From IMG/VR virus record IMGVR_UViG_3300009509_000008, positions 1 through 64,000 of that record: DNA of 64,000 bases; one strand, written 5' to 3'. Below the pieces are notes generated by a model that ran no database searches, was not told where the DNA came from, and saw nothing but the letters and a program-made list of their open reading frames with translations. Positions 1 through 64,000 of the stretch are shown here, one piece after another; within the stretch, counting starts at the first letter, position 1, and every line of letters begins with the position of its first letter. Origin of the DNA: a virus. The position numbers and the translations under genes were made by a program.

Positions 1-1
1 A

Positions 2-928
2 CTTGCGGCGACAGAGGTGTACTCGGCGACCGGAGGGTTCACGAGTGGGATGGAGGGAAAGATCATCTCCATCTATGGGAACGATCAGAACCGTGGAATG
101 TACAACGTTCGGCGGTATATCGACACAAACACTATTCTGATCGACGAAAGATGCCGGTACGCCGCATGGACAGACGAGACGGGCATAAGCGTCAAGGTCC
201 ATAACGGCGGCGTGGGGACTCCACCAGAGAATGGAAACGTCACCTTCGCTGCTCCGTCTGGATCTGGCAAAGAAACCATGTACTGGAACATCTACGCCGG
301 AACTGGAAATATTGTGAACTGGTATATGAGGGCGAGGCCACTTGGTGACACCATCTACACCAGTACGCTCTCTGATGTTGTCGGTTACAGTACACAGGAC
401 TTTCGATTCAACGCTTTCTTTGGAGATACGTCAGCGACTCACTTCTACAGCGTTATCTATGCCTACGACTCAGCTGGGTGGTGGCACGCCACCTGCCTGG
501 GTGAGGTGAGTAGTCGAGCTGTCGGAGATGATCGTGGCGGGTTCATACAGCAGCTCGTGAGCACGACAGACTGGGATGTTGGTATCGAGAGTCCGATGTA
601 CATGCTCAGTGAGCTTAGCGCTCCAATTTCTGCCTACCCAATGTACTACAAGTACGGGCTCGACGCCAATGTTGATAGCATGCGTGAGAGAACCAATCTT
701 GCACAGAGGATCAACTCTGGGAGAGCGAAGACATTCAGGCCGCTGGTGATGACCGAACACTCTCCTGAAGGCGGATACATGAAGGGGCTTCATCCAATGG
801 AGTTCTGCCATAGTGGGTGGCCAGACTTCGAGGAGTTTGCGGGCTCATACTGGAAGCTTGGGAGCAACGTGCTGGTTCCAAAGAACGGTTCCACTGATCC
901 AACACCATTGGCTTCAGTAGCTGCGTAG
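2..928 (+). CDS. tail structural protein, cassette copy 1 gene A (5' truncated)
   Basis: The reading frame is open to the left edge and continues an alignment with the paralogue at 3101-4246, so the true start lies outside the window; 308 residues are visible. The N-terminal part carries a roughly 65-residue module (MEGKIISIYGNDQNRGMYNV) found in at least six neighbouring tail proteins, followed by DETGISVKVHNGG, matched by DETGISAKIHNAG in the paralogue. No enzyme motif is seen. It is the first member of a duplicated A-B-C cassette and lies 11 bases before gene B. Probable tail-fibre or baseplate component; the specific function is not recognised. Confidence 0.75.
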   Translation, partial: LAATEVYSATGGFTSGMEGKIISIYGNDQNRGMYNVRRYIDTNTILIDERCRYAAWTDETGISVKVHNGGVGTPPENGNVTFAAPSGSGKETMYWNIYAGTGNIVNWYMRARPLGDTIYTSTLSDVVGYSTQDFRFNAFFGDTSATHFYSVIYAYDSAGWWHATCLGEVSSRAVGDDRGGFIQQLVSTTDWDVGIESPMYMLSELSAPISAYPMYYKYGLDANVDSMRERTNLAQRINSGRAKTFRPLVMTEHSPEGGYMKGLHPMEFCHSGWPDFEEFAGSYWKLGSNVLVPKNGSTDPTPLASVAA

Positions 929-939
929 GAGATCGATCA

Positions 940-2694
940 ATGTTCCACTACATACGAGACTGCTTGGTACTAAGAAGGGGAAGCACGGCCGACAACGGCG
1001 GCTACCTCGAGACGCTCTACGTCATGTACCACTTTCTGCGAACAGCTGGGTTCGTCAACATCTGGGAGATTGATGGAGACGACAACCATGTCTCAGACGG
1101 ACAGATGGAGAGCACATCTCCGTCTGCGTACTGGACAAAGGAGCCAGTCGCAGGTGGAGCCACCGTTGACTACTCCTCGTTGAACGTCCACATGGGGAAG
1201 CAATCCCTCGAAGTCATCTCCAGCGCTATCAATGAGGGCGTTCGATCGATCGATATGCCGAACATTACGGCAAACGTACTCTACCAGGTGCGGTTTCAGG
1301 TATTGAACAACACCGGTAGATCGTGGAACGTTGATGTTCAGACCGGATCAGTTGGCTCGTGGACCAATATAGGATCGATCCCATCGTCTCCTACCATGCA
1401 GGAATTTACCGGCGTATTCACATCTCATGCGTCGGTCGTAACTGATCACGTTCTCCGGGTTATCGACAACAACTACGTGAGCACGCCTGGAACTATCTAT
1501 ATTGATTCGGTAACCGTCTACAAATCCTACTTTGAGTACATCGGTGTTTCGGAGGATCATCTCGCCTCGAACATTGACGGAGAGATCATAGCTCCAGATC
1601 AATTCGAGTCAACGAGCTACTCTTTCGTTTCTGGAGCCGCACCGACGGGCGATGAAGGCAAGTACTTGTGCGTATGGGACCCGACAAACCTCGGAAACTC
1701 GGGCGTGTACGAGATCACTAGCGTGTCGAGTGGAATCGCCACCCTGAACTTACGTGCTGGAGGAACGCCTTCACTGACCAGTAATGGCGCTAACAACCTG
1801 AAGTGGCGATTGATTGATCCAAAGAACTACGCTCCGTATCAGTATGATCCAGGCGTCGATAGGATGCTGTACTGTGGATTCGGCCTCGAGTCACCGCACA
1901 CTGAGAAATGGAGGGTATTCTTCAGGGCAAATTGGAACACTACTGGCGACTGTACGTGGATTGATGTGTGGGCAAGTGGATATGATGCGGATTTCAACGT
2001 AGCGAATGGAGTATTCTACAATTACGAATCGTCTACAACTGACGTGAGACCGTCCTACTCGAAGGGATCTAACGTATCTAGGTACTACATAAAGGGAGCA
2101 AATCCATCAGTTAGGGATAGTAGTGGGATTCGTTTGTTCTTGATGACTGACGATGATAAGAGCTTTCTTAGTATCGCCTTCCGTGACTTTTTTGGGACTT
2201 ATCCAGACTCTATTGGTGGGGGGTTTGTTGGGTTTACGGGGGCAGACTCGTACCACACACTTCGTCAATCTTTCTGTGTGTTTTTCCCAACCAATGCGTC
2301 TGTTGACGGATACAATGATTACGACTTCAGAACCGACGGCTACTCATTCGGCTACATCGGACTCCAACATGGAAGTTTGGGCAAAGGTTGGATGAACAGA
2401 TCTACGATAATGACGTTGGGACTTGGCGGAGTATCGGGGGACGAGCTTGACGTAGGTTCTGTGAACTATCGAGCAAATCCGTTTGACAATAAGCACTGGT
2501 TGAGGAAACCAAAGATTGCACGTGATTACTACGGTTCCGAATCCAATAACCCAACAGAGAAGACTATGAACAATGTTGGGCTGTGGCACGGAACGATAGT
2601 TCAACCGTGGACAACTATCGACAGCAACACCTACCTGCACCTCAATCAGGGGTGGTACTGGGAGTGGTGGGACGGCCACGAGATGCTGACGTGA
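940..2694 (+). CDS. tail protein with CBM4/9-like β-sandwich, cassette copy 1 gene B
   Basis: 584 residues, with AGGAG upstream of the ATG. Residues about 50-190 (from QMESTSPSAYW to TIYIDSVTVY) resemble a CBM4/9-type jelly-roll carbohydrate-binding module. Next comes the shared roughly 65-residue module (FVSGAAPTGDEGKYLCVWDP to LKWRLID), then a large unrecognised C-terminal domain ending in a Trp-rich stretch (LNQGWYWEWWDG). It is paralogous along its whole length to 4243-5931: both begin with an aromatic segment containing YHFLRTAG and end with a QGW...W..DG motif. A role in binding host surface glycans is inferred from the jelly roll and the tail context. Confidence 0.8.
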   Translation: MFHYIRDCLVLRRGSTADNGGYLETLYVMYHFLRTAGFVNIWEIDGDDNHVSDGQMESTSPSAYWTKEPVAGGATVDYSSLNVHMGKQSLEVISSAINEGVRSIDMPNITANVLYQVRFQVLNNTGRSWNVDVQTGSVGSWTNIGSIPSSPTMQEFTGVFTSHASVVTDHVLRVIDNNYVSTPGTIYIDSVTVYKSYFEYIGVSEDHLASNIDGEIIAPDQFESTSYSFVSGAAPTGDEGKYLCVWDPTNLGNSGVYEITSVSSGIATLNLRAGGTPSLTSNGANNLKWRLIDPKNYAPYQYDPGVDRMLYCGFGLESPHTEKWRVFFRANWNTTGDCTWIDVWASGYDADFNVANGVFYNYESSTTDVRPSYSKGSNVSRYYIKGANPSVRDSSGIRLFLMTDDDKSFLSIAFRDFFGTYPDSIGGGFVGFTGADSYHTLRQSFCVFFPTNASVDGYNDYDFRTDGYSFGYIGLQHGSLGKGWMNRSTIMTLGLGGVSGDELDVGSVNYRANPFDNKHWLRKPKIARDYYGSESNNPTEKTMNNVGLWHGTIVQPWTTIDSNTYLHLNQGWYWEWWDGHEMLT

Positions 2695-2702
2695 GGTAGG
2701 CT

Positions 2703-3101
2703 ATGGCTGTGACAGAGATAGCAGAGGGGGTATCGTTCGATCTGCTGTCGGCAGACGCTAGGGCGGAGAACGTCCTGATCGAGGAGACGAACCTCACTGA
2801 TCTCGGATTTGATACACGTGTAGCGTTAGAGCTTCCCGAGGACTACACGTATACGCTAATTCCCGCAGACAGTAGAACGGTAAAGCGTCAGACCGAGACT
2901 GCTAGATATGTGATCACATCGATATCCCAGGCCTCTCAGCAGTTCATAGTGAACAAGGTGTGGGATACAGTTGCCGGAACGTGGATACGATGGGCGACCG
3001 AGACGATCGATCTGGGAGGCGGCGAATACCCAGGCCCAGGAATCTTCGGAGCTGATACGTCCGATTACAGAATCGAGACGGTGAAATATACGAGGTCGTA
3101 A
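2703..3101 (+). CDS. small tail protein, cassette copy 1 gene C
   Basis: 132 residues starting after GAGGTAGGCT. The C-terminal 50 residues (VNKVWDTVAGTWIRWATE and GPGIFGADTSDYRIETV) match the C-terminus of the 93-aa protein at 5940-6221 (MNKAWHVPTEQWARW, GPGSFGECTDYRLEVV), which makes it gene C of the duplicated cassette. The N-terminal half is longer here and not conserved. The stop overlaps the next start (TAATG), so the gene is translationally coupled to copy 2. No known family recognised; probably an assembly partner or cap of gene B. Confidence 0.75.
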   Translation: MAVTEIAEGVSFDLLSADARAENVLIEETNLTDLGFDTRVALELPEDYTYTLIPADSRTVKRQTETARYVITSISQASQQFIVNKVWDTVAGTWIRWATETIDLGGGEYPGPGIFGADTSDYRIETVKYTRS

Positions 3102-4246
3102 TGGCGGACATCACCTTGGCGAGAAACGTAGCCGTCGACACAGAGAGCTCAACGCACTCTGGACACATCTCCCTTTTCTTGCTGCGAGAGCTCTACCTAC
3201 TCGGATACTGGCAGGAGATGGAGAAGGACTCCGATACAGGATGGACGTCGGTCAGCAACGTACTCGCAGAGCCGTCGGACCTGATCGTGGCGGCCTCGGC
3301 GGCCTTGGAGATCACTTCGGCCTCGACGCCATTCACCCAGGCAATGGAGGGTCAGTTCATCTCTCTCTACGCCTCCAACAACGTCAACCGTGGACTCTAC
3401 AAGATCAGGAAGGTGCTCTCGACGAGCAAGATCACTATCGAGCCAATGTGCCGACCGGATGCGTGGGTGGATGAGACTGGAATCTCTGCAAAGATCCACA
3501 ACGCTGGAAAGTCTGACTATCTGGCCGACTCGTCATACTTCGTAGTGAGAGCTCCATCGGCTACTGGTCGACCGCTCGAGGTAAAAGTCAACTGCACGGC
3601 CAGCACCATTGCGCTCACGGGATACCCTCTTGGTGACTACTTCACGCCCCCTGGGGTTCCCTCAACTCCAGGGAATCGAACAGCAACCGCACAGCAGAGT
3701 GGCACAATTGCGACGAGTGTCGGGTCCTCGTACTTCAACGCCTACATCACTGATCCAGCTGGGGCTGGTCTACTATTTCATGCTCAGATCGGCTCTCCAA
3801 ATAGGTGGATCAGAGTAGCGTCTGGTGAGCTCGAGGACGTCGCTACCGGGGACAGCTACCCCGGATTCATCAACATGTCGGACTCCTCGGAGTATCCTGA
3901 CTCTGGTACAGGTAGTGATCTTGCGATGCTCGATGATACAGAGACTCCGATCACTGCGCACCCAACGTACTGGGCTACCGGCAGTAACTCGTCGGCTGAA
4001 GCCGACAGCCCTCACCGGCAGGAGTACTCTACGAGGATGAAAGGAAAGGCTCCGTTTTGGAAACCGAATGTCGTCATGGAGAATTCGATAGCTGGGGGAT
4101 ATGTTAGGGGAACTCTCCCGTACTATGCGTGCAATCCGAATAACCCAACACGCTTCCCGATCGATCCTGGGTACATCCATCTCCGGTATGGGGTAGTCAT
4201 TCCTCGCAGCAGCTCCCAGGATAAGACTATTCGAGGCTTGGGATGA
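3101..4246 (+). CDS. tail structural protein, cassette copy 2 gene A
   Basis: 381 residues; the start codon overlaps the previous stop (TAATG). It is the full-length version of the protein truncated at the left edge. An N-terminal α-helical segment (HISLFLLRELYLLGYWQEM) is followed by the roughly 65-residue module (MEGQFISLYASNNVNRGLYK, residues about 80-130) and a β-rich remainder ending in a conserved P..Y......P..I stretch. The helical N-terminus resembles the YHFLRTAG region of gene B, so A and B may share an attachment domain. The stop overlaps the next ATG. Function beyond tail structure is not recognised. Confidence 0.78.
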   Translation: MADITLARNVAVDTESSTHSGHISLFLLRELYLLGYWQEMEKDSDTGWTSVSNVLAEPSDLIVAASAALEITSASTPFTQAMEGQFISLYASNNVNRGLYKIRKVLSTSKITIEPMCRPDAWVDETGISAKIHNAGKSDYLADSSYFVVRAPSATGRPLEVKVNCTASTIALTGYPLGDYFTPPGVPSTPGNRTATAQQSGTIATSVGSSYFNAYITDPAGAGLLFHAQIGSPNRWIRVASGELEDVATGDSYPGFINMSDSSEYPDSGTGSDLAMLDDTETPITAHPTYWATGSNSSAEADSPHRQEYSTRMKGKAPFWKPNVVMENSIAGGYVRGTLPYYACNPNNPTRFPIDPGYIHLRYGVVIPRSSSQDKTIRGLG

Positions 4247-5931
4247 GACACTGGATCAGAGATACTGTCGTGAACCAATCAGCATCTGCTGGATCGTATG
4301 ATGCTGCCTTCTTCACATCCATGTGGGTGATCTACCACTTCCTTCGGACAGCTGGGTGGAGGTGGATTTGGGAAGATGACCACTTCTACTACCAGGCGGT
4401 TGCAGGACGCTACGACTCTCATCACTGCCCTGACTCAAACATGGAAGCTGTCGGCACAACGAACTGGACCCCTGATGTCGGGATCACTGTCGAAAAAGAC
4501 TCCACATACAGGCATATGCTCACGCAGAGCCTGAAGATCATAAACGCTCAGAATGGAGTCTCGGGAAGCGTAGACTCAGATACGTTCGTCAATATGCTAT
4601 CTCCGCCGCTTACGATGCACTGTGTTCTGAGATATCGCAATCCCACGTCGAACACGTACTCTGTGTCTTTTGGCGGCGAGGCCCCCGTGAGCCTTCCGCC
4701 GACGGCGGGTGCGTGGGAAGAGATCCACGTACAGTTCACGTCTACCGGCACTGATCAGTTATCGATCAACTGCCCAGATGTCAGCGGAGTTAGTGAGAGT
4801 ATCTGGATCGATTCGATCAATGTATTCTACTCCTGGTATGAGTACAGCTACGAGGACGAAGATCTCTCTGCTACTCCTGATGGACAGATCCTGAACGGCA
4901 ACGAGTTTCACTCTGATTCGCACAGCTTCGTCTCTGGCGATATCGGCCGGCTGTTGTGCGTCTACGATCCGACTAACGAAGGCAACTCAGGGGTGTGGAC
5001 CATAACGGGCCTAAATGGGAACGACGCCGTGCTCGACCTACGTGCCGGAGGAACCCCAGCGTTGACAGCGCAGACGGGCCTGCGGTGGAGACTCATAGAC
5101 GTCGACAAGTCCCCCTACTACAGCGGCTCGTCTTCCATCTTGGCCGGCTTTGGGCTTGAGTCTCCGCACAGCACAAAGTGGCGCTTCTTCACGAAACCTA
5201 ACTGGGTTGGTGGTCCGGCAAACTGCATTCAGCTCTGGCATTCTCCGAAAGATGTAGACTTTGACGTGCACACTGGCTTCTTTTCCCTATCTGGACCATC
5301 TACGTACGACGTCTACCCCGACACCTACGAGACCCAAGGATTTCATGGGTACATGCTCGGAGGAGACACGGGCTATCGAGCCGGAACACAGGAACGTTTG
5401 TTCGTTGTCACTGATGACGATGGAACGTACCTTCAGATATGTATCAGATCAGTTGCCACCAACTTGCTGGCGTATGGAATCTTTGGAGTGACCGGATCTG
5501 ATGTGAACATCGCCGAAGACGAGTCATTTGTGGTTCTATGTGTGATTGGCTCGAGAGATGGATATCACGATCTTCAATTTGAGCACGGAAGCGGCGATGC
5601 TTTTCATTATGTTGGGTCCATGGCGACGCCGAGGGAGTACATGGTTCCGGCGGCGATGAAACTGTTCGGGTACGACTCGTCCTCGAATGAGAAGCAATGG
5701 ACAACGAACGGAAAGGCAAACCCATTCTCTGGGGAGGAGTGGACCGTTGTTCCGACCATCTTCAGAGACGAGGCAAACAGTGAGGGCCTCTTTGCGCAGA
5801 AAAGCATAACCACATTCGGTGTTCGTCACTGCCGGGTAAACTACCCAGAGTGGACGCTCGTCGACACCAATCTCATGCACATGCGACAGGGATGGTGCAT
5901 GCCGTGGCCTGACGGCGTGACGCCGCTGTAG
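4243..5931 (+). CDS. tail protein with CBM4/9-like β-sandwich, cassette copy 2 gene B
   Basis: 562 residues; ATGA overlap with the upstream stop. Same architecture as 940-2694: aromatic N-terminus with YHFLRTAG, jelly-roll CBM4/9-like region (about 65-200, ending SIWIDSINVFYSW), the shared module (SHSFVSGDIGRLLCVYDPTN to LRWRLID) and a long C-terminal domain ending MRQGWCMPWPDG. Divergence from copy 1 is extensive outside these anchors, consistent with an old duplication followed by diversification of receptor specificity (inference). Confidence 0.8.
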   Translation: MRHWIRDTVVNQSASAGSYDAAFFTSMWVIYHFLRTAGWRWIWEDDHFYYQAVAGRYDSHHCPDSNMEAVGTTNWTPDVGITVEKDSTYRHMLTQSLKIINAQNGVSGSVDSDTFVNMLSPPLTMHCVLRYRNPTSNTYSVSFGGEAPVSLPPTAGAWEEIHVQFTSTGTDQLSINCPDVSGVSESIWIDSINVFYSWYEYSYEDEDLSATPDGQILNGNEFHSDSHSFVSGDIGRLLCVYDPTNEGNSGVWTITGLNGNDAVLDLRAGGTPALTAQTGLRWRLIDVDKSPYYSGSSSILAGFGLESPHSTKWRFFTKPNWVGGPANCIQLWHSPKDVDFDVHTGFFSLSGPSTYDVYPDTYETQGFHGYMLGGDTGYRAGTQERLFVVTDDDGTYLQICIRSVATNLLAYGIFGVTGSDVNIAEDESFVVLCVIGSRDGYHDLQFEHGSGDAFHYVGSMATPREYMVPAAMKLFGYDSSSNEKQWTTNGKANPFSGEEWTVVPTIFRDEANSEGLFAQKSITTFGVRHCRVNYPEWTLVDTNLMHMRQGWCMPWPDGVTPL

Positions 5932-5939
5932 GGGGTGCG

Positions 5940-6221
5940 ATGGCAGTTAGCGAATTCAGCAGCTCTCTGGAGCTCGGCACGCCGCCGACAATCACGGCTT
6001 ACGACGTCGAATCTCCGTTCTTGCCTGGAGAGATATTCCCTCCTGGCGGATCGCATGATCCATATGTGATGAACAAAGCGTGGCACGTTCCAACAGAGCA
6101 GTGGGCTCGGTGGTTCACGATCGAACCAGATCCAAATGGGTACGAATACCAGGGACCTGGATCATTTGGAGAATGCACAGACTATCGACTTGAAGTCGTT
6201 ACCTATCAACCTGTAGAGTAG
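5940..6221 (+). CDS. small tail protein, cassette copy 2 gene C
   Basis: 93 residues, preceded by TAGGGGGTGCG. It shares with the 2703-3101 product the C-terminal half, including the pattern NK.W......W.RW, then Y.GPG.FG....YR.E.V.Y. The N-terminus is shorter than in copy 1. It closes the second A-B-C cassette and sits 4 bases before the 1547-aa tail protein. No catalytic motif or known family recognised. Confidence 0.72.
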   Translation: MAVSEFSSSLELGTPPTITAYDVESPFLPGEIFPPGGSHDPYVMNKAWHVPTEQWARWFTIEPDPNGYEYQGPGSFGECTDYRLEVVTYQPVE

Positions 6222-6225
6222 GATC

Positions 6226-9200
6226 ATGAGCGTTTACGGACAATTCTACTACGGAACCGCACTCTACGGGCTGGCGGGTCTCCCAGTGTCACCGGACTTC
6301 CACGTCTTTGACTTCTGTTACCCCACCGATGCTGTGATGACTCACCTCTTCGCCTACCCGCAAGTATCGGCGTTTCGTGGTCTTGGTTCTCCTCACATCT
6401 ACTACAATCTCGACAACGACCTGTGCATGATGTGCGATGACCTGACGAACTCAGGCTTCCGCATGGATCTTCCAATCACGAACAACTTCACGCTGCAGTT
6501 CACCATCAAGTCGTCAGCGCTCCCAGAGGACTTCTCTTCTCCGACCTCGAATCGATTCTTCGTGGCGGCCTACAACCAATACACGAAGATGATAGGCGTG
6601 CTGCTCTCAGAGAATGGAGGAATTGCTCTGTCTCGAGACGGGGTGACCATCGACGACGTTCTTCCCGACTCGGCTGATCTCTTTGGTGACGGGAGCACCT
6701 ACTACACGTTTAGGTTGGCCGTCGATGCGGACGCCAACCGAGGTCACATCTACGTGACAGAGCGTGACCTCGTTCCAAGCATAGGCCACCAGCTTCAATA
6801 CTCGTTCCCTCTCCAAGACACTCCAGCTGGGTACACCGACTACATCCTCGTGGATGTCCTTGGCACATCGGTCGACCCTACGGCCGTCTGCATGGACTGC
6901 ATCAGGCTTCACAATGCGGTGGTGATGAACCACAGGCCGATCGCTGTTCCAGGTGACGACCAGACACGCTCTGAGGGACAGTATGCGGCGTTCGATGGGT
7001 CGGGAAGCTACGACCCCGATCCTGGTGATGTCATCCACCACTACTGGTGGACGATCACGGAGGCCCCAACTGGGGCTGAGATCGTAGTAGAGGGCTCCAA
7101 CGATACGGCAGCGGACGCCTCGGGGTACACGAATAAGCTCACTGGATCAGCTGGTGACTTCTCAGATATAACGCAGGGCGACTTGTTGATGATCGGAGAT
7201 TACAAGTCGCCCGTGATGTACGTATCCCCCGACGGAAGTTGGGTAGTGGCGATCGACCACGTGTTCCCTGCCGGAACGACGGATACTGAGTGGCTCTGTA
7301 TCAAGCAAGAGGTCTGGGATGGGGACTGGACTCCGAGTTCGATGCACGTAGTCCAGAGCTCGGAGACTGACCCGAGCACGCTCACTCCAACTGCAGGAGA
7401 CTCCTTCCTTGTTCTGCCGGGAGCGGTGGGTCTCTGGCTCAACAAGCAGCACACGATCGCAACATGGACCGGAAGTGGGTGGTCCTTCACAGACCCAGAG
7501 GACGAGGACGTTCTGTATGACATCGCCGCAAACGTCTCGTATCGATACCTCTACCTACCTCCAGCTCCTCCTCCACACAACGGCGTATGGTATGCCGCAG
7601 AGCCTAAGCCGTGGGAGTTGGGGCACTGGTCAGGCAGGACCTCGAGCCTAGGCCGGATGTACGCTGCTGATAGGGGGCTCTACATCATCGAGCTCGTTGT
7701 CAACGACGGCGAGCTCGACAGCATCCCAGTAGAGGTCCTCCTCAATGTGTTTGTCACGGACGTGGCTCTTGGCCTCACGCCAGACCTCTCGTTCGTCTGG
7801 GATTACATCTCGGACTTCTGGGACATAGTCGAGGACAAGGAAAAGATAGAGAGCTTCTGGAGTGGATTCACGCAGCTTCTCTCTGGGGAGCTCCTTGCTC
7901 TGTGGCAGCACGACTACTCGAAGGACATCCTCAGCATCCAGAGGACCTTCCAACGTCAGTGGCTCAACTTCGATCCTCTGTACGACGAGCCCAACTACGA
8001 CGAGCTCCCGGCCGCCATCAACAACAGCGTCGACACATCAGGGTACAGCAGCACGCCGAATGTGCAGGTTCCTGATCCGACAGATCCCGTAACGTTGATC
8101 GACTCGACAACGGCCTACGATCTCGGTGCGCTGGTGAGCGGCATAACAGACGCAAACTCTCTAGTGTTGGGTGGCGTCTGCTATCAGATCCTTCGTGTGG
8201 AGGACGGCACAACGACGGTCGTCATCACGAAGGAGGAGATAACGACAGGTGCCGATCGACCAAAGGCCTGGATGATTCGACCAACTGTGAAATCACGATT
8301 CAGTGACTTCACAAAGCTCGGAGTAGTCGCCGGAGACAAGGCGATATTCGAGATCATCGACTCTGACGGAGACGCCTCCGAGCTGTCTGGCTACGTCTGG
8401 GGAGCTCGTGAGGGCGTGCTGGCATTCGACGACGAATCGATAGCAGCGTCGATCGCTGATCCTGATGTCACTGTCCGGTTCAAATCGATCTTTCGGCGTA
8501 CCAACATCCTCGTCGACGACTTAGTCGTTAGCATACCGAGACTGCAAGAGGTCATAGCGCTGGACCGAGTCGAGGGCGCCCCCGACCCTCTGCACGAGGC
8601 TAAGGACTTCCAGATACTCACGACGACAACTCTGCTGAATCAGGACGTCACGTGGATCGAGTTCCTCGAGGCGTGGTTTGAGCGCAAAGACTTCGGGTTC
8701 GACGGAGAGTATTCTGCGTCAAACCGGTTCAGCTCGGCGAGCGCAGACTTCACGAGCTCCTTGGGTGCGGTCGATACAGACCTGACGGGCTTCATTCTTG
8801 TGACTCCCGATGGACGGTTTCGTTTGAAGAAGGTCATCAGCTCCACCGAGCTCGAGCTCTACGATGCGTCCCTAGAGTCGGGACTAACGGATAAGGATTG
8901 GCAGATTCGAGAGATGATTGATCCGCCTGATAGCCTGTGGGCAGAGATCACCTTCCTCGACAATCGCCCGACGATCGAGGACAACTTCGGCCGTCTGATT
9001 GGATTCACCCTAGACGATCTCGAGGAGCGCACCGACAACCTCGACTACCTGTCGGCTGTCCAGGGACTGTGGTACGCAACGTGGTTCGGTCGAACTCTCG
9101 AGAACATCCGCATCGGCGCTCAGATCCTACTTGGCCTTCCATTCGCTGAGGTGGACGGAACAATCACGGATATCAAGTCCCCGTACGACTCCGTGAGAGA

Positions 9201-10869
9201 CCGAGTAATTCTCCAGGATGTCTCCGACGGCGCAACCGTCAGGGCGTACTACTACCCAACCGAGGTTGGGATCGCCGACAACCGGGACACTGGTGTCCCG
9301 CTACAGGTCGGTGACGTGGTCGATCAGTTCGACCCGCTGTCAAAGGGCGTTCAGGTAGATGACTGGGAGAGTATCCCAAACTGGGCAAATCCGTACATCG
9401 GATCGGGCGACATGCACGAGGTCCAGAAGATCCACACCTTCTTGGTAAAGGTAAGCTCCGACGTCTTCGACCTCACGAACCTGACGTTCCTAATAAGCTT
9501 CCTCCTGAGAATCAAGCCCCGCTATGTCTACCCGATATTCGCTGTTGTGAAGCAGCTCATCGACAACGTCGACGTCGGTGACTCCACGGTCTTTGGACCA
9601 GCTATACCGGTGAGTGGATCATATCCGAGTACCTGGCCGACCTTTGAGCCAACGCTTGGATGGAGCGAGCCTGGCCCGAACGAGGAGAACGCTGTAGCGG
9701 CTATCAATCGTGTTGCCCCTCCTATCTTTGATATCACGACAAGGTGGCCAAATGATCGATTCGTCACTCCTCGGATGTGGGAACCGGACAACCCGTTCGG
9801 AAACCTACACCTACAAGATAGTCCAGGAAGGACGCCAGATGGGTGGGTAGGGGACTGGAATGGACTGCCCGATCACCACGACGCAACAAGGGATGAGGGG
9901 CCACGGCGATACGACGCCACTGATGAGAGCGGACACTACATCCACAAGTACGATCCGCAGCTAACATGGAAGCAGCTCAGCGGTACGAACGGAGGATTTA
10001 TAAGGTTTGTTGGTGGTGAGGGCGGCTTCACTTATCTGGGCCACTTCTTTGCTGAGACGGGAGCCGGGTTTACCCCAGACGTTGTCGGCGAGTACATCAC
10101 AATATCGGGAGGCCCCGATCCAACTGACAACGGCACCTTCTTGATCACTAACTACTACAACCCCGACAACATAATGTACTGGAATCCGGCGGGGGTAACG
10201 CCGAGCGTAGTAAGCGGCATCACGTGGGAAATCTCTGGTGGGGTGCAGACTTACATCGACGACTACCTGGCTGCTCGTGACGGGCACATGGAAGATGCAC
10301 TCACGACATACTGGCCCCAGATTGGGTCTCCGAGCACGTTTGTGAAGGTTGGTTCCCCAGTCAAAACGGGGACCAAAAGCCTCCACGTAGTGTGTGCGGC
10401 GGATGAAGGAGCGTACAACGAGTTCGGAGCGAGCGCATCAGATGACACCCCTACGATCCACACAGTGCCCGCTGACCCGGCGTCTCCGGATGGTGGAGCT
10501 CCTGGGTTTCAAGTTGCGGTGACGGGATGGATTCGCATAGTAAGTGGTCTCGTTACGATGCGGCTACGTGATCAAGACGGAACGACCTACATTGCTGAGG
10601 TGAGAAGGAACCAACCAAACCACACGTGGCTGCGTTTTGTTCTACATCACTGGCACTTCCACGGCTCGAGCTCGCCACTGCGGTTCGAGGTCGTCGCCGG
10701 CGCCGGCGGAGCGGAGTTCTACCTTGATGGGGTGGAGGCGTTCATAAAGGCTGTGCCTTGGTCGCAGGTTGGGTATGACAGATCAATCGGCGGAAGAACT
10801 GGTGGGTACACGGTGGGCGGTGATCCTGACGAGTTCTTCCAGGTGCGGATGCACATCTTAGTTCCATGA
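6226..10869 (+). CDS. 1547-aa multidomain tail-tip/baseplate protein
   Basis: Starts after TAGGATC. Domains in order: an N-terminal β-rich region (1-230); a PKD-like domain (about 240-520, YAAFDGSGSYDPDPGDVIHH to DRGLYIIELVVNDGELDS) that appears split by a shared module and a DUF2793-like insert (DSFLVLPGAVGLWLNKQHTI then ATWTGSGWSF); an aromatic/acidic helical section (about 525-600, FVWDYISDFWDIVEDKEKI) typical of long phage tail proteins; several further copies of the roughly 65-residue module (for example residues about 690-750, 830-900 and 1265-1340); and a C-terminal β-domain. Likely a tail-hub or fibre-network protein. The PKD and DUF2793 assignments rest on motif resemblance. Confidence 0.8.
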   Translation: MSVYGQFYYGTALYGLAGLPVSPDFHVFDFCYPTDAVMTHLFAYPQVSAFRGLGSPHIYYNLDNDLCMMCDDLTNSGFRMDLPITNNFTLQFTIKSSALPEDFSSPTSNRFFVAAYNQYTKMIGVLLSENGGIALSRDGVTIDDVLPDSADLFGDGSTYYTFRLAVDADANRGHIYVTERDLVPSIGHQLQYSFPLQDTPAGYTDYILVDVLGTSVDPTAVCMDCIRLHNAVVMNHRPIAVPGDDQTRSEGQYAAFDGSGSYDPDPGDVIHHYWWTITEAPTGAEIVVEGSNDTAADASGYTNKLTGSAGDFSDITQGDLLMIGDYKSPVMYVSPDGSWVVAIDHVFPAGTTDTEWLCIKQEVWDGDWTPSSMHVVQSSETDPSTLTPTAGDSFLVLPGAVGLWLNKQHTIATWTGSGWSFTDPEDEDVLYDIAANVSYRYLYLPPAPPPHNGVWYAAEPKPWELGHWSGRTSSLGRMYAADRGLYIIELVVNDGELDSIPVEVLLNVFVTDVALGLTPDLSFVWDYISDFWDIVEDKEKIESFWSGFTQLLSGELLALWQHDYSKDILSIQRTFQRQWLNFDPLYDEPNYDELPAAINNSVDTSGYSSTPNVQVPDPTDPVTLIDSTTAYDLGALVSGITDANSLVLGGVCYQILRVEDGTTTVVITKEEITTGADRPKAWMIRPTVKSRFSDFTKLGVVAGDKAIFEIIDSDGDASELSGYVWGAREGVLAFDDESIAASIADPDVTVRFKSIFRRTNILVDDLVVSIPRLQEVIALDRVEGAPDPLHEAKDFQILTTTTLLNQDVTWIEFLEAWFERKDFGFDGEYSASNRFSSASADFTSSLGAVDTDLTGFILVTPDGRFRLKKVISSTELELYDASLESGLTDKDWQIREMIDPPDSLWAEITFLDNRPTIEDNFGRLIGFTLDDLEERTDNLDYLSAVQGLWYATWFGRTLENIRIGAQILLGLPFAEVDGTITDIKSPYDSVRDRVILQDVSDGATVRAYYYPTEVGIADNRDTGVPLQVGDVVDQFDPLSKGVQVDDWESIPNWANPYIGSGDMHEVQKIHTFLVKVSSDVFDLTNLTFLISFLLRIKPRYVYPIFAVVKQLIDNVDVGDSTVFGPAIPVSGSYPSTWPTFEPTLGWSEPGPNEENAVAAINRVAPPIFDITTRWPNDRFVTPRMWEPDNPFGNLHLQDSPGRTPDGWVGDWNGLPDHHDATRDEGPRRYDATDESGHYIHKYDPQLTWKQLSGTNGGFIRFVGGEGGFTYLGHFFAETGAGFTPDVVGEYITISGGPDPTDNGTFLITNYYNPDNIMYWNPAGVTPSVVSGITWEISGGVQTYIDDYLAARDGHMEDALTTYWPQIGSPSTFVKVGSPVKTGTKSLHVVCAADEGAYNEFGASASDDTPTIHTVPADPASPDGGAPGFQVAVTGWIRIVSGLVTMRLRDQDGTTYIAEVRRNQPNHTWLRFVLHHWHFHGSSSPLRFEVVAGAGGAEFYLDGVEAFIKAVPWSQVGYDRSIGGRTGGYTVGGDPDEFFQVRMHILVP

Positions 10870-10877
10870 GGTGAGTG

Positions 10878-11504
10878 ATGTCTATGCCGTTGAAATATGA
10901 CATGCCCGGCCCGGTTCCATACTCAGGAACAGGAGACAGCATAGTTTCCGTTGGATATCCAATATGGCTGCTCTCCGATGCCGAGGCGAAGTTCAACCCC
11001 GCTATGGTAGGAAAGCTGATAACTATCTCTGGGGCTGTCGATCCAGATCATAATGGTTCCTTCGTAGTGTACGCTGTCTTGAGTCTCAACCAGATCCAGT
11101 ACACGAATACTGTGCCTGGAAGCTCGGAGAATCCGTTTGGTGGAACGTGGTCCATTGAGCTAGACCCACCGGATGGCCCAATCCTCGCCTACGACGCTGC
11201 CGAGATCGAGGACGATGAGCTCATGCTCTCTGGACCGCACACAGGAACTGGAGGGTCGACCCCTCCAGGGTCATGGCCCAATCCAGGTCCCAACGACGTG
11301 TGGGACGGCCCATACGGGCCAGAATTGAGAGACTGGACGAACACCAGCCACCCAGGAGCAAACATGACCCAAGGCGGCTGGAGTCCGCCAAACAGGGCCC
11401 TGAAGTATGACACCAGCATCCCAACGGGGTATTACACCAGGATCTCGACACGCAGCAAGCGATCTCGACAAGATCCGAGTGTCTCGATGGTGAGCGAGCC
11501 GTAG
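10878..11504 (+). CDS. short tail protein carrying one shared β-module
   Basis: 208 residues from the ATG after GAGGTGAGTG; a GTG one codon upstream is an alternative. Residues about 20-95 (MVGKLITISGAVDPDHNGSF) are a clear copy of the module near the C-terminus of the preceding 1547-aa protein (VVGEYITISGGPDPTDNGTF). The rest is Pro/Gly-rich with a basic tail. It may be a separated C-terminal extension of its neighbour or an independent fibre adaptor. No known family recognised. Confidence 0.7.
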   Translation: MSMPLKYDMPGPVPYSGTGDSIVSVGYPIWLLSDAEAKFNPAMVGKLITISGAVDPDHNGSFVVYAVLSLNQIQYTNTVPGSSENPFGGTWSIELDPPDGPILAYDAAEIEDDELMLSGPHTGTGGSTPPGSWPNPGPNDVWDGPYGPELRDWTNTSHPGANMTQGGWSPPNRALKYDTSIPTGYYTRISTRSKRSRQDPSVSMVSEP

Positions 11505-11509
11505 TGACG

Positions 11510-11554
11510 TGTTGAATTCAAACTTCGCACGATCACTGCTATACTGAGGCGACA
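11510..11554 (+). promoter_or_regulatory. σ70-type extended -10 promoter
   Basis: TTCAAA (11517-11522), a 17-base spacer, then TATACT (11540-11545) with an upstream TG (11537-11538). It lies in the only real gap of the tail operon, ten bases before the next ATG. The TGCTA core recurs ahead of the RNA polymerase and HTH-regulator genes. The spacing and TG extension support host-polymerase use; there is no experimental support. Confidence 0.5.
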
Positions 11555-12280
11555 ATGAGAAAGCTAAGACGCACATTTCGAGATACCATCAAGGTCGGCG
11601 ATCGTGTCGCCCTTCGGTTTCGGCGTCGTGGGGGAGGCGGTGGAGACCCAGATGGAGGCGGTGCGCCGCCTATTCGGCTCATCGAAGACGTCAACGTTGA
11701 CATCACGTTGCGGACGAGACCCCATGGCCCGATTGTTCAGAGACGTAGGGTCCACAACATCTTCCTGAACTACGGTCGGGAGTGGCTCGCTGAGTTCACA
11801 TCGCTGGACACTGGAGGTGTCCCCTTTCGTGACGACAGAATTCGCTACATGGCCTTCGGTATCGGAGGACAGAGCCAGCTGTTGTCCGTAGCCACGATCC
11901 AATCCCTCTACTCTGGCTGGTCTGGATACACCACCCCGGCCCAGGTTGACACAGACCCGACAGTCACTGGCCTCGAGTACCCCGTTGAGATCACCTCTGG
12001 TGACTACTACGATGACGTCTCTCAGCCAGCCACCTTTCCAGAGGCGGGAATAGCCCGATACACGGCGATCGTTGGCTACAATGAGATCAGCTACCCAGGA
12101 GGTCCAACATCTGTCCCGCTGTCAGAGGTTGGCCTGTTCACTGAGGCGGTCCCGAGTCAATCCACGGCGCCAACATCAGCTCCCCCGGAGCGCTACATGG
12201 TCGCCTACAACACGTTCGATACCCTATCCAAAACCCCAGCCTACGTCCTGCAGGTTGACTGGGAGCTCAGATATTCATAG
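11555..12280 (+). CDS. phage structural protein, tail/baseplate associated
   Basis: 241 residues; GAGG lies 5 bases before the ATG. A basic N-terminus (RKLRRTFRDTIKVGDRVALR) and a polyglycine linker are followed by a β-rich body. The C-terminus has the pattern LSEVGLFTE, then YMVAYNTFDTLSKTPAYVLQ and a W-x-L strand. This arrangement is common in phage tail proteins that describe an environment-facing surface (LSEAGLF, mvA..tF..v.K). It directly follows an extended -10 promoter, so it may be transcribed separately from the upstream tail genes. Confidence 0.72.
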   Translation: MRKLRRTFRDTIKVGDRVALRFRRRGGGGGDPDGGGAPPIRLIEDVNVDITLRTRPHGPIVQRRRVHNIFLNYGREWLAEFTSLDTGGVPFRDDRIRYMAFGIGGQSQLLSVATIQSLYSGWSGYTTPAQVDTDPTVTGLEYPVEITSGDYYDDVSQPATFPEAGIARYTAIVGYNEISYPGGPTSVPLSEVGLFTEAVPSQSTAPTSAPPERYMVAYNTFDTLSKTPAYVLQVDWELRYS

Positions 12281-12290
12281 GAGATGATCG

Positions 12291-14990
12291 ATGGCATACG
12301 ATGATAACTACGTTGATCGGAACACCATGAAGGGCAACTGCCAGGTCGACTCGACCGGCACCTACCCAAACGAGATCGCCGACGACGCTCCTGGGCAACC
12401 AGCAGGCTGCAAGTTCATCGCCCCCGGCGAGGACATCACCTCGGCTATCGCCAACAGGACGAGGTATCAGCTCGCTCACAACTGTGACATCATCAAGGGT
12501 CCGATGGACGTTCTCAAGGCCATCGGAGAGGTTGGCGCATTTACCGTCACTGGAGGCGGCACAGGGTCCGTAACTGTCGATCCGACAGACGGTGGATCAT
12601 CGGACGTCAACTTTGATGGATACCTCTACCTTGGCGACACGAGTGGCTGGCCAACTGGACAGGAGGGAAGAAACCTGCTGTTCGGACTTATGGACGAGAA
12701 CTACGATCAGGTGGAGGTTGGAGGCGTTCCGGTCGTCGTCAGTGCGGTCTCTCAGTCCATCCCTGGCGGGTTCTACAACGGCGGAATCGTCACGCTCACG
12801 TTGTCGGACACGATCCCAGACGGGAACTACCGACTGGCGTTTGCTAGAGATACGACCATCGCCACGCTCCCAGAAGCGGGCTTGATGAAGCTCGACGTTC
12901 GTGGTCTCACCGACTCGGCCGCAGAGATGACTCACAAATCGTGGTGGGTCTGCGCCGTTGACACGTCTTCAGGACCAGCCGACTTCGTGGGCACAACAGC
13001 AGTTCAAGACGCACTTGCGGCCGTTGGAGACAACTCTGTGCTCTTCGTGCGAGCCGGGTCGTACGACCTGGCTGTAGCTGGAGGGGGTGCGCAGCTCGAC
13101 ATCACTCAGAGCCGAGTTCACATTATTGGAGAAGGCGCCGATGCCGGTGGAACAGAGTTCGTTGTTGCGAGCACAGAGCATCTGTACGTCACTGGATCAA
13201 GGGTCACCATCGAGGGCGTGCAGGTCACGTTCACATCTGGAGGATCGTATGTTCGTGTGGAGGGCAACGACTTCCATCTGAAGAACAGCTACCTGTACTA
13301 CGTGTACCTCTTCATAGTCCCTGGAGCTGATCGAGCTCGAATCGAGGATGTGAAGATTGACACGAATATCTACGGTATCCGTCTTGCGGCTGACTTCTGT
13401 TACGTCTCACAGTGCAATATCACAATGAACGGGGATAGTCCTGCGACGAAGGGGAATCCTGGACTCTACGTCGCCACCTGCTCCTACGCAAGATTCGAGG
13501 ATGTCCAGGTCCTGAGATCGGGCACCACCTGTGATCAGGTAGCGCTCGAGCTGAATATCGACGCCAGAGACGCTTCATTTGTAAACTGCGATTTCGTTTC
13601 TGGGGTATACCCCGCAATGGTGTACGGACAGTACCAGGGAACTCCTCCATACTCTCCGCCGAACACTCCGATCAGCGCCCACTTCGAGAACTGCTTGTTC
13701 TCAAACTATGCCTATGATCCACCTGACGGTGACGGATTCGGTCCAGTCATGCCGGCAAATCAGGGAATCCCCCAATTTGTTCGGTTTAGCTTTACTCATT
13801 GTCGGTTCAAGACAGATTCGTCGGCTTGGTATCCAGGACCGTTCGTGGAGTTGCTTGCTCGTCATCCTCACGATAAGGAGGGGTGGACTACCCAGACTGG
13901 CGAGGCGGGGATCACGCTGAACAACTGCTACTTCTACGACAACTGGTGCAAAGGATACGATGGAACTGTCGACCCTCCAGGAGACGCATCAGGAGCGACT
14001 CCGTGTTCCGTACTTTCGTTTGACGGGGTTACTGGGCAGGGAGTGATCTTCGAGAGACACCCAGATTACGACGTGCTCTGTTCTCCTTGGGTGGATGCCG
14101 TGCGTACGGACATCGTTGGTCTTCGTGTGGTTTACGATGTGGATGTGCGCCCGTGCGATACAAACGTGGCGGCAGCTGATGGGGCACTTGTTCGCATAGG
14201 GAAGCAATGCAGGATACAGAAGCTGCGTGTGACGGGGAATATGGGTCATGGCAGCGAGATTGCTGGAGGAGAGTGGAAGCGGCCTGTTCTGAACCTCTAT
14301 GCCAGCGGTGTTGTCGTCGAGGGGCAGTCAGAGGTCGATGACTTCAGGATTGAACAGAAGGAAAACACTGACGTTGATCCTTATCCCGTAAACTGGGAGT
14401 TCAATCCAGGGACGACGGTTGTTCGTGTGTCGACTGCAATACTGCGGCGCTTCAGGTGGGATAGTGGAACATCGACTCATCGCAATAGTCTTTCCGATAC
14501 TATAGCGACACAGTCGATCATAAGGCTGGATGACTACGGAGTTCTAGAAGACGCTCGCATATCTCACAGCGACTACGGAAAGCTTCTGACATACGTCATT
14601 GAACTTAGCGGACCTGGATCTGAGATACGGCAGTCGTACATAAGTCTCAGCCAGCCGGCCGCAGCAGCGGTAAACATGACAGCTATGATTGCTGAGTTGG
14701 CGGCTTCCTCCTACTCTAAGGTAATCGGCAACCGGTTATTCAGTTACTCAAACATCCCAACGTCTGGGGTGATAGTCGATGTGAGCGGCAGTGGTGCGGA
14801 CAAGATGGTGTCGAACAACAACATATACGTGATCAGCACCGTATCGTCCAATCTGATCGACTTCGGTGGGAGCGTTGGTGATGACGACAACGTCTGCGTT
14901 GGAAACATAGTGCACAACGGAAGCTCTGGAGTGCCAGACATTCGGCCAAACACCGTGGTCGGGTACAACACAAACCTGATACTTACCTAG
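12291..14990 (+). CDS. tailspike-like protein with right-handed β-helix
   Basis: 899 residues, with AGGAGATGATCG before the ATG. The N-terminal 230 residues look like a virion attachment region. Residues about 230-620 show short repeating β-strand turns (VHIIGEGADAGGTEFVVAST, VTIEGVQVTF, ARIEDVKI, ASFVNCDF, AHFENCLFSNY), the pattern of pectate-lyase-like parallel β-helices. Further repeats continue to the C-terminus. Such folds form trimeric tailspikes that bind or cut surface polysaccharide. Catalytic residues cannot be assigned here. Last gene of the receptor-binding block. Confidence 0.8.
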   Translation: MAYDDNYVDRNTMKGNCQVDSTGTYPNEIADDAPGQPAGCKFIAPGEDITSAIANRTRYQLAHNCDIIKGPMDVLKAIGEVGAFTVTGGGTGSVTVDPTDGGSSDVNFDGYLYLGDTSGWPTGQEGRNLLFGLMDENYDQVEVGGVPVVVSAVSQSIPGGFYNGGIVTLTLSDTIPDGNYRLAFARDTTIATLPEAGLMKLDVRGLTDSAAEMTHKSWWVCAVDTSSGPADFVGTTAVQDALAAVGDNSVLFVRAGSYDLAVAGGGAQLDITQSRVHIIGEGADAGGTEFVVASTEHLYVTGSRVTIEGVQVTFTSGGSYVRVEGNDFHLKNSYLYYVYLFIVPGADRARIEDVKIDTNIYGIRLAADFCYVSQCNITMNGDSPATKGNPGLYVATCSYARFEDVQVLRSGTTCDQVALELNIDARDASFVNCDFVSGVYPAMVYGQYQGTPPYSPPNTPISAHFENCLFSNYAYDPPDGDGFGPVMPANQGIPQFVRFSFTHCRFKTDSSAWYPGPFVELLARHPHDKEGWTTQTGEAGITLNNCYFYDNWCKGYDGTVDPPGDASGATPCSVLSFDGVTGQGVIFERHPDYDVLCSPWVDAVRTDIVGLRVVYDVDVRPCDTNVAAADGALVRIGKQCRIQKLRVTGNMGHGSEIAGGEWKRPVLNLYASGVVVEGQSEVDDFRIEQKENTDVDPYPVNWEFNPGTTVVRVSTAILRRFRWDSGTSTHRNSLSDTIATQSIIRLDDYGVLEDARISHSDYGKLLTYVIELSGPGSEIRQSYISLSQPAAAAVNMTAMIAELAASSYSKVIGNRLFSYSNIPTSGVIVDVSGSGADKMVSNNNIYVISTVSSNLIDFGGSVGDDDNVCVGNIVHNGSSGVPDIRPNTVVGYNTNLILT

Positions 14991-14999
14991 GAGATAGTC

Positions 15000-15392
15000 A
15001 TGGATGAGATCCTCGACGTTTTCATGAGTTGGCAGTTCCTGTTGATCGGGATCATTGTCTACTTCATCTTCGCCTTCTTCAACCAGTTCCTCGGGCCGAG
15101 GCTCTGGAAGATCAAGAACAAGAAGTGGCGCTCCGTCATGAAGTTCCTCGAGGGCATCAAGATGGTGTGGCCCCCACTCCTGGGGTTTGCACTTGGTTGG
15201 ATTCCGCAGATACCTCGTCCGGGTCCTCTTGCTGAGTCAAGCCAGTTCACTGTGGCGCTCCTGTTCCTCGTCGCTGGCCTGGGCTGTCAGTGGATCGTCA
15301 AGGGAATCAAGAAGGCACTCGAGGCTAGGGGCATCGACGTCGAGCTGGACATGTCTCCGAAGGAGCAGAAGAAGGCCAAGAACGGTGTATAG
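15000..15392 (+). CDS. small membrane protein, holin-like
   Basis: 130 residues after AGGAGATAGTC. Three hydrophobic segments are visible: about 8-29 (FLLIGIIVYFIFAFFNQFL), 54-72 (MVWPPLLGFALGWIPQIP) and 81-102 (FTVALLFLVAGLGCQWIV), followed by a lysine-rich cytoplasmic-type tail. Size, topology and the position just after the tail genes and before other small membrane proteins fit a holin. Holins share no diagnostic residues, so this is inference; it could also be a virion or ejection membrane protein. Confidence 0.6.
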   Translation: MDEILDVFMSWQFLLIGIIVYFIFAFFNQFLGPRLWKIKNKKWRSVMKFLEGIKMVWPPLLGFALGWIPQIPRPGPLAESSQFTVALLFLVAGLGCQWIVKGIKKALEARGIDVELDMSPKEQKKAKNGV

Positions 15393-15749
15393 ATGTTAGA
15401 TCCCGTCATGATCGAGTCCTTCTTTGACGAGCTGGAGAAGATAGCTTCACTAAGCAGTGCGCTACTTCATCCAGCAGTTGTCGGGGCTGGACTTGGTGCG
15501 GCCGGAGGGGCCTTGATGCCCACAAGAGAAGGCGGATCTCGCCTCGGTGGAGCTCTTGGTGGAGCGGTGGCGGGAGGAACCCTTGGAGCTGGAATCAAGT
15601 ACCTCCCGTCTGCGATAAGGAAGTCCAAGGCGCTCAAAGCTCTACATCCCCACGCTACAGACGTAGCCTGGATAGCTCCATCACTTCTCGTTGCGCCGGC
15701 TGCTATGGAGTATGGGTCCAGAATGAAACTCCAAAAGAGTGACGGTTGA
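15393..15749 (+). CDS. EKxA-tagged glycine-zipper protein
   Basis: 118 residues. The N-terminus carries the FFDELEKIA tag (residues 10-18) shared with several virion-region genes here. It is followed by a glycine/alanine-rich hydrophobic stretch (VVGAGLGAAGGALMP and GGALGGAVAGGTLGAG), a glycine-zipper pattern typical of membrane-inserting proteins. Infer a minor virion protein packaged with the DNA and possibly inserted into the host membrane on ejection. It begins immediately after the stop of the holin-like gene. No database family recognised. Confidence 0.65.
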   Translation: MLDPVMIESFFDELEKIASLSSALLHPAVVGAGLGAAGGALMPTREGGSRLGGALGGAVAGGTLGAGIKYLPSAIRKSKALKALHPHATDVAWIAPSLLVAPAAMEYGSRMKLQKSDG

Positions 15750-15759
15750 GGAGGCAATC

Positions 15760-15999
15760 ATGCTCAGCGTAGGTGGATTGTACGATACAGAGGCCTTCTT
15801 CACCGAGCTCGAGAAGATCGCCAACGTCAAGAAGAGGCTTCTGGCCTTGGGCGAGAAGGCTGGTCTTCTGGAAAAGACGCACGCTCCGGCGCTTCGCACA
15901 CTGCAGAAGATCAAGAAGACCGTGCCGGGGCCGAGCTCGAGGGCCGAGCTCCAGCTGCAGCTCATGAAGATGAAGAAGGAACGGGGGCTCCCGATATGA
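15760..15999 (+). CDS. EKxA-tagged small helical protein
   Basis: 79 residues from the ATG at 15760, chosen because GAGGAGG lies 5 bases upstream; a GTG seven codons earlier is possible but has no such site. The tag FFTELEKIA is at residues 13-21. The remainder is basic and α-helical (KKRLLALGEKAGLLEK) with no membrane segment. The similarity of its N-terminus to the preceding gene, with unrelated bodies, suggests that the tag itself is the conserved functional unit. Confidence 0.62.
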   Translation: MLSVGGLYDTEAFFTELEKIANVKKRLLALGEKAGLLEKTHAPALRTLQKIKKTVPGPSSRAELQLQLMKMKKERGLPI

Positions 16000-16352
16000 C
16001 GATCTTCCTCGCAAAGGTATGGGCTTGGGCCATCTGTGCTTGGTCATGGATCAAGAGGAACTGGAAGTGGATCCTCTTCCCAGTTGGACTGCTCATGCTT
16101 CTTGGTGGGATCATCATAGCTGTAAAGAGCCGGGACACCGACACGCCACCTCCCCCAGACTTTGGCGACGAGGTCGACACGCTAAGGGACAGGATCACAG
16201 CAGCGAATGCCGAACGTGATCGCAAACTCGAAGAACTCCGACAGAAAAACCACGAGCGCCTCACTCAGCTCTCCGGCGACCAGCAGAAGGAGCTCGAGGA
16301 GCTCAAGGACAAGCCCCTCGAGGAGGTGGTAGCGTGGTTCGATCAATTATAA
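15996..16352 (+). CDS. inner-membrane anchored coiled-coil protein (spanin-like?)
   Basis: 118 residues; ATGA overlap with the previous gene. A tryptophan-rich N-terminus leads into one strong membrane segment (WILFPVGLLMLLGGIIIAV, about 25-43), then a proline patch (TPPPPDFG) and a charged coiled coil (LRDRITAANAERDRKLEELR). One membrane anchor plus a periplasmic-type coiled coil resembles inner-membrane spanins. No partner lipoprotein is identified, so the lysis role is tentative. Confidence 0.58.
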   Translation: MTIFLAKVWAWAICAWSWIKRNWKWILFPVGLLMLLGGIIIAVKSRDTDTPPPPDFGDEVDTLRDRITAANAERDRKLEELRQKNHERLTQLSGDQQKELEELKDKPLEEVVAWFDQL

Positions 16353-17734
16353 AGAGGGCTGGCAAGCCTCTTCGCCTCCGTGTTGAGACCTTCGCATTCA
16401 CTCCTGACGGCAAGGTCCTCGCCGGGACGTACCCCGACGGAGGCGTAGGCGTCTTTGGTGGTGGAGTTGACGGAGACAGTCCAGAGGCGGCCGCCAAGAA
16501 GGAGTTCAGAGAAGAAGGTGGGCGCAGGCTCTTGAATGTCCAGAAGATCAGAGGTGTGCGCCCTGCGGTACAGCTGTGGAAGGATGAGCCCCTTCCTGGG
16601 ATGAAGGAGACGCCGAAGCACAAGGCTCGCCGAGAGCAGTTCAGCGGATCGAAGACGATCTTCATGATGGGGGAGGTGGGCGGAAAGGCCAAGGTCATTG
16701 ATGGTTCCAAGCTCAAAGACGTAAGACCGAAGCCGTTGGACGATCTCATCAAGCAGCAGAGAGCGGCCATGGAAAATACTGATCCGGCTCTGCAGGCAAC
16801 ACACAAGGCCCGGCTACAGGTGCTCGAGCGCCTTCGGGCGAAGACCGCCGCTGCGGTAACGGAAGTGGTTCCTCAAGAGGAGGCCCTGTACGCCCCAGAG
16901 ATCTATGGACACGAGGCTGGACATAAGGCGTATCAGACACGAATGGGGAGGTTTGGAAAGGCTCTTGATCTAGCAGGTACTGTAGGCAACGTTGCTGGTC
17001 TCAGTTCCATACTTGGTGGAGTAGTAGCCAACAAGCCAGAGTTCATTGCTGGTGGATCACTGCTGTCGGCCGCCTCAGATATTCCACGGTTGGTCGAAGA
17101 GACGGCAGCGTCTCGGCACTCTCTCAAAGAGCTCCGTGAACAGCTGACGCCAGAGGAGTATCAGACAGCCAAGAAGAGGCTGAGAGCAGCTGGGGCTACC
17201 TACTACTTACCCCCGGCTGTCCAGGGGGTAACGGCGGGCTTGGGCGCAGCCGGCCTGGCCACCGGCAACGTCCCTCTTCAGTACGCCGGCGTTATCGGGC
17301 AACTTGCATCCCCAGCGATTCGTGCGATAGGGCAACATATCGCTGAGCAGAAGCTGGCAGATCCCAGCGGGAAGCGCCTCACCAAGACCGAGCTCCAGGA
17401 GCTTCACAGTAGGATGGCCCCAGACATCCCTCTGCACGCTTCAGAGAAGCCGTTCGAGGGGGGCGCCTTCTACATGGCCCCGCAGAAGGGGAGATTCGGA
17501 AAGTGGTTGGGGGGAGCCTTCCTCGAAGATCCAGGGCTTGGTTTGAGCAAGGAAGAGCAGAAGGACTTTCTGTCCCGTGGTGGAATCTATGTCGGCAAAA
17601 CGTTCAACAAGCGTGATCTGCTCGAGATGAATCTAAAGGGCCAAGGCGCTACGAAGGAGCGTATCAACAAGGCGCTCAAGAAGTTCGACGAGAAGCAGAA
17701 GAAGAGGGAAGAGAAAGCGAAGGCTAAGTCATGA
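16334..17734 (+). CDS. Nudix-like domain fused to a glycine-rich domain with HEAGH motif
   Basis: 466 residues; GTG start with GAGGAGG seven bases upstream, overlapping the previous gene by 19 bases. Residues about 15-60 contain a degenerate Nudix box (GGGVDGDSPEAAAKKEFREE): core EFREEGG is kept, while the first Glu is Asp and the Arg is Lys. A KTAAA segment at about 171 resembles the tags of neighbouring genes. Then comes YGHEAGHKAY, which matches the HExxH metal-binding pattern, followed by Gly/Ala-rich hydrophobic stretches and a lysine-rich C-terminus. It could be a virion-borne hydrolase. Activity of either motif is unproven. Confidence 0.65.
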   Translation: MVRSIIKRAGKPLRLRVETFAFTPDGKVLAGTYPDGGVGVFGGGVDGDSPEAAAKKEFREEGGRRLLNVQKIRGVRPAVQLWKDEPLPGMKETPKHKARREQFSGSKTIFMMGEVGGKAKVIDGSKLKDVRPKPLDDLIKQQRAAMENTDPALQATHKARLQVLERLRAKTAAAVTEVVPQEEALYAPEIYGHEAGHKAYQTRMGRFGKALDLAGTVGNVAGLSSILGGVVANKPEFIAGGSLLSAASDIPRLVEETAASRHSLKELREQLTPEEYQTAKKRLRAAGATYYLPPAVQGVTAGLGAAGLATGNVPLQYAGVIGQLASPAIRAIGQHIAEQKLADPSGKRLTKTELQELHSRMAPDIPLHASEKPFEGGAFYMAPQKGRFGKWLGGAFLEDPGLGLSKEEQKDFLSRGGIYVGKTFNKRDLLEMNLKGQGATKERINKALKKFDEKQKKREEKAKAKS

Positions 17735-18258
17735 GAGCTCTGATTGTAATCCTCGTCGTTCTTTGGCCAATGGTCGTCACAGCGGAACAGCACTGTGATC
17801 CTCAGAACTACGATTCGCAGGAGCAACCAGACTTTGACTGCATGGGACCAGGAGAGGCTGACCTTCGGGTTGATCTTTCGCCTCCGCCGTCGGTCCCGGT
17901 GCACCAGGGGGTGGAGATTGCGGCGCCGTGGGATGGGGCTCTGGTGCACCGGGACCGGATGCTGGAGATTGGACTAGCCCTCAAAGCCGTTCGTCGCCTC
18001 CGATGGTTGGATCGACTTCGCCTGGCTGAAGAGTATCAGATTCGTAGAGAAGCGGAACAGAGAATTGCAGAGGCCCGTCTGGAGTTCGCAGAACAGCAGC
18101 GTGACGTCTATCGAGACCGGGCAACGGCTGCCGAGAGGCGAGCTCAGTCTGCACACTCCTGGTGGAGAAGCCCGGCGCTGTGGTTCACCATCGGCATCGT
18201 TACGGCGGGGGTCTTGGTTGCGCTCACAGCCTATGGATTGAGCGCCGTAGGGGGTTGA
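17731..18258 (+). CDS. exported/membrane protein with signal peptide and C-terminal anchor
   Basis: 175 residues; ATGA overlap. The N-terminus has a classical signal peptide (ALIVILVVLWPMVVTA, likely cut near A18). The middle is a charged, glutamate/arginine-rich coiled coil (about 90-140). A C-terminal membrane segment (WFTIGIVTAGVLVALTAYGL) follows. Residues C22 and C37 could form a disulphide; no clear lipobox. The gene contains a perfect 17-bp inverted repeat at 17891-17957. Topology suggests a periplasm-spanning role, perhaps in lysis. Confidence 0.6.
   Translation: MRALIVILVVLWPMVVTAEQHCDPQNYDSQEQPDFDCMGPGEADLRVDLSPPPSVPVHQGVEIAAPWDGALVHRDRMLEIGLALKAVRRLRWLDRLRLAEEYQIRREAEQRIAEARLEFAEQQRDVYRDRATAAERRAQSAHSWWRSPALWFTIGIVTAGVLVALTAYGLSAVGG
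17891..17957 (+). repeat. perfect 17-bp inverted repeat inside a coding region
   Basis: CGGTCCCGGTGCACCAG at 17891-17907 is the exact reverse complement of 17941-17957, separated by 33 bases. In mRNA it would form a very stable 17-bp stem in the middle of the 17731-18258 reading frame. It encodes PVHQG on one arm and LVHRD on the other. Confidence 0.85.
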
Positions 18259-18259
18259 T

Positions 18260-20530
18260 ATGAGCGTACCTCTACACGAGGCCATCGAGGAGTTCGCCAA
18301 GCTTGCTGAGATTGATCTCAACGAGTTTCATCGACTGAGCAAGAAGAACGTCTTCAACAGGCTCGAGACATTCCTCACACCAAAGATCCCAGAGGAAGAT
18401 CCAGACCTTGCTCAGAAAGCTCAAGCAGCAACGCAGGCAGAGAGGGAATACTTCAAGAAGCGCTACAACGTCACTGCTCGACTCACCGGCTCGATGCCAC
18501 TCAAACTGGGGGTTCCAGGTGACGTTGATCTTGACTTCTACTCCCGGATCAAAAGTCCCCAGAAGTTCAATCAGGTCGTGGCTCGACTTGAGAAGAACCC
18601 CAACTACATCGGGAGCCAGTACAACAAGCCGGGCGCCGCCTTCCAGGTCTACCAAAGGAAGGCTCGTGGGAAGGACGACTTTCCGGTCGACTTCGCAATT
18701 GCCTATGGCCCGGACGCTGATCGTCTATCTGGTCAGATAAACGAGAAGGAACGAGCAGCGGCCGAGCTCCCGAAGGAGCTGAGAGAAGCTCTGGTGGCCA
18801 AGAAGCTGATCCTCAAGAACACGCCCTTTGACATCAAGCACAAGCGCTACAAGGCTTGGAAGCGGAACTTGGACAAGGCCCTCGGAGGCGAGGCCATCCG
18901 CCTCAAACGAGAGCCACACCCTGATCTTCTCGCTGATCTAGAAAAGAAGGCGGTCAGTGCTGAGGACATAGCTGGTGCCGCAAGGAGGATTGGAGCCAAG
19001 GTCATCCCAGACGATACGCTGAAGGCCTTCGGTGCTTTTGCCTCTCCGACGAGAGCTCAGATGAAGAAGGTCGTCAGGATGGGGACGCCCGATTGGCAGA
19101 AGGGGATGCTTCCAGAGGCGATGGAGCAGTCCCTAGAGAAGATCCTACGTGAAAGTCCAGGAGAGGTATTCGTGGAGCCGGGAGCGGGGAGGATACTTTC
19201 TCCTACGGCAACTGGAAAAACGCTGAAGCAACTGGATGAGATCGCCGCAGTACATGAGGGGCTAGAGCGTAGTGTAAAGCCGCATGAGATACAGTACTCA
19301 TCTCTGCATCTGAGCCCCAAGGTGCCAGCACAAGAGCTGAACCTGATCAATAGGGCTACTCCGGATCTGTCAGAAGCGGCCGAAAGACTTCGATCGCTAC
19401 GTGAAGCTGGAGGCGAGCACGGCCTCCTACGTCAGCAACTGCAGGAGCAGTTCGGCGAGCGTGCCGAAGAGTTCATGCAGCCGGGGAGGAAGATCCCGAA
19501 GGCGATGATGAAACGCCTCACCGGTGCCCAGCGACCAGAAATCTCTAAGCCGCAGGCGTACAAGATGATGGGAGGAGCGCAGCAGCACTTGGTAGAAGAG
19601 GCCCAGCGTGGTTTTCCTGAGCCTCGCATAAAGAGCCGAAGGGTCACTGAGAGCGTTCTGAGCCCGGACGACCCATCCATTCCAGCAGATGTGCGTGCCC
19701 AGCTACAGAAGTCAGCGGAGGTCATGGACCTCACCAAGCCCGAAGACTTCACGAAGTTCCAGAAGTTCGTTTCTCGTCAGGACATCTACGGGCATCGTAC
19801 CCCGCACGCCGAGGCGGTTCTCGGTAGCGGAAAGATCATCTCTGCTCTCGAGGCTTTGCAGAAAGGTAAGATCAAGAGCGTGGAGACTGGGCGTGGTGTA
19901 GGGGCTCGCAAAGATATCAGCATCGACAACAAGCTCACCAGCACGCAGATACAGGGGCTCAAGGATGCTCTCCTTGTTCCTACAACGACCAAGGTCGATT
20001 CCGACAAGGCAGCCGACATCGCCTCAGAGGCTGGGATGGAGTACAACGAAATGATGGCTGAGTTCCTCCGCCGGAAGAAGGGGGACATCAAGAAGCACCT
20101 TGGCACAGTGAGCGATCCAGAGGAGTTTCGGCGCAGTCACTTGAGCATACCCAAGCTCGGACCCAACATCTTCGTCACCAAGGGAGGGCTCATGGATGAG
20201 CCCAAGTACGGAGACGTTGGGCTTCTGATCCGATCCAGAACAGCCAAGCCCTCACCATTCGCCAACACGCTTACAGATGAGCACATCATTGAGCAGAGAA
20301 AGCCTGGTGATCCACGAAGCGTCAGCGTTCGCTCAAGCCTAGTCATAGCTCCGCAAGCAAAGGTCAGAACTCTCAGTCGGAAGTTCCCAGGCTACAAATT
20401 CGTCAAGGAGGAGCAAATCCCTGACGAGCTAAGAAAAGTGCTCTACAAACCAACTCGCTCTCCCAAAGAGATAGCGACACGTATCATTCCAAAGCTTCTC
20501 AGCGGGGAGCTTCGTCTCCAGCATAGGTGA
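18260..20530 (+). CDS. nucleotidyltransferase-fold virion protein, possible ejected effector
   Basis: 756 residues. The N-terminus (EEFAKLAEI, residues 10-18) resembles the EKxA tag. Residues about 75-150 carry the pol-β superfamily signature GSMPLKLGVPGDVDLDF (GS then DhDh) with a third acidic site in FPVDFAIAY, as in minimal nucleotidyltransferases. A second EKKA site occurs at about 230. The C-terminal third has YGHRTPHAEAVLGSGKI and later YGDVGLLI, loosely like ADP-ribosyl/phosphotransferase folds (weak). Last gene of the plus operon. T4 Alt is an example of a packaged modifying enzyme; an equivalent role here is inference. Confidence 0.65.
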   Translation: MSVPLHEAIEEFAKLAEIDLNEFHRLSKKNVFNRLETFLTPKIPEEDPDLAQKAQAATQAEREYFKKRYNVTARLTGSMPLKLGVPGDVDLDFYSRIKSPQKFNQVVARLEKNPNYIGSQYNKPGAAFQVYQRKARGKDDFPVDFAIAYGPDADRLSGQINEKERAAAELPKELREALVAKKLILKNTPFDIKHKRYKAWKRNLDKALGGEAIRLKREPHPDLLADLEKKAVSAEDIAGAARRIGAKVIPDDTLKAFGAFASPTRAQMKKVVRMGTPDWQKGMLPEAMEQSLEKILRESPGEVFVEPGAGRILSPTATGKTLKQLDEIAAVHEGLERSVKPHEIQYSSLHLSPKVPAQELNLINRATPDLSEAAERLRSLREAGGEHGLLRQQLQEQFGERAEEFMQPGRKIPKAMMKRLTGAQRPEISKPQAYKMMGGAQQHLVEEAQRGFPEPRIKSRRVTESVLSPDDPSIPADVRAQLQKSAEVMDLTKPEDFTKFQKFVSRQDIYGHRTPHAEAVLGSGKIISALEALQKGKIKSVETGRGVGARKDISIDNKLTSTQIQGLKDALLVPTTTKVDSDKAADIASEAGMEYNEMMAEFLRRKKGDIKKHLGTVSDPEEFRRSHLSIPKLGPNIFVTKGGLMDEPKYGDVGLLIRSRTAKPSPFANTLTDEHIIEQRKPGDPRSVSVRSSLVIAPQAKVRTLSRKFPGYKFVKEEQIPDELRKVLYKPTRSPKEIATRIIPKLLSGELRLQHR

Positions 20531-20535
20531 GTAAA

Positions 20536-20579
20536 AGGAGCACCAGTAGGGCGCTCCTCCCGGCCATTCGTCGGCCGGG
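20536..20579 (-). terminator. double hairpin terminator
   Basis: CCCGGCC/GGCCGGG (20559-20565 with 20573-20579, loop 7) directly abuts AGGAGC/GCTCCT (20536-20541 with 20553-20558). Read on the minus strand the second hairpin is followed by TTTACTC, giving a plausible intrinsic terminator for the ncRNA. It lies 6 bases after the stop of the plus-strand gene ending at 20530 and may work on both converging transcripts. Confidence 0.55.
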
Positions 20580-20671
20580 TAACGTGACGGGGCATCTCCG
20601 CCGGTGCCTCTGCGCACCTTTCTACTCCTCCCATTACGGCGTCGGTGGGGGTCGGTCACCAGGCCGTTCGA

Positions 20672-20680
20672 CTTATACGC
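20672..20680 (-). promoter_or_regulatory. GCGTATAAG promoter-like motif
   Basis: A minus-strand match to the GCTATAAG family, inside the ncRNA region and about 135 bases before its terminator. It could drive a second short transcript. Weaker case than the copies that precede genes. Confidence 0.3.
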
Positions 20681-21097
20681 TTAGGGCACTGCCCGTACGA
20701 GGCGACTAGGAACTGGATCTCCGGTGGTCCTTCGCACCTTGGCTAGGGAGGAGTGAAACGGAGAGGAAGCCGTCACGGCTTTGACTCGGTCTGTCGCCAT
20801 CTGCTGATCTTTTCGGTAAATGGGCCCCACTCTTCGCAGAGTATTCGGGGTACTCCCGTCGATCCTATTTCGATCAAACAAATCGCCGCACCCAGAATCT
20901 TGGCTAGGCTTTCCGTCTCCAATATTCTAATACCCAAAACGTGCCTGTTTTTGCATACTAAAAGCGAGCGATCTGGGGATCCGCTACCTCAGTCGGATTG
21001 ACTCTTCATCACTCTCGCTCCAAGTCGAAACCTTGCCTCTCACGGCCAGACTCCTTCACGTGGTACTCCTATCGTTTCCCTCGTGGGCAGATCGCTC

Positions 21098-21163
21098 TAG
21101 CGAGGCGGGAGTCGAACCCGCAACACACACCTTTCGGCTGCTCTACCATTGAGCTACTCGCTT
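21098..21163 (-). tRNA. tRNA-like element lacking a normal anticodon arm
   Basis: Minus strand, 66 nt. The acceptor is AAGCGAG against CTCGCTA (six pairs, A-A mismatch at 1-72). U8-A9 are present, the D arm is GCTC-AATGGTA-GAGC, and the T arm is GCGGG-TTCGACT-CCCGC, all canonical. Between the D and T arms are only 18 nt, which fold at best as GCC-GAAA-GGT, a GNRA-capped 3-bp hairpin, so there is no anticodon loop. No CCA is encoded. It therefore cannot decode. It may be a degraded tRNA or, more interestingly, a tRNA-mimic domain of a longer RNA. Confidence 0.5.
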
Positions 21164-21282
21164 CAATACTCTAGTAACACAATGATCATCGTTTTTTGCA
21201 GGTAAACGTCGCCGGCCCAAAACCTCCCAAACTCGGCTGACTCGGCGGGGCTTCGACATGTCACCACCTCCGCCTCAAACCT

Positions 21283-21290
21283 CTTATGCC
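21283..21290 (-). promoter_or_regulatory. GGCATAAG promoter-like motif
   Basis: Minus-strand GGCATAAG followed by AGGTTTGAG, nearly identical to the copy at 61173-61166 (GGCATAAGATTTTTGAG). It lies just beyond the terminator-like hairpin of the replication operon and upstream of the tRNA-like element, so it probably starts the ncRNA. Confidence 0.5.
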
Positions 21291-21310
21291 GATGTTGGGC
21301 TAAGAATTGT

Positions 21311-21335
21311 GCCCGGTGGATAGGTGCCGCCGGGC
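21311..21335 (-). terminator. intrinsic-type terminator of the replication operon
   Basis: GCCCGG (21311-21316) pairs with CCGGGC (21330-21335) around a 13-base loop. On the minus strand it is followed by ACAATTCTTA, a modest T-rich tail. It comes 12 bases after the last open frame of the minus operon (stop 21347-21349). Confidence 0.45.
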
Positions 21336-21346
21336 TCGGCGTGGGA

Positions 21347-21469
21347 TTAGTAGTTTGCGAATTCCTTGCAGGAGAGAAGCACCCTGGTCAGAATGTGATC
21401 TCTGTCTTCACATCCATCGAGTGACGTGCCAGTCTCTTTTGCGAGAGCTCTGAGCTCGTCTTCCTCCAT
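21347..21469 (-). CDS. SAP-like small ORF, or displaced C-terminus of the upstream gene
   Basis: 40 residues from the first ATG; AAGGAG lies 12 bases upstream, a long spacing. The sequence MEEDELRALAKETG continuing to CEDRDHILTRVLL resembles a SAP-type helix-extension-helix DNA-binding motif. The frame is in phase with the upstream acidic gene and stays open for the 27 codons between that gene's TAG and this ATG, and those codons also look coding (VSDRFVKIEKEHLLN). It may be an independent small protein, a readthrough extension, or a remnant cut off by a nonsense mutation. Confidence 0.45.
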   Translation of the reverse strand: MEEDELRALAKETGTSLDGCEDRDHILTRVLLSCKEFANY

Positions 21470-21550
21470 GTTGAGCAGGTGCTCCTTTTCGATCTTGACG
21501 AATCGATCGGATACCTGGACTCGTCTAAGCCCAGTAGCCCTTGCTGGTTT

Positions 21551-22390
21551 CTACTCGTCCTCCGAGTCTTCGATTCCGGCGGCCTTGGCTGCCTTCTTGT
21601 CGATCTGCCCGAGTAGCTTCTTCGGATCCTTGACCTTGAGCAGCTTGAAGATGACCTTCAGTCCCTGGCGGATGATCTCCTTGGTCTCGAGCTGGACCTG
21701 AATCATGAGGTCGAGAGACTTGGCCGTCTTGGTGTTGATGTCCATCAACTTGTCGACCTTGTCCTCGAGGATGGAGATGTCGCCGTCGGTACTGCCGCCA
21801 CTGTCTTCGTCGTCATCGTCAACGTCGAGATCCATGTCGTCATCGTCGTCTCCGAGGTCGTCATCGTCGCTGTCGTCGCCATCGCCATCGTCATCGTCGC
21901 CATCGCCATCTTCGTCGTCATCACCGCTGCTATCGTCGTCGTCCTCGAGTCCGTCCTCGTCATCGTCGAGCTCGAGCTCTATTTCATCGTCGTCGAGGTC
22001 ATCGTCGCCGGCGTTGTCGTCATCCTCGTCATCCCAGTCTTCCTTGGCCTTGGACTTCGAGGCGTTCTTCTTGTCGCTCTTCTTCGGATCCTTCTTCTTT
22101 TTCCCCTTGTCCTTCTTTCCCTGGTTGCCCTCGTCGGGGTAGAGATCGTTGAAGGACAGCTCTCCGTCGTTGAACTTGCCCATGAGGAAGCTGATCAACT
22201 TGCTCTTCGGCTTCTTCATGGCCTCGTCGTTGTCCATGCCGTGGTGTTGGCAGAACTCTCGAAGAACGAACGGACCAGTAGATTCTAACTGATCCTTGAG
22301 CAGCTTCTTCTCAGAGGAGTCCCCAGAGGACTTCTTCCCTCCACGCTTCTTCGCAACGTTTCCCTTGCTCTTCGCCTTACCAGTTCCCAT
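21551..22390 (-). CDS. highly acidic Asp-rich protein
   Basis: 279 residues. The basic N-terminus (GKAKSKGNVAKKRGGKK) is followed by a helical SAP-like stretch (LKDQLESTGPFVLREFCQHH), a lysine-rich patch and then about 100 residues that are mostly Asp, with Glu, Ser and Gly (about 115-210). A helical C-terminal domain ends it. The Asp tract could mimic DNA or bind basic proteins; this is inference from composition. The coding DNA is a GTC/ATC simple repeat, prone to length change. Last full gene of the replication operon. Confidence 0.72.
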   Translation of the reverse strand: MGTGKAKSKGNVAKKRGGKKSSGDSSEKKLLKDQLESTGPFVLREFCQHHGMDNDEAMKKPKSKLISFLMGKFNDGELSFNDLYPDEGNQGKKDKGKKKKDPKKSDKKNASKSKAKEDWDDEDDDNAGDDDLDDDEIELELDDDEDGLEDDDDSSGDDDEDGDGDDDDGDGDDSDDDDLGDDDDDMDLDVDDDDEDSGGSTDGDISILEDKVDKLMDINTKTAKSLDLMIQVQLETKEIIRQGLKVIFKLLKVKDPKKLLGQIDKKAAKAAGIEDSEDE

Positions 22391-22810
22391 TTAGTCCTCC
22401 CTGATGGCCCTCTCGGACCGAAATTGCTTGAGTCGTTTGTAGTTGGTGAGGTAGCAGCTGAGCACCACAACGTCGTGGCACCCATCGCAGTTACCATTGC
22501 ACCTAGGATCCATCTGATCCTTGATCTTCTTCCAGTACACCTTGAAGAATGCCTGAATCAATCTCCGATATCGGTCTACTGGGTTTCGCCACTTCTTCGC
22601 CGGCGCAGCAAGCACCGCTTCCTCGAGGTAGCGCCTCTCGATTCCTGGATGTGCTCTCATGCTTGGGTGCAGCAGATTACACAGCTGCACTAGCTCTGTG
22701 GTGTTTGCCTTGTCGATGAATCTGGGATCAATCTTGATCTCTCCAGACGCTATCTTCGCATCCCTCCCGAGGTCCTCAAACGGATCCTCAATCTTCTTTG
22801 CCTTCGCCAT
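22391..22810 (-). CDS. hypothetical protein with CxxxCxxCH cluster
   Basis: 139 residues; the stop is immediately followed by the start of the acidic gene and the 5' end overlaps the RusA-like gene by 23 bases. A mostly helical, basic body ends with CNGNCDGCHDVVVLSCY, a likely metal-binding cluster. The middle (HPSMRAHPGIERRYLEEAVL) resembles no family I know. The operon context suggests a role in DNA replication or recombination. Confidence 0.65.
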   Translation of the reverse strand: MAKAKKIEDPFEDLGRDAKIASGEIKIDPRFIDKANTTELVQLCNLLHPSMRAHPGIERRYLEEAVLAAPAKKWRNPVDRYRRLIQAFFKVYWKKIKDQMDPRCNGNCDGCHDVVVLSCYLTNYKRLKQFRSERAIRED

Positions 22811-23279
22811 CCCGTGGCTCCTGTTCCCTTATTGTCACAACGATTCGTGGATCGTTGGGGTCCTCGTTCTTTTGTAGTGCGGTAAGAAAGTGATGGCTAT
22901 CGTCGATGCCGATGGCTTCCGAGACCGAGTCAGTCGCTAACTTGATCCGATCCTGTGCATCCTCTTTCTTATAGCGAGTCTTTGCCCTCTTCGGCCAACC
23001 GTTGTTGTACACCTTCTCGAAGTACACTCTGATCGTGCAGGTATACTTCACGTTCGGCTGGAAGGCTTTTGTGCTCTCCATGGCTAGGGCTGCCACCATG
23101 GTTTTGACCTTGTTCTTGTAGGCTCGAGCTTCGGTGGTGAGCTGGCGTTTTGGAAACTTCCGTTTTCCTTTCCCGACGATGACCGTTGTGTAGATCTTGT
23201 TGTCGCTTGGAGGAAGGGGAAGCGTAATCCTGATAGACATGCGTCCCCTTCCATCCAACCCAATCCGATCATTCTCCAC
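22788..23279 (-). CDS. RusA-like Holliday junction resolvase
   Basis: 163 residues from a GTG that follows GAGGTGA and overlaps the upstream stop. An ATG at 23240 after GGAAGGGG would give a 150-residue protein starting MSIRIT. RusA features: LPLPPSDNKIY near the N-terminus, LTTEARAYKNKV, and the acidic segment KEDAQDRIKLATDSVSEAIG followed by IDDSHHF, holding the Asp residues that bind magnesium in the dimer interface. RusA resolves four-way junctions late in replication or before packaging. Family confidence is high; the start is uncertain. Confidence 0.82.
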   Translation of the reverse strand: MENDRIGLDGRGRMSIRITLPLPPSDNKIYTTVIVGKGKRKFPKRQLTTEARAYKNKVKTMVAALAMESTKAFQPNVKYTCTIRVYFEKVYNNGWPKRAKTRYKKEDAQDRIKLATDSVSEAIGIDDSHHFLTALQKNEDPNDPRIVVTIREQEPRDGEGKED

Positions 23280-23865
23280 GACTCACCTCAAGGTCTCTCT
23301 GTCGAGATGGACCACGGCGGACTCGCTTCGTACCCCGAATTGCGTTGTCTCTACGATCCTGCTCCTTGTCAAGCTTGCGGCGCTCGACATCCCTTGAGCA
23401 GACTCCTCGGGACTTCTCAAATCCCTCACGCCGCTCCTGGATGCGCTTGCCGGAGAACTTGGCAACCATGGCCTTGTCCTCGAGCTCCACCACCTTTGGG
23501 TGAATGGTGGCCTTGTCCTCCCGCTCAGATGCGGTGCCGGTAGCCTTCAGCCTGACACGGGCTTTCATGCGCTTTGCTTCCACAGAATACACAGCGGCCA
23601 TGGTGTCTTGGATCAGAGCCTGTTCTCCTGCGTAGGTGGTCATGGTGACAAACTGAGCCTGAAGATCTGTCACCTCAGCGTCGGTGAGGCGGCTGACTCC
23701 CTTTGATGGAAGCTTTGGAATGTAGTGCTGTCCTTTCCTTTTCAGAGGCTCGGCTGCCGTGAACCCGATCTTTCGGACCCGGTACTCGACTCTGTCGATG
23801 ACGGTCTTGTCGGCCGTATCGCTGGTCACCAGATCCTCAACGAACCCTCCTAAGTCAAGTGTCAT
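23269..23865 (-). CDS. hypothetical charged helical protein
   Basis: 198 residues between the Cas4-like nuclease and RusA-like genes. The N-terminal third (VIDRVEYRVRKIGFTAAEPL) is followed by long amphipathic helices and a very basic C-terminus (RRKLDKEQDRRDNAIRGTKR). No catalytic motif recognised. The C-terminus overlaps the RusA-like start. Position between two recombination nucleases suggests a DNA-bound accessory protein, but this is context only. Confidence 0.65.
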   Translation of the reverse strand: MTLDLGGFVEDLVTSDTADKTVIDRVEYRVRKIGFTAAEPLKRKGQHYIPKLPSKGVSRLTDAEVTDLQAQFVTMTTYAGEQALIQDTMAAVYSVEAKRMKARVRLKATGTASEREDKATIHPKVVELEDKAMVAKFSGKRIQERREGFEKSRGVCSRDVERRKLDKEQDRRDNAIRGTKRVRRGPSRQRDLEVSRGE

Positions 23866-23868
23866 TGA

Positions 23869-24747
23869 TCAAATCTCCGGCGCCCCATATCCTCCTCTGC
23901 GGCGCTTTGGGAGCGGGGGCGCACAGACCTCCAAATAGCCGCAGCTACGACAACCATTGCCGATCTTCTTGTCCGGCTCCTGATACTTCTCAAACAGCTC
24001 CTTGACCACGACGAGTCGCTGCTCGAGCGGACTCCAGGTCTTAGGGCTGAACAGTATCGGGAAGGCCGCCATGTTGCTATTGTCCTTGTTGATGTAGAGG
24101 AGCACTGTGATGCCTACGTCTATGCACGTCATATAGGCGTGGACCTGCTTGACGTATGCGGCGTGAGGTCTGGTCAGCGAACGGAATCCCGAGCTCGCTA
24201 TGGTCTTGAACTCGAAGATGATCCTCAGACGAACCTTGCGTCCGTCGATGGTGAAGGTTCTAGTCATCAACCCATCGGCATGTCCAGCGCACCGCAGCGA
24301 GTCGATCACAGCGTTCTCGACCCAGACTTTCCCCTCCTCACCAGTGATGTCTGGAATGTAGGTTGGCTTGAACCCAATCTCGGGAATGAAGTCGTAGCCC
24401 TTGTCAGCAGCGTGGGTCATGAACAGGTAGTCGAGCTGGCCATGCACCGCCGTGCCAGTATCGAATACCATCTGCAGTGACTTCTTCTGCTTGGGTACGA
24501 AGTCGGCTCCCCAGAGATCTAGGAACAGCTTGAAGTCGCAGTCTCCGCTGAGGCCGGACGGGTGGAAGACCTTCTTCAGTCTCACCCTATTCCAGTCCAA
24601 CGGCGCACTGTAGAAGATCCTCCTCTTCGATGCCTCGAGTGACCAGTCCTCCATCTCACGACTGAAGTCATGGTTCTTCAGCCCGTCGATGATATCCTGA
24701 GCCCATCCAGACTCTAGGAGATCAGAGATCGTCAAGATTTCTTTCAT
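23869..24747 (-). CDS. Cas4/RecB-like PD-(D/E)XK nuclease with Fe-S cysteines
   Basis: 292 residues. Motifs in order: PSGLSGDCDFKLFLDL (first cysteine), FDTGTAVHGQLDYLF, AGHADGLM followed by IIFEFKTI (the GxxD...ExK nuclease core), KQVHAYMTC (QxxxY motif IV) and a C-terminal GCRSCGYLEVC cluster. The first cysteine plus three C-terminal ones fit the 4Fe-4S layout of Cas4 and AddB. The expected activity is metal-dependent exonuclease trimming of DNA ends for recombination. There is no CRISPR array nearby, so it is a recombination enzyme rather than a CRISPR part. Confidence 0.85.
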   Translation of the reverse strand: MKEILTISDLLESGWAQDIIDGLKNHDFSREMEDWSLEASKRRIFYSAPLDWNRVRLKKVFHPSGLSGDCDFKLFLDLWGADFVPKQKKSLQMVFDTGTAVHGQLDYLFMTHAADKGYDFIPEIGFKPTYIPDITGEEGKVWVENAVIDSLRCAGHADGLMTRTFTIDGRKVRLRIIFEFKTIASSGFRSLTRPHAAYVKQVHAYMTCIDVGITVLLYINKDNSNMAAFPILFSPKTWSPLEQRLVVVKELFEKYQEPDKKIGNGCRSCGYLEVCAPPLPKRRRGGYGAPEI

Positions 24748-25066
24748 CGATCAACTCCGTAAAGTCGTCCCACAACACCACTGCAACCTCGTATTTGGGT
24801 AGTCCAATACGGATCACTGGATTGCGTCCAGTCTTGTGAGCTTGGTGTAGTGCCTTGTCGATCATTTCCTGTGTAACGCTGAAGCGTTTGGCCCTGACCG
24901 TGAACTTGTCCTCGACCATCCACAGCTCATTGCGAGCGTCGCCCTTTGCTATACCAGATCCAGATCCGGAAACACGACCCCCGCTTATGTCTCTACCGGC
25001 CTTCTCCTCCCGTCTGCGAGATGTCTTATTGATCGACCGCTTCTTGCCCTTCTTGCCGAGTGTCAT
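24722..25066 (-). CDS. small PD-(D/E)XK-type nuclease, Holliday-junction-resolvase-like
   Basis: 114 residues from the ATG overlapping the recA stop (CTATGA); a GTG five codons earlier is possible. A basic N-terminus is followed by GDARNELWMVEDKFTVRAKR, the (K)GD...E.K core seen in small phage resolvase-like endonucleases, and a β-strand pair around NPVIRIGLPKYEVAVVLWDD. It overlaps the start of the Cas4-like gene by 26 bases. It probably cuts branched DNA. The family is recognised from pattern and length only. Confidence 0.65.
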   Translation of the reverse strand: MTLGKKGKKRSINKTSRRREEKAGRDISGGRVSGSGSGIAKGDARNELWMVEDKFTVRAKRFSVTQEMIDKALHQAHKTGRNPVIRIGLPKYEVAVVLWDDFTELIDERNLDDL

Positions 25067-26283
25067 AGCGTGTGGATGCACTTCACATCAGCTTTGCGCA
25101 TGATCGACCAGTAGATGGCATCGAAGAAGTCCTGGTCAAGAAGTGCCCTTTCTTGGAGATCGCTGAAGTCGCCAGTACCAGACTCTAGTTGATCTCCTGA
25201 GTCCGAATAGATGTAGTACGTGACGGTCTCGGTCTTCTTACTCTGCCGGATGTGTATGATGTCGTGGTTCATCGCTGTAGTGATCAGATCACCATAGATG
25301 TTGAATCCATGAGCGAAGTAGTACGGTATCTCCCCGTACGGACCCTCGTGACACCCAGCCTTTCCCTTCTCGATGATCCACCGAACATCCTTGCCGATGG
25401 GCTTGTAGCCGTCCTTTCGCTTCCGAGTCTCCTTGCCAGTGGGCGTGAGCCAGATCTTTGTTCCAGCCATGAGGGTGATGTCAACGAGCTTCCCGTGCCG
25501 AATCGCATAGGCCCCACCCACACGCCACTCTCGGTCGAACGAGCTGCGCTTGGCACGGTTCCCACGAACCTGATTGATTATGATCATGGTGGTCAGGTTG
25601 AGCTTGCCGTCGTAGGAGTTGCCGTAGGCGTGCCACAGTTTCTTCTGGAACTCTGTGACGAGTCGGGCCTCGGCGGACTGTTGCGGCTCGTCGTCCAGGT
25701 CAGTCTTCTCTCGCTCGTCGGAGACGATGGCGGCGACACTGTCCACAACGATGACCTGGCATTGGTTCTCACGAACAAGCTCTACGGCGGCCTGAAGCTT
25801 CTCGGCTGACGAGCCCTCCTCGGCGATGACGAATTCACCGAGCTCGATCTTGCGCTTGGCTATCTGCTCCTTTGTCAGCTTCTTCCGGCCGTGCTTCTCC
25901 AAGTAGACGTTCTCCATCATGAGCTCGTAGTCACTCGATGGGACCACGACCCCATTGATGCGAGCGTGCCGCTTGTCGTAGGCGATCTCCGTCCAGATCC
26001 AAGCGACTCGAGAGGCCTCCCCATAGATCTGTTGACAGGCGGCGATGACCCTGTTGCACAGCGCATTCTTCCCAATACCAGCGGGGGCGGCGACCTGAGA
26101 TACCCCGCCAGCTGGGAAGCCTCCGCCAGTTGCTACGTCGATGCTAGCTGCCATGGTAGGCCGCCGGAGCAGGAACGGGTTCGAGGCGTCTCGAGCTCGT
26201 TTCAGGATAGGGCGCTTGTAGTGCTTCTCGATGCGCTCGACACACGCACCGAGAGCGCTAGTGTCCTTCTTCTTCTTTGGCAT
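25063..26283 (-). CDS. recA-like: RecA-like recombinase
   Basis: 406 residues from the ATG after GGAGAGACCAG; an upstream in-frame start lacks a ribosome site and lies within the zinc-ribbon gene. The ATPase core has Walker A APAGIGKNA (Asn where Thr/Ser is usual), a strand VAWIWTE with the catalytic Glu position, Walker B CQVIVVDSVAAI, and LTTMIIINQVRGN as the motif 4/L2 region. The N-terminal extension KKKKDTSALGACVERIEKHY resembles RecA N-domains. It forms filaments on ssDNA for strand exchange, and works with the helicases, resolvases and SSB-like protein of this operon. Confidence 0.88.
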   Translation of the reverse strand: MPKKKKDTSALGACVERIEKHYKRPILKRARDASNPFLLRRPTMAASIDVATGGGFPAGGVSQVAAPAGIGKNALCNRVIAACQQIYGEASRVAWIWTEIAYDKRHARINGVVVPSSDYELMMENVYLEKHGRKKLTKEQIAKRKIELGEFVIAEEGSSAEKLQAAVELVRENQCQVIVVDSVAAIVSDEREKTDLDDEPQQSAEARLVTEFQKKLWHAYGNSYDGKLNLTTMIIINQVRGNRAKRSSFDREWRVGGAYAIRHGKLVDITLMAGTKIWLTPTGKETRKRKDGYKPIGKDVRWIIEKGKAGCHEGPYGEIPYYFAHGFNIYGDLITTAMNHDIIHIRQSKKTETVTYYIYSDSGDQLESGTGDFSDLQERALLDQDFFDAIYWSIMRKADVKCIHTL

Positions 26284-26434
26284 CTGGTCTCTCCTCGAAC
26301 GGCTCCGATCCGCAGTTTGGGCACACAGGAGGGTGTCCTCGGGTAGGAGCTCCACAAGCTGGACACTTCCCCTTCTCCGCTGCAGTCTTGACCGTTGGGT
26401 CGTCCTCGTTGGGCTTGTAGCCGTGCTTATCCAT
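26258..26434 (-). CDS. 58-aa zinc-ribbon protein
   Basis: Starts at an ATG 7 bases after AAAGGAG and ends inside the recA-like gene (26-base overlap). The central pattern CPACGAP...CPNCGSE (four cysteines as two CxxC knuckles) is a minimal zinc ribbon, preceded by KTAAEKGK. No other domain fits. It is translationally coupled to recA and may be a small DNA- or protein-binding cofactor. It is short but has an excellent ribosome site and intact knuckles. Confidence 0.7.
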   Translation of the reverse strand: MDKHGYKPNEDDPTVKTAAEKGKCPACGAPTRGHPPVCPNCGSEPFEERPDAKEEEGH

Positions 26435-26753
26435 CGATATCTCCTTTCTTCTCGTAGTGAATGAAGGCCCTGGCGGCTCGCTTGAACGTCTTACTCATCC
26501 GGAAATTGATCTTCATGTACGGTCTCGAGTTGACCATCTTCTTGCTCTGCTGACTCCAGCTCTGATGAGACGGGAAGTACTGCGGCTCTAACGTTCCAAA
26601 CTCGTTCAGCTTGATCTTCTCTCCGTGAATCAGGCAGTCCTTCATGGCGAGGAACGTCAGCTTCACGACCTCGAGCACCAGGCGCTTAGGGATCTTCTTG
26701 TATCTATTCGGGAGGTTGTCGTAGACAACCAGTGCTAGTTCGACTCTTGTCAT
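26427..26753 (-). CDS. HU/IHF-like DNA-binding protein
   Basis: 108 residues. The helical N-terminus (KKIPKRLVLEVVKLTFLAMK) followed by HGEKIKLNEFGTLEPQYFPS matches the α-helix dimer region and the conserved GFGTFE turn of HU/IHF proteins. The downstream RPYMKINFRMSKTFKRA fits the return of the DNA-binding arm and the final helix (normally P...FK.S..FK). It lies directly downstream of the DNA polymerase, with a 4-base overlap. A role in phage nucleoid architecture or recombination is inferred. Confidence 0.75.
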   Translation of the reverse strand: MTRVELALVVYDNLPNRYKKIPKRLVLEVVKLTFLAMKDCLIHGEKIKLNEFGTLEPQYFPSHQSWSQQSKKMVNSRPYMKINFRMSKTFKRAARAFIHYEKKGDIDG

Positions 26754-28786
26754 TTTGCCTCAACCCAGTTGTCGCCTACGCCGGGAGCGGCCTTCAACGG
26801 AACACGCAGGTTGATCCCAGGGTGCTCCATGTCTTCTTGAATGATTGGGCACGCTGCCTCGACGTTCTCCTCGGGGCACTCGAATACCAGCTCATCGTGG
26901 ATCTGCAGAAGCATCTTCACTCCGAGCTCACGAAGCCTCTCATCGAAGAAGCACTTGATCATAGCGCACATCACGATGTCTGCTGCAGTTCCCTGAATGA
27001 TAGTGTTGACTGAACGTCTCTCACCATCTCTTGAGGACTTGCAGTCGTTACACCAACATAGGTCACGCCGACCATTGGAGCTGCTCAGCTCACGCTGAAT
27101 GTGCTCCATCTTCTCGCTCCACTCCATGATTTGGCGGAGCCACCTACGGCGCCCAAGGAAGGTCTCGACGTACTTCGTGTCGGCCACCCTTCGATACGTT
27201 CCCTTGATGAACTTGGCGGCACCAGGAATCTTGGAGAAGTACGTGTCGATCAGCGCCTGGGCCTCGGCCTTTGCCGTGCGGCGGATATCCCAGTCGCTCC
27301 ACTCGGGGTGCTCCTTCTCGATACGCTCGAAGAACCCAAGCTCCCGAGCCAAGCTGTTGGCAGCTTTGCCGTAGTTGAGGCCGAAGCCTACAACCTTGAC
27401 CTTGTTCCGAAGGTCCCGGAGATACCAGGCCCGGTCGTCGTTCCAGTCCTTGTCCTTCTTTGCTCGAGCGACATCGGCGTAGGGCTCGCCCCAGACCAGC
27501 TCCACGTTGCCTGTGTGGATATCCTTGCCGGCCATGATGTTGCCGATGAGGCCCTTGTCCTTTGAGAAGTGGGCCAGGATGAACATCTCCAGCTGATCGT
27601 AGTCGCAGACTATGATCTTGTACCCCGGTCTGGCGATGAACGCTCGGCGGATATCGAAGTCCTTCCGTGGTCTCGGCTGGTTCTGGAGATTCGGATCTCT
27701 GGACGACAGGCGTCCAGTATCGGCTACATGTTGGTGGAACGTGGTATGTATTCGCCCGTTCTTGTCGACACGCTCCATCAAGCCAATGACGTAGGTGCCC
27801 AACAACTTTGCGAGCTCACGGTACTTGAGGATCAGTTTGGCCTCCTCGACACCGTCTTCTGCGTGCTGTTTCAGCACTGTCTCGTTGAGCGATGGGCTCT
27901 TCTTGCCCGATGACCCGCCGGTGGTCCATGCGATGGGCTCGAGTCCCATGTCTTCGTAAAACAACTTCCCCAGTTGTTTGGTGGAACCTGGATTGATCGG
28001 CTTTCCGATCATCCTGTTGAGCGCCCAGTTGATATCGGCGAGCTCCTTGGCCAACACAGGCTCGATTTCACCGAGGTACTTGAGATCGAGCTGGCAGCCG
28101 TTGCGCTCCATCTCGAAAAGCACCTTGGTCATGGGAACTTCGTACATGAGGAACAGATCCCATAGGCTGTACCCACGGTCCGTCACCACCCCCATCAGCT
28201 GCTTGCGCAGCCGCTTGAAGAGGCGAAAGACTCCCCAGGCGTCAAGGCTCGCATAGTCGATTACCCTGTCGGGGTCACGATCCCACGCCTCGAGCATGAT
28301 CTCTTGAAGTGACCTCTTTGGTGGCTTGCGGAACTTGCCCCGCTTGTCCTTCGGGTAGAAGGTCTCTGGAAACGTCCGCATCCTCTCGTTGAACTCCCGC
28401 TCGTAGGCCTCCTTCAAGCCGTGGTCTTGATCTGGATCGAGAAGTCGGTCCATCACGAGGGTGTCCATCATGCTACCGGCGATGTGAATCCCGCTATTGG
28501 CGCACATGTGGAAGTCGAATTTGATCTGCGATCCGATCCACATCTTGTCCTTGTCCTCGAAGATCTCCTTGAACATGTGGAGCTTGTCGGCCTCGAGGAA
28601 GTATCGATCAGGCCCCGTGCTCAGGGACCAGAAGATGACGTAGTCGGTATCGATGCGGATTCCAGTCGTCTCAGTGTCGAGAGCCAGCACATCCTTGTCT
28701 CGGCACAGGTTGATCAGCTTCTGGACTTGTTTCTTGGTCTTGATCCATATTGGTTCTGGGCGCTTCAGTCCCCATGCTAGTTTCAC
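26750..28786 (-). CDS. polA-like: family A DNA polymerase with 3'-5' exonuclease
   Basis: 678 residues; GTG start after CAGGAGGCTGTA. Exo motifs: LALDTETTGI, QIKFDFHMC and DYASLDAWG. Polymerase motifs: A is CDYDQLEMF (usually DYSQIELR), B is RNKVKVVGFGLNYGKA, C is LLQIHDELVFE. No 5' nuclease domain, as usual for replicative phage enzymes. Just before the IQGTAAD segment there is an unusual cysteine-containing insert (DLCWCNDCKSSRDG). It is the main phage replicase, working with the adjacent primase, helicase and SSB-like protein. Confidence 0.93.
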   Translation of the reverse strand: MKLAWGLKRPEPIWIKTKKQVQKLINLCRDKDVLALDTETTGIRIDTDYVIFWSLSTGPDRYFLEADKLHMFKEIFEDKDKMWIGSQIKFDFHMCANSGIHIAGSMMDTLVMDRLLDPDQDHGLKEAYEREFNERMRTFPETFYPKDKRGKFRKPPKRSLQEIMLEAWDRDPDRVIDYASLDAWGVFRLFKRLRKQLMGVVTDRGYSLWDLFLMYEVPMTKVLFEMERNGCQLDLKYLGEIEPVLAKELADINWALNRMIGKPINPGSTKQLGKLFYEDMGLEPIAWTTGGSSGKKSPSLNETVLKQHAEDGVEEAKLILKYRELAKLLGTYVIGLMERVDKNGRIHTTFHQHVADTGRLSSRDPNLQNQPRPRKDFDIRRAFIARPGYKIIVCDYDQLEMFILAHFSKDKGLIGNIMAGKDIHTGNVELVWGEPYADVARAKKDKDWNDDRAWYLRDLRNKVKVVGFGLNYGKAANSLARELGFFERIEKEHPEWSDWDIRRTAKAEAQALIDTYFSKIPGAAKFIKGTYRRVADTKYVETFLGRRRWLRQIMEWSEKMEHIQRELSSSNGRRDLCWCNDCKSSRDGERRSVNTIIQGTAADIVMCAMIKCFFDERLRELGVKMLLQIHDELVFECPEENVEAACPIIQEDMEHPGINLRVPLKAAPGVGDNWVEAK

Positions 28787-29082
28787 TACAGCCTCCTGAA
28801 TGTGAAGTGGCTGGGTCCACGCTCGATGAGTTCTCGAGCTATGACGCCCATGTCCTTGTGTGAGTAGCTGATGGAGATCCCGAGCTCGGCTTTGATGGTT
28901 CCATCACGATGACCGTAGGCCAGAGCCGAGCACAGGTCCTCGTGCTCGAGCAGGAGACGCAGTGCTCTTCGATAAGCCTTGCGACTCTCCAGCTTTCCCA
29001 CGAGCGGCCTGAGCTCAGCCCTAACCTCGGTCAACCGAGTCTTGTGGGCAAGGACCGCATCAGCATGCTTGGTCCATCCCAT
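28786..29082 (-). CDS. hypothetical 98-aa helical protein
   Basis: Located between the SSB-like gene and DNA polymerase, with its stop overlapping the polymerase GTG (TAGTG). The sequence is α-helical and rich in Arg/Leu (AELRPLVGKLESRKAYRRAL), then a short β-like C-terminus (HFTFRRL). No family recognised and no metal-binding residues. The tight coupling to the polymerase suggests a replication accessory role. Confidence 0.6.
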   Translation of the reverse strand: MGWTKHADAVLAHKTRLTEVRAELRPLVGKLESRKAYRRALRLLLEHEDLCSALAYGHRDGTIKAELGISISYSHKDMGVIARELIERGPSHFTFRRL

Positions 29083-29086
29083 CGAT

Positions 29087-30208
29087 CTACTCGTTATCGT
29101 CGTCCCAGTCGTCTCCGCCCTTGGTATCCTTCCCGCCCTTCTTGAAGGGGTTAGTGATGTTGAGGCGTGCAGCCTGCTCGTCGGGATCGAGGACCTTGTA
29201 CGACCAGAGCTTGTTCCAGTCGAACGGCTTCATTTGGTCCTTGATCTTCGCTGCCAACTTCACAGAGATTGGCTCGCAGTCGGAGATCTGAAGCACGGAC
29301 TGTTTCCCAGTACCAGACATGTAGATCTCCATCACGGAGTTCCACAGTGTGAGCGGCCTCGGCTTGCTGCAGCTGTCGCACTGCGAGTACTCGACGAGCA
29401 TTCCTTCGTGCCCACAGTGCGGACACTCATGCTCGTCCTCTCGCAGGCTCTTGAGCTCACCCTTCTCCTCGAGCGGATCGGACTCAAGGTCACGCACGGC
29501 CTCCTCGCACTCGGAGCACAAGAAGGCTCTCGGCTTGATCTTGCCTCCGCAGGCGCAGTTGCGACCAAGGACGTTCACCTCGAGGTTCACCAGCTGCTCG
29601 GTGTGCATGGGTCCGAGCTCCCAGTACATGCGTCGTCCGTAGACTCTGTCGATGCCCTTCTTGCAGTATCGACACCTCTTTCCACGGCACTTCTTCATCT
29701 CTTTGACGGTGATGGTGCCGTTCTTCGCCTTGCGGCTCTTGCTCTCCTTCTCGACCTCGACCTCGTGATACCAGCCGAGCAGGAGGATGTTGAAGAGGTG
29801 GACCTTCCGGAGGTTGATGTACTCTGCTCCCGAGTCGATTTCGTAGCAGGGGGCGCACGTTCCCGTACCCTCGACGATGATCCAGTCGCCGTCCTCGACG
29901 TCCTCACGTTTTAGTCCTGCTGTGCACCGGCAGCTCCGCTTCGCCGTGGCGTTGAAGTGGGTGTGAAGTATCCCATAGTCACGCTCGATGATCTGGTCCT
30001 TCTTCCCTTCACGCTCGAGCTTCATCTTGTAGGGCTCGTCAGGCCGGTACATGACGACTCGTGCGGGTTCCTCCTCGGCCGACGGCGGCTTGAACTGGTC
30101 GTCGAATCCTCCGCCTCCTCCCTTCTTCTTCTTCTGCTTCATGCTCTGTCGGAGCTGGCTGCTAGCACGTACTCCCTGGCTGAACTGCCCGAACTTGTCC
30201 TTAGCCAT
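29087..30208 (-). CDS. SSB-like protein with multiple zinc ribbons
   Basis: 373 residues; GAGGTATGAACG precedes the ATG, and the first 70 bases overlap the primase gene. Lys/Gly-rich N-terminus, then several cysteine clusters (CRCTAGL and CAPCYE, CRGKRCRYCKKG, CACGGK with CSEC, CPHCGHEG with CDSC). The C-terminus is an acidic tail (KGGDDWDDDNE) like those that T4 gp32 and bacterial SSB use to recruit partners. Order primase/this gene/polymerase supports a single-strand DNA-binding or scaffold role. The assignment is inference; no OB-fold is obvious. Confidence 0.65.
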   Translation of the reverse strand: MAKDKFGQFSQGVRASSQLRQSMKQKKKKGGGGGFDDQFKPPSAEEEPARVVMYRPDEPYKMKLEREGKKDQIIERDYGILHTHFNATAKRSCRCTAGLKREDVEDGDWIIVEGTGTCAPCYEIDSGAEYINLRKVHLFNILLLGWYHEVEVEKESKSRKAKNGTITVKEMKKCRGKRCRYCKKGIDRVYGRRMYWELGPMHTEQLVNLEVNVLGRNCACGGKIKPRAFLCSECEEAVRDLESDPLEEKGELKSLREDEHECPHCGHEGMLVEYSQCDSCSKPRPLTLWNSVMEIYMSGTGKQSVLQISDCEPISVKLAAKIKDQMKPFDWNKLWSYKVLDPDEQAARLNITNPFKKGGKDTKGGDDWDDDNE

Positions 30209-31215
30209 CGTTCATACCTCATCCGTGTTTGGAATACCTTCGTGAGCCCGTATCCGCTCAGGTAGTCCGGTTGTTTGAAAAACGGGTGCCACGGTTGACA
30301 CACGTTCACATCCAGTGATTTGGACAGCCACTGTCCGATACGATAGGTGGCCATCCGCCCAGGCTTATCATTGTCTAAGAAGAGAGTGACAGAACTGGTC
30401 ATCCTCCGGACGATGTCTGCTTGGGTCTTCGTGATACTCGAGCCCATGAGAGCAACTACGTTGGTCCACCCGTGCTGGATCAACCAGATGCAGGCTTTGA
30501 ATCCCTCTACTATGATGAGCTCGAACTCCTTAGCTGTGTTGGCGTGGAGCACCTCGGGGTAGACACGATGCGCATTCCACAGGAAGTTATGACTCTTGAT
30601 CTCGTATCCTGGGAATTGATCATCAAAGAACTCCCCGAAGTCTCCGACTAAGCCTCTCTTTCCTCCTCGATACACCTTATACCGAGGCTCGTCCCCGATC
30701 ACCGTTCTCCCTGACACACCAACAAGATTGCCGTACAGGTCACGAATCGGGTACGTGATCCGATCTTTGCCCTTGTCGTATCCAATTTCGAGTTGACGTA
30801 GGACCTTCGGATCGAAGTCCTTGGAGACTAGATCACGTGGCTTGAAGTCAAAGGTTCCGAGTACTGTCTCTGGAATGATGATATCGCTCCGAAATGGATT
30901 CCCGGTCTTGAACCTATATCGCTCTTCTCGCTTGGCTCGCTCTTTGTGTTCTTGGAGATCCTCCCTCAGTGGTCCGAGTAGGGCCTCTATTCGGCTGCGG
31001 CTCAGCCCCACAAAGCGGAGGAAGTCTGCCAGACCTCCTTTGAGCCCACACCCGTGACAGAACCACAGTCCGTTCTCCGTGTTGATGGCAAAGCTGGGCT
31101 TGCTATCATCATGGAACGGGCACCTAGCCATGATGTTGTTGTGCCCGCTGGACTTTATGTTTCCGCTCAGGTGTGGGGACACGAGGTCAAATATTGGACC
31201 AGTGCCCCTTCCCAT
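30139..31215 (-). CDS. dnaG-like: DnaG-type primase
   Basis: 358 residues, TAATG-coupled to the helicase. The N-terminal zinc domain has CPFHDDSKPSFAIN and FCHGCGLKGG (CxxH...CxxC). The catalytic core shows DRITYPIRDLYGNLVGVSGR and a TOPRIM domain with ELIIVEGFKACIWLI (acidic first strand) and SVTLFLDNDKPG (DxD). It is shorter than bacterial DnaG and lacks a clear helicase-binding C-domain. It makes RNA primers for lagging-strand synthesis. Its last 70 bases overlap the SSB-like gene. Confidence 0.9.
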   Translation of the reverse strand: MGRGTGPIFDLVSPHLSGNIKSSGHNNIMARCPFHDDSKPSFAINTENGLWFCHGCGLKGGLADFLRFVGLSRSRIEALLGPLREDLQEHKERAKREERYRFKTGNPFRSDIIIPETVLGTFDFKPRDLVSKDFDPKVLRQLEIGYDKGKDRITYPIRDLYGNLVGVSGRTVIGDEPRYKVYRGGKRGLVGDFGEFFDDQFPGYEIKSHNFLWNAHRVYPEVLHANTAKEFELIIVEGFKACIWLIQHGWTNVVALMGSSITKTQADIVRRMTSSVTLFLDNDKPGRMATYRIGQWLSKSLDVNVCQPWHPFFKQPDYLSGYGLTKVFQTRMRYERWLRTSSGSSAREYVLAASSDRA

Positions 31216-32663
31216 TACACGTCGTACTCCTCATCGTCGTCGATGTCGTCTTCGAGCTCGATATCGTCAAAGTCACTTTCGTGCTCCTTCAATATCTTTT
31301 TCAGCTTGCCCTGCTTCTTCTTACGCTCTTCTCCAAGAGAGCCGGGCGTCTTACCGCTGACTCCCTGGGGTGGTCCCTTGCGTCGATCTGCTCGCTTGAT
31401 CCATCCGCCCCACTTCCACGAGGTTGACGGGATGACCAGCAGGTCAAATCCGTCGGTCTTGATCTCACGAGCACCAGCTATCCAGGCTGAGAGGCTGACA
31501 CGTCCTTGGTCGTCAGTTCCGTTCTTGACTATCTTCAGACCAAGGTCAGCCTCTTGACCGGCCGCATCAGTGTAGGAGATGTCCTCCATCCCCTCAATGG
31601 CATCGTCGCCTTTGTCTCGGTTCTTTTGCGTTATGCCTATGATTGGAACCTGTAGTCGCTGAGCAGCGTGCTTCAGGTCCTGTGTGATCGCCGCTTGGAC
31701 TTCCCACTTCATCGAGCGCCTTCCAGTGCGGTCGTCCCTCATTCTGTAGAACGAGTCTGCGATGATGAGGTGCGGCTCGAACTGCTCGGCCTTTGCAATG
31801 AGATGCCCTACCCCGCCACCAGCTGGGTCCTCCTTGTCGGATGTGATCAGGAATGACCTCTTGTGGGTCTTGGTGGCATTCTTCTTCTCTTCCGCCTTGA
31901 GATACTTCAACCGCTTGAAGTACGCCTGCCTTTGCTCCTTTGGCAGCTTTGCCCGACGCAGCTGGTCATAGTCCAGGTTGCACAATGTAGCTGCGACCCG
32001 TCGACGCAGTTGCTCTGGCGACATCTCACAGGAGTAAAACATCACCCGGCGGTTTCCGACCTCGTAGGCGTGTGTGGCGATCTTGATGCCGACCCACGTC
32101 TTCATCGACTTGAGCCGGCCGTAGAGGACAATGAACTCTTCGGGGAGCATGCCCTGGGTTTGGATGTTCAGCTCCTCCCAGGGCCAGGGCACCCCAAGGA
32201 TACCCTTGGCCTTCGCTATGCGCTTGTACTCGCTGATGAGCTCCCCGGCTGACTCAGCCAGGATGACATCCCGGCTGTGCGGCACCATGATCTGTGCCTC
32301 TATCAGCTTCGCCCGCATCAGTGCTATGGCCTCATATGGACCGTCGCCCTCGAGCACCTGTGAGATCTCCTCGAGAGAGTTTCCGATCTTTCGAGTCATC
32401 GACTTCTTTCGGAGAATCTCACAGAGCTCGGCGACGGACTCTCGGCTCTTTGGATATTCAAACGACGGAAAGCGCTCCTTCATCCATCTTCGAGTTGGAG
32501 TCTTTCCAAAGTGGGCTCCGTCGTTGTAGTACTCACGGATGGCCTTGAACATCTGTCGGGTATCGGCAGATTTGAACATAGAGATCGTGATCCGAGCCTT
32601 CTGCACAGATCTGAAGTTCCCAGTTCTTACGATCTTTGCGATGAGCCTATGTTCAACATTCAT
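31215..32663 (-). CDS. dnaB-like: DnaB-type replicative helicase
   Basis: 482 residues from the ATG preceded by GGTGAG; a GTG three codons upstream is possible. The N-terminal helical domain (1-140) is followed by the RecA-fold motor: linker GVPWPWEELNIQTQGMLPEE, Walker A variant YGRLKSMKTW (Met in place of the last Gly), VMFYSCEMS, Walker B PHLIIADSFYRM and VPIIGITQKNRD (arginine-finger/Q region). The C-terminus is acidic (DDIELEDDIDDDEEYDV), perhaps for partner binding. It unwinds DNA at the fork with the downstream primase. Confidence 0.88.
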   Translation of the reverse strand: MNVEHRLIAKIVRTGNFRSVQKARITISMFKSADTRQMFKAIREYYNDGAHFGKTPTRRWMKERFPSFEYPKSRESVAELCEILRKKSMTRKIGNSLEEISQVLEGDGPYEAIALMRAKLIEAQIMVPHSRDVILAESAGELISEYKRIAKAKGILGVPWPWEELNIQTQGMLPEEFIVLYGRLKSMKTWVGIKIATHAYEVGNRRVMFYSCEMSPEQLRRRVAATLCNLDYDQLRRAKLPKEQRQAYFKRLKYLKAEEKKNATKTHKRSFLITSDKEDPAGGGVGHLIAKAEQFEPHLIIADSFYRMRDDRTGRRSMKWEVQAAITQDLKHAAQRLQVPIIGITQKNRDKGDDAIEGMEDISYTDAAGQEADLGLKIVKNGTDDQGRVSLSAWIAGAREIKTDGFDLLVIPSTSWKWGGWIKRADRRKGPPQGVSGKTPGSLGEERKKKQGKLKKILKEHESDFDDIELEDDIDDDEEYDV

Positions 32664-32988
32664 CGGGCTCACCCACCGGGGTTACCCTGACGAGGTTGCC
32701 TTTGAACAACACAGACGGTCTTCCGTCGGGCAGTGTCACCGACAACGTCCACTTCCCAACCTTGTCTAGAACGCAACTCTGTATGCGCTCAGCGTTCACA
32801 TCGATGACTGTGACTGCTCGGCCGACGTATGACATCAGCTCTCGTGTATCGACTTTCGATCCTAGTAACTCGTGGAGCTGACGTAGCTCCTTGGCCTGCT
32901 CTGCTACTCGCTCTTCGAGGAACTGAATCCTCTTGTTCGTGCGAGACGAACCCTGTGGGCGTGGTGGCCCATCGTTCCGTTTACCCAT
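32653..32988 (-). CDS. hypothetical coiled-coil protein upstream of helicase
   Basis: 111 residues from an ATG with GGAGGTG five bases upstream; a longer frame exists but lacks a ribosome site. Basic N-terminus, then a coiled coil (FLEERVAEQAKELRQLHELL), then a β-rich C-terminal half (WTLSVTLPDGRPSVLFKGNL). Its stop overlaps the helicase start. A promoter-like CTATATAG lies 54 bases upstream, so it may head a sub-operon. Could be a helicase loader or accessory protein by position only. Confidence 0.62.
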   Translation of the reverse strand: MGKRNDGPPRPQGSSRTNKRIQFLEERVAEQAKELRQLHELLGSKVDTRELMSYVGRAVTVIDVNAERIQSCVLDKVGKWTLSVTLPDGRPSVLFKGNLVRVTPVGEPDEC

Positions 32989-33042
32989 GACACCTCCGAG
33001 ACCCTTCAGCCTACCACAGGGCCGAAAGGCGATCAATTCCCG

Positions 33043-33050
33043 CTATATAG
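33043..33050 (-). promoter_or_regulatory. CCTATATAGCG promoter-like motif
   Basis: A variant of the GCTATAAG family on the minus strand, placed between a hairpin (33058-33089) and the coiled-coil/helicase sub-operon, 54 bases before its ATG. The 8-mer itself is palindromic, so orientation is inferred from the genes. Confidence 0.35.
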
Positions 33051-33057
33051 GGGTATT

Positions 33058-33089
33058 CACTGAAGTCCACTACCACATCTTGTGGCTTC
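33058..33089 (-). terminator. intergenic hairpin between DUF932-like and coiled-coil genes
   Basis: CTGAAG-T-CCAC pairs with GTGG-CTTCAG around a loop of about 11 bases, with one bulged T. The hairpin overlaps the end of the 33088-34347 gene and precedes the internal promoter-like motif. There is no T-run, so it may be an attenuating or RNA-processing hairpin rather than a strong terminator. Confidence 0.4.
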
Positions 33090-34347
33090 AGTTGGAGGTG
33101 CGCTTGATCACTCGCCGCATGTACTTCCCGGCGAGCGTCTCGATGTCGTGCTGCCGATCCATGTTGCGTCTGGACGCCATGGCAACCCTGGCGATTGCCT
33201 GCATGACCCCGTACGCAGTAGTGACTGGCTCCTCCTCGAACGCCTTGAGGGTAGCCTCTCGCAGAGCCTTGGACTGGTTGGACATAAAGCCCTCGATCTC
33301 GGCCTTTGCCGCATCCACGTCATCGAACTTGACGTTGTGCATCTTCTGGCTGTTGGAGATGATCTCCTTCTGCCTCTCGGGAAGCACGTTGTACATGTTC
33401 TCGATGATCCGATCGAGCTCCCTGTCGCTGACGCCACGGTGCTGACGGTAGAGGAGCTTCTCTTCCTTGACTCCAACGATCACACCGTTGACGCAGACGA
33501 ATCGAACGAAGTACGGCTCGCCACTCAGAGCATAGGATCCGACCTCGGAGTTCCTGATGCGAATCCCGAAGTAGGCGCCGTCGCCCGGCTCGTGCCCGGA
33601 GCCCGGAGCTCCAAACGTTCTGCGATCACCAATCCTTCCTCCGGCAGGCTGCGCTGTGAGGAGGTCGACGGGCTCTCTGTTCACCAGCATGAAGTGCGAG
33701 CCGTTGTCTCGCAAAGACCAGATGGCGAATCCCTGGTCCTTCAGCTGCTCGGGGTCTGCGACCTGACGGATGCGATCGAACATCCGTGCGTCTCGTATCT
33801 CGGAGTAGGTGGGCGATACGAACCCACGGAGGACTCCGTCGGTAGCGATCTTCTCGATGCCGTTCTTCCCCCTCGGCAGGCCGGACAGGATGTCACTTGC
33901 TCCGTGTGAACGAGCAATCACCCTCTTGAGCGTCGGGGTTGGTAGGAACCGCAGGTGTGTGCGCACCGCCTTCTGTATCTCATCCGGAGGAGTGTGCCCG
34001 AAGAACTTCGTCCACCTCACGCCGATCTCATTCCCGAGCTGCCTCTGAGCGTGCGGTGTCATCTTCAGATTCCCAAAGCCAGGAACATAGACGACGTCGC
34101 CGGCGATGAACCTCAGAGCCCTGAGGTCCAGGACGTCGTAGCCAAGGTCATCGTTGACGCCGACGGTGAGTCCTCTGTCACTAGCTTTCACCTTCCTTGG
34201 CTCGAGTCTCAGGTCCTCCAGTCGCTGGACCTTCTCCTGTACTTCGTCAAAGCTGTGGAGTTGAAGTTGAGGAACCTCCCAGTTGAGGTTCGATGATTCC
34301 GATTGGGCCATCGGAGCGTTTCGATCTACCCGTAGTTGTCCTGTCAT
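33088..34347 (-). CDS. DUF932-like phage protein
   Basis: 419 residues; the ATG follows GAGGTGACTGAAA, which fixes the start despite a 101-base overlap with the next gene upstream. The middle has the DUF932-type pattern: FAIWSLRDNGSHFMLVNREP, then PYFVRFVCVNGVIVGVKEE and LLYRQHRG (compare R.VC.NG.......HRG). A C-terminal helical region follows. DUF932 proteins are common in phages and plasmids near recombination genes; their reaction is not established. Family assignment is by motif resemblance. Confidence 0.65.
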   Translation of the reverse strand: MTGQLRVDRNAPMAQSESSNLNWEVPQLQLHSFDEVQEKVQRLEDLRLEPRKVKASDRGLTVGVNDDLGYDVLDLRALRFIAGDVVYVPGFGNLKMTPHAQRQLGNEIGVRWTKFFGHTPPDEIQKAVRTHLRFLPTPTLKRVIARSHGASDILSGLPRGKNGIEKIATDGVLRGFVSPTYSEIRDARMFDRIRQVADPEQLKDQGFAIWSLRDNGSHFMLVNREPVDLLTAQPAGGRIGDRRTFGAPGSGHEPGDGAYFGIRIRNSEVGSYALSGEPYFVRFVCVNGVIVGVKEEKLLYRQHRGVSDRELDRIIENMYNVLPERQKEIISNSQKMHNVKFDDVDAAKAEIEGFMSNQSKALREATLKAFEEEPVTTAYGVMQAIARVAMASRRNMDRQHDIETLAGKYMRRVIKRTSN

Positions 34348-34597
34348 TTTCAGTCACCTCGAAGTATACCGTGAGAAGATGCTCCTCCACACGGTCACGA
34401 AGCTCAGTGACGAGCTTCAAAACATCCTGAGGCCATGGGCCCTTGTACAATGATCGTGCAAGTGACCCAGGCCCCGACCCGTGATCCAGCAACCCAACGG
34501 TTGCAGCGAGCGCCAGCTCTTCAGCGACGCCCGGTTCAATCTCTATCCTTACCGCATTCACGGCGTTTATCTTGCTCTGAGCCTCTGTCTTCTTCAT
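34247..34597 (-). CDS. hypothetical 116-aa protein
   Basis: ATG preceded by GAGGAGAGG. The first 80 residues look like a folded α/β protein (VNAVRIEIEPGVAEELALAA, DVLKLVTELRDRVEEHLL). The last 35 are low-complexity (TTTGRSKRSDGPIGI and STSTPQL) and lie entirely in the overlap with the DUF932-like gene, which suggests that the tail was gained by reading into the neighbour. No family recognised. Confidence 0.6.
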   Translation of the reverse strand: MKKTEAQSKINAVNAVRIEIEPGVAEELALAATVGLLDHGSGPGSLARSLYKGPWPQDVLKLVTELRDRVEEHLLTVYFEVTENDRTTTGRSKRSDGPIGIIEPQLGGSSTSTPQL

Positions 34598-34598
34598 C

Positions 34599-34952
34599 TC
34601 AATCCCTCTCCTCTTCAGCGATGATCTCCGCCACCTCCTCGAGGATGGCAGCGCTCTCCGCCATATCTACCTTCATGAACTTGCGTACCAGCTGTCGGCA
34701 CGCTTTGTTGGCCACTGCTGCCGTTCTCGGATCCTGGTTGCAGCACAGCTCGACGTAGGTCGTGTCGCTCACCTTGAAGCGGCCAAATGGGAGAGCCTTG
34801 GCGACGGTTTTCGACTTGGCGATCTTCATGAGCACCTTGCCGTCATCTGCGATCTTGTCGATCTCAACCGTGTAGTCACGGTCTTTTCGCTTAGGCTTCC
34901 GATTCTTTCTTTCGGTCTCCTTCGTTGTGCGGACCTTTGCTTTTGCCATCAT
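34599..34952 (-). CDS. hypothetical basic protein
   Basis: 117 residues; either of two adjacent ATGs overlapping the upstream stop may be used, with GTGGTGGG just before. The N-terminus is strongly basic (KETERKNRKPKRKDRDYTVE). A β-rich core (FGRFKVSDTTYVELCCNQDP) and an acidic helical C-terminus (AAILEEVAEIIAEEE) follow. It may be nucleic-acid binding. No family recognised. Confidence 0.6.
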   Translation of the reverse strand: MMAKAKVRTTKETERKNRKPKRKDRDYTVEIDKIADDGKVLMKIAKSKTVAKALPFGRFKVSDTTYVELCCNQDPRTAAVANKACRQLVRKFMKVDMAESAAILEEVAEIIAEEERD

Positions 34953-35383
34953 CCCACCACGATGTCAGGCGGAGCGTGGAGAACCCGATTCGAGGTTTTG
35001 ATCTCCAACACCGCCTTCGCTGCCTCGTCCGGCTGGATCTCACCAGCCTGGACAAGATGATCGAAGTTGTCGGTGTTCACCTTGAACTGAACCTCCACCA
35101 GGGCTTGTTGGATATCCCGCCGGTCTTTGAAGTGGTCGTACAAGAACCGGCCATCGAATACTCGACGACGTTGGATAGACACCTCAAGTGGGCCGGCGCC
35201 GAGACCTGTCTCACGACAGATCATCTTCAGCTTCTGCATGCGCACATTCACATCGTTGGCCAGCACGGAGTACTGCTCGATGATGTCCTCGTACTCTTCG
35301 ATGAACTCGTCGAGTGCAGCTCGAGCTCTCTTCCACTCTCGCAGCACCCTGTCTACCCTCTTGTTCTCTGTCGACTTCGCCAT
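34949..35383 (-). CDS. hypothetical coiled-coil protein
   Basis: 144 residues from the ATG with GAGGTGA upstream. The N-terminal half is a long charged helix (VLREWKRARAALDEFIEEYE), then a compact region with IQRRRVFDGRFLYDHFKDRR and a C-terminal α/β stretch. It ends in ATGA overlap with the next gene. No catalytic motif. Located in a run of four small unknown genes between the DUF932-like and UDG genes. Confidence 0.6.
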   Translation of the reverse strand: MAKSTENKRVDRVLREWKRARAALDEFIEEYEDIIEQYSVLANDVNVRMQKLKMICRETGLGAGPLEVSIQRRRVFDGRFLYDHFKDRRDIQQALVEVQFKVNTDNFDHLVQAGEIQPDEAAKAVLEIKTSNRVLHAPPDIVVG

Positions 35384-35387
35384 TTCT

Positions 35388-36068
35388 TCACCTCTCGTAG
35401 CACTTGCGTGCCATCTTGAGCAGCCTCGACGCAAACACAAAGTCCCGCACTAGATACCACTTGGGGCCGTATTTGGCGTCAGATGGGTTTCTCAGTATGA
35501 ACGCCGGGTGCTGGCTCACAACTACCGGATACTGCACCATCTTGTAGATGCCGGGTATCCGGATCATCAGGACCTCTCCACGGGTTTTCCCAATTGTCAG
35601 AGAGGAGTCACCAGTCAGTGTGTGAATGACAGACCTGCCCATGGCGACGATGAGATACGGATCAACATCCAATATCGTTTTGTACAGTCTGGGCAGGCAC
35701 CTAGCGACTTCTGCTTTTGTGGGAGGACGAATAGTCTTACGGCCGTCAACCATATGCAGCGGCCTGCATGGGACCAGGTTGTCGGCGAAGACATCCTCCC
35801 TCGTCATGTTGTTGACGATGAGTAGCTGGTTTAGTAGGCCTCCAGAATCTCCTATGAATGGGACACCCTCGAGGTCCTCCTCGTTCCCTGGGCCCTCTCC
35901 TATGATGATCATTCGTGCGTTTGGGTGCCCACTCCCGTGCACGACTTGGCTTCGACTCTCCACCAGATCCTCGCAGAGCTCACAGTCGTCCCACATGTCA
36001 GCGAGGTCTAGCTCAAAGAGCTTCATGGTACGGGAGAACTCGGGGAACTTTACGCTGATGGGTCTCAT
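35388..36068 (-). CDS. uracil-DNA glycosylase, family 4-like, Fe-S type
   Basis: 226 residues from the ATG in a TGATG overlap. Motifs: CELC (first Fe-S pair), then MIIIGEGPGNEEDLEGVPFI (motif A, GEaPG.eED..G.PF.G), DSGGLLNQLL, NLVPCRPL with a second cysteine about 23 residues later (KAEVARCLP), and VVSQHPAFILR (HPA motif B). The layout is that of family 4 4Fe-4S glycosylases. It removes uracil from DNA, so the phage genome presumably carries normal thymine. Clustered with recombination and replication genes. Confidence 0.85.
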   Translation of the reverse strand: MRPISVKFPEFSRTMKLFELDLADMWDDCELCEDLVESRSQVVHGSGHPNARMIIIGEGPGNEEDLEGVPFIGDSGGLLNQLLIVNNMTREDVFADNLVPCRPLHMVDGRKTIRPPTKAEVARCLPRLYKTILDVDPYLIVAMGRSVIHTLTGDSSLTIGKTRGEVLMIRIPGIYKMVQYPVVVSQHPAFILRNPSDAKYGPKWYLVRDFVFASRLLKMARKCYER

Positions 36069-36622
36069 CAAACGATGATCTTGCGTCTGCCTGGGCCTGG
36101 AGATGCTGGTGGATTACCTTTTGCGATCCGTTCCAGCTCAGCCATAGCTCCTGGGCCGGCGGGCATGACACGACGAGGTTCGGAGTGGGCGGGCCTGATG
36201 TCGTCTGGGTTCTCCACCATCACCTTCAGCATCGTGCACAGGTCAAGATACATCAGCGCTGTGGCTCTGGCGCTCGGCTCGTCCAAATCCCGAACCCGAT
36301 ATCCTCCTTGTGGGTACTTCAGCCCCCATACGGGAATCGGAAGCTGGCAGTAGTCGATCGACGACATCGATGGAGCCTTCACGAACGTACCATTTGGGTT
36401 TCGTCCGAGAACATCGGTGTCGAGCCTCACAACATTCAGAAGCTCATCGACCTCGAATAGGCTGGTGTCGAGAGCCATGTTGCGCACGAGTCCGATGATC
36501 CGCAAGTCACCCATTTGATAGACGTGCAGGCGTCGAATGGCGTCGGTGACCACCTCATCTGGGTATCGAGCTTCGATGGCCGACTCTTCTTTCTCTGCTG
36601 GCTGTTCTGTTTGATCCGTCAT
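36068..36622 (-). CDS. hypothetical 184-aa protein
   Basis: ATG overlaps the helicase stop (AAATGA) with AAGGTG just upstream, and its own stop overlaps the UDG start. The sequence is mixed α/β (VYQMGDLRIIGLVRNMALD, LFEVDELLNVVRLDTD) with a Pro/Gly-rich C-terminus (PAGPGAMAELERIAKGN) ending in basic residues. No family recognised. Tight coupling to helicase and UDG suggests a repair or replication accessory. Confidence 0.6.
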   Translation of the reverse strand: MTDQTEQPAEKEESAIEARYPDEVVTDAIRRLHVYQMGDLRIIGLVRNMALDTSLFEVDELLNVVRLDTDVLGRNPNGTFVKAPSMSSIDYCQLPIPVWGLKYPQGGYRVRDLDEPSARATALMYLDLCTMLKVMVENPDDIRPAHSEPRRVMPAGPGAMAELERIAKGNPPASPGPGRRKIIV

Positions 36623-37992
36623 TTCACCTTCACCTCAAACCCGCACCGCTTGAAGTACTGCATCAGCTTGAACCCCATGCGGCGCATTGGCGGAATGTTG
36701 ACGTGGAAGAGAACGATGACCTTCGCCTTCTTCTCACGATCAAGTAACAAACGTTGGATGCGACCCGTCGACTGCTGAGCGTTCTTGGGTGATTTGAACT
36801 CTGTTAGAATGATCAGCGAGTCGAGAGTCTTCTTGTTTAGCGCCTCGGCGAGCATGTCCACCGTACCGAACGTTATGTTGTGGTCTGCGAGCATACTCAG
36901 CCTGTCGTCTTCCGCTACTCCAGCATGAAGAACGCCAGAGTTTGGTATCCGTTCATGGAGCTCCTGCACGTGGTCTTTGGATAGGCTGATAGCGACCATG
37001 TCTCTGCCACGCTTCAGCCCATCATCGACCAGCTCCTTGGCGATTTCCAGTTCCCTCTCCCGCAGGCCTACGTACCGTGCAATCTTCCGGTGGTGAACTT
37101 GCCCATTCACGTCGACGACATCCTCGTGATTCAGATCAATGACGGTTCCAACTTTCTTGAACAGCACTGTTGGAATTATGTCCTGCTCGAGGTTTGTGTG
37201 GACCTCCCGACCCACGTGCCAGTAGTACACGAACTCCATGCCGTCTTCACGCTCGGTCGTCGCCGACGCTCCGTACCGGTTGCCAGGAAACAAGTGTGCT
37301 GTGAGGCTAAACAACCTGGCGCTGAGGTGGTGGACCTCATCCCAGATGATACGACCAAACCACAGGAGCATCTCCGGTGGAACTTGATCGTGATACATCG
37401 CTAAGGTCTTGAGGCTCGCTATGACCAGAGGCTTCTTCCAGTCCCATGTGGATGGGTTACCCTGGATCTTGCCTATTCGATCTGGGTCGATATTGAACAG
37501 CTCTGGATCTGTGGCGGCCTCTACCCACTGCTTCATCAAGCCCTTTGTGTTGCAGATGATGAGAGTGGGTTCACCCCACTTTGCTATGGCGTGGAGACAG
37601 ATGACTGTCTTGCCCTTTCCGCACGCCATATTCAGGATGCCGTTGTCGGCGCAGGAGAAATCCTCGAAGGCCTCCTGCTGCTCGGTACGATCCGGCATCT
37701 GCTTGTCCATCACGATGTTGTTGTGACTGAAGTCGACCTTCGGGAAGCTCTTCGGACGTAGGTCGACGACCTCATAGTCCAGCTTCTCCGGATCCAATCG
37801 AGCTCTAGGAATGCCGATGTGGTGCTTTGAGTCACGCCACAGTCTGAGATATTCAATGTCGTTGCCAACGACGATCGGAATAGACAACCCTCTCCGGATG
37901 ATGTCCTGATTCACCCTCTCTTTTGGAAGCCACAGCCAGGTGTCCAGGTACCCCTTGTCGGGGTCCCTCTTGATCAGCGAGTAAGACATCAT
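36619..37992 (-). CDS. uvsW-like: SF2 helicase, UvsW-like
   Basis: 457 residues from ATG ATG 14 bases after the upstream stop; an in-frame TTG upstream overlaps the previous gene. Helicase motifs: I NMACGKGKTV, Ia LIICNTKGLMKQW, Ib LVIASLKTLA, II IIWDEVHHL, III YGASATTERED, IV MVAISLSKDHV, V DMLAEALN, VI QSTGRIQRLL. It has an N-terminal domain of about 110 residues, as in T4 UvsW. UvsW unwinds R-loops and branched DNA to switch replication to recombination-dependent mode; an equivalent role is inferred. Confidence 0.88.
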   Translation of the reverse strand: MMSYSLIKRDPDKGYLDTWLWLPKERVNQDIIRRGLSIPIVVGNDIEYLRLWRDSKHHIGIPRARLDPEKLDYEVVDLRPKSFPKVDFSHNNIVMDKQMPDRTEQQEAFEDFSCADNGILNMACGKGKTVICLHAIAKWGEPTLIICNTKGLMKQWVEAATDPELFNIDPDRIGKIQGNPSTWDWKKPLVIASLKTLAMYHDQVPPEMLLWFGRIIWDEVHHLSARLFSLTAHLFPGNRYGASATTEREDGMEFVYYWHVGREVHTNLEQDIIPTVLFKKVGTVIDLNHEDVVDVNGQVHHRKIARYVGLRERELEIAKELVDDGLKRGRDMVAISLSKDHVQELHERIPNSGVLHAGVAEDDRLSMLADHNITFGTVDMLAEALNKKTLDSLIILTEFKSPKNAQQSTGRIQRLLLDREKKAKVIVLFHVNIPPMRRMGFKLMQYFKRCGFEVKVK

Positions 37993-38005
37993 GCTGAAAG
38001 TACCA

Positions 38006-38506
38006 TCATAGATCGTCAAGATCAAAGTCGAATTCGTCGTCCTCGTCGAGATCTCGAACTCCGATCTTCTTGGCGACCCTCTGCTTCTTCGGCTTCGGAG
38101 GTGTGTTCACACTCTCCTTTGCTGGTTCAGCAAGGGGCTCAGGCTTCGGCTCTGGTAGAGCAACGGGCTCGGCCGGCTTGAACGGCCAACGCCACTCCTG
38201 GAAGAACGCATAGATCTCACCGCCAATCGCAGACAGCGCTCCAGCAATGATATTCTTCAGGATTCTGTGGAAGGCGCTCTCACCGTCGTCCGGCAGCAGG
38301 TACTTCATGTTGGTGTGGTAAGAATACACACCTCTGTTGGCACTGGTTGGGGCGGACGAGCTCTTGGCCGACCTCCTCTTTTCGATCATCAGCTTCTTCC
38401 GCTTTAGCGTTCTGTCCCGACAAGAGAACTCGTCGGGGCATTCGTCACAGACTGGATCGCCCTTCTCCCACCCAGTCCCGTATTCATCGCAGCCTCGACT
38501 ACCCAT
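38006..38506 (-). CDS. hypothetical cysteine-cluster protein, first gene of the replication operon
   Basis: 166 residues; TAAGGAGGT precedes the ATG at strong spacing. The N-terminus has a cysteine cluster (GCDEYG, then VCDECPDEFSCRDR) likely to bind zinc or Fe-S. The middle is basic and the last third has a proline-rich linker (PEPKPEPLAEPAKE) and an acidic C-terminus (DEDDEFDFDLDDL) like protein-recruiting tails. As the first gene after a GCTATAAG motif it may be expressed earliest in the operon. No family recognised. Confidence 0.65.
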   Translation of the reverse strand: MGSRGCDEYGTGWEKGDPVCDECPDEFSCRDRTLKRKKLMIEKRRSAKSSSAPTSANRGVYSYHTNMKYLLPDDGESAFHRILKNIIAGALSAIGGEIYAFFQEWRWPFKPAEPVALPEPKPEPLAEPAKESVNTPPKPKKQRVAKKIGVRDLDEDDEFDFDLDDL

Positions 38507-38548
38507 AGAAATTCGACCTCCTTAGGTAACAGATGATCTCTCAGAAGC

Positions 38549-38556
38549 CTTATAGC
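38549..38556 (-). promoter_or_regulatory. GCTATAAG promoter-like motif, replication operon
   Basis: Minus-strand GCTATAAGGC 42 bases before the ATG of the first replication gene, in the divergent region between replication and head operons. No σ70 -35 hexamer is visible at normal spacing upstream. It is one of several copies of the motif in this window. Confidence 0.5.
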
Positions 38557-38573
38557 GATACCCCTAGGTGCTT

Positions 38574-38646
38574 TGCCGATAGGTCCCAGAATGGTAGACT
38601 TGGAGCGTATAGGGTGGTACTACCTGAAAGAACAGTGGAGGAACGA
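38574..38646 (+). promoter_or_regulatory. plus-strand promoter region of the head operon
   Basis: Between the divergent operons, TTGCCG and TAGACT at 16-base spacing, or GCGTATAGGG near 38609, could start transcription toward the head genes. Neither is a strong σ70 match. The gene follows GGAGGAACG. Confidence 0.3.
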
Positions 38647-39851
38647 TGATCGGATCACCAGGAGTGGTCGTTGACCCCTACGATGATGACTTCAAGTCTC
38701 TCAAGGACATGTTCAGCGGCCAGGAGATGCCTGAGTTCATAAAAGAAGCTGCGATCATGGATACCACAGACCTGCAGCTCCTTCCAGATCATGCGTTTGC
38801 GGTTGTTGTGCTCGGGCAGGGGGAGCCGATGCGCAAGTATGCCTGTACGGATAAGGCGCACACGGCCGTGAACGTGATGTATCTGCTCAGAAACGAGGAT
38901 CGAATTCCTCATTCTGTGAAGATCAAGGCAGCAGCGAACCTCCTCAGAGCCTGCCATCACTATGGCCTAGAACCCGTTCCACAACTCATCAAGATGGCGC
39001 AAGGCGGAAAGCTCTTGATCAAAGGAGACGGAGCTGAGATTATCGTTCCGGGCGGCGATGGGGAGAAGACCTCAGAGGTCGTTGGCACCAGAACGATGCC
39101 CGTCACGAAGCCGGGGAAGAGGGTGAAGATCGCCAGCCTCATGGAGTCTCCCTACGTAGAGGTGGATTACATGGAGGAGAAGACAAAGACGGCCTCATAC
39201 GACCCGAGCACGTCTGTCCTGAATGGCCAGCTCTCCCTCCTCCCATACGACAATGTGATCAAGGCTCGTGACTACTTCGAGGAGAACGGCATGTATATGC
39301 ACCCTCGAGAGCGTCACGAGTACTGCATCAAGCTCGCTGCTCGAGCAGACCAGCTCGGAATCCCAATCTCCGAGACGGTCAGGAAGTATGGATCCACAAC
39401 CTTCGCTCCACGTGGGTCGATCAAGGTGGCCTTCGAGCGCCGGTCTCAGCTGTGGAGTACTCTGGACGACCGAGTTGGGGACAGCCTCGCTGGAGACCTT
39501 CTCGAGAAGAGAGCGTCGATGGACCCAGAACTCTTCGCCGAGACACTCGCCGAGCTCGACGCCCAGACTGGCATCGACCAGTATTGGGGCAACGAGATTC
39601 CAGATCCCTGGCTATCGGTGTTTGGACGAGAGAAGACAGCGTCCTGGAAGTGGGAGCAGTCGGGAGAGTACCTCACAGAGGATGCACTCAGACGCTTCGC
39701 TGCCGAGGGCGAAGACGAGATGCGTGAGAAGTTCGGGGAGGAGATGGCCAAGGGCTTTGCCAAGAACCCAACGACCATCTTTGACTCACTACCATTGGAA
39801 CAGAAGCGAGTCATTGCTAGAATGGCCCAACAGCAAGATTCAGGTCTGTGA
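38646..39851 (+). CDS. tagged head-associated structural protein
   Basis: 401 residues; GGAGGAACG precedes the ATG. The N-terminal region contains MPEFIKEAAIM (residues 28-38), close to the T4 capsid-targeting peptide pattern (QEFI.EA), and two EKTAS/KTKTAS sites occur further on (for example FGREKTASWKWE). The rest is mostly helical (KIKAAANLLRACHHYGLEPV) with no enzyme motif. It opens the head operon that contains the portal, so a prohead-core, neck or internal protein is likely. Confidence 0.65.
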   Translation: MIGSPGVVVDPYDDDFKSLKDMFSGQEMPEFIKEAAIMDTTDLQLLPDHAFAVVVLGQGEPMRKYACTDKAHTAVNVMYLLRNEDRIPHSVKIKAAANLLRACHHYGLEPVPQLIKMAQGGKLLIKGDGAEIIVPGGDGEKTSEVVGTRTMPVTKPGKRVKIASLMESPYVEVDYMEEKTKTASYDPSTSVLNGQLSLLPYDNVIKARDYFEENGMYMHPRERHEYCIKLAARADQLGIPISETVRKYGSTTFAPRGSIKVAFERRSQLWSTLDDRVGDSLAGDLLEKRASMDPELFAETLAELDAQTGIDQYWGNEIPDPWLSVFGREKTASWKWEQSGEYLTEDALRRFAAEGEDEMREKFGEEMAKGFAKNPTTIFDSLPLEQKRVIARMAQQQDSGL

Positions 39852-39874
39852 TCTGACCTGGGAGGAGACAGACA

Positions 39875-40612
39875 ATGAGTAAGAGCATGGGAGACCAGGG
39901 TCCGAGGATCGCTCACCTGGTCCACGCAGGAAAGGGCGGTCTCGCTGGAGAGATCGCTGACCTTCGCAGCGACACCGACAGGGCGATGGCCCTCTTGGAG
40001 GCAAGGGACGCCAGTCTCGACTTCCCCGAACTCGATTACATCGACGGTGCGGGGCCGGCAGCTGCCGGAGGTGACATGGTCGTAGTGGGAAGAAATCTCC
40101 TCGATGGCCAGACCTTCGCCAGCCTGACGCTGGGAGCATCTCTCGACATCATCATGCGTGTGCCGGGTGAGGCCGGGAACGATGTCATCGTCGAGGTTGT
40201 CGATACCGGAGGCGCCGGTCCGGCCACCTACGTGTGGACTCCGGCCACCAAGACGCTCACCATCGACCTCGTAGGGACGACCCCGGACGAGGACACCATC
40301 GCCACGGCCATCAACGACGCCGGCGTGGGAGCCCCCGTGCGAGCCAATTCGGGCGGCGGGGCAGCCTTCGGAACGGTGGCGGCACAGAATCTGTCCGGCG
40401 GCACAGGCTTGGGTTGGAGCTGCACGGTTGGTGGGTTCGACGCTCCGATCAAGTTCGACACTGGTGCGGCAACTTCCAACGCCAACCTCACCGAGACTCA
40501 GGCCACGGTGACGGTGCCGGCGTTGGCCCCGATTGTGGCAACGGACAAGGCCCACGTCTATGCAACGGTCAACGGTGTGAGGGCTGAGCTCGGAGCAGTC
40601 GCAGTCGAGTAG
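39875..40612 (+). CDS. β-rich virion protein, head decoration or fibre candidate
   Basis: 245 residues after GGGAGGAGACAGACA. A helical N-terminus (AGEIADLRSDTDRAMALLEA) is followed by Gly/Ala/Thr-rich β-structure with repeated DhVhTV strands (GNDVIVEVVDTGG, TKTLTIDLVG). The composition is like that of abundant capsid-decorating or fibre proteins. GC and codon use are more uniform than in neighbours (many GCC/GGC). Its position between the tagged head protein and a zinc-ribbon protein supports a virion role. It lacks HK97-fold hallmarks, so I do not call it the major capsid protein. Confidence 0.62.
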   Translation: MSKSMGDQGPRIAHLVHAGKGGLAGEIADLRSDTDRAMALLEARDASLDFPELDYIDGAGPAAAGGDMVVVGRNLLDGQTFASLTLGASLDIIMRVPGEAGNDVIVEVVDTGGAGPATYVWTPATKTLTIDLVGTTPDEDTIATAINDAGVGAPVRANSGGGAAFGTVAAQNLSGGTGLGWSCTVGGFDAPIKFDTGAATSNANLTETQATVTVPALAPIVATDKAHVYATVNGVRAELGAVAVE

Positions 40613-40620
40613 GAGTCCTA

Positions 40621-41601
40621 GTGCCTGACCTTCCGTACTACGAGGAGGAGCTCCGGAAGCTCCTCGGTGGGGTGCGCTCGAGTGAGGACGTAGAGTCCAA
40701 GGGTACGGAACCGGCCAAGCCCTACGTCGAACAGCACGACGTCTCACTCGAGCTAGACGGACGTCCAAACCGCACGCCGGATGAGGACGAGCCGGACCTG
40801 TCTACTACGGACGAGGACCTCGAGGACGAGGAAACCCAAGAGGATGGGACGGAGTCTGGTGGAACACCAGTCCGAAAGCGGAATGTGTTCACACACCATG
40901 ACTCCCATCCTCTCCTCTTGGATATGATCCTGCTCCGCAAGTACGGCCCCATCTGGCTTACGTGGGAGTCTGAAACGATCTGGGACATGATCGCAAAGGA
41001 CTTCAAGCAGAACGTCAGCGCAAGCAACTCGAGCAAGATCCAGGCAGTCAAGACCTGCCATCTTGTAGAAACCCCATGGAAGGCGTGGGAAGCATTCAAC
41101 CCAGTTTGTCAGTCCCTGAACAACAACATCCCCGATTTCAGATCGCTCCAGAAGCCAACGCCTGCTCAGGCGGTTCTGACAGTGCATCTCATGAACGTGA
41201 TCAAGAAGGAGGAGTTCTCTCTCGAGGTCTCGAAGTACATCGCTGCGTGCTTCCTCGACGAGTCGATCTACTTCCTCCCACCACCAGTCGACTTCGCACA
41301 GAAGGAGGCGATGAGACTGCGATATCGTTGCCGAAAGTGCAATCGGATAGACGTCGACGAAGACAATGCGCTGTGTGACAGCTGCGGAGCTCCGCAGAGC
41401 CAGCTGGTGAAAGAACCAACTTGGGATCCTGAACCGGTCAAGAAGCGCTATAATGAGATCATAAAGCAGGGCGTGGATCATGATATCCTTCAGGAGACCG
41501 TGGTCGATGTCCAGGTAGCGCATCTTTTGGTGGCCAGGAACTATGTTGAGTTCCGAGACGGACAGCTCAAAGAGCAGGCAAAGGCGGTGGACCGTGGATG
41601 A
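40621..41601 (+). CDS. head-operon protein with acidic linker and zinc ribbon
   Basis: 326 residues; GTG start after TAGGAG. An acidic, disordered N-terminal 90 residues (DEDEPDLSTTDEDLEDEETQ) precede a helical domain (LLDMILLRKYGPIWLTWESE) and a C-terminal zinc ribbon (YRCRKCNRID...CDSCGAPQ). The stop lies within the start region of the next gene. No known family recognised. Position before the portal suggests neck, scaffold or packaging function. Confidence 0.65.
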   Translation: MPDLPYYEEELRKLLGGVRSSEDVESKGTEPAKPYVEQHDVSLELDGRPNRTPDEDEPDLSTTDEDLEDEETQEDGTESGGTPVRKRNVFTHHDSHPLLLDMILLRKYGPIWLTWESETIWDMIAKDFKQNVSASNSSKIQAVKTCHLVETPWKAWEAFNPVCQSLNNNIPDFRSLQKPTPAQAVLTVHLMNVIKKEEFSLEVSKYIAACFLDESIYFLPPPVDFAQKEAMRLRYRCRKCNRIDVDEDNALCDSCGAPQSQLVKEPTWDPEPVKKRYNEIIKQGVDHDILQETVVDVQVAHLLVARNYVEFRDGQLKEQAKAVDRG

Positions 41602-42580
41602 GCACTCACTTGATTACGCCTTCGTAGATTCCCAAGTAGGAGAGTTCGAGAAGCTGGCTCTCCTGAACCCGATGAAGTGGAGCCAGGCCGGGAAGGGCCG
41701 TGCTATTGGCGCCCTCGCTACTGGATTGCTTGGTGCAGGAGCCGGCGCCGCAACAGCTCCTGAGGGAGAGCGAAGTCGTGGAGCTCTTCGTGGGGCGTTG
41801 GCTGGCGCCGCTCTCGGTACGGGAGCTGGTCAGCTTGCTACTGGTCAGGGACGACGGCAGGTTGGACGCTTCCTTCAACGCCAGGCTCACGGGCTGACGG
41901 GGTACATGCCTGGGGCTTATCAGAAAGAGAAAGGAATCCTGAGCGCATTTGGAAAAGGACTTGATCCGAACAAGCGACTCGATATCCTACGTAAGATGCG
42001 CTTCTCTGAGGTTCCAGAAGCAAAGAAAGTTGACGTCATCCGGTCGGCAGCCGAGGCCCTCGAGAAGGGGGACGTCCTCCAATCTGGTTTGGGCCAGGCT
42101 GCTTTGACTAAGCAAAAGGGCGGACTCATAAGTGGTCTGCTGCCTGAGAGTGTCCAGAAGCAGCTCGCTGGTCTCAGTGCTCGCCGAGACATAGCGAAGC
42201 TCGAGCAGGCCGAGAAAGGCCTCACGGCCGCCCCACAGTTTCTCCGACAGATGGTTCTTGATCCAAGGCGCACGGCAACAACTGGAGTACTCGCCGCAGG
42301 AGGCCTAGGCACTGGGTTGACTGTTGGCATGGCTGCGCCTCAGATGTATCAGGCGGCGAAGAACAAAGACCCCGAGGAGCTTGGTGCTAGCTTGGCAGAG
42401 ACCGGACTGTACGCCATGTCTGGTGGGCTTCCCATGCTGGGATCCATGGCCCTCGGATCAGCAGCCCGCCGTATGGGCGGAGCTCCAGGATCGTTCTACA
42501 AGAAGATGCTTGCGAAGCGAGGAAAGCCCTCAGCAGAGCATGAGTATGAGCGTGTTGGTGCTGGAAGGTTGGTGGGCTGA
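41594..42580 (+). CDS. EKxA-tagged glycine-rich virion protein
   Basis: 328 residues from the GTG overlapping the upstream stop; earlier in-frame codons lie inside the previous gene. Tag EFEKLALLNP at residues 17-26. Then a glycine-zipper region (GALATGLLGAGAGAAT and GALAGAALGTGAGQL), a helical middle and another hydrophobic Gly/Ala stretch (VLAAGGLGTGLTVGMAAP). Architecture matches the other tagged proteins here: targeting helix followed by membrane-active segments. Probable internal head or ejection protein, next to the portal. Confidence 0.65.
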   Translation: MDEHSLDYAFVDSQVGEFEKLALLNPMKWSQAGKGRAIGALATGLLGAGAGAATAPEGERSRGALRGALAGAALGTGAGQLATGQGRRQVGRFLQRQAHGLTGYMPGAYQKEKGILSAFGKGLDPNKRLDILRKMRFSEVPEAKKVDVIRSAAEALEKGDVLQSGLGQAALTKQKGGLISGLLPESVQKQLAGLSARRDIAKLEQAEKGLTAAPQFLRQMVLDPRRTATTGVLAAGGLGTGLTVGMAAPQMYQAAKNKDPEELGASLAETGLYAMSGGLPMLGSMALGSAARRMGGAPGSFYKKMLAKRGKPSAEHEYERVGAGRLVG

Positions 42581-44523
42581 TGTTTGACTACCACCGCATA
42601 CCGGCCCGACGAGCTGATACTGGCGGGCGTGTCGTCAACGGAATGGCTCTTCAGGGTGTTCACTACCCGTCCCCATTCTTTGACGTAGCGCACACGTATC
42701 TTCCTGCGACGATCAAGCAGATGTTCAGGTGGTGCAGATACTACTACCTCACGAATCCACTGATCGCTGCGACAGTCAACAAGATGGCCGAGTACCCAAT
42801 CACGGACATCATTGTTGACGAGGACAACCAAGGGCTGAAGGAGAAGTGGGAGCGCTTCTTCGAGGACACCGTCCAGCTCAGGCCATTCCTCATCGAAGCT
42901 GGCCTGTTCTTCATGTGCTACGGAAACGCAATGATCTCAATCAGCCACCCATTCATCAAGTGGCTGATTTGTCCGCACTGCCGCAAGAAGGTGCAAGCAA
43001 CCAAAGCCAAGTTCCAGTTCCGGGAGACTCGATTCTACCTACACTGTCCTCACTGCGGGGAGACCGGGGACGCAACGGCGTATGATCAGTACCTTCGCAG
43101 CCCAGACAAGATGCGGCTCATCCTCTGGAATCCGGAGGACATCGAGCTCACCTACAACGACCTGACAGGAGAGACGAGGTACTACTACAGCGTTCCTCCG
43201 AAGCTCAAGAACCAGATCACCATGGGGAAGCGGGACATCGTCTGCAATATCCCACAGATCTTCATCGACTCTGTGAAGATGGAGAAGGCAGTCGTCATAT
43301 CCCCAGACAATATCTTCCACTTCAAGCGCCCTTCCATCCTCACCGGACATCGGGATCGTGGATGGGGCGTCCCGATGATTCTGTCGGTGTTGAAGGATGT
43401 CTTCTACCTGCAGCTGATGAAGAAGGCGCAGGAGGCCATACTGCTCGAGCGCATCATCCCGCTCACGGTGATGTTCCCACAGCCTGGATCTGGTACGTCG
43501 GACCCATTCACTACTGTCAACCTACAGCAGTGGAAGGATCAGGTGGCCAGAGAGATCCAGAGGTGGCGTATCGACCGGAATTACATACCGATCATGCCGC
43601 TGCCCATTGGACACCAGGTCATCGGGGGAGATGGCCGGGCCCTACTCATGAGCCAGGAGATCAAGATCTGGAGCGATCAGATCGTTGCTGGGATGGGCGT
43701 TCCGAACGAGTTCGTCTACGGTGGCCTACAGTGGAGCGGATCGAACGTGTCGATGCGCATGCTCGAGAACCAGTTCCTCGGGTACATTGCAGACCTCAGT
43801 CGGTTTGTTCGCACGTTCCTGGTGCCCAAAGTCAGCGCATGGCTTGGGTGGTCAAAGATCACGGCAAGGTTCAAGCCGTTCAAGATGGCTGATGACCTTC
43901 AGCGAAAGGCGCTGTACCTCCAGCTCAACCAGGGCGGGAAGATCAGCGACACGACTCTACTGCAGGACAGCGACTTCAATCCTGACGATGAGAATGAGCT
44001 CATGGCCAGCGAGACGGAGCAGCGGCTGCAGGCTGTCAAGAAGCAGCAGCTCGCTGAGGCCGAGATCCAAGGTGAGATGATGTTGCTGCAGGCCAAGTAT
44101 CAAGCCAAGGCTCAAGTTGCGCAGCAGCAGGAGATGATGCAGGCCCAGCAGGGAGCGTCGGAGGCTGCTCCTGGAGAACCTGCCGAGATGGTTGGGTCTG
44201 AGCCAGTTCCAGGTGGAGCAGCTCCTCCTGGTCAACAGGGGGCTGGGCCGCCACCTGGGCCGCCATCAGGCATGCCGGGGGGACAACCACCGCCGGGCGT
44301 TCCTCCGCAGGAGATCGTCATGCAGCTGGCTCAGCGGCTGATGGCCATGGATCCTGAGGCGCAGCGCATGGCTATCCAGTCGTTGGCTCAACGAAGTCCC
44401 GAGCTTGCACGTGCGGTCATCCAGGTACTCCGCCAGACCATGGGTGCTGGAGGAGGCTCTGCTGGACTTCCCCTCCCGGAGCAGAGACCTCCCCGGCGTG
44501 GCCCAGAATCGGCGATCATATAG
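42580..44523 (+). CDS. portal protein with inserted zinc ribbon
   Basis: 647 residues; TGATG overlap. Portal-type features: N-terminal IKQMFRWCRYYYLTNPLIAA, wing/stem region with FLIEAGLFFMCYGNAMISIS, RLILWNPEDIEL, and a MRMLENQFLGYIADLSRFVR helix before a C-terminal Q/P/G-rich tail (about 500-620). Two CPHC knuckles at residues 131-134 and 156-159 form a zinc ribbon inserted in the N-terminal domain, unusual for portals. The portal forms the dodecameric ring at the packaging vertex and contacts the terminase at 58514-60349. Confidence 0.88.
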   Translation: MFDYHRIPARRADTGGRVVNGMALQGVHYPSPFFDVAHTYLPATIKQMFRWCRYYYLTNPLIAATVNKMAEYPITDIIVDEDNQGLKEKWERFFEDTVQLRPFLIEAGLFFMCYGNAMISISHPFIKWLICPHCRKKVQATKAKFQFRETRFYLHCPHCGETGDATAYDQYLRSPDKMRLILWNPEDIELTYNDLTGETRYYYSVPPKLKNQITMGKRDIVCNIPQIFIDSVKMEKAVVISPDNIFHFKRPSILTGHRDRGWGVPMILSVLKDVFYLQLMKKAQEAILLERIIPLTVMFPQPGSGTSDPFTTVNLQQWKDQVAREIQRWRIDRNYIPIMPLPIGHQVIGGDGRALLMSQEIKIWSDQIVAGMGVPNEFVYGGLQWSGSNVSMRMLENQFLGYIADLSRFVRTFLVPKVSAWLGWSKITARFKPFKMADDLQRKALYLQLNQGGKISDTTLLQDSDFNPDDENELMASETEQRLQAVKKQQLAEAEIQGEMMLLQAKYQAKAQVAQQQEMMQAQQGASEAAPGEPAEMVGSEPVPGGAAPPGQQGAGPPPGPPSGMPGGQPPPGVPPQEIVMQLAQRLMAMDPEAQRMAIQSLAQRSPELARAVIQVLRQTMGAGGGSAGLPLPEQRPPRRGPESAII

Positions 44524-44526
44524 AGC

Positions 44527-44562
44527 TAAAAACAGATGCCGGCCGAGCACTAGCCAGACCGG
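44527..44562 (-). terminator. intrinsic terminator of the small minus-strand unit
   Basis: On the minus strand TGCCGGTC pairs with GGCCGGCA (8 bp with one G-T) around a short loop and is followed by TCTGTTTTTAG. It sits 13 bases after the stop of the 41-aa gene, just past the end of the portal gene on the other strand. Confidence 0.7.
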
Positions 44563-44574
44563 CACCTGCGGCTC

Positions 44575-44700
44575 TCAGGGTTCCTTCTCTTGGTCCCCCT
44601 CCCGCTCTGCCCTCCTCCGTTCAGCCTCCCGCATGATCAGATACTTTGATACCTGAGTTAGAAATACAGAGATGAACGAGAGGAGGAATAGCTCTACCAC
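44575..44700 (-). CDS. 41-aa single-span membrane protein
   Basis: GTG start overlapping the stop of the upstream 59-aa gene (GTGGTAG), with GAGAGGAA just before. One hydrophobic segment (VELFLLSFISVFLTQVSKYL, residues 2-21) is followed by a highly charged tail (MREAERRRAEREGDQEKEP). Small, but supported by promoter motif, coupling to a partner gene and a strong terminator. Could act as an inhibitor or superinfection-exclusion peptide in the host membrane (inference). Confidence 0.55.
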   Translation of the reverse strand: MVELFLLSFISVFLTQVSKYLIMREAERRRAEREGDQEKEP

Positions 44701-44873
44701 TTCCTCTCATCATCGTCATTCGATGACGACCCCAATGGGGCAGAGAGGTCTACCGCTCCTCCTCTACCTCCTCCTAGAACAAGATCGTTCTCCATGCTCG
44801 AAAAGAAATCGTTCGAGCTCCATCCACTCTCCTGCTCTGACTTGACAGTCTTGTCCTGATCCTCTCTCACCAT
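44694..44873 (-). CDS. 59-aa acidic/Ser-rich protein
   Basis: ATG six bases after AAGGTGA. The sequence is hydrophilic (VREDQDKTVKSEQESGW, then FFSSMENDLVLGGGRGG) with an acidic C-terminus (SSNDDDERKW) and no membrane segment. A GCTATAAG motif lies 61 bases upstream. It forms a two-gene antisense-oriented unit between the portal and RNA polymerase genes. No family recognised. A small regulator of host or phage machinery is possible. Confidence 0.55.
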   Translation of the reverse strand: MVREDQDKTVKSEQESGWSSNDFFSSMENDLVLGGGRGGAVDLSAPLGSSSNDDDERKW

Positions 44874-44934
44874 TTCCAATCACCTTCCTTGAGCCGTTGA
44901 GAGCTGGGATCTAAGCACTTGACCGTCTAAATCA

Positions 44935-44942
44935 CTTATAGC
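44935..44942 (-). promoter_or_regulatory. GCTATAAG promoter-like motif of the small unit
   Basis: Minus-strand GCTATAAGTG, identical in its first 10 bases to the copy at 58478. It overlaps the region just upstream of the RNA polymerase promoter on the other strand, so the two divergent promoters could influence each other. Confidence 0.5.
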
Positions 44943-44949
44943 GAATTCA

Positions 44950-44979
44950 TTGACCAACCTATCTGTAGGCTGCTACATT
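44950..44979 (+). promoter_or_regulatory. σ70-type extended -10 promoter of the RNA polymerase gene
   Basis: TTGACC (5/6 to consensus) at 44950-44955, an 18-base spacer, then TACATT at 44974-44979 with TG at 44971-44972. A short inverted repeat CTGCT/AGCAG (44970-44974 and 44987-44991) flanks the start-site area and could be an operator. The ATG follows AGGAGAGATCG. The hexamers fit host-polymerase recognition, which would allow early expression. Confidence 0.55.
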
Positions 44980-45008
44980 GAATTTCAGCAGACATATAGG
45001 AGAGATCG

Positions 45009-48000
45009 ATGGCAAGACTCGATCCCCGAGAGGGCTTTGACGTTCTCAAGGACAGGGTAACCGAGGCCATTTCGAGCAACTTCCCGCAAGAGGGAAGGTT
45101 CCATACGATAGAGCTCGAAGGCGTGCAGATCAAGGATGATCTGGACATAAATGATATCGAGAGCCAGAAGAAGGCTAAGCTTCGTGGAACTACCTTCGGC
45201 GTTCCGGTGACGGCCACCATGGTCTTGAAGGACAAGGCCTCCGGAAAGGTGATCGAGAAGAAGACGCTGAAGGTTGCTACCCTTCCCAAGTACACCAGAA
45301 GACATTCGTTCATCGTCAAGGGCTCGGAATACCAAGTCGACAGCCAATGGCGGCTGAAGCCTGGGATCTACACCAGGGTGGCTCAGAACGGTGAGCTTCA
45401 ATCTCGATTCAACTTCCAAGGCAAGCAAGCTTTGGATATGACCTTTGATCCGAAGACCAAGGTGTTCAGGATGAAGCACGGAGGATCTAAGCCTCCGCTG
45501 TACCCAATCCTCAAGGCGGTCGGAGTAGATGACGACACGATGCAGGCCGCTTGGGGTAAGGATATCCTGAACGCAAACAAGACAACCCCGAAGGGAAAGT
45601 CGCTCAACGTAGAGAAGCAGGCTGTGAACTTCGCTAAGCGCCTCGATCCACGAGCCGACATCAACTCGTTTGACGATGCGTCTGACGTTATTCGCAGCTA
45701 CATGGAGGATGCCGAGCTCCGTGAAGACGTTACCAAGCTGACTCTCGGCAAGGGCTTCAAGAAGATCACGCCGGAGGTGCTTACACGATCCTCCAAGAGG
45801 CTGCTCGGCGTAGCTCGTGGCGACGAGAAACCGGATGTCCGTGACGCCTTGATGTTCAAGGACCTGCTCAGCGTCGAGGACTTTATAGCTGAGCGTATGG
45901 GCGAGGGTACTAAGACCATTCAGCGGAGAATCGGAAACAATCTAGACCGGCGCAACACCCTCCGTGAGATCGTCGGTCCCGATGTTTTTGACAAACCCAT
46001 AAGAGAGTTCTTCTCCAAGAGCTCGCTTGCCAACACCCCGCAGCAGACGAACCCGCTCGAGATGCTAAGTGGCCAGCAGAGAACGACCATAACAGGCGAG
46101 GGTGGGGTCAAGGATGCCCACAAGATCATGGAGGACGCCAAGCTGGTGGACCCATCACACTTTGGTATCCTCGACCCACTCCACACACCAGAGTCCGATA
46201 AGACTGGTGTGTCGCTCCACCTCAGCACCAGCGCTGTGAAGAAGGGCAAGACCGTAGCTCTACCGCTCGTCAACGTGAAGACTGGAAAGGTAGAGCTCCT
46301 CGATCCCAAGCAGATCAACGAGTCAGTCATTGCCATGCCGGACGAGGGTCGGTGGAAGGACAACAGGTGGGTTCCAGGAGGAAGGAAGGTCAAGGCTTCT
46401 GTTCCGGGAAACGAGATCAGAGAGGTCAATTCCAAGGACGTCAAGTACGTCATGGGCAACACCGGCCAGATGTTCTCGATTGCTACGAACATGGTTCCGT
46501 TTCTGAACTCCGACTCGCCGAACCGCTCCACGATGGCAGGTAGGCACATGGAGCAGGCGATACCGCTCAAGAATCCAGAGGCCCCGCTGGTCCAGTCGGA
46601 TCGAGGAGATGGAAGATCGTACGACGAGTTCGTCGGCCGCTACGCTTCGCATGAGGCCCCTGTTGCTGGGAAGGTGACTAAGGTCGAACCTGGCGCCATC
46701 CATATCAAGGGGGCAGATGGGAAGAGCCAGAAGGTTCAGATCTACGACAACTATCCGCTGAACGACAAGAAGGGCGTCCTACACAGCACCCCAAAGGTCA
46801 AGGTGGGGGACCAGGTAAAGTCTGGCCAGCTCATCGCTGACAGTAACTACACCAAGGACGGAGTCTACGCACCTGGCACCAACATGCGTGTTGGATACAC
46901 TCCGTGGAAAGGCTACAACTTCGAGGACGGTGTTGTGATCTCGGAGACCGCCGCTCAGAAACTAACCTCCGAGCACCTGTACAAAAAGAGCCTCTCTACC
47001 AAAGAGGCTCAGGCTGTAGGTCTGAAGAAGTTCATGGCCAACAAGTCCACGTCTCTCACCAAGGAGCAGATGGAAAAGCTCGGAGACGACGGGATCATCA
47101 AGCCAGGCATGAAGGTTCACAAGGGGGACACGCTGATAGCGGCACTGGCAGAGAGGGCACCAACAACTGAAGCGCAGATGTTGAAGAACCTCCATCGAAG
47201 CCTGGCCAACCCCTACGACAACAGATCGATCACCTGGGACGAGGATCACGAAGGTGAGGTGGTCTCGATCAGCAAGAAGGGGAAGAACATACAAGTCCAC
47301 GTTCGCACAGCCGAGTCCATGCAGGTTGGCGACAAGCTCGTAGGTCGTCACGGAAACAAGGGAATCGTCACACGCATTCTCCCAGATCATGAGATGCCGC
47401 AGACGGAGGACGGCAAGTCCCTCGAGGTGGTCATGAATCCAATCGGCATCGCTGGTCGGATGAATGTTGGCCAGGTCCTCGAGACCGCAGCTGGTAAGCT
47501 GGCTGAGAAGGAGGGCAAGCCCTATAAGGTTCAGAACTTTGGCGAAGGCGATAACCGAACCAAGGTGGAGAAGGATCTGAAGAAAGCAAAGATCGCCGAC
47601 AAAGAGACAATCATCGATCCGGTGAACAACAAGAAAATCCCCGGCGTTCTGGTGGGCAACCAGTACATTCTCAAGCTCCAGCACCAGGTCGACAAGAAGA
47701 TGATGGCTCGATCAAGGGACGGGTACGACAGAAACCTCGTGCCCAAGGGTGGAGGACATCACGGAGCTCAGGCGCTCGGTTCCCTTGGAATCTATGCCAT
47801 GCTGGCTCACGGAGCTAAGGCCAACGTCCGTGAGATGCAGACGATGAAGAGTGACAAAGCTCAGAACGACGAGGTCTGGGCTGCACTCCAAGCCGGGGAG
47901 CCGATCCCTCCCCCACAAACGACCTTCGCCTACAAGAAGTTCGAGTCCTACCTAAAGGGTATGGGGATCAACGTAGAGAAGACAGGCAACTCCCTGAACC

Positions 48001-51000
48001 TCATGCCTATGACCGACAAGCAGGTTGTCGAAATGTCGAACGGAGAGCTCAAGGATGCTGGTCGAGCGATCCGTGGGTACAAGATCGGCTCCCAGCGCAA
48101 GGGGAACATAGAGCCGGAGAAGAGTGGGCTCTTTGATCCTAGGGTCACCGGCGGCCTCGACGGGATGAAGTGGAGCCACATATCCCTGAAGGAACCGATA
48201 CCGAACCCGGTCTTCGAGCGTGCTGTCAAGAGCGTGGCGGGGGTGAGGGGCCCTCAGTTCAACAGGATTATCAGCGGCGAAGACGGTGTGAAGGACGGAA
48301 ATATCGTGCCCCGTGGTACCAAGGGTGCGACGTTCGGTCCTCAGGCTATTGGATTGCTGCTCGACCAGGTGGATGTCAAGGGCGATCTCACCAAGCTGGA
48401 GCAAAAGATCGGCACGATGAAGGAGGGCCAGCCGCTAAATGAGGCTCGCCGAAAGATCAAGTACCTTCGTGCGCTGGACAAGCTGAACATGTCACCACGA
48501 GATGCGTACATGATGAAGAACGTGCCGGTGATGCCACCGGCCATGAGGCCGCTGTCTACCATGCAGGACGGAAGTCTGCAGTTCGACGACCTCAACCAGC
48601 TGTACAAAGACGTAGCTCTCCTAGATCAGCAGCTGCGTGAGCAGCCGAGTTACTCTCCGGAGAGCATCAAGGCAGAGCCTCGTTCCGACCTATACGATAG
48701 GATGAAAGCGCTCACTGGTATGGGCGGCACACTCAAGGACAGGTACAAGGGAATCGCCAACATCATATCAGGGGATAGTCCAAAGTACGGGTTCGCTCAA
48801 GACAAGCTGATCAAGAGAAAGCAGGACCTCACGATGAGGTCTACCATCGTGCCTGAGCCGTCGCTAAGCCTCGACGACATTGCTATCCCACGCAAGGCAG
48901 CTACCGAGCTGTACAAGCCGTTCGTCGTTCGTGAGATGCGAGTAGCAACTGGTATGGGCCCGCTAACCGCCAAGCAGCTCCTTGAGAAAGATCCGGACCA
49001 CCCAATGGTAAGGACGGCGCTCGATCGTGTCGTCGACGAACGTCCTCTCCTCGTGAAGCGTGATCCAGCACTGCACAAGTACAACATCCAGGCGTTTCGT
49101 CCGAAGCTCGTTGAGGGTAAAGCGATCAAGATCCATCCGCTTGTTTGCTCTGGGTACAACGCCGACTTCGATGGCGACACAATGAGCGCCTACGTCCCAA
49201 TGACCAATGAGGCGGTAGACGAAGCTCGCAAGATGTTTCCATCAAGGATACTGTTCAACCCGGCGACAGCCCGAGTGATGTACAGCCCGTCGCACGAAGC
49301 TCAGGTGGGCCTGTACATGAAGAGCGAAGTCGGCAAGAACTCGAGGCTCAGCTTCAACAACAACGAGGAGCTGAAGAAGGCCGTGACGGCTGGAAAGTTG
49401 GCGTCCAATGACATCGCTACGGTGGGTAAGGTCAAAACTACTCTGGATCGTATTGAGCTCGATTCTGCACTGCCGGAGAAGCTCCAAGGAGGCAAGCTCC
49501 TCACAGATCTGAAGTACCGGTTCACGAAGAGCGAACAAAACGATCTCTTCGGAGAGATGGCTAGGGCTGATAAGAACGGGTACGCCCAGAACATCGATCG
49601 CATGAAGGACATGGGGAACATGCGTGCGACCCACGGCGGATTCAGCTTCGGCCTCGAGGACTTCAAGGTCCACAAGAATATACGTGATCCACTCCTACGA
49701 ACCGCAGACGCCAAGGCTGCCAAGCTGAATCTTGACAAGCCACAGGACATGGAGAAGTTCGTCGAGATTTACGAAGGCGCCATGAAGAAGATGCAGAGCA
49801 AGCTCAAGGATCAAGCCAAGGCTGGTGTGAATCCGATCGACAAGCTCGAGGTCTCGGCTGGCATCAAGGGCAAGGGCTACGCCCAGCTGACTGGGGCGCC
49901 TGTGCTGTTCGTGGACGCCAAGGGAGAAGTCGTTCCGAGCCCAGTGAAGAAGTCCTACTCAGAGGGTCTGAGCGCAGCAGACTACTGGGCATCCGCAAGT
50001 GGAGGTCGGAAGGGAGTGGTGCAGAAGGTCCAGTCCGTCTCCGAGCCTGGGTATCTCACCAAGCTCATGATGAACAGCACTATGGACACGCTGATATCCA
50101 AGGAGGACTGTGGTACCGACAAGGGCATCAGCTTAGGTCTCGATGAGCCGGACATCGTTGGGCGCTTCACAACCTCGGCAGTGAAGGCGGGGCGCACTAC
50201 TATCCCAGAGAACACAATGCTCACCCCAGAGGTTGTCAACAAGATGCGGAACGCCAAGGTGTCCAGGGTCTTGGTCCGCTCACCAATGAGATGCCACCAC
50301 GCCAAGGGTGTGTGCAAGAAGTGTATGGGGCTGAACGAGAACGGGCAGCTCCACGATCTTGGGACGAATGTCGGGGTGCTGTCAGCACAGGCTATCGGTG
50401 AGAGAGGAACCCAGTTGGCGATGAAGGCCTTCCACAGCGGTGGCGTATTCGAGGGACGTACAGCTCAAGAGAAGTCCATCGCTGGTGGTGGGCTCGACAG
50501 AGCCATGACGATCCTGCACATGCCGAAGCAGGTGAAGGGATCGGCCAAGCTTGCCACAACGAACGGAAAGATAACGGCCATCAAGAAGGACCCAGCAGGT
50601 GGGTACAACGTTGTGATCGGTGATCAGACACACTACGTTCCTGCAGATCGTAATATCCTGACTAAGGTGAGGAAGGGCGCTACGGTAAAGAAGGGTGACC
50701 CCATCACGTCTGGTCCGATCAATCCGCATGAACTGCTACCGCTCACCAACATGAACAAGGTGCAGGGCTACCTAGCATCAGAGCTACACAGCATTTATGC
50801 TCCGGAGGGCATCCGAAGAAGGAACTCGGAGGTCGTAGTTCGAGCCTTGTCAGATGTCACAAAGATCGAAAACCCTGGGGACAACGAGGATTTCATCGTT
50901 GGGGATTTCGCTCCCACATCAGTCATCAACGAGTGGAACAAGAAGAATCGAAAGCAGGGACGGCTACCAGTTCGGCACACACCAGTGCTCAAAGGAGTGA

Positions 51001-51188
51001 AACAGATTCCATTGGATGTGCAGACCGACTGGCTAGCTCGATTGAATCACGAGAACTTGCGGGGTACTATCGTAGATGCGGCCCAGCAAGGCTGGGCAAG
51101 TCAGCTTCATGGCGATCACCCGATCCCTCCGCTGATCTACGGAGCCGAATTCGGGAAGGGAACGAAGGAGAAGCCGTGGGCCTACTAG
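45009..51188 (+). CDS. single-chain fused β-β' multisubunit-type RNA polymerase
   Basis: 2059 residues, one continuous frame. β half (about 1-1000): DPSHFGILDPLHTPES at 381, NMVPFLNSDSPNRSTM, GYNFEDGVVISE at 635, GRHGNKG at 779, NPIGIAGRMNVGQVLE and the KLQHQVDKKMMARS clamp. β' half: NIEPEKSGLFDPRV, VPVMPPAMRP, LVKRDPALHKYNIQAFRP, the catalytic NADFDGD at 1384-1390 (three Asp for Mg), GLSAADYW, zinc cysteines C1701/C1762/C1769/C1772 and trigger-loop QAIGERGTQLAMKAFH (His1809). The β' N-terminal zinc domain is missing. No α, ω or σ gene is seen. It should transcribe phage genes as a DNA-dependent RNA polymerase. Confidence 0.95.
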   Translation: MARLDPREGFDVLKDRVTEAISSNFPQEGRFHTIELEGVQIKDDLDINDIESQKKAKLRGTTFGVPVTATMVLKDKASGKVIEKKTLKVATLPKYTRRHSFIVKGSEYQVDSQWRLKPGIYTRVAQNGELQSRFNFQGKQALDMTFDPKTKVFRMKHGGSKPPLYPILKAVGVDDDTMQAAWGKDILNANKTTPKGKSLNVEKQAVNFAKRLDPRADINSFDDASDVIRSYMEDAELREDVTKLTLGKGFKKITPEVLTRSSKRLLGVARGDEKPDVRDALMFKDLLSVEDFIAERMGEGTKTIQRRIGNNLDRRNTLREIVGPDVFDKPIREFFSKSSLANTPQQTNPLEMLSGQQRTTITGEGGVKDAHKIMEDAKLVDPSHFGILDPLHTPESDKTGVSLHLSTSAVKKGKTVALPLVNVKTGKVELLDPKQINESVIAMPDEGRWKDNRWVPGGRKVKASVPGNEIREVNSKDVKYVMGNTGQMFSIATNMVPFLNSDSPNRSTMAGRHMEQAIPLKNPEAPLVQSDRGDGRSYDEFVGRYASHEAPVAGKVTKVEPGAIHIKGADGKSQKVQIYDNYPLNDKKGVLHSTPKVKVGDQVKSGQLIADSNYTKDGVYAPGTNMRVGYTPWKGYNFEDGVVISETAAQKLTSEHLYKKSLSTKEAQAVGLKKFMANKSTSLTKEQMEKLGDDGIIKPGMKVHKGDTLIAALAERAPTTEAQMLKNLHRSLANPYDNRSITWDEDHEGEVVSISKKGKNIQVHVRTAESMQVGDKLVGRHGNKGIVTRILPDHEMPQTEDGKSLEVVMNPIGIAGRMNVGQVLETAAGKLAEKEGKPYKVQNFGEGDNRTKVEKDLKKAKIADKETIIDPVNNKKIPGVLVGNQYILKLQHQVDKKMMARSRDGYDRNLVPKGGGHHGAQALGSLGIYAMLAHGAKANVREMQTMKSDKAQNDEVWAALQAGEPIPPPQTTFAYKKFESYLKGMGINVEKTGNSLNLMPMTDKQVVEMSNGELKDAGRAIRGYKIGSQRKGNIEPEKSGLFDPRVTGGLDGMKWSHISLKEPIPNPVFERAVKSVAGVRGPQFNRIISGEDGVKDGNIVPRGTKGATFGPQAIGLLLDQVDVKGDLTKLEQKIGTMKEGQPLNEARRKIKYLRALDKLNMSPRDAYMMKNVPVMPPAMRPLSTMQDGSLQFDDLNQLYKDVALLDQQLREQPSYSPESIKAEPRSDLYDRMKALTGMGGTLKDRYKGIANIISGDSPKYGFAQDKLIKRKQDLTMRSTIVPEPSLSLDDIAIPRKAATELYKPFVVREMRVATGMGPLTAKQLLEKDPDHPMVRTALDRVVDERPLLVKRDPALHKYNIQAFRPKLVEGKAIKIHPLVCSGYNADFDGDTMSAYVPMTNEAVDEARKMFPSRILFNPATARVMYSPSHEAQVGLYMKSEVGKNSRLSFNNNEELKKAVTAGKLASNDIATVGKVKTTLDRIELDSALPEKLQGGKLLTDLKYRFTKSEQNDLFGEMARADKNGYAQNIDRMKDMGNMRATHGGFSFGLEDFKVHKNIRDPLLRTADAKAAKLNLDKPQDMEKFVEIYEGAMKKMQSKLKDQAKAGVNPIDKLEVSAGIKGKGYAQLTGAPVLFVDAKGEVVPSPVKKSYSEGLSAADYWASASGGRKGVVQKVQSVSEPGYLTKLMMNSTMDTLISKEDCGTDKGISLGLDEPDIVGRFTTSAVKAGRTTIPENTMLTPEVVNKMRNAKVSRVLVRSPMRCHHAKGVCKKCMGLNENGQLHDLGTNVGVLSAQAIGERGTQLAMKAFHSGGVFEGRTAQEKSIAGGGLDRAMTILHMPKQVKGSAKLATTNGKITAIKKDPAGGYNVVIGDQTHYVPADRNILTKVRKGATVKKGDPITSGPINPHELLPLTNMNKVQGYLASELHSIYAPEGIRRRNSEVVVRALSDVTKIENPGDNEDFIVGDFAPTSVINEWNKKNRKQGRLPVRHTPVLKGVKQIPLDVQTDWLARLNHENLRGTIVDAAQQGWASQLHGDHPIPPLIYGAEFGKGTKEKPWAY

Positions 51189-51198
51189 GAGAGTGATC

Positions 51199-51627
51199 AT
51201 GGACGACAGGGACTATCGGTTGGCGATGTACCAATCCTTCTTCGATGAGCTCGCCTCGATCGAGAAGAACGCTATGCTCCAGAAAGAGGCCGTCGGTGGC
51301 TGGGGAGCAGTAACGGGCGCTCTCGGTAAGGCCAGAAAGTTCATCGGCGAGGGCGTGGGTCAGTGGAGAAAGACTGGCCTTGGCGGTGGACTCCAGACTC
51401 TGAGAGAGACTGGCCAACGAGCCGCAGGGGCAGCGCCCGAGGGAGCCGGCATGTTCCAGAGGGCTGGGCATGCGTTGTTCGGCTCCAAGGGAGGGGCGCC
51501 CGGCATCCTGCAGACCCAGATGGGACAGACTGCTGCAGCGGGACTTGGTGCGGCTGGCCTAGGCGCCGGAGCACTCGGCGGCGGAGCTCTCGCCCTGCGT
51601 GGTATGAGAGGACAGCAGCAGCAATGA
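51199..51627 (+). CDS. EKxA-tagged glycine-rich virion protein
   Basis: 142 residues from the ATG after AGGAGAGTG. The tag is FFDELASIEKNAMLQKEA (residues 14-31), apparently two overlapping K-x-A sites. The rest is Gly/Ala-rich with a C-terminal hydrophobic glycine zipper (GLGAAGLGAGALGGGALAL) and polyglutamine end. It starts 10 bases after the RNA polymerase stop. A packaged membrane-active ejection protein is the inferred role. Confidence 0.65.
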   Translation: MDDRDYRLAMYQSFFDELASIEKNAMLQKEAVGGWGAVTGALGKARKFIGEGVGQWRKTGLGGGLQTLRETGQRAAGAAPEGAGMFQRAGHALFGSKGGAPGILQTQMGQTAAAGLGAAGLGAGALGGGALALRGMRGQQQQ

Positions 51628-52151
51628 ACGCCTACCAGAGGGCCATGTACGAGGGGTTCTTCGAGGAGCTTCTTGATATGCAGAAGGTAGCTATGGACCA
51701 CGGCCGCCTTCCGCCAACCATGATCCTCAAGCTGGCTGACTTTGCTCCTGGCGTCTCGGGGCCTGCTCTTGACTATGCCAGAGGTCTCGGAGCGAAGTCG
51801 GTGATGGATCTGGATGACAAGCAGCTGGTAGAGTTCAGCCGCAGAATGGGGCTCAACCAAGAAGCAATCGAGACGGCAATGCCCTCTGCCGCAAAGCTTC
51901 CTGGAGGGTCGCAGGCTCCGTCGTTGCCAAAGACTGTGGTAACGTCCGGTACCATGGTTGGTGGAGCTCCTGGCACCGCAGCGAAGGCTGGCTTCTTCAA
52001 GCGAATGGGCACTCGTATGAGAAGCATGAGCCCTAACCTTCGTCGGTTCGGAGGTGCGGCAGCCCTACTTGGCGGAGGCGGACTTGCGCTTGGAGGCGCA
52101 GCAGCGCTGGCAAAGAGCAGACGACAACCCCCACTTCCGCAGGCGGCCTGA
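51624..52151 (+). CDS. EKxA-tagged virion protein
   Basis: 175 residues; ATGA overlap with the preceding gene fixes the start. Tag FFEELLDMQKVA (12-23), preceded by the same NAYQRAMYEG-like aromatic start as the upstream paralogue (LAMYQS). A helical middle follows, then a Gly/Ala-rich hydrophobic segment (GGAAALLGGGGLALGGAAAL) and a basic end. Immediately upstream of the baseplate spike gene. Probable minor virion or ejection protein. Confidence 0.65.
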   Translation: MNAYQRAMYEGFFEELLDMQKVAMDHGRLPPTMILKLADFAPGVSGPALDYARGLGAKSVMDLDDKQLVEFSRRMGLNQEAIETAMPSAAKLPGGSQAPSLPKTVVTSGTMVGGAPGTAAKAGFFKRMGTRMRSMSPNLRRFGGAAALLGGGGLALGGAAALAKSRRQPPLPQAA

Positions 52152-52154
52152 TCA

Positions 52155-53339
52155 ATGCCAAGACCTCAGGGCAGCTCGAACATCAGGACCGGCCTTGGCA
52201 CTGTTGTCATTGAAGAGGGCCGGATCATCAACGTGGATATGGCCCACTGGACTGCCGATGTGCTGACCAAGAACTCACAACGTCAGCTCATAGACATGCA
52301 GTGGGCCAACCCATACTTCCACTTTGCTGGTGGGGAGGGCATCTACGTTATGCCTGAGGTCGGGGCTAGGGTTCAGGTGTGCATGCCGAGCGATAGCGCA
52401 CCGTTCATAATGTGCTTCCTCACAGCGTTCGAGCGAGAATCCACAAATGCTCCCGACACGACTGGTGGTGCGCAGGCCAGCCTACAGCCAGACGATGCCG
52501 AGGGGGAGGGCGGGGTGCCCCGTGAGGTCACGTATAGGTCGGGCCGTCCGAAGATGGAGCAGGGCGATATCATGCTGCGCACCAGGGATGGAAGCAGCGT
52601 GTGGCTTCATCGTGGTGGTGTTGTAGAGATTGGATCAACGCTCGTCTCTCGTAGATTCTACATCCCGCTGCTCAACTACATCAGAGATATCTGTGAGAAC
52701 TACGAGCTCAAGAGCCTTGCTGGAGAGATGAGCTGGACTGTAGCTAGGTCTGATCAGAATGCCAGTGGCGACGCAGAGGCGGTATTCACGCTTGCCTCGA
52801 GGAACTTCGCTCAAGATGAATTCGCCTCGGTGTTCTTGCAGATTGGCCACGTAGATGATTCCAACCACCTCAAGCTCACGGTTGCCCCAAACAAGATCAA
52901 TCCTGTGAGCGGAGAGGTGGACGGAGACCCAGTCTTCAGCCTCGAGCTCGACAAGGATGGAAACCTGACCACAACCATCGCAAAGGACGTCGAGACTACC
53001 GTCAGCGGTGAGCTGACTGAAACGGTGGAGGGGAGCGTTACCCAGGAGTTCAACAGTGATCACAAACTCACTGTTGGAGGAAGTCAGGAGGTCGAGGTGT
53101 CGTCTACGCACAAGCTGAAGGCGACATCAAGTACCGAGGAATTATCCGCTGGGAAGACGTTTGATTGTCAGAGCGTCAAGGCCGGCGCCGGCGCCATCTT
53201 TCCTGTGGTGATCATGTCACCAGCCATGATGGCCTACGTGATGTTCCACACACATCCGTCGCCCGCTGGACCGACTGGTCCTCCGAACGGTCCACCTCCG
53301 CAAGATGCGATAACTTCTAGCAAATTGAAGGCGGAGTGA
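52155..53339 (+). CDS. gpV/gp5-like baseplate spike protein
   Basis: 394 residues. An N-terminal OB-fold-like domain (about 10-95: GTVVIEEGRIINVDMAHWTA then GGEGIYVMPEVGARVQVCMP) is typical of tail spike hubs. The middle has GDIMLRTRDGSSVWLHRGGV and later strand repeats (NLTTTIAKDVETTVSGELTE, GSVTQEFNSDHKLTVGG) that suggest the triple-stranded β-helix. The C-terminus holds MFHTHPSPAGPTGPP, a common ending of these spikes. It would puncture the outer membrane and points to a contractile-type baseplate, though some siphophages have similar hubs. Confidence 0.82.
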   Translation: MPRPQGSSNIRTGLGTVVIEEGRIINVDMAHWTADVLTKNSQRQLIDMQWANPYFHFAGGEGIYVMPEVGARVQVCMPSDSAPFIMCFLTAFERESTNAPDTTGGAQASLQPDDAEGEGGVPREVTYRSGRPKMEQGDIMLRTRDGSSVWLHRGGVVEIGSTLVSRRFYIPLLNYIRDICENYELKSLAGEMSWTVARSDQNASGDAEAVFTLASRNFAQDEFASVFLQIGHVDDSNHLKLTVAPNKINPVSGEVDGDPVFSLELDKDGNLTTTIAKDVETTVSGELTETVEGSVTQEFNSDHKLTVGGSQEVEVSSTHKLKATSSTEELSAGKTFDCQSVKAGAGAIFPVVIMSPAMMAYVMFHTHPSPAGPTGPPNGPPPQDAITSSKLKAE

Positions 53340-53626
53340 TGGCACTAGACGCAGCAACACTGGCTACGATCATTACCGTAAAGTACAAGGCGAAGATGAG
53401 AGCAGCCTTCCCTGATGAGCTAAAGGGAGGTACTGTAACTCAGATCCCAAAAGAGGACGGTAGTGTAGAATATAACCTAGAGGAGCAGAGAGGCCCGATC
53501 GAGATCGACGAGGAGGGCTTCATGCCGTTGGCCGAGGCGATAGCTGAGGCAGTGGTAGAACACTTGAAGGCCAGTGGGACGATCGCAAACATCACCACTG
53601 GAACGAGTACAGGGAGGATCACATGA
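53339..53626 (+). CDS. small baseplate-associated protein
   Basis: 95 residues; ATG in a TGATG overlap after GGCGGAG. The N-terminal helix TLATIITVKYKAKMRAAFP and a C-terminal helix EAIAEAVVEHLKASGTI flank a short β segment; the layout is like small chaperone or cap proteins encoded next to tail spikes. The end overlaps the next start. No catalytic residues and no family recognised. Confidence 0.62.
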   Translation: MALDAATLATIITVKYKAKMRAAFPDELKGGTVTQIPKEDGSVEYNLEEQRGPIEIDEEGFMPLAEAIAEAVVEHLKASGTIANITTGTSTGRIT

Positions 53627-55635
53627 CTCAGCCGCTTTTCATCAGCACTGATTTGAGGTACGAGAAGACGGCTGCGAGTGAGGCGAGGCTCTCAGAGAAC
53701 GCCGACACGTGGCCAGAGGAGCTCATGCAAGAGCTCAACAAGCAGCATCCGTACATGGGAGACTACGACACGTCTCCTGTGATGGTCGAAGTAGACGGCG
53801 ATCGAGGCTATGGGCTCGGCTACTTCGAGGTCCAGAACAAGACAGCCAGAAACGCCCTCGGCCCTGGGGGCGAAGCTCTGAAGTCCATGGAGGGAGTTCA
53901 GGGTATCCGGGTTCCGATCGTCATCAAGGAGAGCACCCTCAAACCACTCGATGTCTTCTTCGCTCCTGACAAGACGGCTCAGCCCCTGAGTGAGGAACGA
54001 CTCCGTGCTGCGCTGTATCGACCTCAGATGTTCGACACCACCGCCCACAAGCCGCCCGGAGTGTCTCTCGTCGACCAGCTCTATCCTCCGAGCTCGGGCA
54101 GCAGGGTGATGGGAGTTGGCTCGGTCATCGAGCACCCCAACATCAAGACGAGCTCGAGGAAGCCCAAGCTCATCATGCCCTCGCTGGCGCACACTATCTC
54201 CAGGAGCGACATCGAGGCGGTGAAGGGGGAGATGAACAAGGAAGCAAACCTTCTGCCAGCGCTCCTCAACAACGAGAACACACTTCCTTTCGTGGAGCTC
54301 CTGTCCAAGGTGGAGCCCACTACGGCGGAAGATGTGGCCAAGGTCGCCTCGAGGTCAATCAAGGCTGACACCATTCAGGTGCGTCGAGCTGGTGAAGTCT
54401 ACATCATCAAAAGAGCGAACTCCCAGATGTTTGCTCCGTCAGAGACAGAGGCAGATCGCTTCACCACAGAAGAGCAGGTTGGCCAGGACATGGTCACCGC
54501 CGCTGATCAGCTTGGGGCCGTTACCGTGTCCACAAACCCTGCGGTTCGTGAGACGGCCGAGGACGAGCGCATCGAGTCGGTGAAGCGCTTCGGGTACTAC
54601 AGGGTCAAGACCTCTGACGGAAAGGAGCTCGTTGGGTGGGTGTTCCCTACCGTCCTCGACTACGACGGGACCTCTCTCCCGATGATGATCTTTACGAATG
54701 GGGCCGTTGGATCGATTCAGCCGGAGATCGTTGGATCGTTCGCCGGCCAGCACACCAACATCATTCGTGGAAAGCCAGAAGGTCATGGATTCTTTTACCG
54801 TGTTACCGACAACGGCAGCGTGGTTGCCTTCATCCCCTCTGAATGCAAAGGCGCTTTCCGTGATGAGAGCGGCATGGGATATGTGGTCGAGTCTCTTGGC
54901 GGAGACTTCGTCGGTCGTGTGCGTCCCGTGCCAGGATTCGAGGGTATCCAGGAGATCGGAGAAGGAGAAGTCGCTATCCCCGGCGATGTGAGGTGGGCTC
55001 CACTCGAAGAGGGGGTTGACCTCATGGACGATCCGGAGGTCTTTGCGAAGACTGCCGAGTTGAAGCATCACCGTAATACCGTCCGAATCATCTCAGACGG
55101 GAGCGTGTGGAGCTTCCAAGGTCCCCCTCTACGAAAGCTCGCAGCCGATCAAACGAGCAGCCTCAACGCTGCCGATGCGCACTTCCTAGCTGTCACCCTC
55201 GGCATGGAGTCGAGCTTCGCTGCGGGCGAACTCATCAAGGCGGCCAGGAAGGGTGAGGCCTTTGTTCGTGGGTGCCGTGAGATCAACACTCCGAGAGAGA
55301 AGATGGCTGAGGCTATGACCGAGGCCCAGAAGCTCATGAAGTTGGTCCCAAAGAAGCACCTCCTTTGGAAGGAGGCAGCCTCTCTCCAGGACGTAACAAC
55401 CGTGGACAAGGTTCTCTCGATTGGGTTCATCAATCCGGAGAACATCCAGATGTTCGTCGAGTTCATTCCGGACTTCGAGGAGACCATCCAGAATCTGGCA
55501 CAGCTTCTGATGGCTACACGGATGGGCATGCCAGACCTTCCGGAGACGGCGATCAAGAACTCGATGGAACGTCTCGATGAGGTACTCGGCGGGCTAAAGA
55601 AGCTCGTGTACCGCACGGAAGTACCAGAAGCGTGA
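53623..55635 (+). CDS. large tagged virion protein of unknown fold
   Basis: 670 residues; ATGA overlap. The N-terminus LRYEKTAASEARLSENA carries an EKTA tag (14-17); further K-x-A sites appear (MNKEANLLPALL, FAKTAELKHH, LWKEAASLQD), sometimes near apparent domain borders. β-rich middle (YGLGYFEVQNK, IQVRRAGEVYIIKRA, FGYYRVKTSDGKELVGWVFP) and helical C-terminus. No known family. It may be a processed internal head protein or a large baseplate wedge-like component. Confidence 0.65.
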   Translation: MTQPLFISTDLRYEKTAASEARLSENADTWPEELMQELNKQHPYMGDYDTSPVMVEVDGDRGYGLGYFEVQNKTARNALGPGGEALKSMEGVQGIRVPIVIKESTLKPLDVFFAPDKTAQPLSEERLRAALYRPQMFDTTAHKPPGVSLVDQLYPPSSGSRVMGVGSVIEHPNIKTSSRKPKLIMPSLAHTISRSDIEAVKGEMNKEANLLPALLNNENTLPFVELLSKVEPTTAEDVAKVASRSIKADTIQVRRAGEVYIIKRANSQMFAPSETEADRFTTEEQVGQDMVTAADQLGAVTVSTNPAVRETAEDERIESVKRFGYYRVKTSDGKELVGWVFPTVLDYDGTSLPMMIFTNGAVGSIQPEIVGSFAGQHTNIIRGKPEGHGFFYRVTDNGSVVAFIPSECKGAFRDESGMGYVVESLGGDFVGRVRPVPGFEGIQEIGEGEVAIPGDVRWAPLEEGVDLMDDPEVFAKTAELKHHRNTVRIISDGSVWSFQGPPLRKLAADQTSSLNAADAHFLAVTLGMESSFAAGELIKAARKGEAFVRGCREINTPREKMAEAMTEAQKLMKLVPKKHLLWKEAASLQDVTTVDKVLSIGFINPENIQMFVEFIPDFEETIQNLAQLLMATRMGMPDLPETAIKNSMERLDEVLGGLKKLVYRTEVPEA

Positions 55636-56552
55636 CGGAAGACCTTGCCATCGTAGCTGCTGGAACTGTTCCAACTCGGGTACGGGATGAGAGCCCCGCC
55701 AAGTACTGGATCAAATTTCTTCTATCCCGAGGCAACCACACGTGCGACGACATAGACGTGCTGCTCACAACCATACAGCTGGGCGGGGTAGACGCCGACT
55801 ACATCAGAGCTGTCAAGGCTCGTATGGATCCTCCAACAGACTTCCAGCCGACAAACCTCCAGCATAGGGCTAGCCAACAGTTCCTTCGTGACGAGGAGAT
55901 CTACGAGGCGTGGCACAGGACCGCCGCATTCAATGAAGCGTTCGACATACTCGGTATGGGGGAGGTCAGGGCGCTCGTCGAGACCTACATCCTCTCTCCC
56001 CTCCGTACGTACCAGGCTGTGAAGAAGATTCGTGCGAAGACCGGCGTGAGCATCAGCGACAAGGCATACGATATATTTGAGCACTACTGGTGGAACAGAT
56101 CACTCATGAGTGGCGCCGAGTGGGGCGACTACATCATGCGAAGAGATGTTGCCCACCAGGAGTGGTTGCAGCTGGCTGTGCACACGCAGGGTGCGTCAGG
56201 CGCCCAGATGATCATGTGGAAGACGGGCAACCAGGCTCGTGTCCACGTTGACTCTGGTCGCATCTTCAAAGACATGCGAGACGTAGCTTACCTGTGTTTC
56301 ATGCAGAGAGCCCAAGACTTTCCGTCGGTCGAGCACTCGAAGGCCCTGCTGAACTACGCCAGAACAGCTGCTCTGGCTCAGCAGCAACTCGACGCAAGCT
56401 CCAACGCAATGCTAGACATCGTTGAGCACTTCAACCAGTTCAAGATGAGACGGGTTGAGGTGAAGACCCCTTCTATCCAGCAGCTTACGAAGGGCAACTA
56501 CTCCGAAGCTGAAGACCACGCTGGAGACAAAGAGAAGCTCGGAGATTACTGA
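55632..56552 (+). CDS. hypothetical virion-operon protein
   Basis: 306 residues; GTG start overlapping the previous stop (GTGACG). Strongly helical with many Trp/Tyr (IFEHYWWNRSLMSGAEWGDY, EIYEAWHRTAAFNEAFDILG). A segment GNHTCDDIDVLLTTIQLGG could be a DNA-binding helix pair, and LSPLRTYQAVKKIRAKTGVS looks like a helix-turn-helix. It is the penultimate plus gene before an accessory cassette and the large terminase. A small-terminase role is possible from position only. Confidence 0.62.
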   Translation: MTEDLAIVAAGTVPTRVRDESPAKYWIKFLLSRGNHTCDDIDVLLTTIQLGGVDADYIRAVKARMDPPTDFQPTNLQHRASQQFLRDEEIYEAWHRTAAFNEAFDILGMGEVRALVETYILSPLRTYQAVKKIRAKTGVSISDKAYDIFEHYWWNRSLMSGAEWGDYIMRRDVAHQEWLQLAVHTQGASGAQMIMWKTGNQARVHVDSGRIFKDMRDVAYLCFMQRAQDFPSVEHSKALLNYARTAALAQQQLDASSNAMLDIVEHFNQFKMRRVEVKTPSIQQLTKGNYSEAEDHAGDKEKLGDY

Positions 56553-56563
56553 GGAGACTGGTG

Positions 56564-57022
56564 ATGGAAAACAAGCCACACGTCAGCGAGGATCGGAAGA
56601 AAGAGCTCTTCCGAAAGATGGGCATAGACGAAGTCGGTGGAACGGCAGCGGTAGATCTCAAGGTGTTTGAGATCGGTCACCTTCACACGGAGTATATCTG
56701 TGATGAGGGTGACCTGCTCATGCACTTCTTCTGGAGAAAGCCGCCACCGAAGGGAGCACCACCGGTCCGTGACCCAGGAAACGGAATGCCGCTGCAGGAC
56801 AACTATGCTCCGTGGCCTCACGGATTCCGAGAGAGGCTGTGGTCTAGCACACTCGAGACGTTCAAGCTCATGGATGAGAAGCATCGAGTCGAGCTCGAGT
56901 GGATCTCTGAGTTCCAGAGCTGGTGTGTCTTCGTCAGAGGCGTCGCCAAGATCATCACCCCTCCTCAGCCCATGCTCGTCAAGCTTGCTACAGAGTCTAT
57001 TGGACCAGAGCTCGATAACTAG
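56564..57022 (+). CDS. hypothetical 152-aa protein
   Basis: ATG after GGAGACTGGTG. Mixed α/β with Trp-rich C-terminal half (YAPWPHGFRERLWSSTLETF, VELEWISEFQSWCVFVRG). No known family. It ends the plus operon that begins with RNA polymerase and faces the convergent minus-strand cassette across a terminator hairpin. Probably a structural or assembly protein, but nothing in the sequence proves it. Confidence 0.62.
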   Translation: MENKPHVSEDRKKELFRKMGIDEVGGTAAVDLKVFEIGHLHTEYICDEGDLLMHFFWRKPPPKGAPPVRDPGNGMPLQDNYAPWPHGFRERLWSSTLETFKLMDEKHRVELEWISEFQSWCVFVRGVAKIITPPQPMLVKLATESIGPELDN

Positions 57023-57032
57023 CTAAGAAGAA

Positions 57033-57060
57033 TGCCAGGTGGTGGGACTTAGTCCTGGCA
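57033..57060 (-). terminator. intrinsic terminator between convergent genes
   Basis: TGCCAGG (57033-57039) and CCTGGCA (57054-57060) form a perfect 7-bp stem with a 14-base loop. Read on the minus strand it is followed by TTCTTCTTAG. It overlaps the end of the 72-aa zinc gene and lies 11 bases after the stop of the plus-strand gene. Confidence 0.6.
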
Positions 57061-57267
57061 GGGATGCTCGGCCGGCTGGCAGTTGAGCTCTCTCAACCGG
57101 CCTTGCAGGTGGTAGTCATCGATCATCCCAACCACTCGGGACGATGACGTGCTGAGGTAGGCTCCGCACTCCGGGCAGCGGTACTCCTTCTTTCCGAGAG
57201 CCATGTGGAGCATCTGCCCGTCGTTCGGACAGTTCTCTGGCTCATATTGGTACGTTGAGTTCTCCAT
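57049..57267 (-). CDS. 72-aa zinc-ribbon protein
   Basis: Starts at an ATG inside the end of the upstream gene (26-base overlap), with GGAGGAG about 12 bases upstream. The knuckles NCPNDG and YRCPECGAYLS give a zinc site; a helical C-terminus has two more cysteines (ELNCQPAEHPCQD). Small zinc proteins of this kind often bind nucleic acid or polymerase; the role here is unknown. Last gene of a three-gene minus unit next to the terminase. Confidence 0.62.
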   Translation of the reverse strand: MENSTYQYEPENCPNDGQMLHMALGKKEYRCPECGAYLSTSSSRVVGMIDDYHLQGRLRELNCQPAEHPCQD

Positions 57268-57580
57268 CGTCTGTGGGCTCCTCCTTTGTGGCCCGTAGAG
57301 CCAAGACGAACCCACTGGGATCGGCACGGAGATGGATCAACTCGTGCGTACCAGCGGCCTTCACCTCGGCCTTGAGTGTTTTGTAGATCAGCTTGAATAG
57401 TTTCTCAGGTTGGTGGTGCGGCTGGAGCTCCACCCGAATGGAGTAGAGCTCGAGCTCTTCCGGACTGAACTCAAGCTCGTGCTTCATACAGCACCAGCCT
57501 TTACTCCGAGAGGTCAACTCGGAGCGCACCACCAAACTGAGCCGTCGAACGACGGCTTCAAGATCAAGCGACTTTGACAT
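57242..57580 (-). CDS. hypothetical 112-aa protein
   Basis: ATG after GGCGGAGAAGG; a longer frame begins in the upstream gene with Trp/Arg-rich, unlikely sequence. Two α/β halves (KSLDLEAVVRRLSLVVRSEL and LELYSIRVELQPHHQPEKLF, then THELIHLRADPSGFVLALRA). No metal or catalytic motif. Overlaps both neighbours, so the three genes are translationally linked. No family recognised. Confidence 0.58.
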   Translation of the reverse strand: MSKSLDLEAVVRRLSLVVRSELTSRSKGWCCMKHELEFSPEELELYSIRVELQPHHQPEKLFKLIYKTLKAEVKAAGTHELIHLRADPSGFVLALRATKEEPTDDGELNVPI

Positions 57581-58433
57581 CCTTCTCCGCCACCAGATCC
57601 ACACCCAGACCACTGCCGACTATTCGGTCTCGGATTGCCATTGGAATTGACATTCCGATTCGGAACTTGTCTTGGTAGTCGAGTGGAACCCATGGTTCCT
57701 CCTGCGTATAGAGGATCATATTCGACACCGTCCGTTCGAGGTCCTCGATGTGCACGGACAGCGCCGAGCACAGGTCTCGTATAGGTGTGTCCCTCCTGGG
57801 CTCACCCTCTTTCGGTGGCGGATCAGTGTCGCCCTCGAAGCGTACGTTTCGCTCCCACGATCCCCGCTTGTTCCACTTCGCAATGTCAAAGACCACCGGC
57901 CGTACTGGCCTGTTTGCCGTTCGGCCATCCCTGGTCTGAACCGTGATGAAGTTCGGAGGGACTAGCCATCCGGCGGCTGACGTGCCTTCGATGAGCAACA
58001 GCAGGTTCAGGTCTTCTCCCGCTCGCTTCTCACTCTGCTCATCAAGCGAGATCCATCTGGCACCATGGAACGTCATGGCTGCGTTGAATCTTCTGTCCTG
58101 CATAAAATCACAGAGCTGCATCATATGATCTGCTCTGCGAATAGATCCCCTGGGCAGCTCGTTATCTTCCAGGTCGCCGAAGAGCCAGGTCGCCAGCTCG
58201 ATTCTGGCCTTCTTCTCTGTCTCGTCATTGATCTGTTTAGCCGATCTTGTTTCTTTCACTCCTTTCTCCTCCATCTCTTGTCGCTCCTCAGCGAGGATGG
58301 AGAGCTTGAGATAGGTCAAGTTGATCTTGACCCATATCGGTGTCTCGTCGAATCGTTTTGCCAAACCATTCAACTTACTGATTGTTACGGACTTTGTTTT
58401 TACCCCCTCGATCGGGGTACCTTTTTCACCCAC
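57564..58433 (-). CDS. hypothetical 289-aa protein
   Basis: GTG start five bases after AGGAGG; a GCTATAAG motif lies 37 bases further upstream. Helical N-terminal half with basic and acidic stretches (ILAEERQEMEEKGVKETRSA) and a second half mixing β strands and helices (PVVFDIAKWNKRGSWERNVR, LCSALSVHIEDLERTVSNMI). No family recognised. As first gene of a promoter-led accessory unit beside the terminase it could be regulatory or host-directed. Confidence 0.62.
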   Translation of the reverse strand: MGEKGTPIEGVKTKSVTISKLNGLAKRFDETPIWVKINLTYLKLSILAEERQEMEEKGVKETRSAKQINDETEKKARIELATWLFGDLEDNELPRGSIRRADHMMQLCDFMQDRRFNAAMTFHGARWISLDEQSEKRAGEDLNLLLLIEGTSAAGWLVPPNFITVQTRDGRTANRPVRPVVFDIAKWNKRGSWERNVRFEGDTDPPPKEGEPRRDTPIRDLCSALSVHIEDLERTVSNMILYTQEEPWVPLDYQDKFRIGMSIPMAIRDRIVGSGLGVDLVAEKDVKVA

Positions 58434-58470
58434 AGTGACCTCCTGGCTAAGGGTGATCTCCTCTAGAGCA

Positions 58471-58478
58471 CTTATAGC
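58471..58478 (-). promoter_or_regulatory. GCTATAAG promoter-like motif, accessory unit
   Basis: Minus-strand GCTATAAGTG 37 bases before the GTG start of the 289-aa gene, in the 80-bp divergent gap with the terminase. It shares ten bases with the copy at 44942. Confidence 0.5.
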
Positions 58479-58513
58479 CTTGCCTAGATCATAATTGTGG
58501 TAAGGTACTGTAG

Positions 58514-60349
58514 ATGTTCACCTCGACGACCACAGCACACGAGTCGATATCATACAGCCTGTATCAGAGGGCGAGCGCAGCTGTTGCCAGAGAAGTCTAC
58601 GATCAGCAGCTTGAAGAAGATATCGACCTATTCATGGATGAGGACGAGGAGCTCGAGCTACAAGAGCTGGCTGAGATAGACGCCCTCATTGACGAAGACT
58701 ACACAGACTTGCGGAAGAAGGCGCAGCACGATGTGTTGCCCTCTGAGTTCACAGAGTTCTCGATCAAGATACCCATTGCAGGTCAGCTCCATCCGTTCTC
58801 GTTTGATGGACGTGAGTATCTAAAGCCCATCTACGACACATCCTCGAGGAGGATTCTCCTCAAGTGCGGAAGGCAGACCGAGAAGAGCACCACGCTGGGC
58901 AACAGGACCTTGGCTTACTCGGCCATCAATATGGCGTTCAGGACCCTATTCGTCAGTGCCACTGCCCAGCAGGCCCAGGTATTCTCTGTCGACCGAATCA
59001 AGGACCCACTCGAGCTCTCCCCCGAGTTGCAGCAGCTCACCGACAGCAAGCTCAACCAGAACGTCTTCTTCAAGCAGTTCCGCAATCGCTCACAGATCAG
59101 GATCAGATACGCATTTCTCTCCGCTGACCGTACCCGTGGTATCCCAGCTGACCTCATCAACATCGACGAGATCCAGGACATCATCACGGAGAATATCCCG
59201 GTCATCGAGCAGTGCGCATCCCACTCCTTCTGGAAGATCTTCTGCTACTCCGGAACTCCGAAGAGTCTGGACAACACGATTGAGATCTATTGGTCGGACT
59301 TCAGTACCCAGAACGAGTGGGTCGTCCCATGTCGTAGGCACGGCACGCCCAAGAGACCAGAGACCTGGCACTGGAACATCCTTGGTGCACGGAACATTGG
59401 AAAAGAAGGACTGATCTGCTCGAGGTGCGGCAGTTCGATCAGCGCACAGGATCCGGACGCTCAGTGGGCGTCAATGCAGCCAGTCAGCGTCGACAACCAG
59501 CATCGTGTCACGTTCGAGGGATATCGTATTCCCCAGATCATGGTGCCCTGGGCTGACTGGTCAGAGATACTCACAGCGAGAGAGCACTACCCGACTGTCC
59601 AGTTCAACAACGAGGTCCTGGGTCTCAGTTACGACTCCGGAGCTCGACCACTCACTCGAGCCCAAGTGAAGGCAGTCTGTCGTCCAGACATACACTTTGC
59701 GGACGTAGAAGAGCTTGCCAGGAAGTGCCACGGTCACGTCTTTGCTGGTATCGACTGGGGCACTGGGGAGGCAGCGTCGTGGACGGTCGTTGCGCTCGGT
59801 GGGTATATGGATCACGGGTTCCAGATATTCTTCATGCACCGATTCACTGGTGATGATCTCGAGCCAAGACTACAGCTGGACAAGCTGGTCCGTCTTCTGG
59901 TCAAAGTTCGATTCACGTTGATCGGGGCAGACTACGGTGGCGGCTTTGACCGGAACGATTGGCTGATGCGTAACTTTGGACCGCAACGCCTCTTCAAGTT
60001 TGCATACTCAGCTCAGCCAAAGCAGAAGGTGAAGTGGCAACCTACCCTAGGTCGATTCATCCTACACCGCACAGAGATCATGAGCGACATCTTCAACGCA
60101 ATCAAAGCGAAGAAGATATGGCTGCCCAACTGGGAGGAGATGTTCAACCCACACGGAGAGGACCTGCTGAACATCTTCTCCGAGTTCAATCGACAGCTAA
60201 GAATGATCCAGTACAAGAACAGCCCCGGCAAAGCCGACGACTCGTTCCACGCAATCTTGTACTGCATCCTCGCCTCTATGCTTATCAAGCCCAGACCGGA
60301 CCTACTCATCCCAACGCACGCTGAAGACGTGAGCTTCGATACGAACTGA
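58514..60349 (+). CDS. terL: terminase large subunit
   Basis: 611 residues. After an acidic N-terminal 75 residues, the ATPase has a variant Walker A (CGRQTEKSTT, Glu where Gly is usual), LFVSATAQQAQVFS, Walker B with catalytic Glu (LINIDEIQDI) and the coupling motif FCYSGTPKS. A zinc-ribbon-like pair (CRRHG...ICSRCGSSI) follows, as in some GpA-type terminases. The RNase-H-fold nuclease shows FAGIDWGTGEAAS, LIGADYGGGFDRND and ADDSFHAILY (metal-binding Asp residues). It packages DNA through the portal. It stands apart from the portal gene by 14 kb. Confidence 0.92.
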   Translation: MFTSTTTAHESISYSLYQRASAAVAREVYDQQLEEDIDLFMDEDEELELQELAEIDALIDEDYTDLRKKAQHDVLPSEFTEFSIKIPIAGQLHPFSFDGREYLKPIYDTSSRRILLKCGRQTEKSTTLGNRTLAYSAINMAFRTLFVSATAQQAQVFSVDRIKDPLELSPELQQLTDSKLNQNVFFKQFRNRSQIRIRYAFLSADRTRGIPADLINIDEIQDIITENIPVIEQCASHSFWKIFCYSGTPKSLDNTIEIYWSDFSTQNEWVVPCRRHGTPKRPETWHWNILGARNIGKEGLICSRCGSSISAQDPDAQWASMQPVSVDNQHRVTFEGYRIPQIMVPWADWSEILTAREHYPTVQFNNEVLGLSYDSGARPLTRAQVKAVCRPDIHFADVEELARKCHGHVFAGIDWGTGEAASWTVVALGGYMDHGFQIFFMHRFTGDDLEPRLQLDKLVRLLVKVRFTLIGADYGGGFDRNDWLMRNFGPQRLFKFAYSAQPKQKVKWQPTLGRFILHRTEIMSDIFNAIKAKKIWLPNWEEMFNPHGEDLLNIFSEFNRQLRMIQYKNSPGKADDSFHAILYCILASMLIKPRPDLLIPTHAEDVSFDTN

Positions 60350-60363
60350 TGACCAGGTAAGAA

Positions 60364-60432
60364 GGAACCCCGAGGTCCCTGGCGGCGGGCTGACCTTTCG
60401 GTCAGGCGCACAGGGATAGTTCCTCGGGTTCC
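60364..60432 (-). terminator. 69-nt stacked hairpin, bidirectional terminator or small RNA
   Basis: Three nested stems: GGAACCCCGAGG with CCTCGGGTTCC (one bulged C), TCCCTG with CAGGGA, and CTGACC-TTTC-GGTCAG at the tip. Read on the minus strand the base is followed by CTTCTTAC. It separates the convergent terminase and membrane/coiled-coil genes. The size and regularity exceed a simple terminator. Confidence 0.6.
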
Positions 60433-60472
60433 GTTACAGACGTTGGGTCGGACCAGATCGAATCGCCGATGG

Positions 60473-61105
60473 CTACTTGGATGCGGCCCTTCGACCTCTC
60501 TTCGTAGCCGGCTTGGCTTTTGGGGTCTTGACCTTCTCGACAGCGACTCCATCGTTGATGCTCTCGATTCTCGTGACGAGAACCTCGAGCTTCTCGGTGG
60601 CACTGTCTACCACCTTGCGAGCGAACTGGGCATCGGCTTTCGCTTCTGCCGCCTGCTCGGCTACGGCATCGAGGTCACCGATTGCTGCCTCGAATGCCTT
60701 GCGCTCCCTCTGCTGCTCAGTGCGAAAGACGCTGAGCGAGTCACGCAGTTTCATCTCGGCAGCCTTCTCGCCCCGAAGCTGGTACACCTCGGCGACCTCG
60801 GCAATCAAATCGATGAAGCGCCGGTTGTCCGCCTGGTTGGCGAACCACTGATAGGTCTCTTCCATACCGAGACCTAAAGCTGCAGCGCCGGCTCCCACCA
60901 ACCACCTCCACCATCCGATGCCGAAAAGGGCACCGGACCCGAAGAAGCCACCGACGGCGCAAGCGGCTGTGGTGAGAACGCCGATGATGATACGCCGGGG
61001 CCAATTGGGCCTCAGCGCCGCCATGATCTGGAGAACCTGCTCCTCGGAGACGGGTTCGGTGGGTTGGTTGGGGGTGGGTTGGTTGGTTTGAGTTTGATCA
61101 GTCAT
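60473..61105 (-). CDS. membrane-anchored coiled-coil protein
   Basis: 210 residues; GGAGGATAAA before the ATG. Pro/Gln/Thr-rich N-terminus, then a membrane hairpin (IIIGVLTTAACAVGGFFGSG and GWWRWLVGAGAAALGLGM), then a long coiled coil (about 85-190, LDAVAEQAAEAKADAQFARK) and a basic end. No signal peptide. Topology suggests an inner-membrane protein with a cytoplasmic coiled coil. It could be a lysis, exclusion or membrane-organising protein. The leader contains two inverted repeats near the ribosome site. Confidence 0.62.
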   Translation of the reverse strand: MTDQTQTNQPTPNQPTEPVSEEQVLQIMAALRPNWPRRIIIGVLTTAACAVGGFFGSGALFGIGWWRWLVGAGAAALGLGMEETYQWFANQADNRRFIDLIAEVAEVYQLRGEKAAEMKLRDSLSVFRTEQQRERKAFEAAIGDLDAVAEQAAEAKADAQFARKVVDSATEKLEVLVTRIESINDGVAVEKVKTPKAKPATKRGRRAASK

Positions 61106-61113
61106 TTTATCCT

Positions 61114-61148
61114 CCCTGGCCAGGGTTTATGGGGGGCGTAATTGCCCC
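61114..61148 (-). promoter_or_regulatory. leader inverted repeats next to the ribosome site
   Basis: CCCTGGCCAGGG (61114-61125) is a perfect 12-bp palindrome that runs into the AGGGAGG ribosome site on the minus strand. GGGGC/GCCCC (61133-61137 with 61144-61148) forms a second small hairpin upstream. Candidate operator or translational control element. Confidence 0.4.
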
Positions 61149-61165
61149 GAATCACACTCAAAAAT

Positions 61166-61173
61166 CTTATGCC
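61166..61173 (-). promoter_or_regulatory. GGCATAAG promoter-like motif
   Basis: Minus-strand GGCATAAGATTTTTGAG, 60 bases before the ATG of the membrane/coiled-coil gene. It closely matches the motif ahead of the ncRNA region at 21290. Confidence 0.45.
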
Positions 61174-61198
61174 AAGAGAATGCTCTAATTTTGACTAT

Positions 61199-61942
61199 TT
61201 AGATGGGTCGGAGGTGACCCTGTCTTCCGGAGGCTTTTAGCTGCTTTGCCATGTCGTCAAACATGTCAACGTCGTTCGAGGCGAGCTCAGTCAGGAGGTC
61301 ACGACTTGTTCCAGAGTCACCGTGGGCATGTATGAAGAACATGGCTATGCTGCGCATGTTCGATCTGCCGATGGCGAAGAGCTCGAGGACTCGTTGCAGA
61401 TCAAGATCGGTGTCTCTGTCTGGGTGGTCTCGTACGTAGAGCGTGGTTTTGATCAGAAGCTGATAGAATGGTTCCCACCCTGTGGTGGTTTCGAGAGCCC
61501 TGTTGATGAGTTCGATCTCTGCTTCCGTGATCAGCATGAAGATCTCGCAGAAGCTGAGTAATCGATCCGTGGGCCACTCGTCGTACTCGAGGTTCTTGAC
61601 CATGGAGTTGTGAAGATGTGCGAGCTGTCCGGGGCTCATCTTCGAGAACCGTGAGGCCGACATGCGATTGATGTCGAACAGCATATTGATAGAGCTCTCG
61701 AGGCGCTCTACCTTTGCTTGAAGAAGTCGCATCTCGTGAATGAGCTTGGCGGCCGGTAGCTCGTCTGCCATTCCGAGTCTTTTGATGGCCTCAACGTCAG
61801 CTCCGTCGACGAATAGCTCTCCCTCGACCTCTCGATACTTCATCAGGCCACGTCTTGCGATCCGCTCGACACGAGACTCTGAACAGCCCAAGATTTGAGA
61901 GGCTGCCGCAACGTCAATGAATCCTTGGGGGTTGCTTCCCAT
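61199..61942 (-). CDS. HTH transcriptional regulator, MerR/excisionase-like
   Basis: 247 residues; AGAGGATCGA precedes the ATG. The first 60 residues have a winged helix-turn-helix of MerR/excisionase type (FIDVAAASQILGCSESRVER, GLMKYREVEGELFVDG, DVEAIKRLG). A helical linker/coiled coil (LIHEMRLLQAKVERLESSIN) and a helical effector-like C-terminal domain follow. A likely DNA-binding switch for phage gene expression. It is driven by a host-type extended -10 promoter, like the RNA polymerase gene. Confidence 0.75.
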   Translation of the reverse strand: MGSNPQGFIDVAAASQILGCSESRVERIARRGLMKYREVEGELFVDGADVEAIKRLGMADELPAAKLIHEMRLLQAKVERLESSINMLFDINRMSASRFSKMSPGQLAHLHNSMVKNLEYDEWPTDRLLSFCEIFMLITEAEIELINRALETTTGWEPFYQLLIKTTLYVRDHPDRDTDLDLQRVLELFAIGRSNMRSIAMFFIHAHGDSGTSRDLLTELASNDVDMFDDMAKQLKASGRQGHLRPI

Positions 61943-61966
61943 TCGATCCTCTATATGCTAAGTTTG

Positions 61967-61994
61967 ATAGTAGCACAGGCGAGGTTTATCTAAA
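61967..61994 (-). promoter_or_regulatory. σ70-type extended -10 promoter of the HTH regulator
   Basis: Minus strand: TTTAGA, a 16-base spacer, then TACTAT with TG directly upstream (TGCTACTAT). The same TGCTA core occurs at the promoters at 11540 and 44974. Confidence 0.45.
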
Positions 61995-62000
61995 GGACGA

Positions 62001-62048
62001 ATGATCGCTCCCGAAAACGAATGGCCTCGCAAGGGGCGCCAGCTATGA
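62001..62048 (+). CDS. 15-codon leader ORF
   Basis: ATG after AAAGGACGA, encoding MIAPENEWPRKGRQL and ending in an ATGA overlap with the next gene. It has a better ribosome site spacing than other starts in the gap. It could be a leader peptide that couples translation of the operon; it could also be chance. Confidence 0.35.
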   Translation: MIAPENEWPRKGRQL

Positions 62049-62953
62049 GGGACAGGCGCATGATGGCATTTGAGCAGGCACTAACCACTGGGAGTCACAC
62101 CCATGGTGGTGTATCACCCGAGCGGCTCCGTCTTTTGGCAAAGCAGGCAAGCGCCAACTACGCCAGAGGCGGAACCTCGCTTACTGACGCCGTCGCCGAT
62201 GTCCTGCGTGATCAGCAAGGCCTCGGCCCGGAACACGTGCGTAGAGTGACCGAGTTCGCAAACACCTACGCATTTGATGACGCCTTCTCGAAGGAGGCAG
62301 GGGATCACCGTGTTGTGAACTTCGACAGCGGTCCCGCCGACCCTTCGGGGGTAATGAAGGAACTCAGGCTAGACCCGACGCCGATGACTTCGGGACCCTC
62401 GTTCTCCCAGCCAACAGGATACGTGCCTGGTGAGGATGGGATCGAGGCTATGTTCGGAGGTCATCAGAAGACAGCGAGCCAGATGATGCGGTCCCAAGAC
62501 TACCCATACGAGAACCCGCATGGGAAGGTCATCAAGCTGTGGGAGGATCTCACTGCGACGAGGGACAAGATCGCCAGCGATCTGTCGACGCTGGAGAACG
62601 CCTACAACACGTCTGTGAGTCGCCTGTACAAGGAGGCCCGACAGGTGCTGTCAGATGGGCACTCGCCAGCAGATGTCTCGTCGGTGGTCGCATCGGCATC
62701 CCCGCATCCGAACTTCGTGAAGCTTGCGCTCAAGCTCATCTCGAAGAAGATGGAGGCGAACGGGGTTCCAGCTTGCGCCAACACCACGAAGGTTGCGGCA
62801 GCGAGACTCGCAAACACGCAGCACCCTCTGTTCAGGGCAACGCAGGAGTTCGTGAAGATCGCCGAGGACCGCTTCACGCACGTCGCTGCGCTCGAGCACG
62901 TGAACGAGCAGCTCGAGGTAGTGCGGAGGCGCCTGAAGGAGGTCATCCAATGA
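62045..62953 (+). CDS. virion-operon protein with several K-x-A sites
   Basis: 302 residues from the ATG with AAGGGG 8 bases upstream; a start 24 bases earlier has no ribosome site. An N-terminal helical domain (VADVLRDQQGLGPEHVRRVT) leads to AFSKEAGDHRVV. A Pro-rich linker and HQKTASQMM follow, then a long helical C-terminus (LWEDLTATRDKIASDLSTLE). The K-E-A and K-T-A sites look like possible processing points between domains. No family recognised. It begins a plus-strand operon probably leading to capsid genes. Confidence 0.62.
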   Translation: MRDRRMMAFEQALTTGSHTHGGVSPERLRLLAKQASANYARGGTSLTDAVADVLRDQQGLGPEHVRRVTEFANTYAFDDAFSKEAGDHRVVNFDSGPADPSGVMKELRLDPTPMTSGPSFSQPTGYVPGEDGIEAMFGGHQKTASQMMRSQDYPYENPHGKVIKLWEDLTATRDKIASDLSTLENAYNTSVSRLYKEARQVLSDGHSPADVSSVVASASPHPNFVKLALKLISKKMEANGVPACANTTKVAAARLANTQHPLFRATQEFVKIAEDRFTHVAALEHVNEQLEVVRRRLKEVIQ

Positions 62954-63330
62954 ACGGACTACTCGCTGGTGAGCTGGTTGTACGAGCAGCTATGAAGCGA
63001 GAAGCCGATCAAGAGCTCGAGAAGGAAGCGGCCAGCATCAGCGGAGCAGTCCGGGGTGCTGGCCGTGTCATTCAGGGCACAGCTCGAGGCCTTGGCAGGG
63101 GGCTTGAGAGTGAGATCGGCGGCGCTACTGGAAAAGTTCTCCGCATGGGAGCTGAAGCGGCCCCCACCGTGGCGGGCCTCGGCCTTGGTGCCTACGGCCT
63201 AGAGTCAGCGTTGGGCCATCCCGGTGAGCGTTGGCTTCGCCAGAAAAAGGAACAGATCAAAGCTCGCCTATCTGGACAGATGGGCGCAACCAGGGCAGTC
63301 TATAATCCAGCAACGGGGCAGTGGTACTGA
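62950..63330 (+). CDS. EKxA-tagged glycine-rich virion protein
   Basis: 126 residues; ATGA overlap fixes the start. Tag region ADQELEKEAASIS (19-31), then Gly/Arg-rich sequence (GAGRVIQGTARGLGRGLESE) and a hydrophobic Gly/Ala segment (TVAGLGLGAYGLESALG) before a basic end. The same architecture as the tagged proteins at 15393, 51199 and 51624. Inferred internal head or ejection protein. Confidence 0.63.
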   Translation: MNGLLAGELVVRAAMKREADQELEKEAASISGAVRGAGRVIQGTARGLGRGLESEIGGATGKVLRMGAEAAPTVAGLGLGAYGLESALGHPGERWLRQKKEQIKARLSGQMGATRAVYNPATGQWY

Positions 63331-63854
63331 TGAGCAACGCAATCAAAGACTTCCTCGAGTACGATGACGCCATAACCAAAGAGGGGGCGGCTCCTGCTGG
63401 TCTGAGGGCCATGGGGCAGAAGGCTCTAGGAGCGTTCACCAGCTCCCTTGGTACAGCTGCTGGACAACTTGGTGCCGGAGCGCTGATCAGTGCCGGAGCC
63501 TATGGTGCTTCAAGGGCGATTCAAGCTGCCTCAAGCGCCATCAACCGTAGTCGGGGCTACAAGAAGATGATGGAGATACATCCCGACCTCGCTGATCGAG
63601 ATGATGCGCAGGTCAAGGGGATGTACAACCTCCTACACAAGTCGGCCCCTACTCTGGCCATGAACCCATACGTTGCTGGTGGATTCATAAGACGCACCGA
63701 GCACGCCTCTCAGTATGTTGACCCAAAGATGGTCTCCGACCTCGCACAAGCGGAGGCGACCATTCAGCGTTCATCCATGGGCGGTTTTGCTATGCCGATG
63801 GAGATGACCGCTAAGATGATCGGCTCAATGCCTGGGGCAAAGCTTGACGAATAA
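63330..63854 (+). CDS. tagged Ala/Gly-rich virion protein
   Basis: 174 residues; TGATG overlap. The N-terminus IKDFLEYDDAITKEGAAPAG is a divergent form of the tag. A Gly/Ala-rich segment (FTSSLGTAAGQLGAGALISA) precedes helical sequence with MMEIHPDLADRDDAQVKGMY. That stretch is reminiscent of ALHPHATD in the 15393-15749 product, so these two may be distant homologues. The stop overlaps the next ATG (TAATG). Confidence 0.63.
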   Translation: MSNAIKDFLEYDDAITKEGAAPAGLRAMGQKALGAFTSSLGTAAGQLGAGALISAGAYGASRAIQAASSAINRSRGYKKMMEIHPDLADRDDAQVKGMYNLLHKSAPTLAMNPYVAGGFIRRTEHASQYVDPKMVSDLAQAEATIQRSSMGGFAMPMEMTAKMIGSMPGAKLDE

Positions 63855-64000
63855 TGATCACGAAGCTTTGCCAGTTTCCCGGAAGGGATGACCGAGGGAC
63901 GTATGTCCACCTGATAGAACCTGGTGGGTACAACGACCACTTGATCAAGACCGCTCAGATCGGCCCGCCACAACTAGAGCACGTCCGAGAGATCATCTAC
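63854..64000 (+). CDS. tagged protein, 3' truncated by window edge
   Basis: 49 codons are visible from an ATG overlapping the previous stop; the frame is open to the right edge. The residues include FPGRDDRGTYVHLIEPGGYN and then HLIKTAQIGPP, another K-T-A site. Too little is present to assign a function; it could be a capsid-maturation or virion protein by position. Confidence 0.6.
   Translation, partial: MITKLCQFPGRDDRGTYVHLIEPGGYNDHLIKTAQIGPPQLEHVREIIY

What the first reader, a model, noticed from the sequence alone, without database searches (positions are those of the whole stretch)
20531..21300. Large structured non-coding RNA with promoter and terminator
A 770-base gap in an otherwise gap-free phage genome carries a promoter-like motif, a terminator, GNRA-capped hairpins and a tRNA-like part, all readable on the minus strand. 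Length and setting recall GOLLD and ROOL, giant phage RNAs reported to build multimeric RNA complexes. It may be a divergent member or a new class.
Basis: partly seen in the sequence, partly recalled or inferred. Interest (0 to 1): 0.75.

Follow-up and report, generated by a model that had tools for sequence, protein, structure and literature searches.

The report
Phage non-coding locus with anticodon-less tRNA
A phage carries an extra stretch of about 630 to 750 bases that codes for no protein and looks like a transcription unit starting near a tRNA missing its anticodon arm; whether the rest is a working large RNA like GOLLD or ROOL cannot be shown because no relative of it was found.

Summary
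The observation mostly holds. Window 20531-21162 is the longest stretch with no coding signal in any frame. Its minus strand holds a tRNA-derived element (Rfam tRNA, 42 bits, E 1.5e-5) with acceptor, D and T arms, but the anticodon arm replaced by a 3-bp GAAA-capped hairpin. It ends in a terminator-like hairpin (-17 kcal/mol). A promoter-like motif, GGCATAAGA-NN-TTTGAG, lies at 21274-21290; it recurs exactly at 61157-61173, and a close version sits in the same junction of related phages. Kin with 62-63% identical RNA polymerase lack the segment: they have a 145-nt terminator or another gene there. It is therefore lineage-specific cargo beside a 756-aa nucleotidyltransferase-like gene. The GOLLD/ROOL reading is not supported: no Rfam match at E<=10, none with GOLLD or ROOL models, no homolog found. 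Folding energy is not informative: a real GOLLD in distant kin Vibrio phage D69 scores z = -0.5. Most likely this is an accessory non-coding transcript headed by an anticodon-less tRNA-like element; the rival is a decaying tRNA plus spacer. Covariation cannot be tested without relatives.

The parts
21274..21290 (-). promoter-like motif GGCATAAGAGGTTTGAG
   Evidence: Exact GGCATAAGA-NN-TTTGAG recurs once more, at 61157-61173 minus, upstream of a minus gene; weaker copies upstream of genes at 38556, 83776, 84420; a close version plus the following ~18 nt is kept in kin G003, G006, G025 at the same junction. Start of transcription is inferred.
21163..21267 (-). possible 34-aa basic-peptide ORF, stop codon ends on the first base of the tRNA-like element
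   Evidence: SD-like GGAGG before ATG; weak dicodon score 6.8; the start codon is not kept in kin. Uncertain.
21097..21163 (-). anticodon-less tRNA-like element: 6-bp acceptor, 4-bp D stem, 5-bp T stem, GCC-GAAA-GGU hairpin in place of the anticodon arm, no encoded CCA
   Evidence: Rfam RF00005 42.1 bits; fold reproduces the cloverleaf without anticodon arm; ARAGORN negative
20531..21096 (-). non-coding body of the putative RNA (~565 nt), purine-rich on this strand over much of its length
   Evidence: no coding frame; skews favour G and A on the minus strand, most clearly at 20800-21200; no homolog
20964..21099 (-). predicted domain closed by the 10-bp helix GAGCGATCTG/CAGATCGCTC just after the tRNA-like element
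   Evidence: not significant against shuffles (z -1.5)
20531..20625 (-). 3' end: tandem GC-rich hairpins, the last (20535-20559) terminator-like with UUUUA tail
   Evidence: z -4.6 for the 95-nt stretch and -5.4 for the last hairpin
18260..20530 (+). neighbouring 756-aa nucleotidyltransferase-like gene, convergent, also absent from close kin
   Evidence: a homolog in G032 has a weak Pfam NTP_transf_2 match (E 0.041, below cut-off)
21347..21469 (-). conserved 40-aa gene that marks the edge of the junction
   Evidence: similar small ORFs with a like C-terminal end (KEIVNY / REIVNY / KEFANY) in kin L238 and L235

Best explanation
An accessory non-coding transcription unit of this phage. Transcription on the minus strand starts at or near the phage-type promoter-like motif at 21290 and runs to the terminator-like hairpin at 20531, giving an RNA of about 740 nt. 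Near its 5' end lies a tRNA-like element that has lost the anticodon arm but keeps the acceptor, D and T arms. Because those parts are what RNase P and 3' tRNA nucleases read, the element most likely acts as a processing and stabilising head: it is cut out as a small tRNA mimic, or left on as a cap, and it sets the 5' end of a ~565-nt downstream RNA. The segment entered the phage together with, or beside, a 756-aa nucleotidyltransferase-like gene at a junction where kin carry other cargo. Shown: non-coding status, the tRNA-like element, the terminator hairpin, the recurrent promoter-like motif, absence from kin. Inferred: transcription, processing, and any function of the body.
For: Non-coding by dicodon score. 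tRNA-like element E 1.5e-5, D and T stems and six acceptor pairs fully paired. Terminator-like hairpin z -5.4. Promoter-like motif repeated exactly elsewhere and kept in close form at this junction in kin. Purine-rich minus strand over much of the region. Kin with 62-63% identical RNAP have only 145 nt or a C92 peptidase gene here. Anticodon-less tRNA-like elements recur in other viral contigs, and in two groups are conserved in sequence while the flanks diverge, so such elements can be kept.
Against: No transcript data. No homolog of the ~565-nt body in 50 kin records, GenBank phages or plasmids, and none by the few exact-pattern scans of IMG/VR and GTDB contigs that were possible. No excess folding stability outside the 3' hairpins. 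In kin the same motif is followed only by a short terminator region, so the motif alone does not show that a long RNA was selected. The first acceptor pair is A-A, and no CCA is encoded.
Confidence: 0.5

Rival explanations
1. Relic: a phage tRNA gene that lost its anticodon arm, stranded in neutral spacer left by recombination when the 756-aa cargo gene was gained. The terminator only ends the minus-strand operon before the convergent gene.
For: No homolog of the body; no stability above background; a similar anticodon-less tRNA sits inside a tRNA array (L204); many larger kin carry tRNA arrays; the junction is a cargo hot spot.
Against: D, T and six acceptor pairs are all intact, and the lost arm is replaced by a neat GNRA-capped hairpin rather than random decay. 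A non-coding stretch of this length is the longest in this dense genome.
Confidence: 0.34
2. A highly diverged GOLLD/ROOL-like giant RNA that builds a multimeric RNA cage.
For: Right length, phage setting, tRNA linkage; GOLLD can hold tRNAs in its linker (PMC12286853); distant kin phage D69 has a true GOLLD. The fold-energy test cannot exclude it.
Against: No match to RF02032 or RF03087 even at E<=10, while D69's GOLLD scores 186 bits; my reading of the sequence finds none of the conserved GOLLD 3' motifs seen (for example GUGGAUA, GUAAUCUCA).
Confidence: 0.06
3. The tRNA-like element alone is the functional product (a tRNA mimic or decoy, for instance against a tRNA-sensing or tRNA-cutting host defence), and the rest is trailer.
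For: Conserved stand-alone anticodon-less elements in other phages (group B). A tRNA without anticodon cannot be cut by anticodon nucleases (inference; phage tRNAs evading tRNA-targeting defences through anticodon loop changes are described in PMC10264068, seen as title and abstract).
Against: No evidence here for any host defence target; the trailer would be unusually long.
Confidence: 0.1

Closest known systems
GOLLD RNA (Rfam RF02032)
   Same: phage-borne, several hundred nt, tRNA-linked; present in distant kin Vibrio phage D69
   Different: no detectable sequence or structure match; here a single anticodon-less tRNA-like element near the 5' end, not a tRNA array
ROOL RNA (Rfam RF03087)
   Same: length and phage setting
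   Different: no detectable match at E<=10
Phage tRNA genes (RF00005)
   Same: acceptor, D and T arms match the tRNA model
   Different: no anticodon arm, so it cannot decode; part of a longer non-coding unit
tRNA-like processing heads such as mascRNA of MALAT1 (from memory)
   Same: a tRNA-like fold marking an end of a long non-coding RNA
   Different: eukaryotic, at the 3' end; processing not shown here

Membership tests
GOLLD | match to the conserved 3' region covariance model | tested here: not met
   no hit at E<=10 in 1.4 kb nor by direct search of the genome; control: D69 hit at 186 bits
GOLLD | linkage to phage tRNAs | tested here: inconclusive
   one anticodon-less tRNA-like element only; no tRNA array in the 88-kb contig
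GOLLD / ROOL | assembles into an RNA-only multimer | not testable with these tools
   needs cryo-EM or native gel
ROOL | match to the RF03087 model | tested here: not met
   No control genome rang, so the absence rests mainly
Large structured RNA in general | covarying base pairs among homologs | not testable with these tools
   no homolog found
tRNA | acceptor, D and T arms | tested here: met
tRNA | anticodon arm with anticodon | tested here: not met
   only 18 nt between D stem and T stem, where a standard tRNA has about 23; GCC-GAAA-GGU hairpin
tmRNA | tRNA-like domain joined from the 5' and 3' ends, with a tag ORF | tested here: not met
   ARAGORN and Rfam negative; the tRNA-like element is contiguous at the 5' side
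Group I/II intron, RNase P RNA | Rfam model match | tested here: not met

The most novel reading that the evidence does not exclude
A new class of large phage non-coding RNA headed by an anticodon-less tRNA-like element, carried as mobile cargo by phages with a fused beta-beta' RNA polymerase.
Probability: 0.13. Interest if true: 0.8.

Novelty: new variant of a known kind. Interest (0 to 1): 0.38.

Why it matters
Giant phage RNAs such as GOLLD and ROOL have known shapes but no known function, so each independent tRNA-linked large RNA would help. Even if the body is spacer, the anticodon-less tRNA mimic belongs to a recurrent kind of phage element, for which I found no description in the papers searched, that could bear on how phages handle host tRNA processing or tRNA-targeting defences.

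Tried and rejected
Rfam at relaxed threshold (only tRNA is credible; mir-485 and YrlA matches are chance). Sliding and whole-region folding z-scores, dropped as evidence after the GOLLD control scored z -0.5. BLASTN of the body against phages and plasmids and of the whole region against 50 kin; the apparent 15-mer hit shared by G003 and G006 lies inside the homolog of gene 6226-10869. Finding kin by PolA or by the 756-aa protein alone gave nothing. None of the 61 matched the body; convincing matches were limited to the tRNA-like part. A GAAA-hairpin pattern returned what look like class II tRNA variable arms and coding sequence. Small ORFs within the region have no convincing Pfam or PHROG match. 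Type III toxin-antitoxin was considered and rejected: no tandem repeats and convergent orientation.

Full report
What the window is. It is part of an 88,031-nt IMG/VR phage contig with a fused beta-beta' RNA polymerase of 2059 aa (45009-51188). Relatives with a full-length match include IMG/VR contigs with 62-63% identical polymerase (L124, L126, L129, L160). Isolates are more distant: Vibrio phages D69/D181/D148 and Salmonella phage Arash, about 31-34% identical. A lineage of phages with multi-subunit RNA polymerase is described in PMC7481178; I did not test whether this phage belongs to it. Gene order around the finding is well kept in kin.

The observation. The stretch 20531-21162 has no coding signal in any of six frames by a dicodon model trained on this phage and is the longest uncovered stretch. 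On the minus strand it holds, in 5'-3' order: a promoter-like motif at 21274-21290; a possible 34-aa ORF (21163-21267); a tRNA-like element at 21097-21163; a ~565-nt body; and tandem GC-rich hairpins, the last followed by UUUUA (20531-20560).

The tRNA-like element is real: Rfam tRNA, 42.1 bits, E 1.5e-5. It folds as a cloverleaf with six acceptor, four D and five T pairs, but the anticodon arm is replaced by GCC-GAAA-GGU. It therefore cannot decode a codon, and ARAGORN does not call it.

The promoter-like motif, GGCATAAGA-NN-TTTGAG, occurs exactly twice in the window (21290 and 61173, both minus strand, the second 68 nt before a gene). Weaker versions lie upstream of genes at 38556, 83776 and 84420. 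In kin G003, G006 and G025 a close version of the motif, and about 18 similar following bases, sit at the same junction just after a conserved 40-aa gene. A kin-only version of the motif ranks 21290 among the best sites. I infer that it is a phage-type promoter; no sigma-70 site was found.

Origin. In kin the junction holds a 145-nt terminator region (G003, G006), a C92-peptidase gene (G025), or other small genes. In this phage it holds the 756-aa nucleotidyltransferase-like gene (only two weak relatives among 50 kin) plus the non-coding segment. So the segment is lineage-specific cargo at a hot spot.

Is it a large structured RNA? The whole 660-nt fold is more stable than shuffles (z about -3 on both strands), but this comes from the 3' hairpins. 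Without them z is -1.3, within the range of coding controls. I then ran a positive control: the true GOLLD of D69 gives z -0.5. Fold energy is therefore silent on this question either way. Only covariation would decide, and no homolog of the body was found in 50 kin, in GenBank phages or in plasmids, nor by pattern scans of IMG/VR and GTDB contigs. Exact-pattern scans are weak tests, so absence of homologs is not proven.

Known families. GOLLD and ROOL models do not match, although distant kin D69 has a clear GOLLD in its tRNA array. tmRNA, RNase P RNA and introns are also excluded at Rfam level.

Context for the tRNA-like head. Anticodon-less tRNA-like elements recur in IMG/VR: 61 contigs match a strict pattern, which still includes some ordinary or degenerate tRNAs. 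Two groups are conserved: 11 contigs where it precedes a tRNA-like or tRNA gene, and 5 where it stands alone. This makes a kept function plausible for the head. None of these loci resembles the body of the present RNA.

Conclusion. The best reading is an accessory non-coding transcript headed by an anticodon-less tRNA-like element that could serve as an RNase P/3'-nuclease processing head. The main rival is a tRNA relic in spacer.

Noticed in passing
window 45009-51188 (+): Fused beta-beta' RNA polymerase of 2059 aa in one frame, with full-length relatives in many IMG/VR contigs.
   Followed up: partly
L320 (Vibrio phage D69), record 99273-99683 (-): An unannotated GOLLD RNA (186 bits) inside the tRNA array of phage D69; small hypothetical CDSs are annotated over it.
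   Followed up: yes
L265, L266, L268, L270, L275, L282, L295, L305, L310, L313, L316; and L264, L272, L276, L284, L301: Two conserved groups of anticodon-less tRNA-like elements in viral contigs: one just upstream of tRNA genes, one stand-alone followed by a conserved hairpin-like stretch.
   Followed up: partly
L294 6140-6540: Two tandem anticodon-less tRNA-like elements, each followed by a similar stretch ending in CATGTGAAATCCACCT, upstream of a gene that looks like an RtcB RNA ligase (7330-8529; recognised by eye, not searched).
   Followed up: partly
window 15393, 15739; contig position 76030; L235 9174 (-); L238 15662, 16617: Several otherwise different proteins share an N-terminal motif like SFFxELxKIA, possibly a virion targeting or cleavage signal.
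   Followed up: partly
window 61157-61173, 38540-38556; contig 83776 and 84420: Candidate phage-specific promoter motif GGYATAAGA-NN-TTTGAG, upstream of genes.
   Followed up: partly
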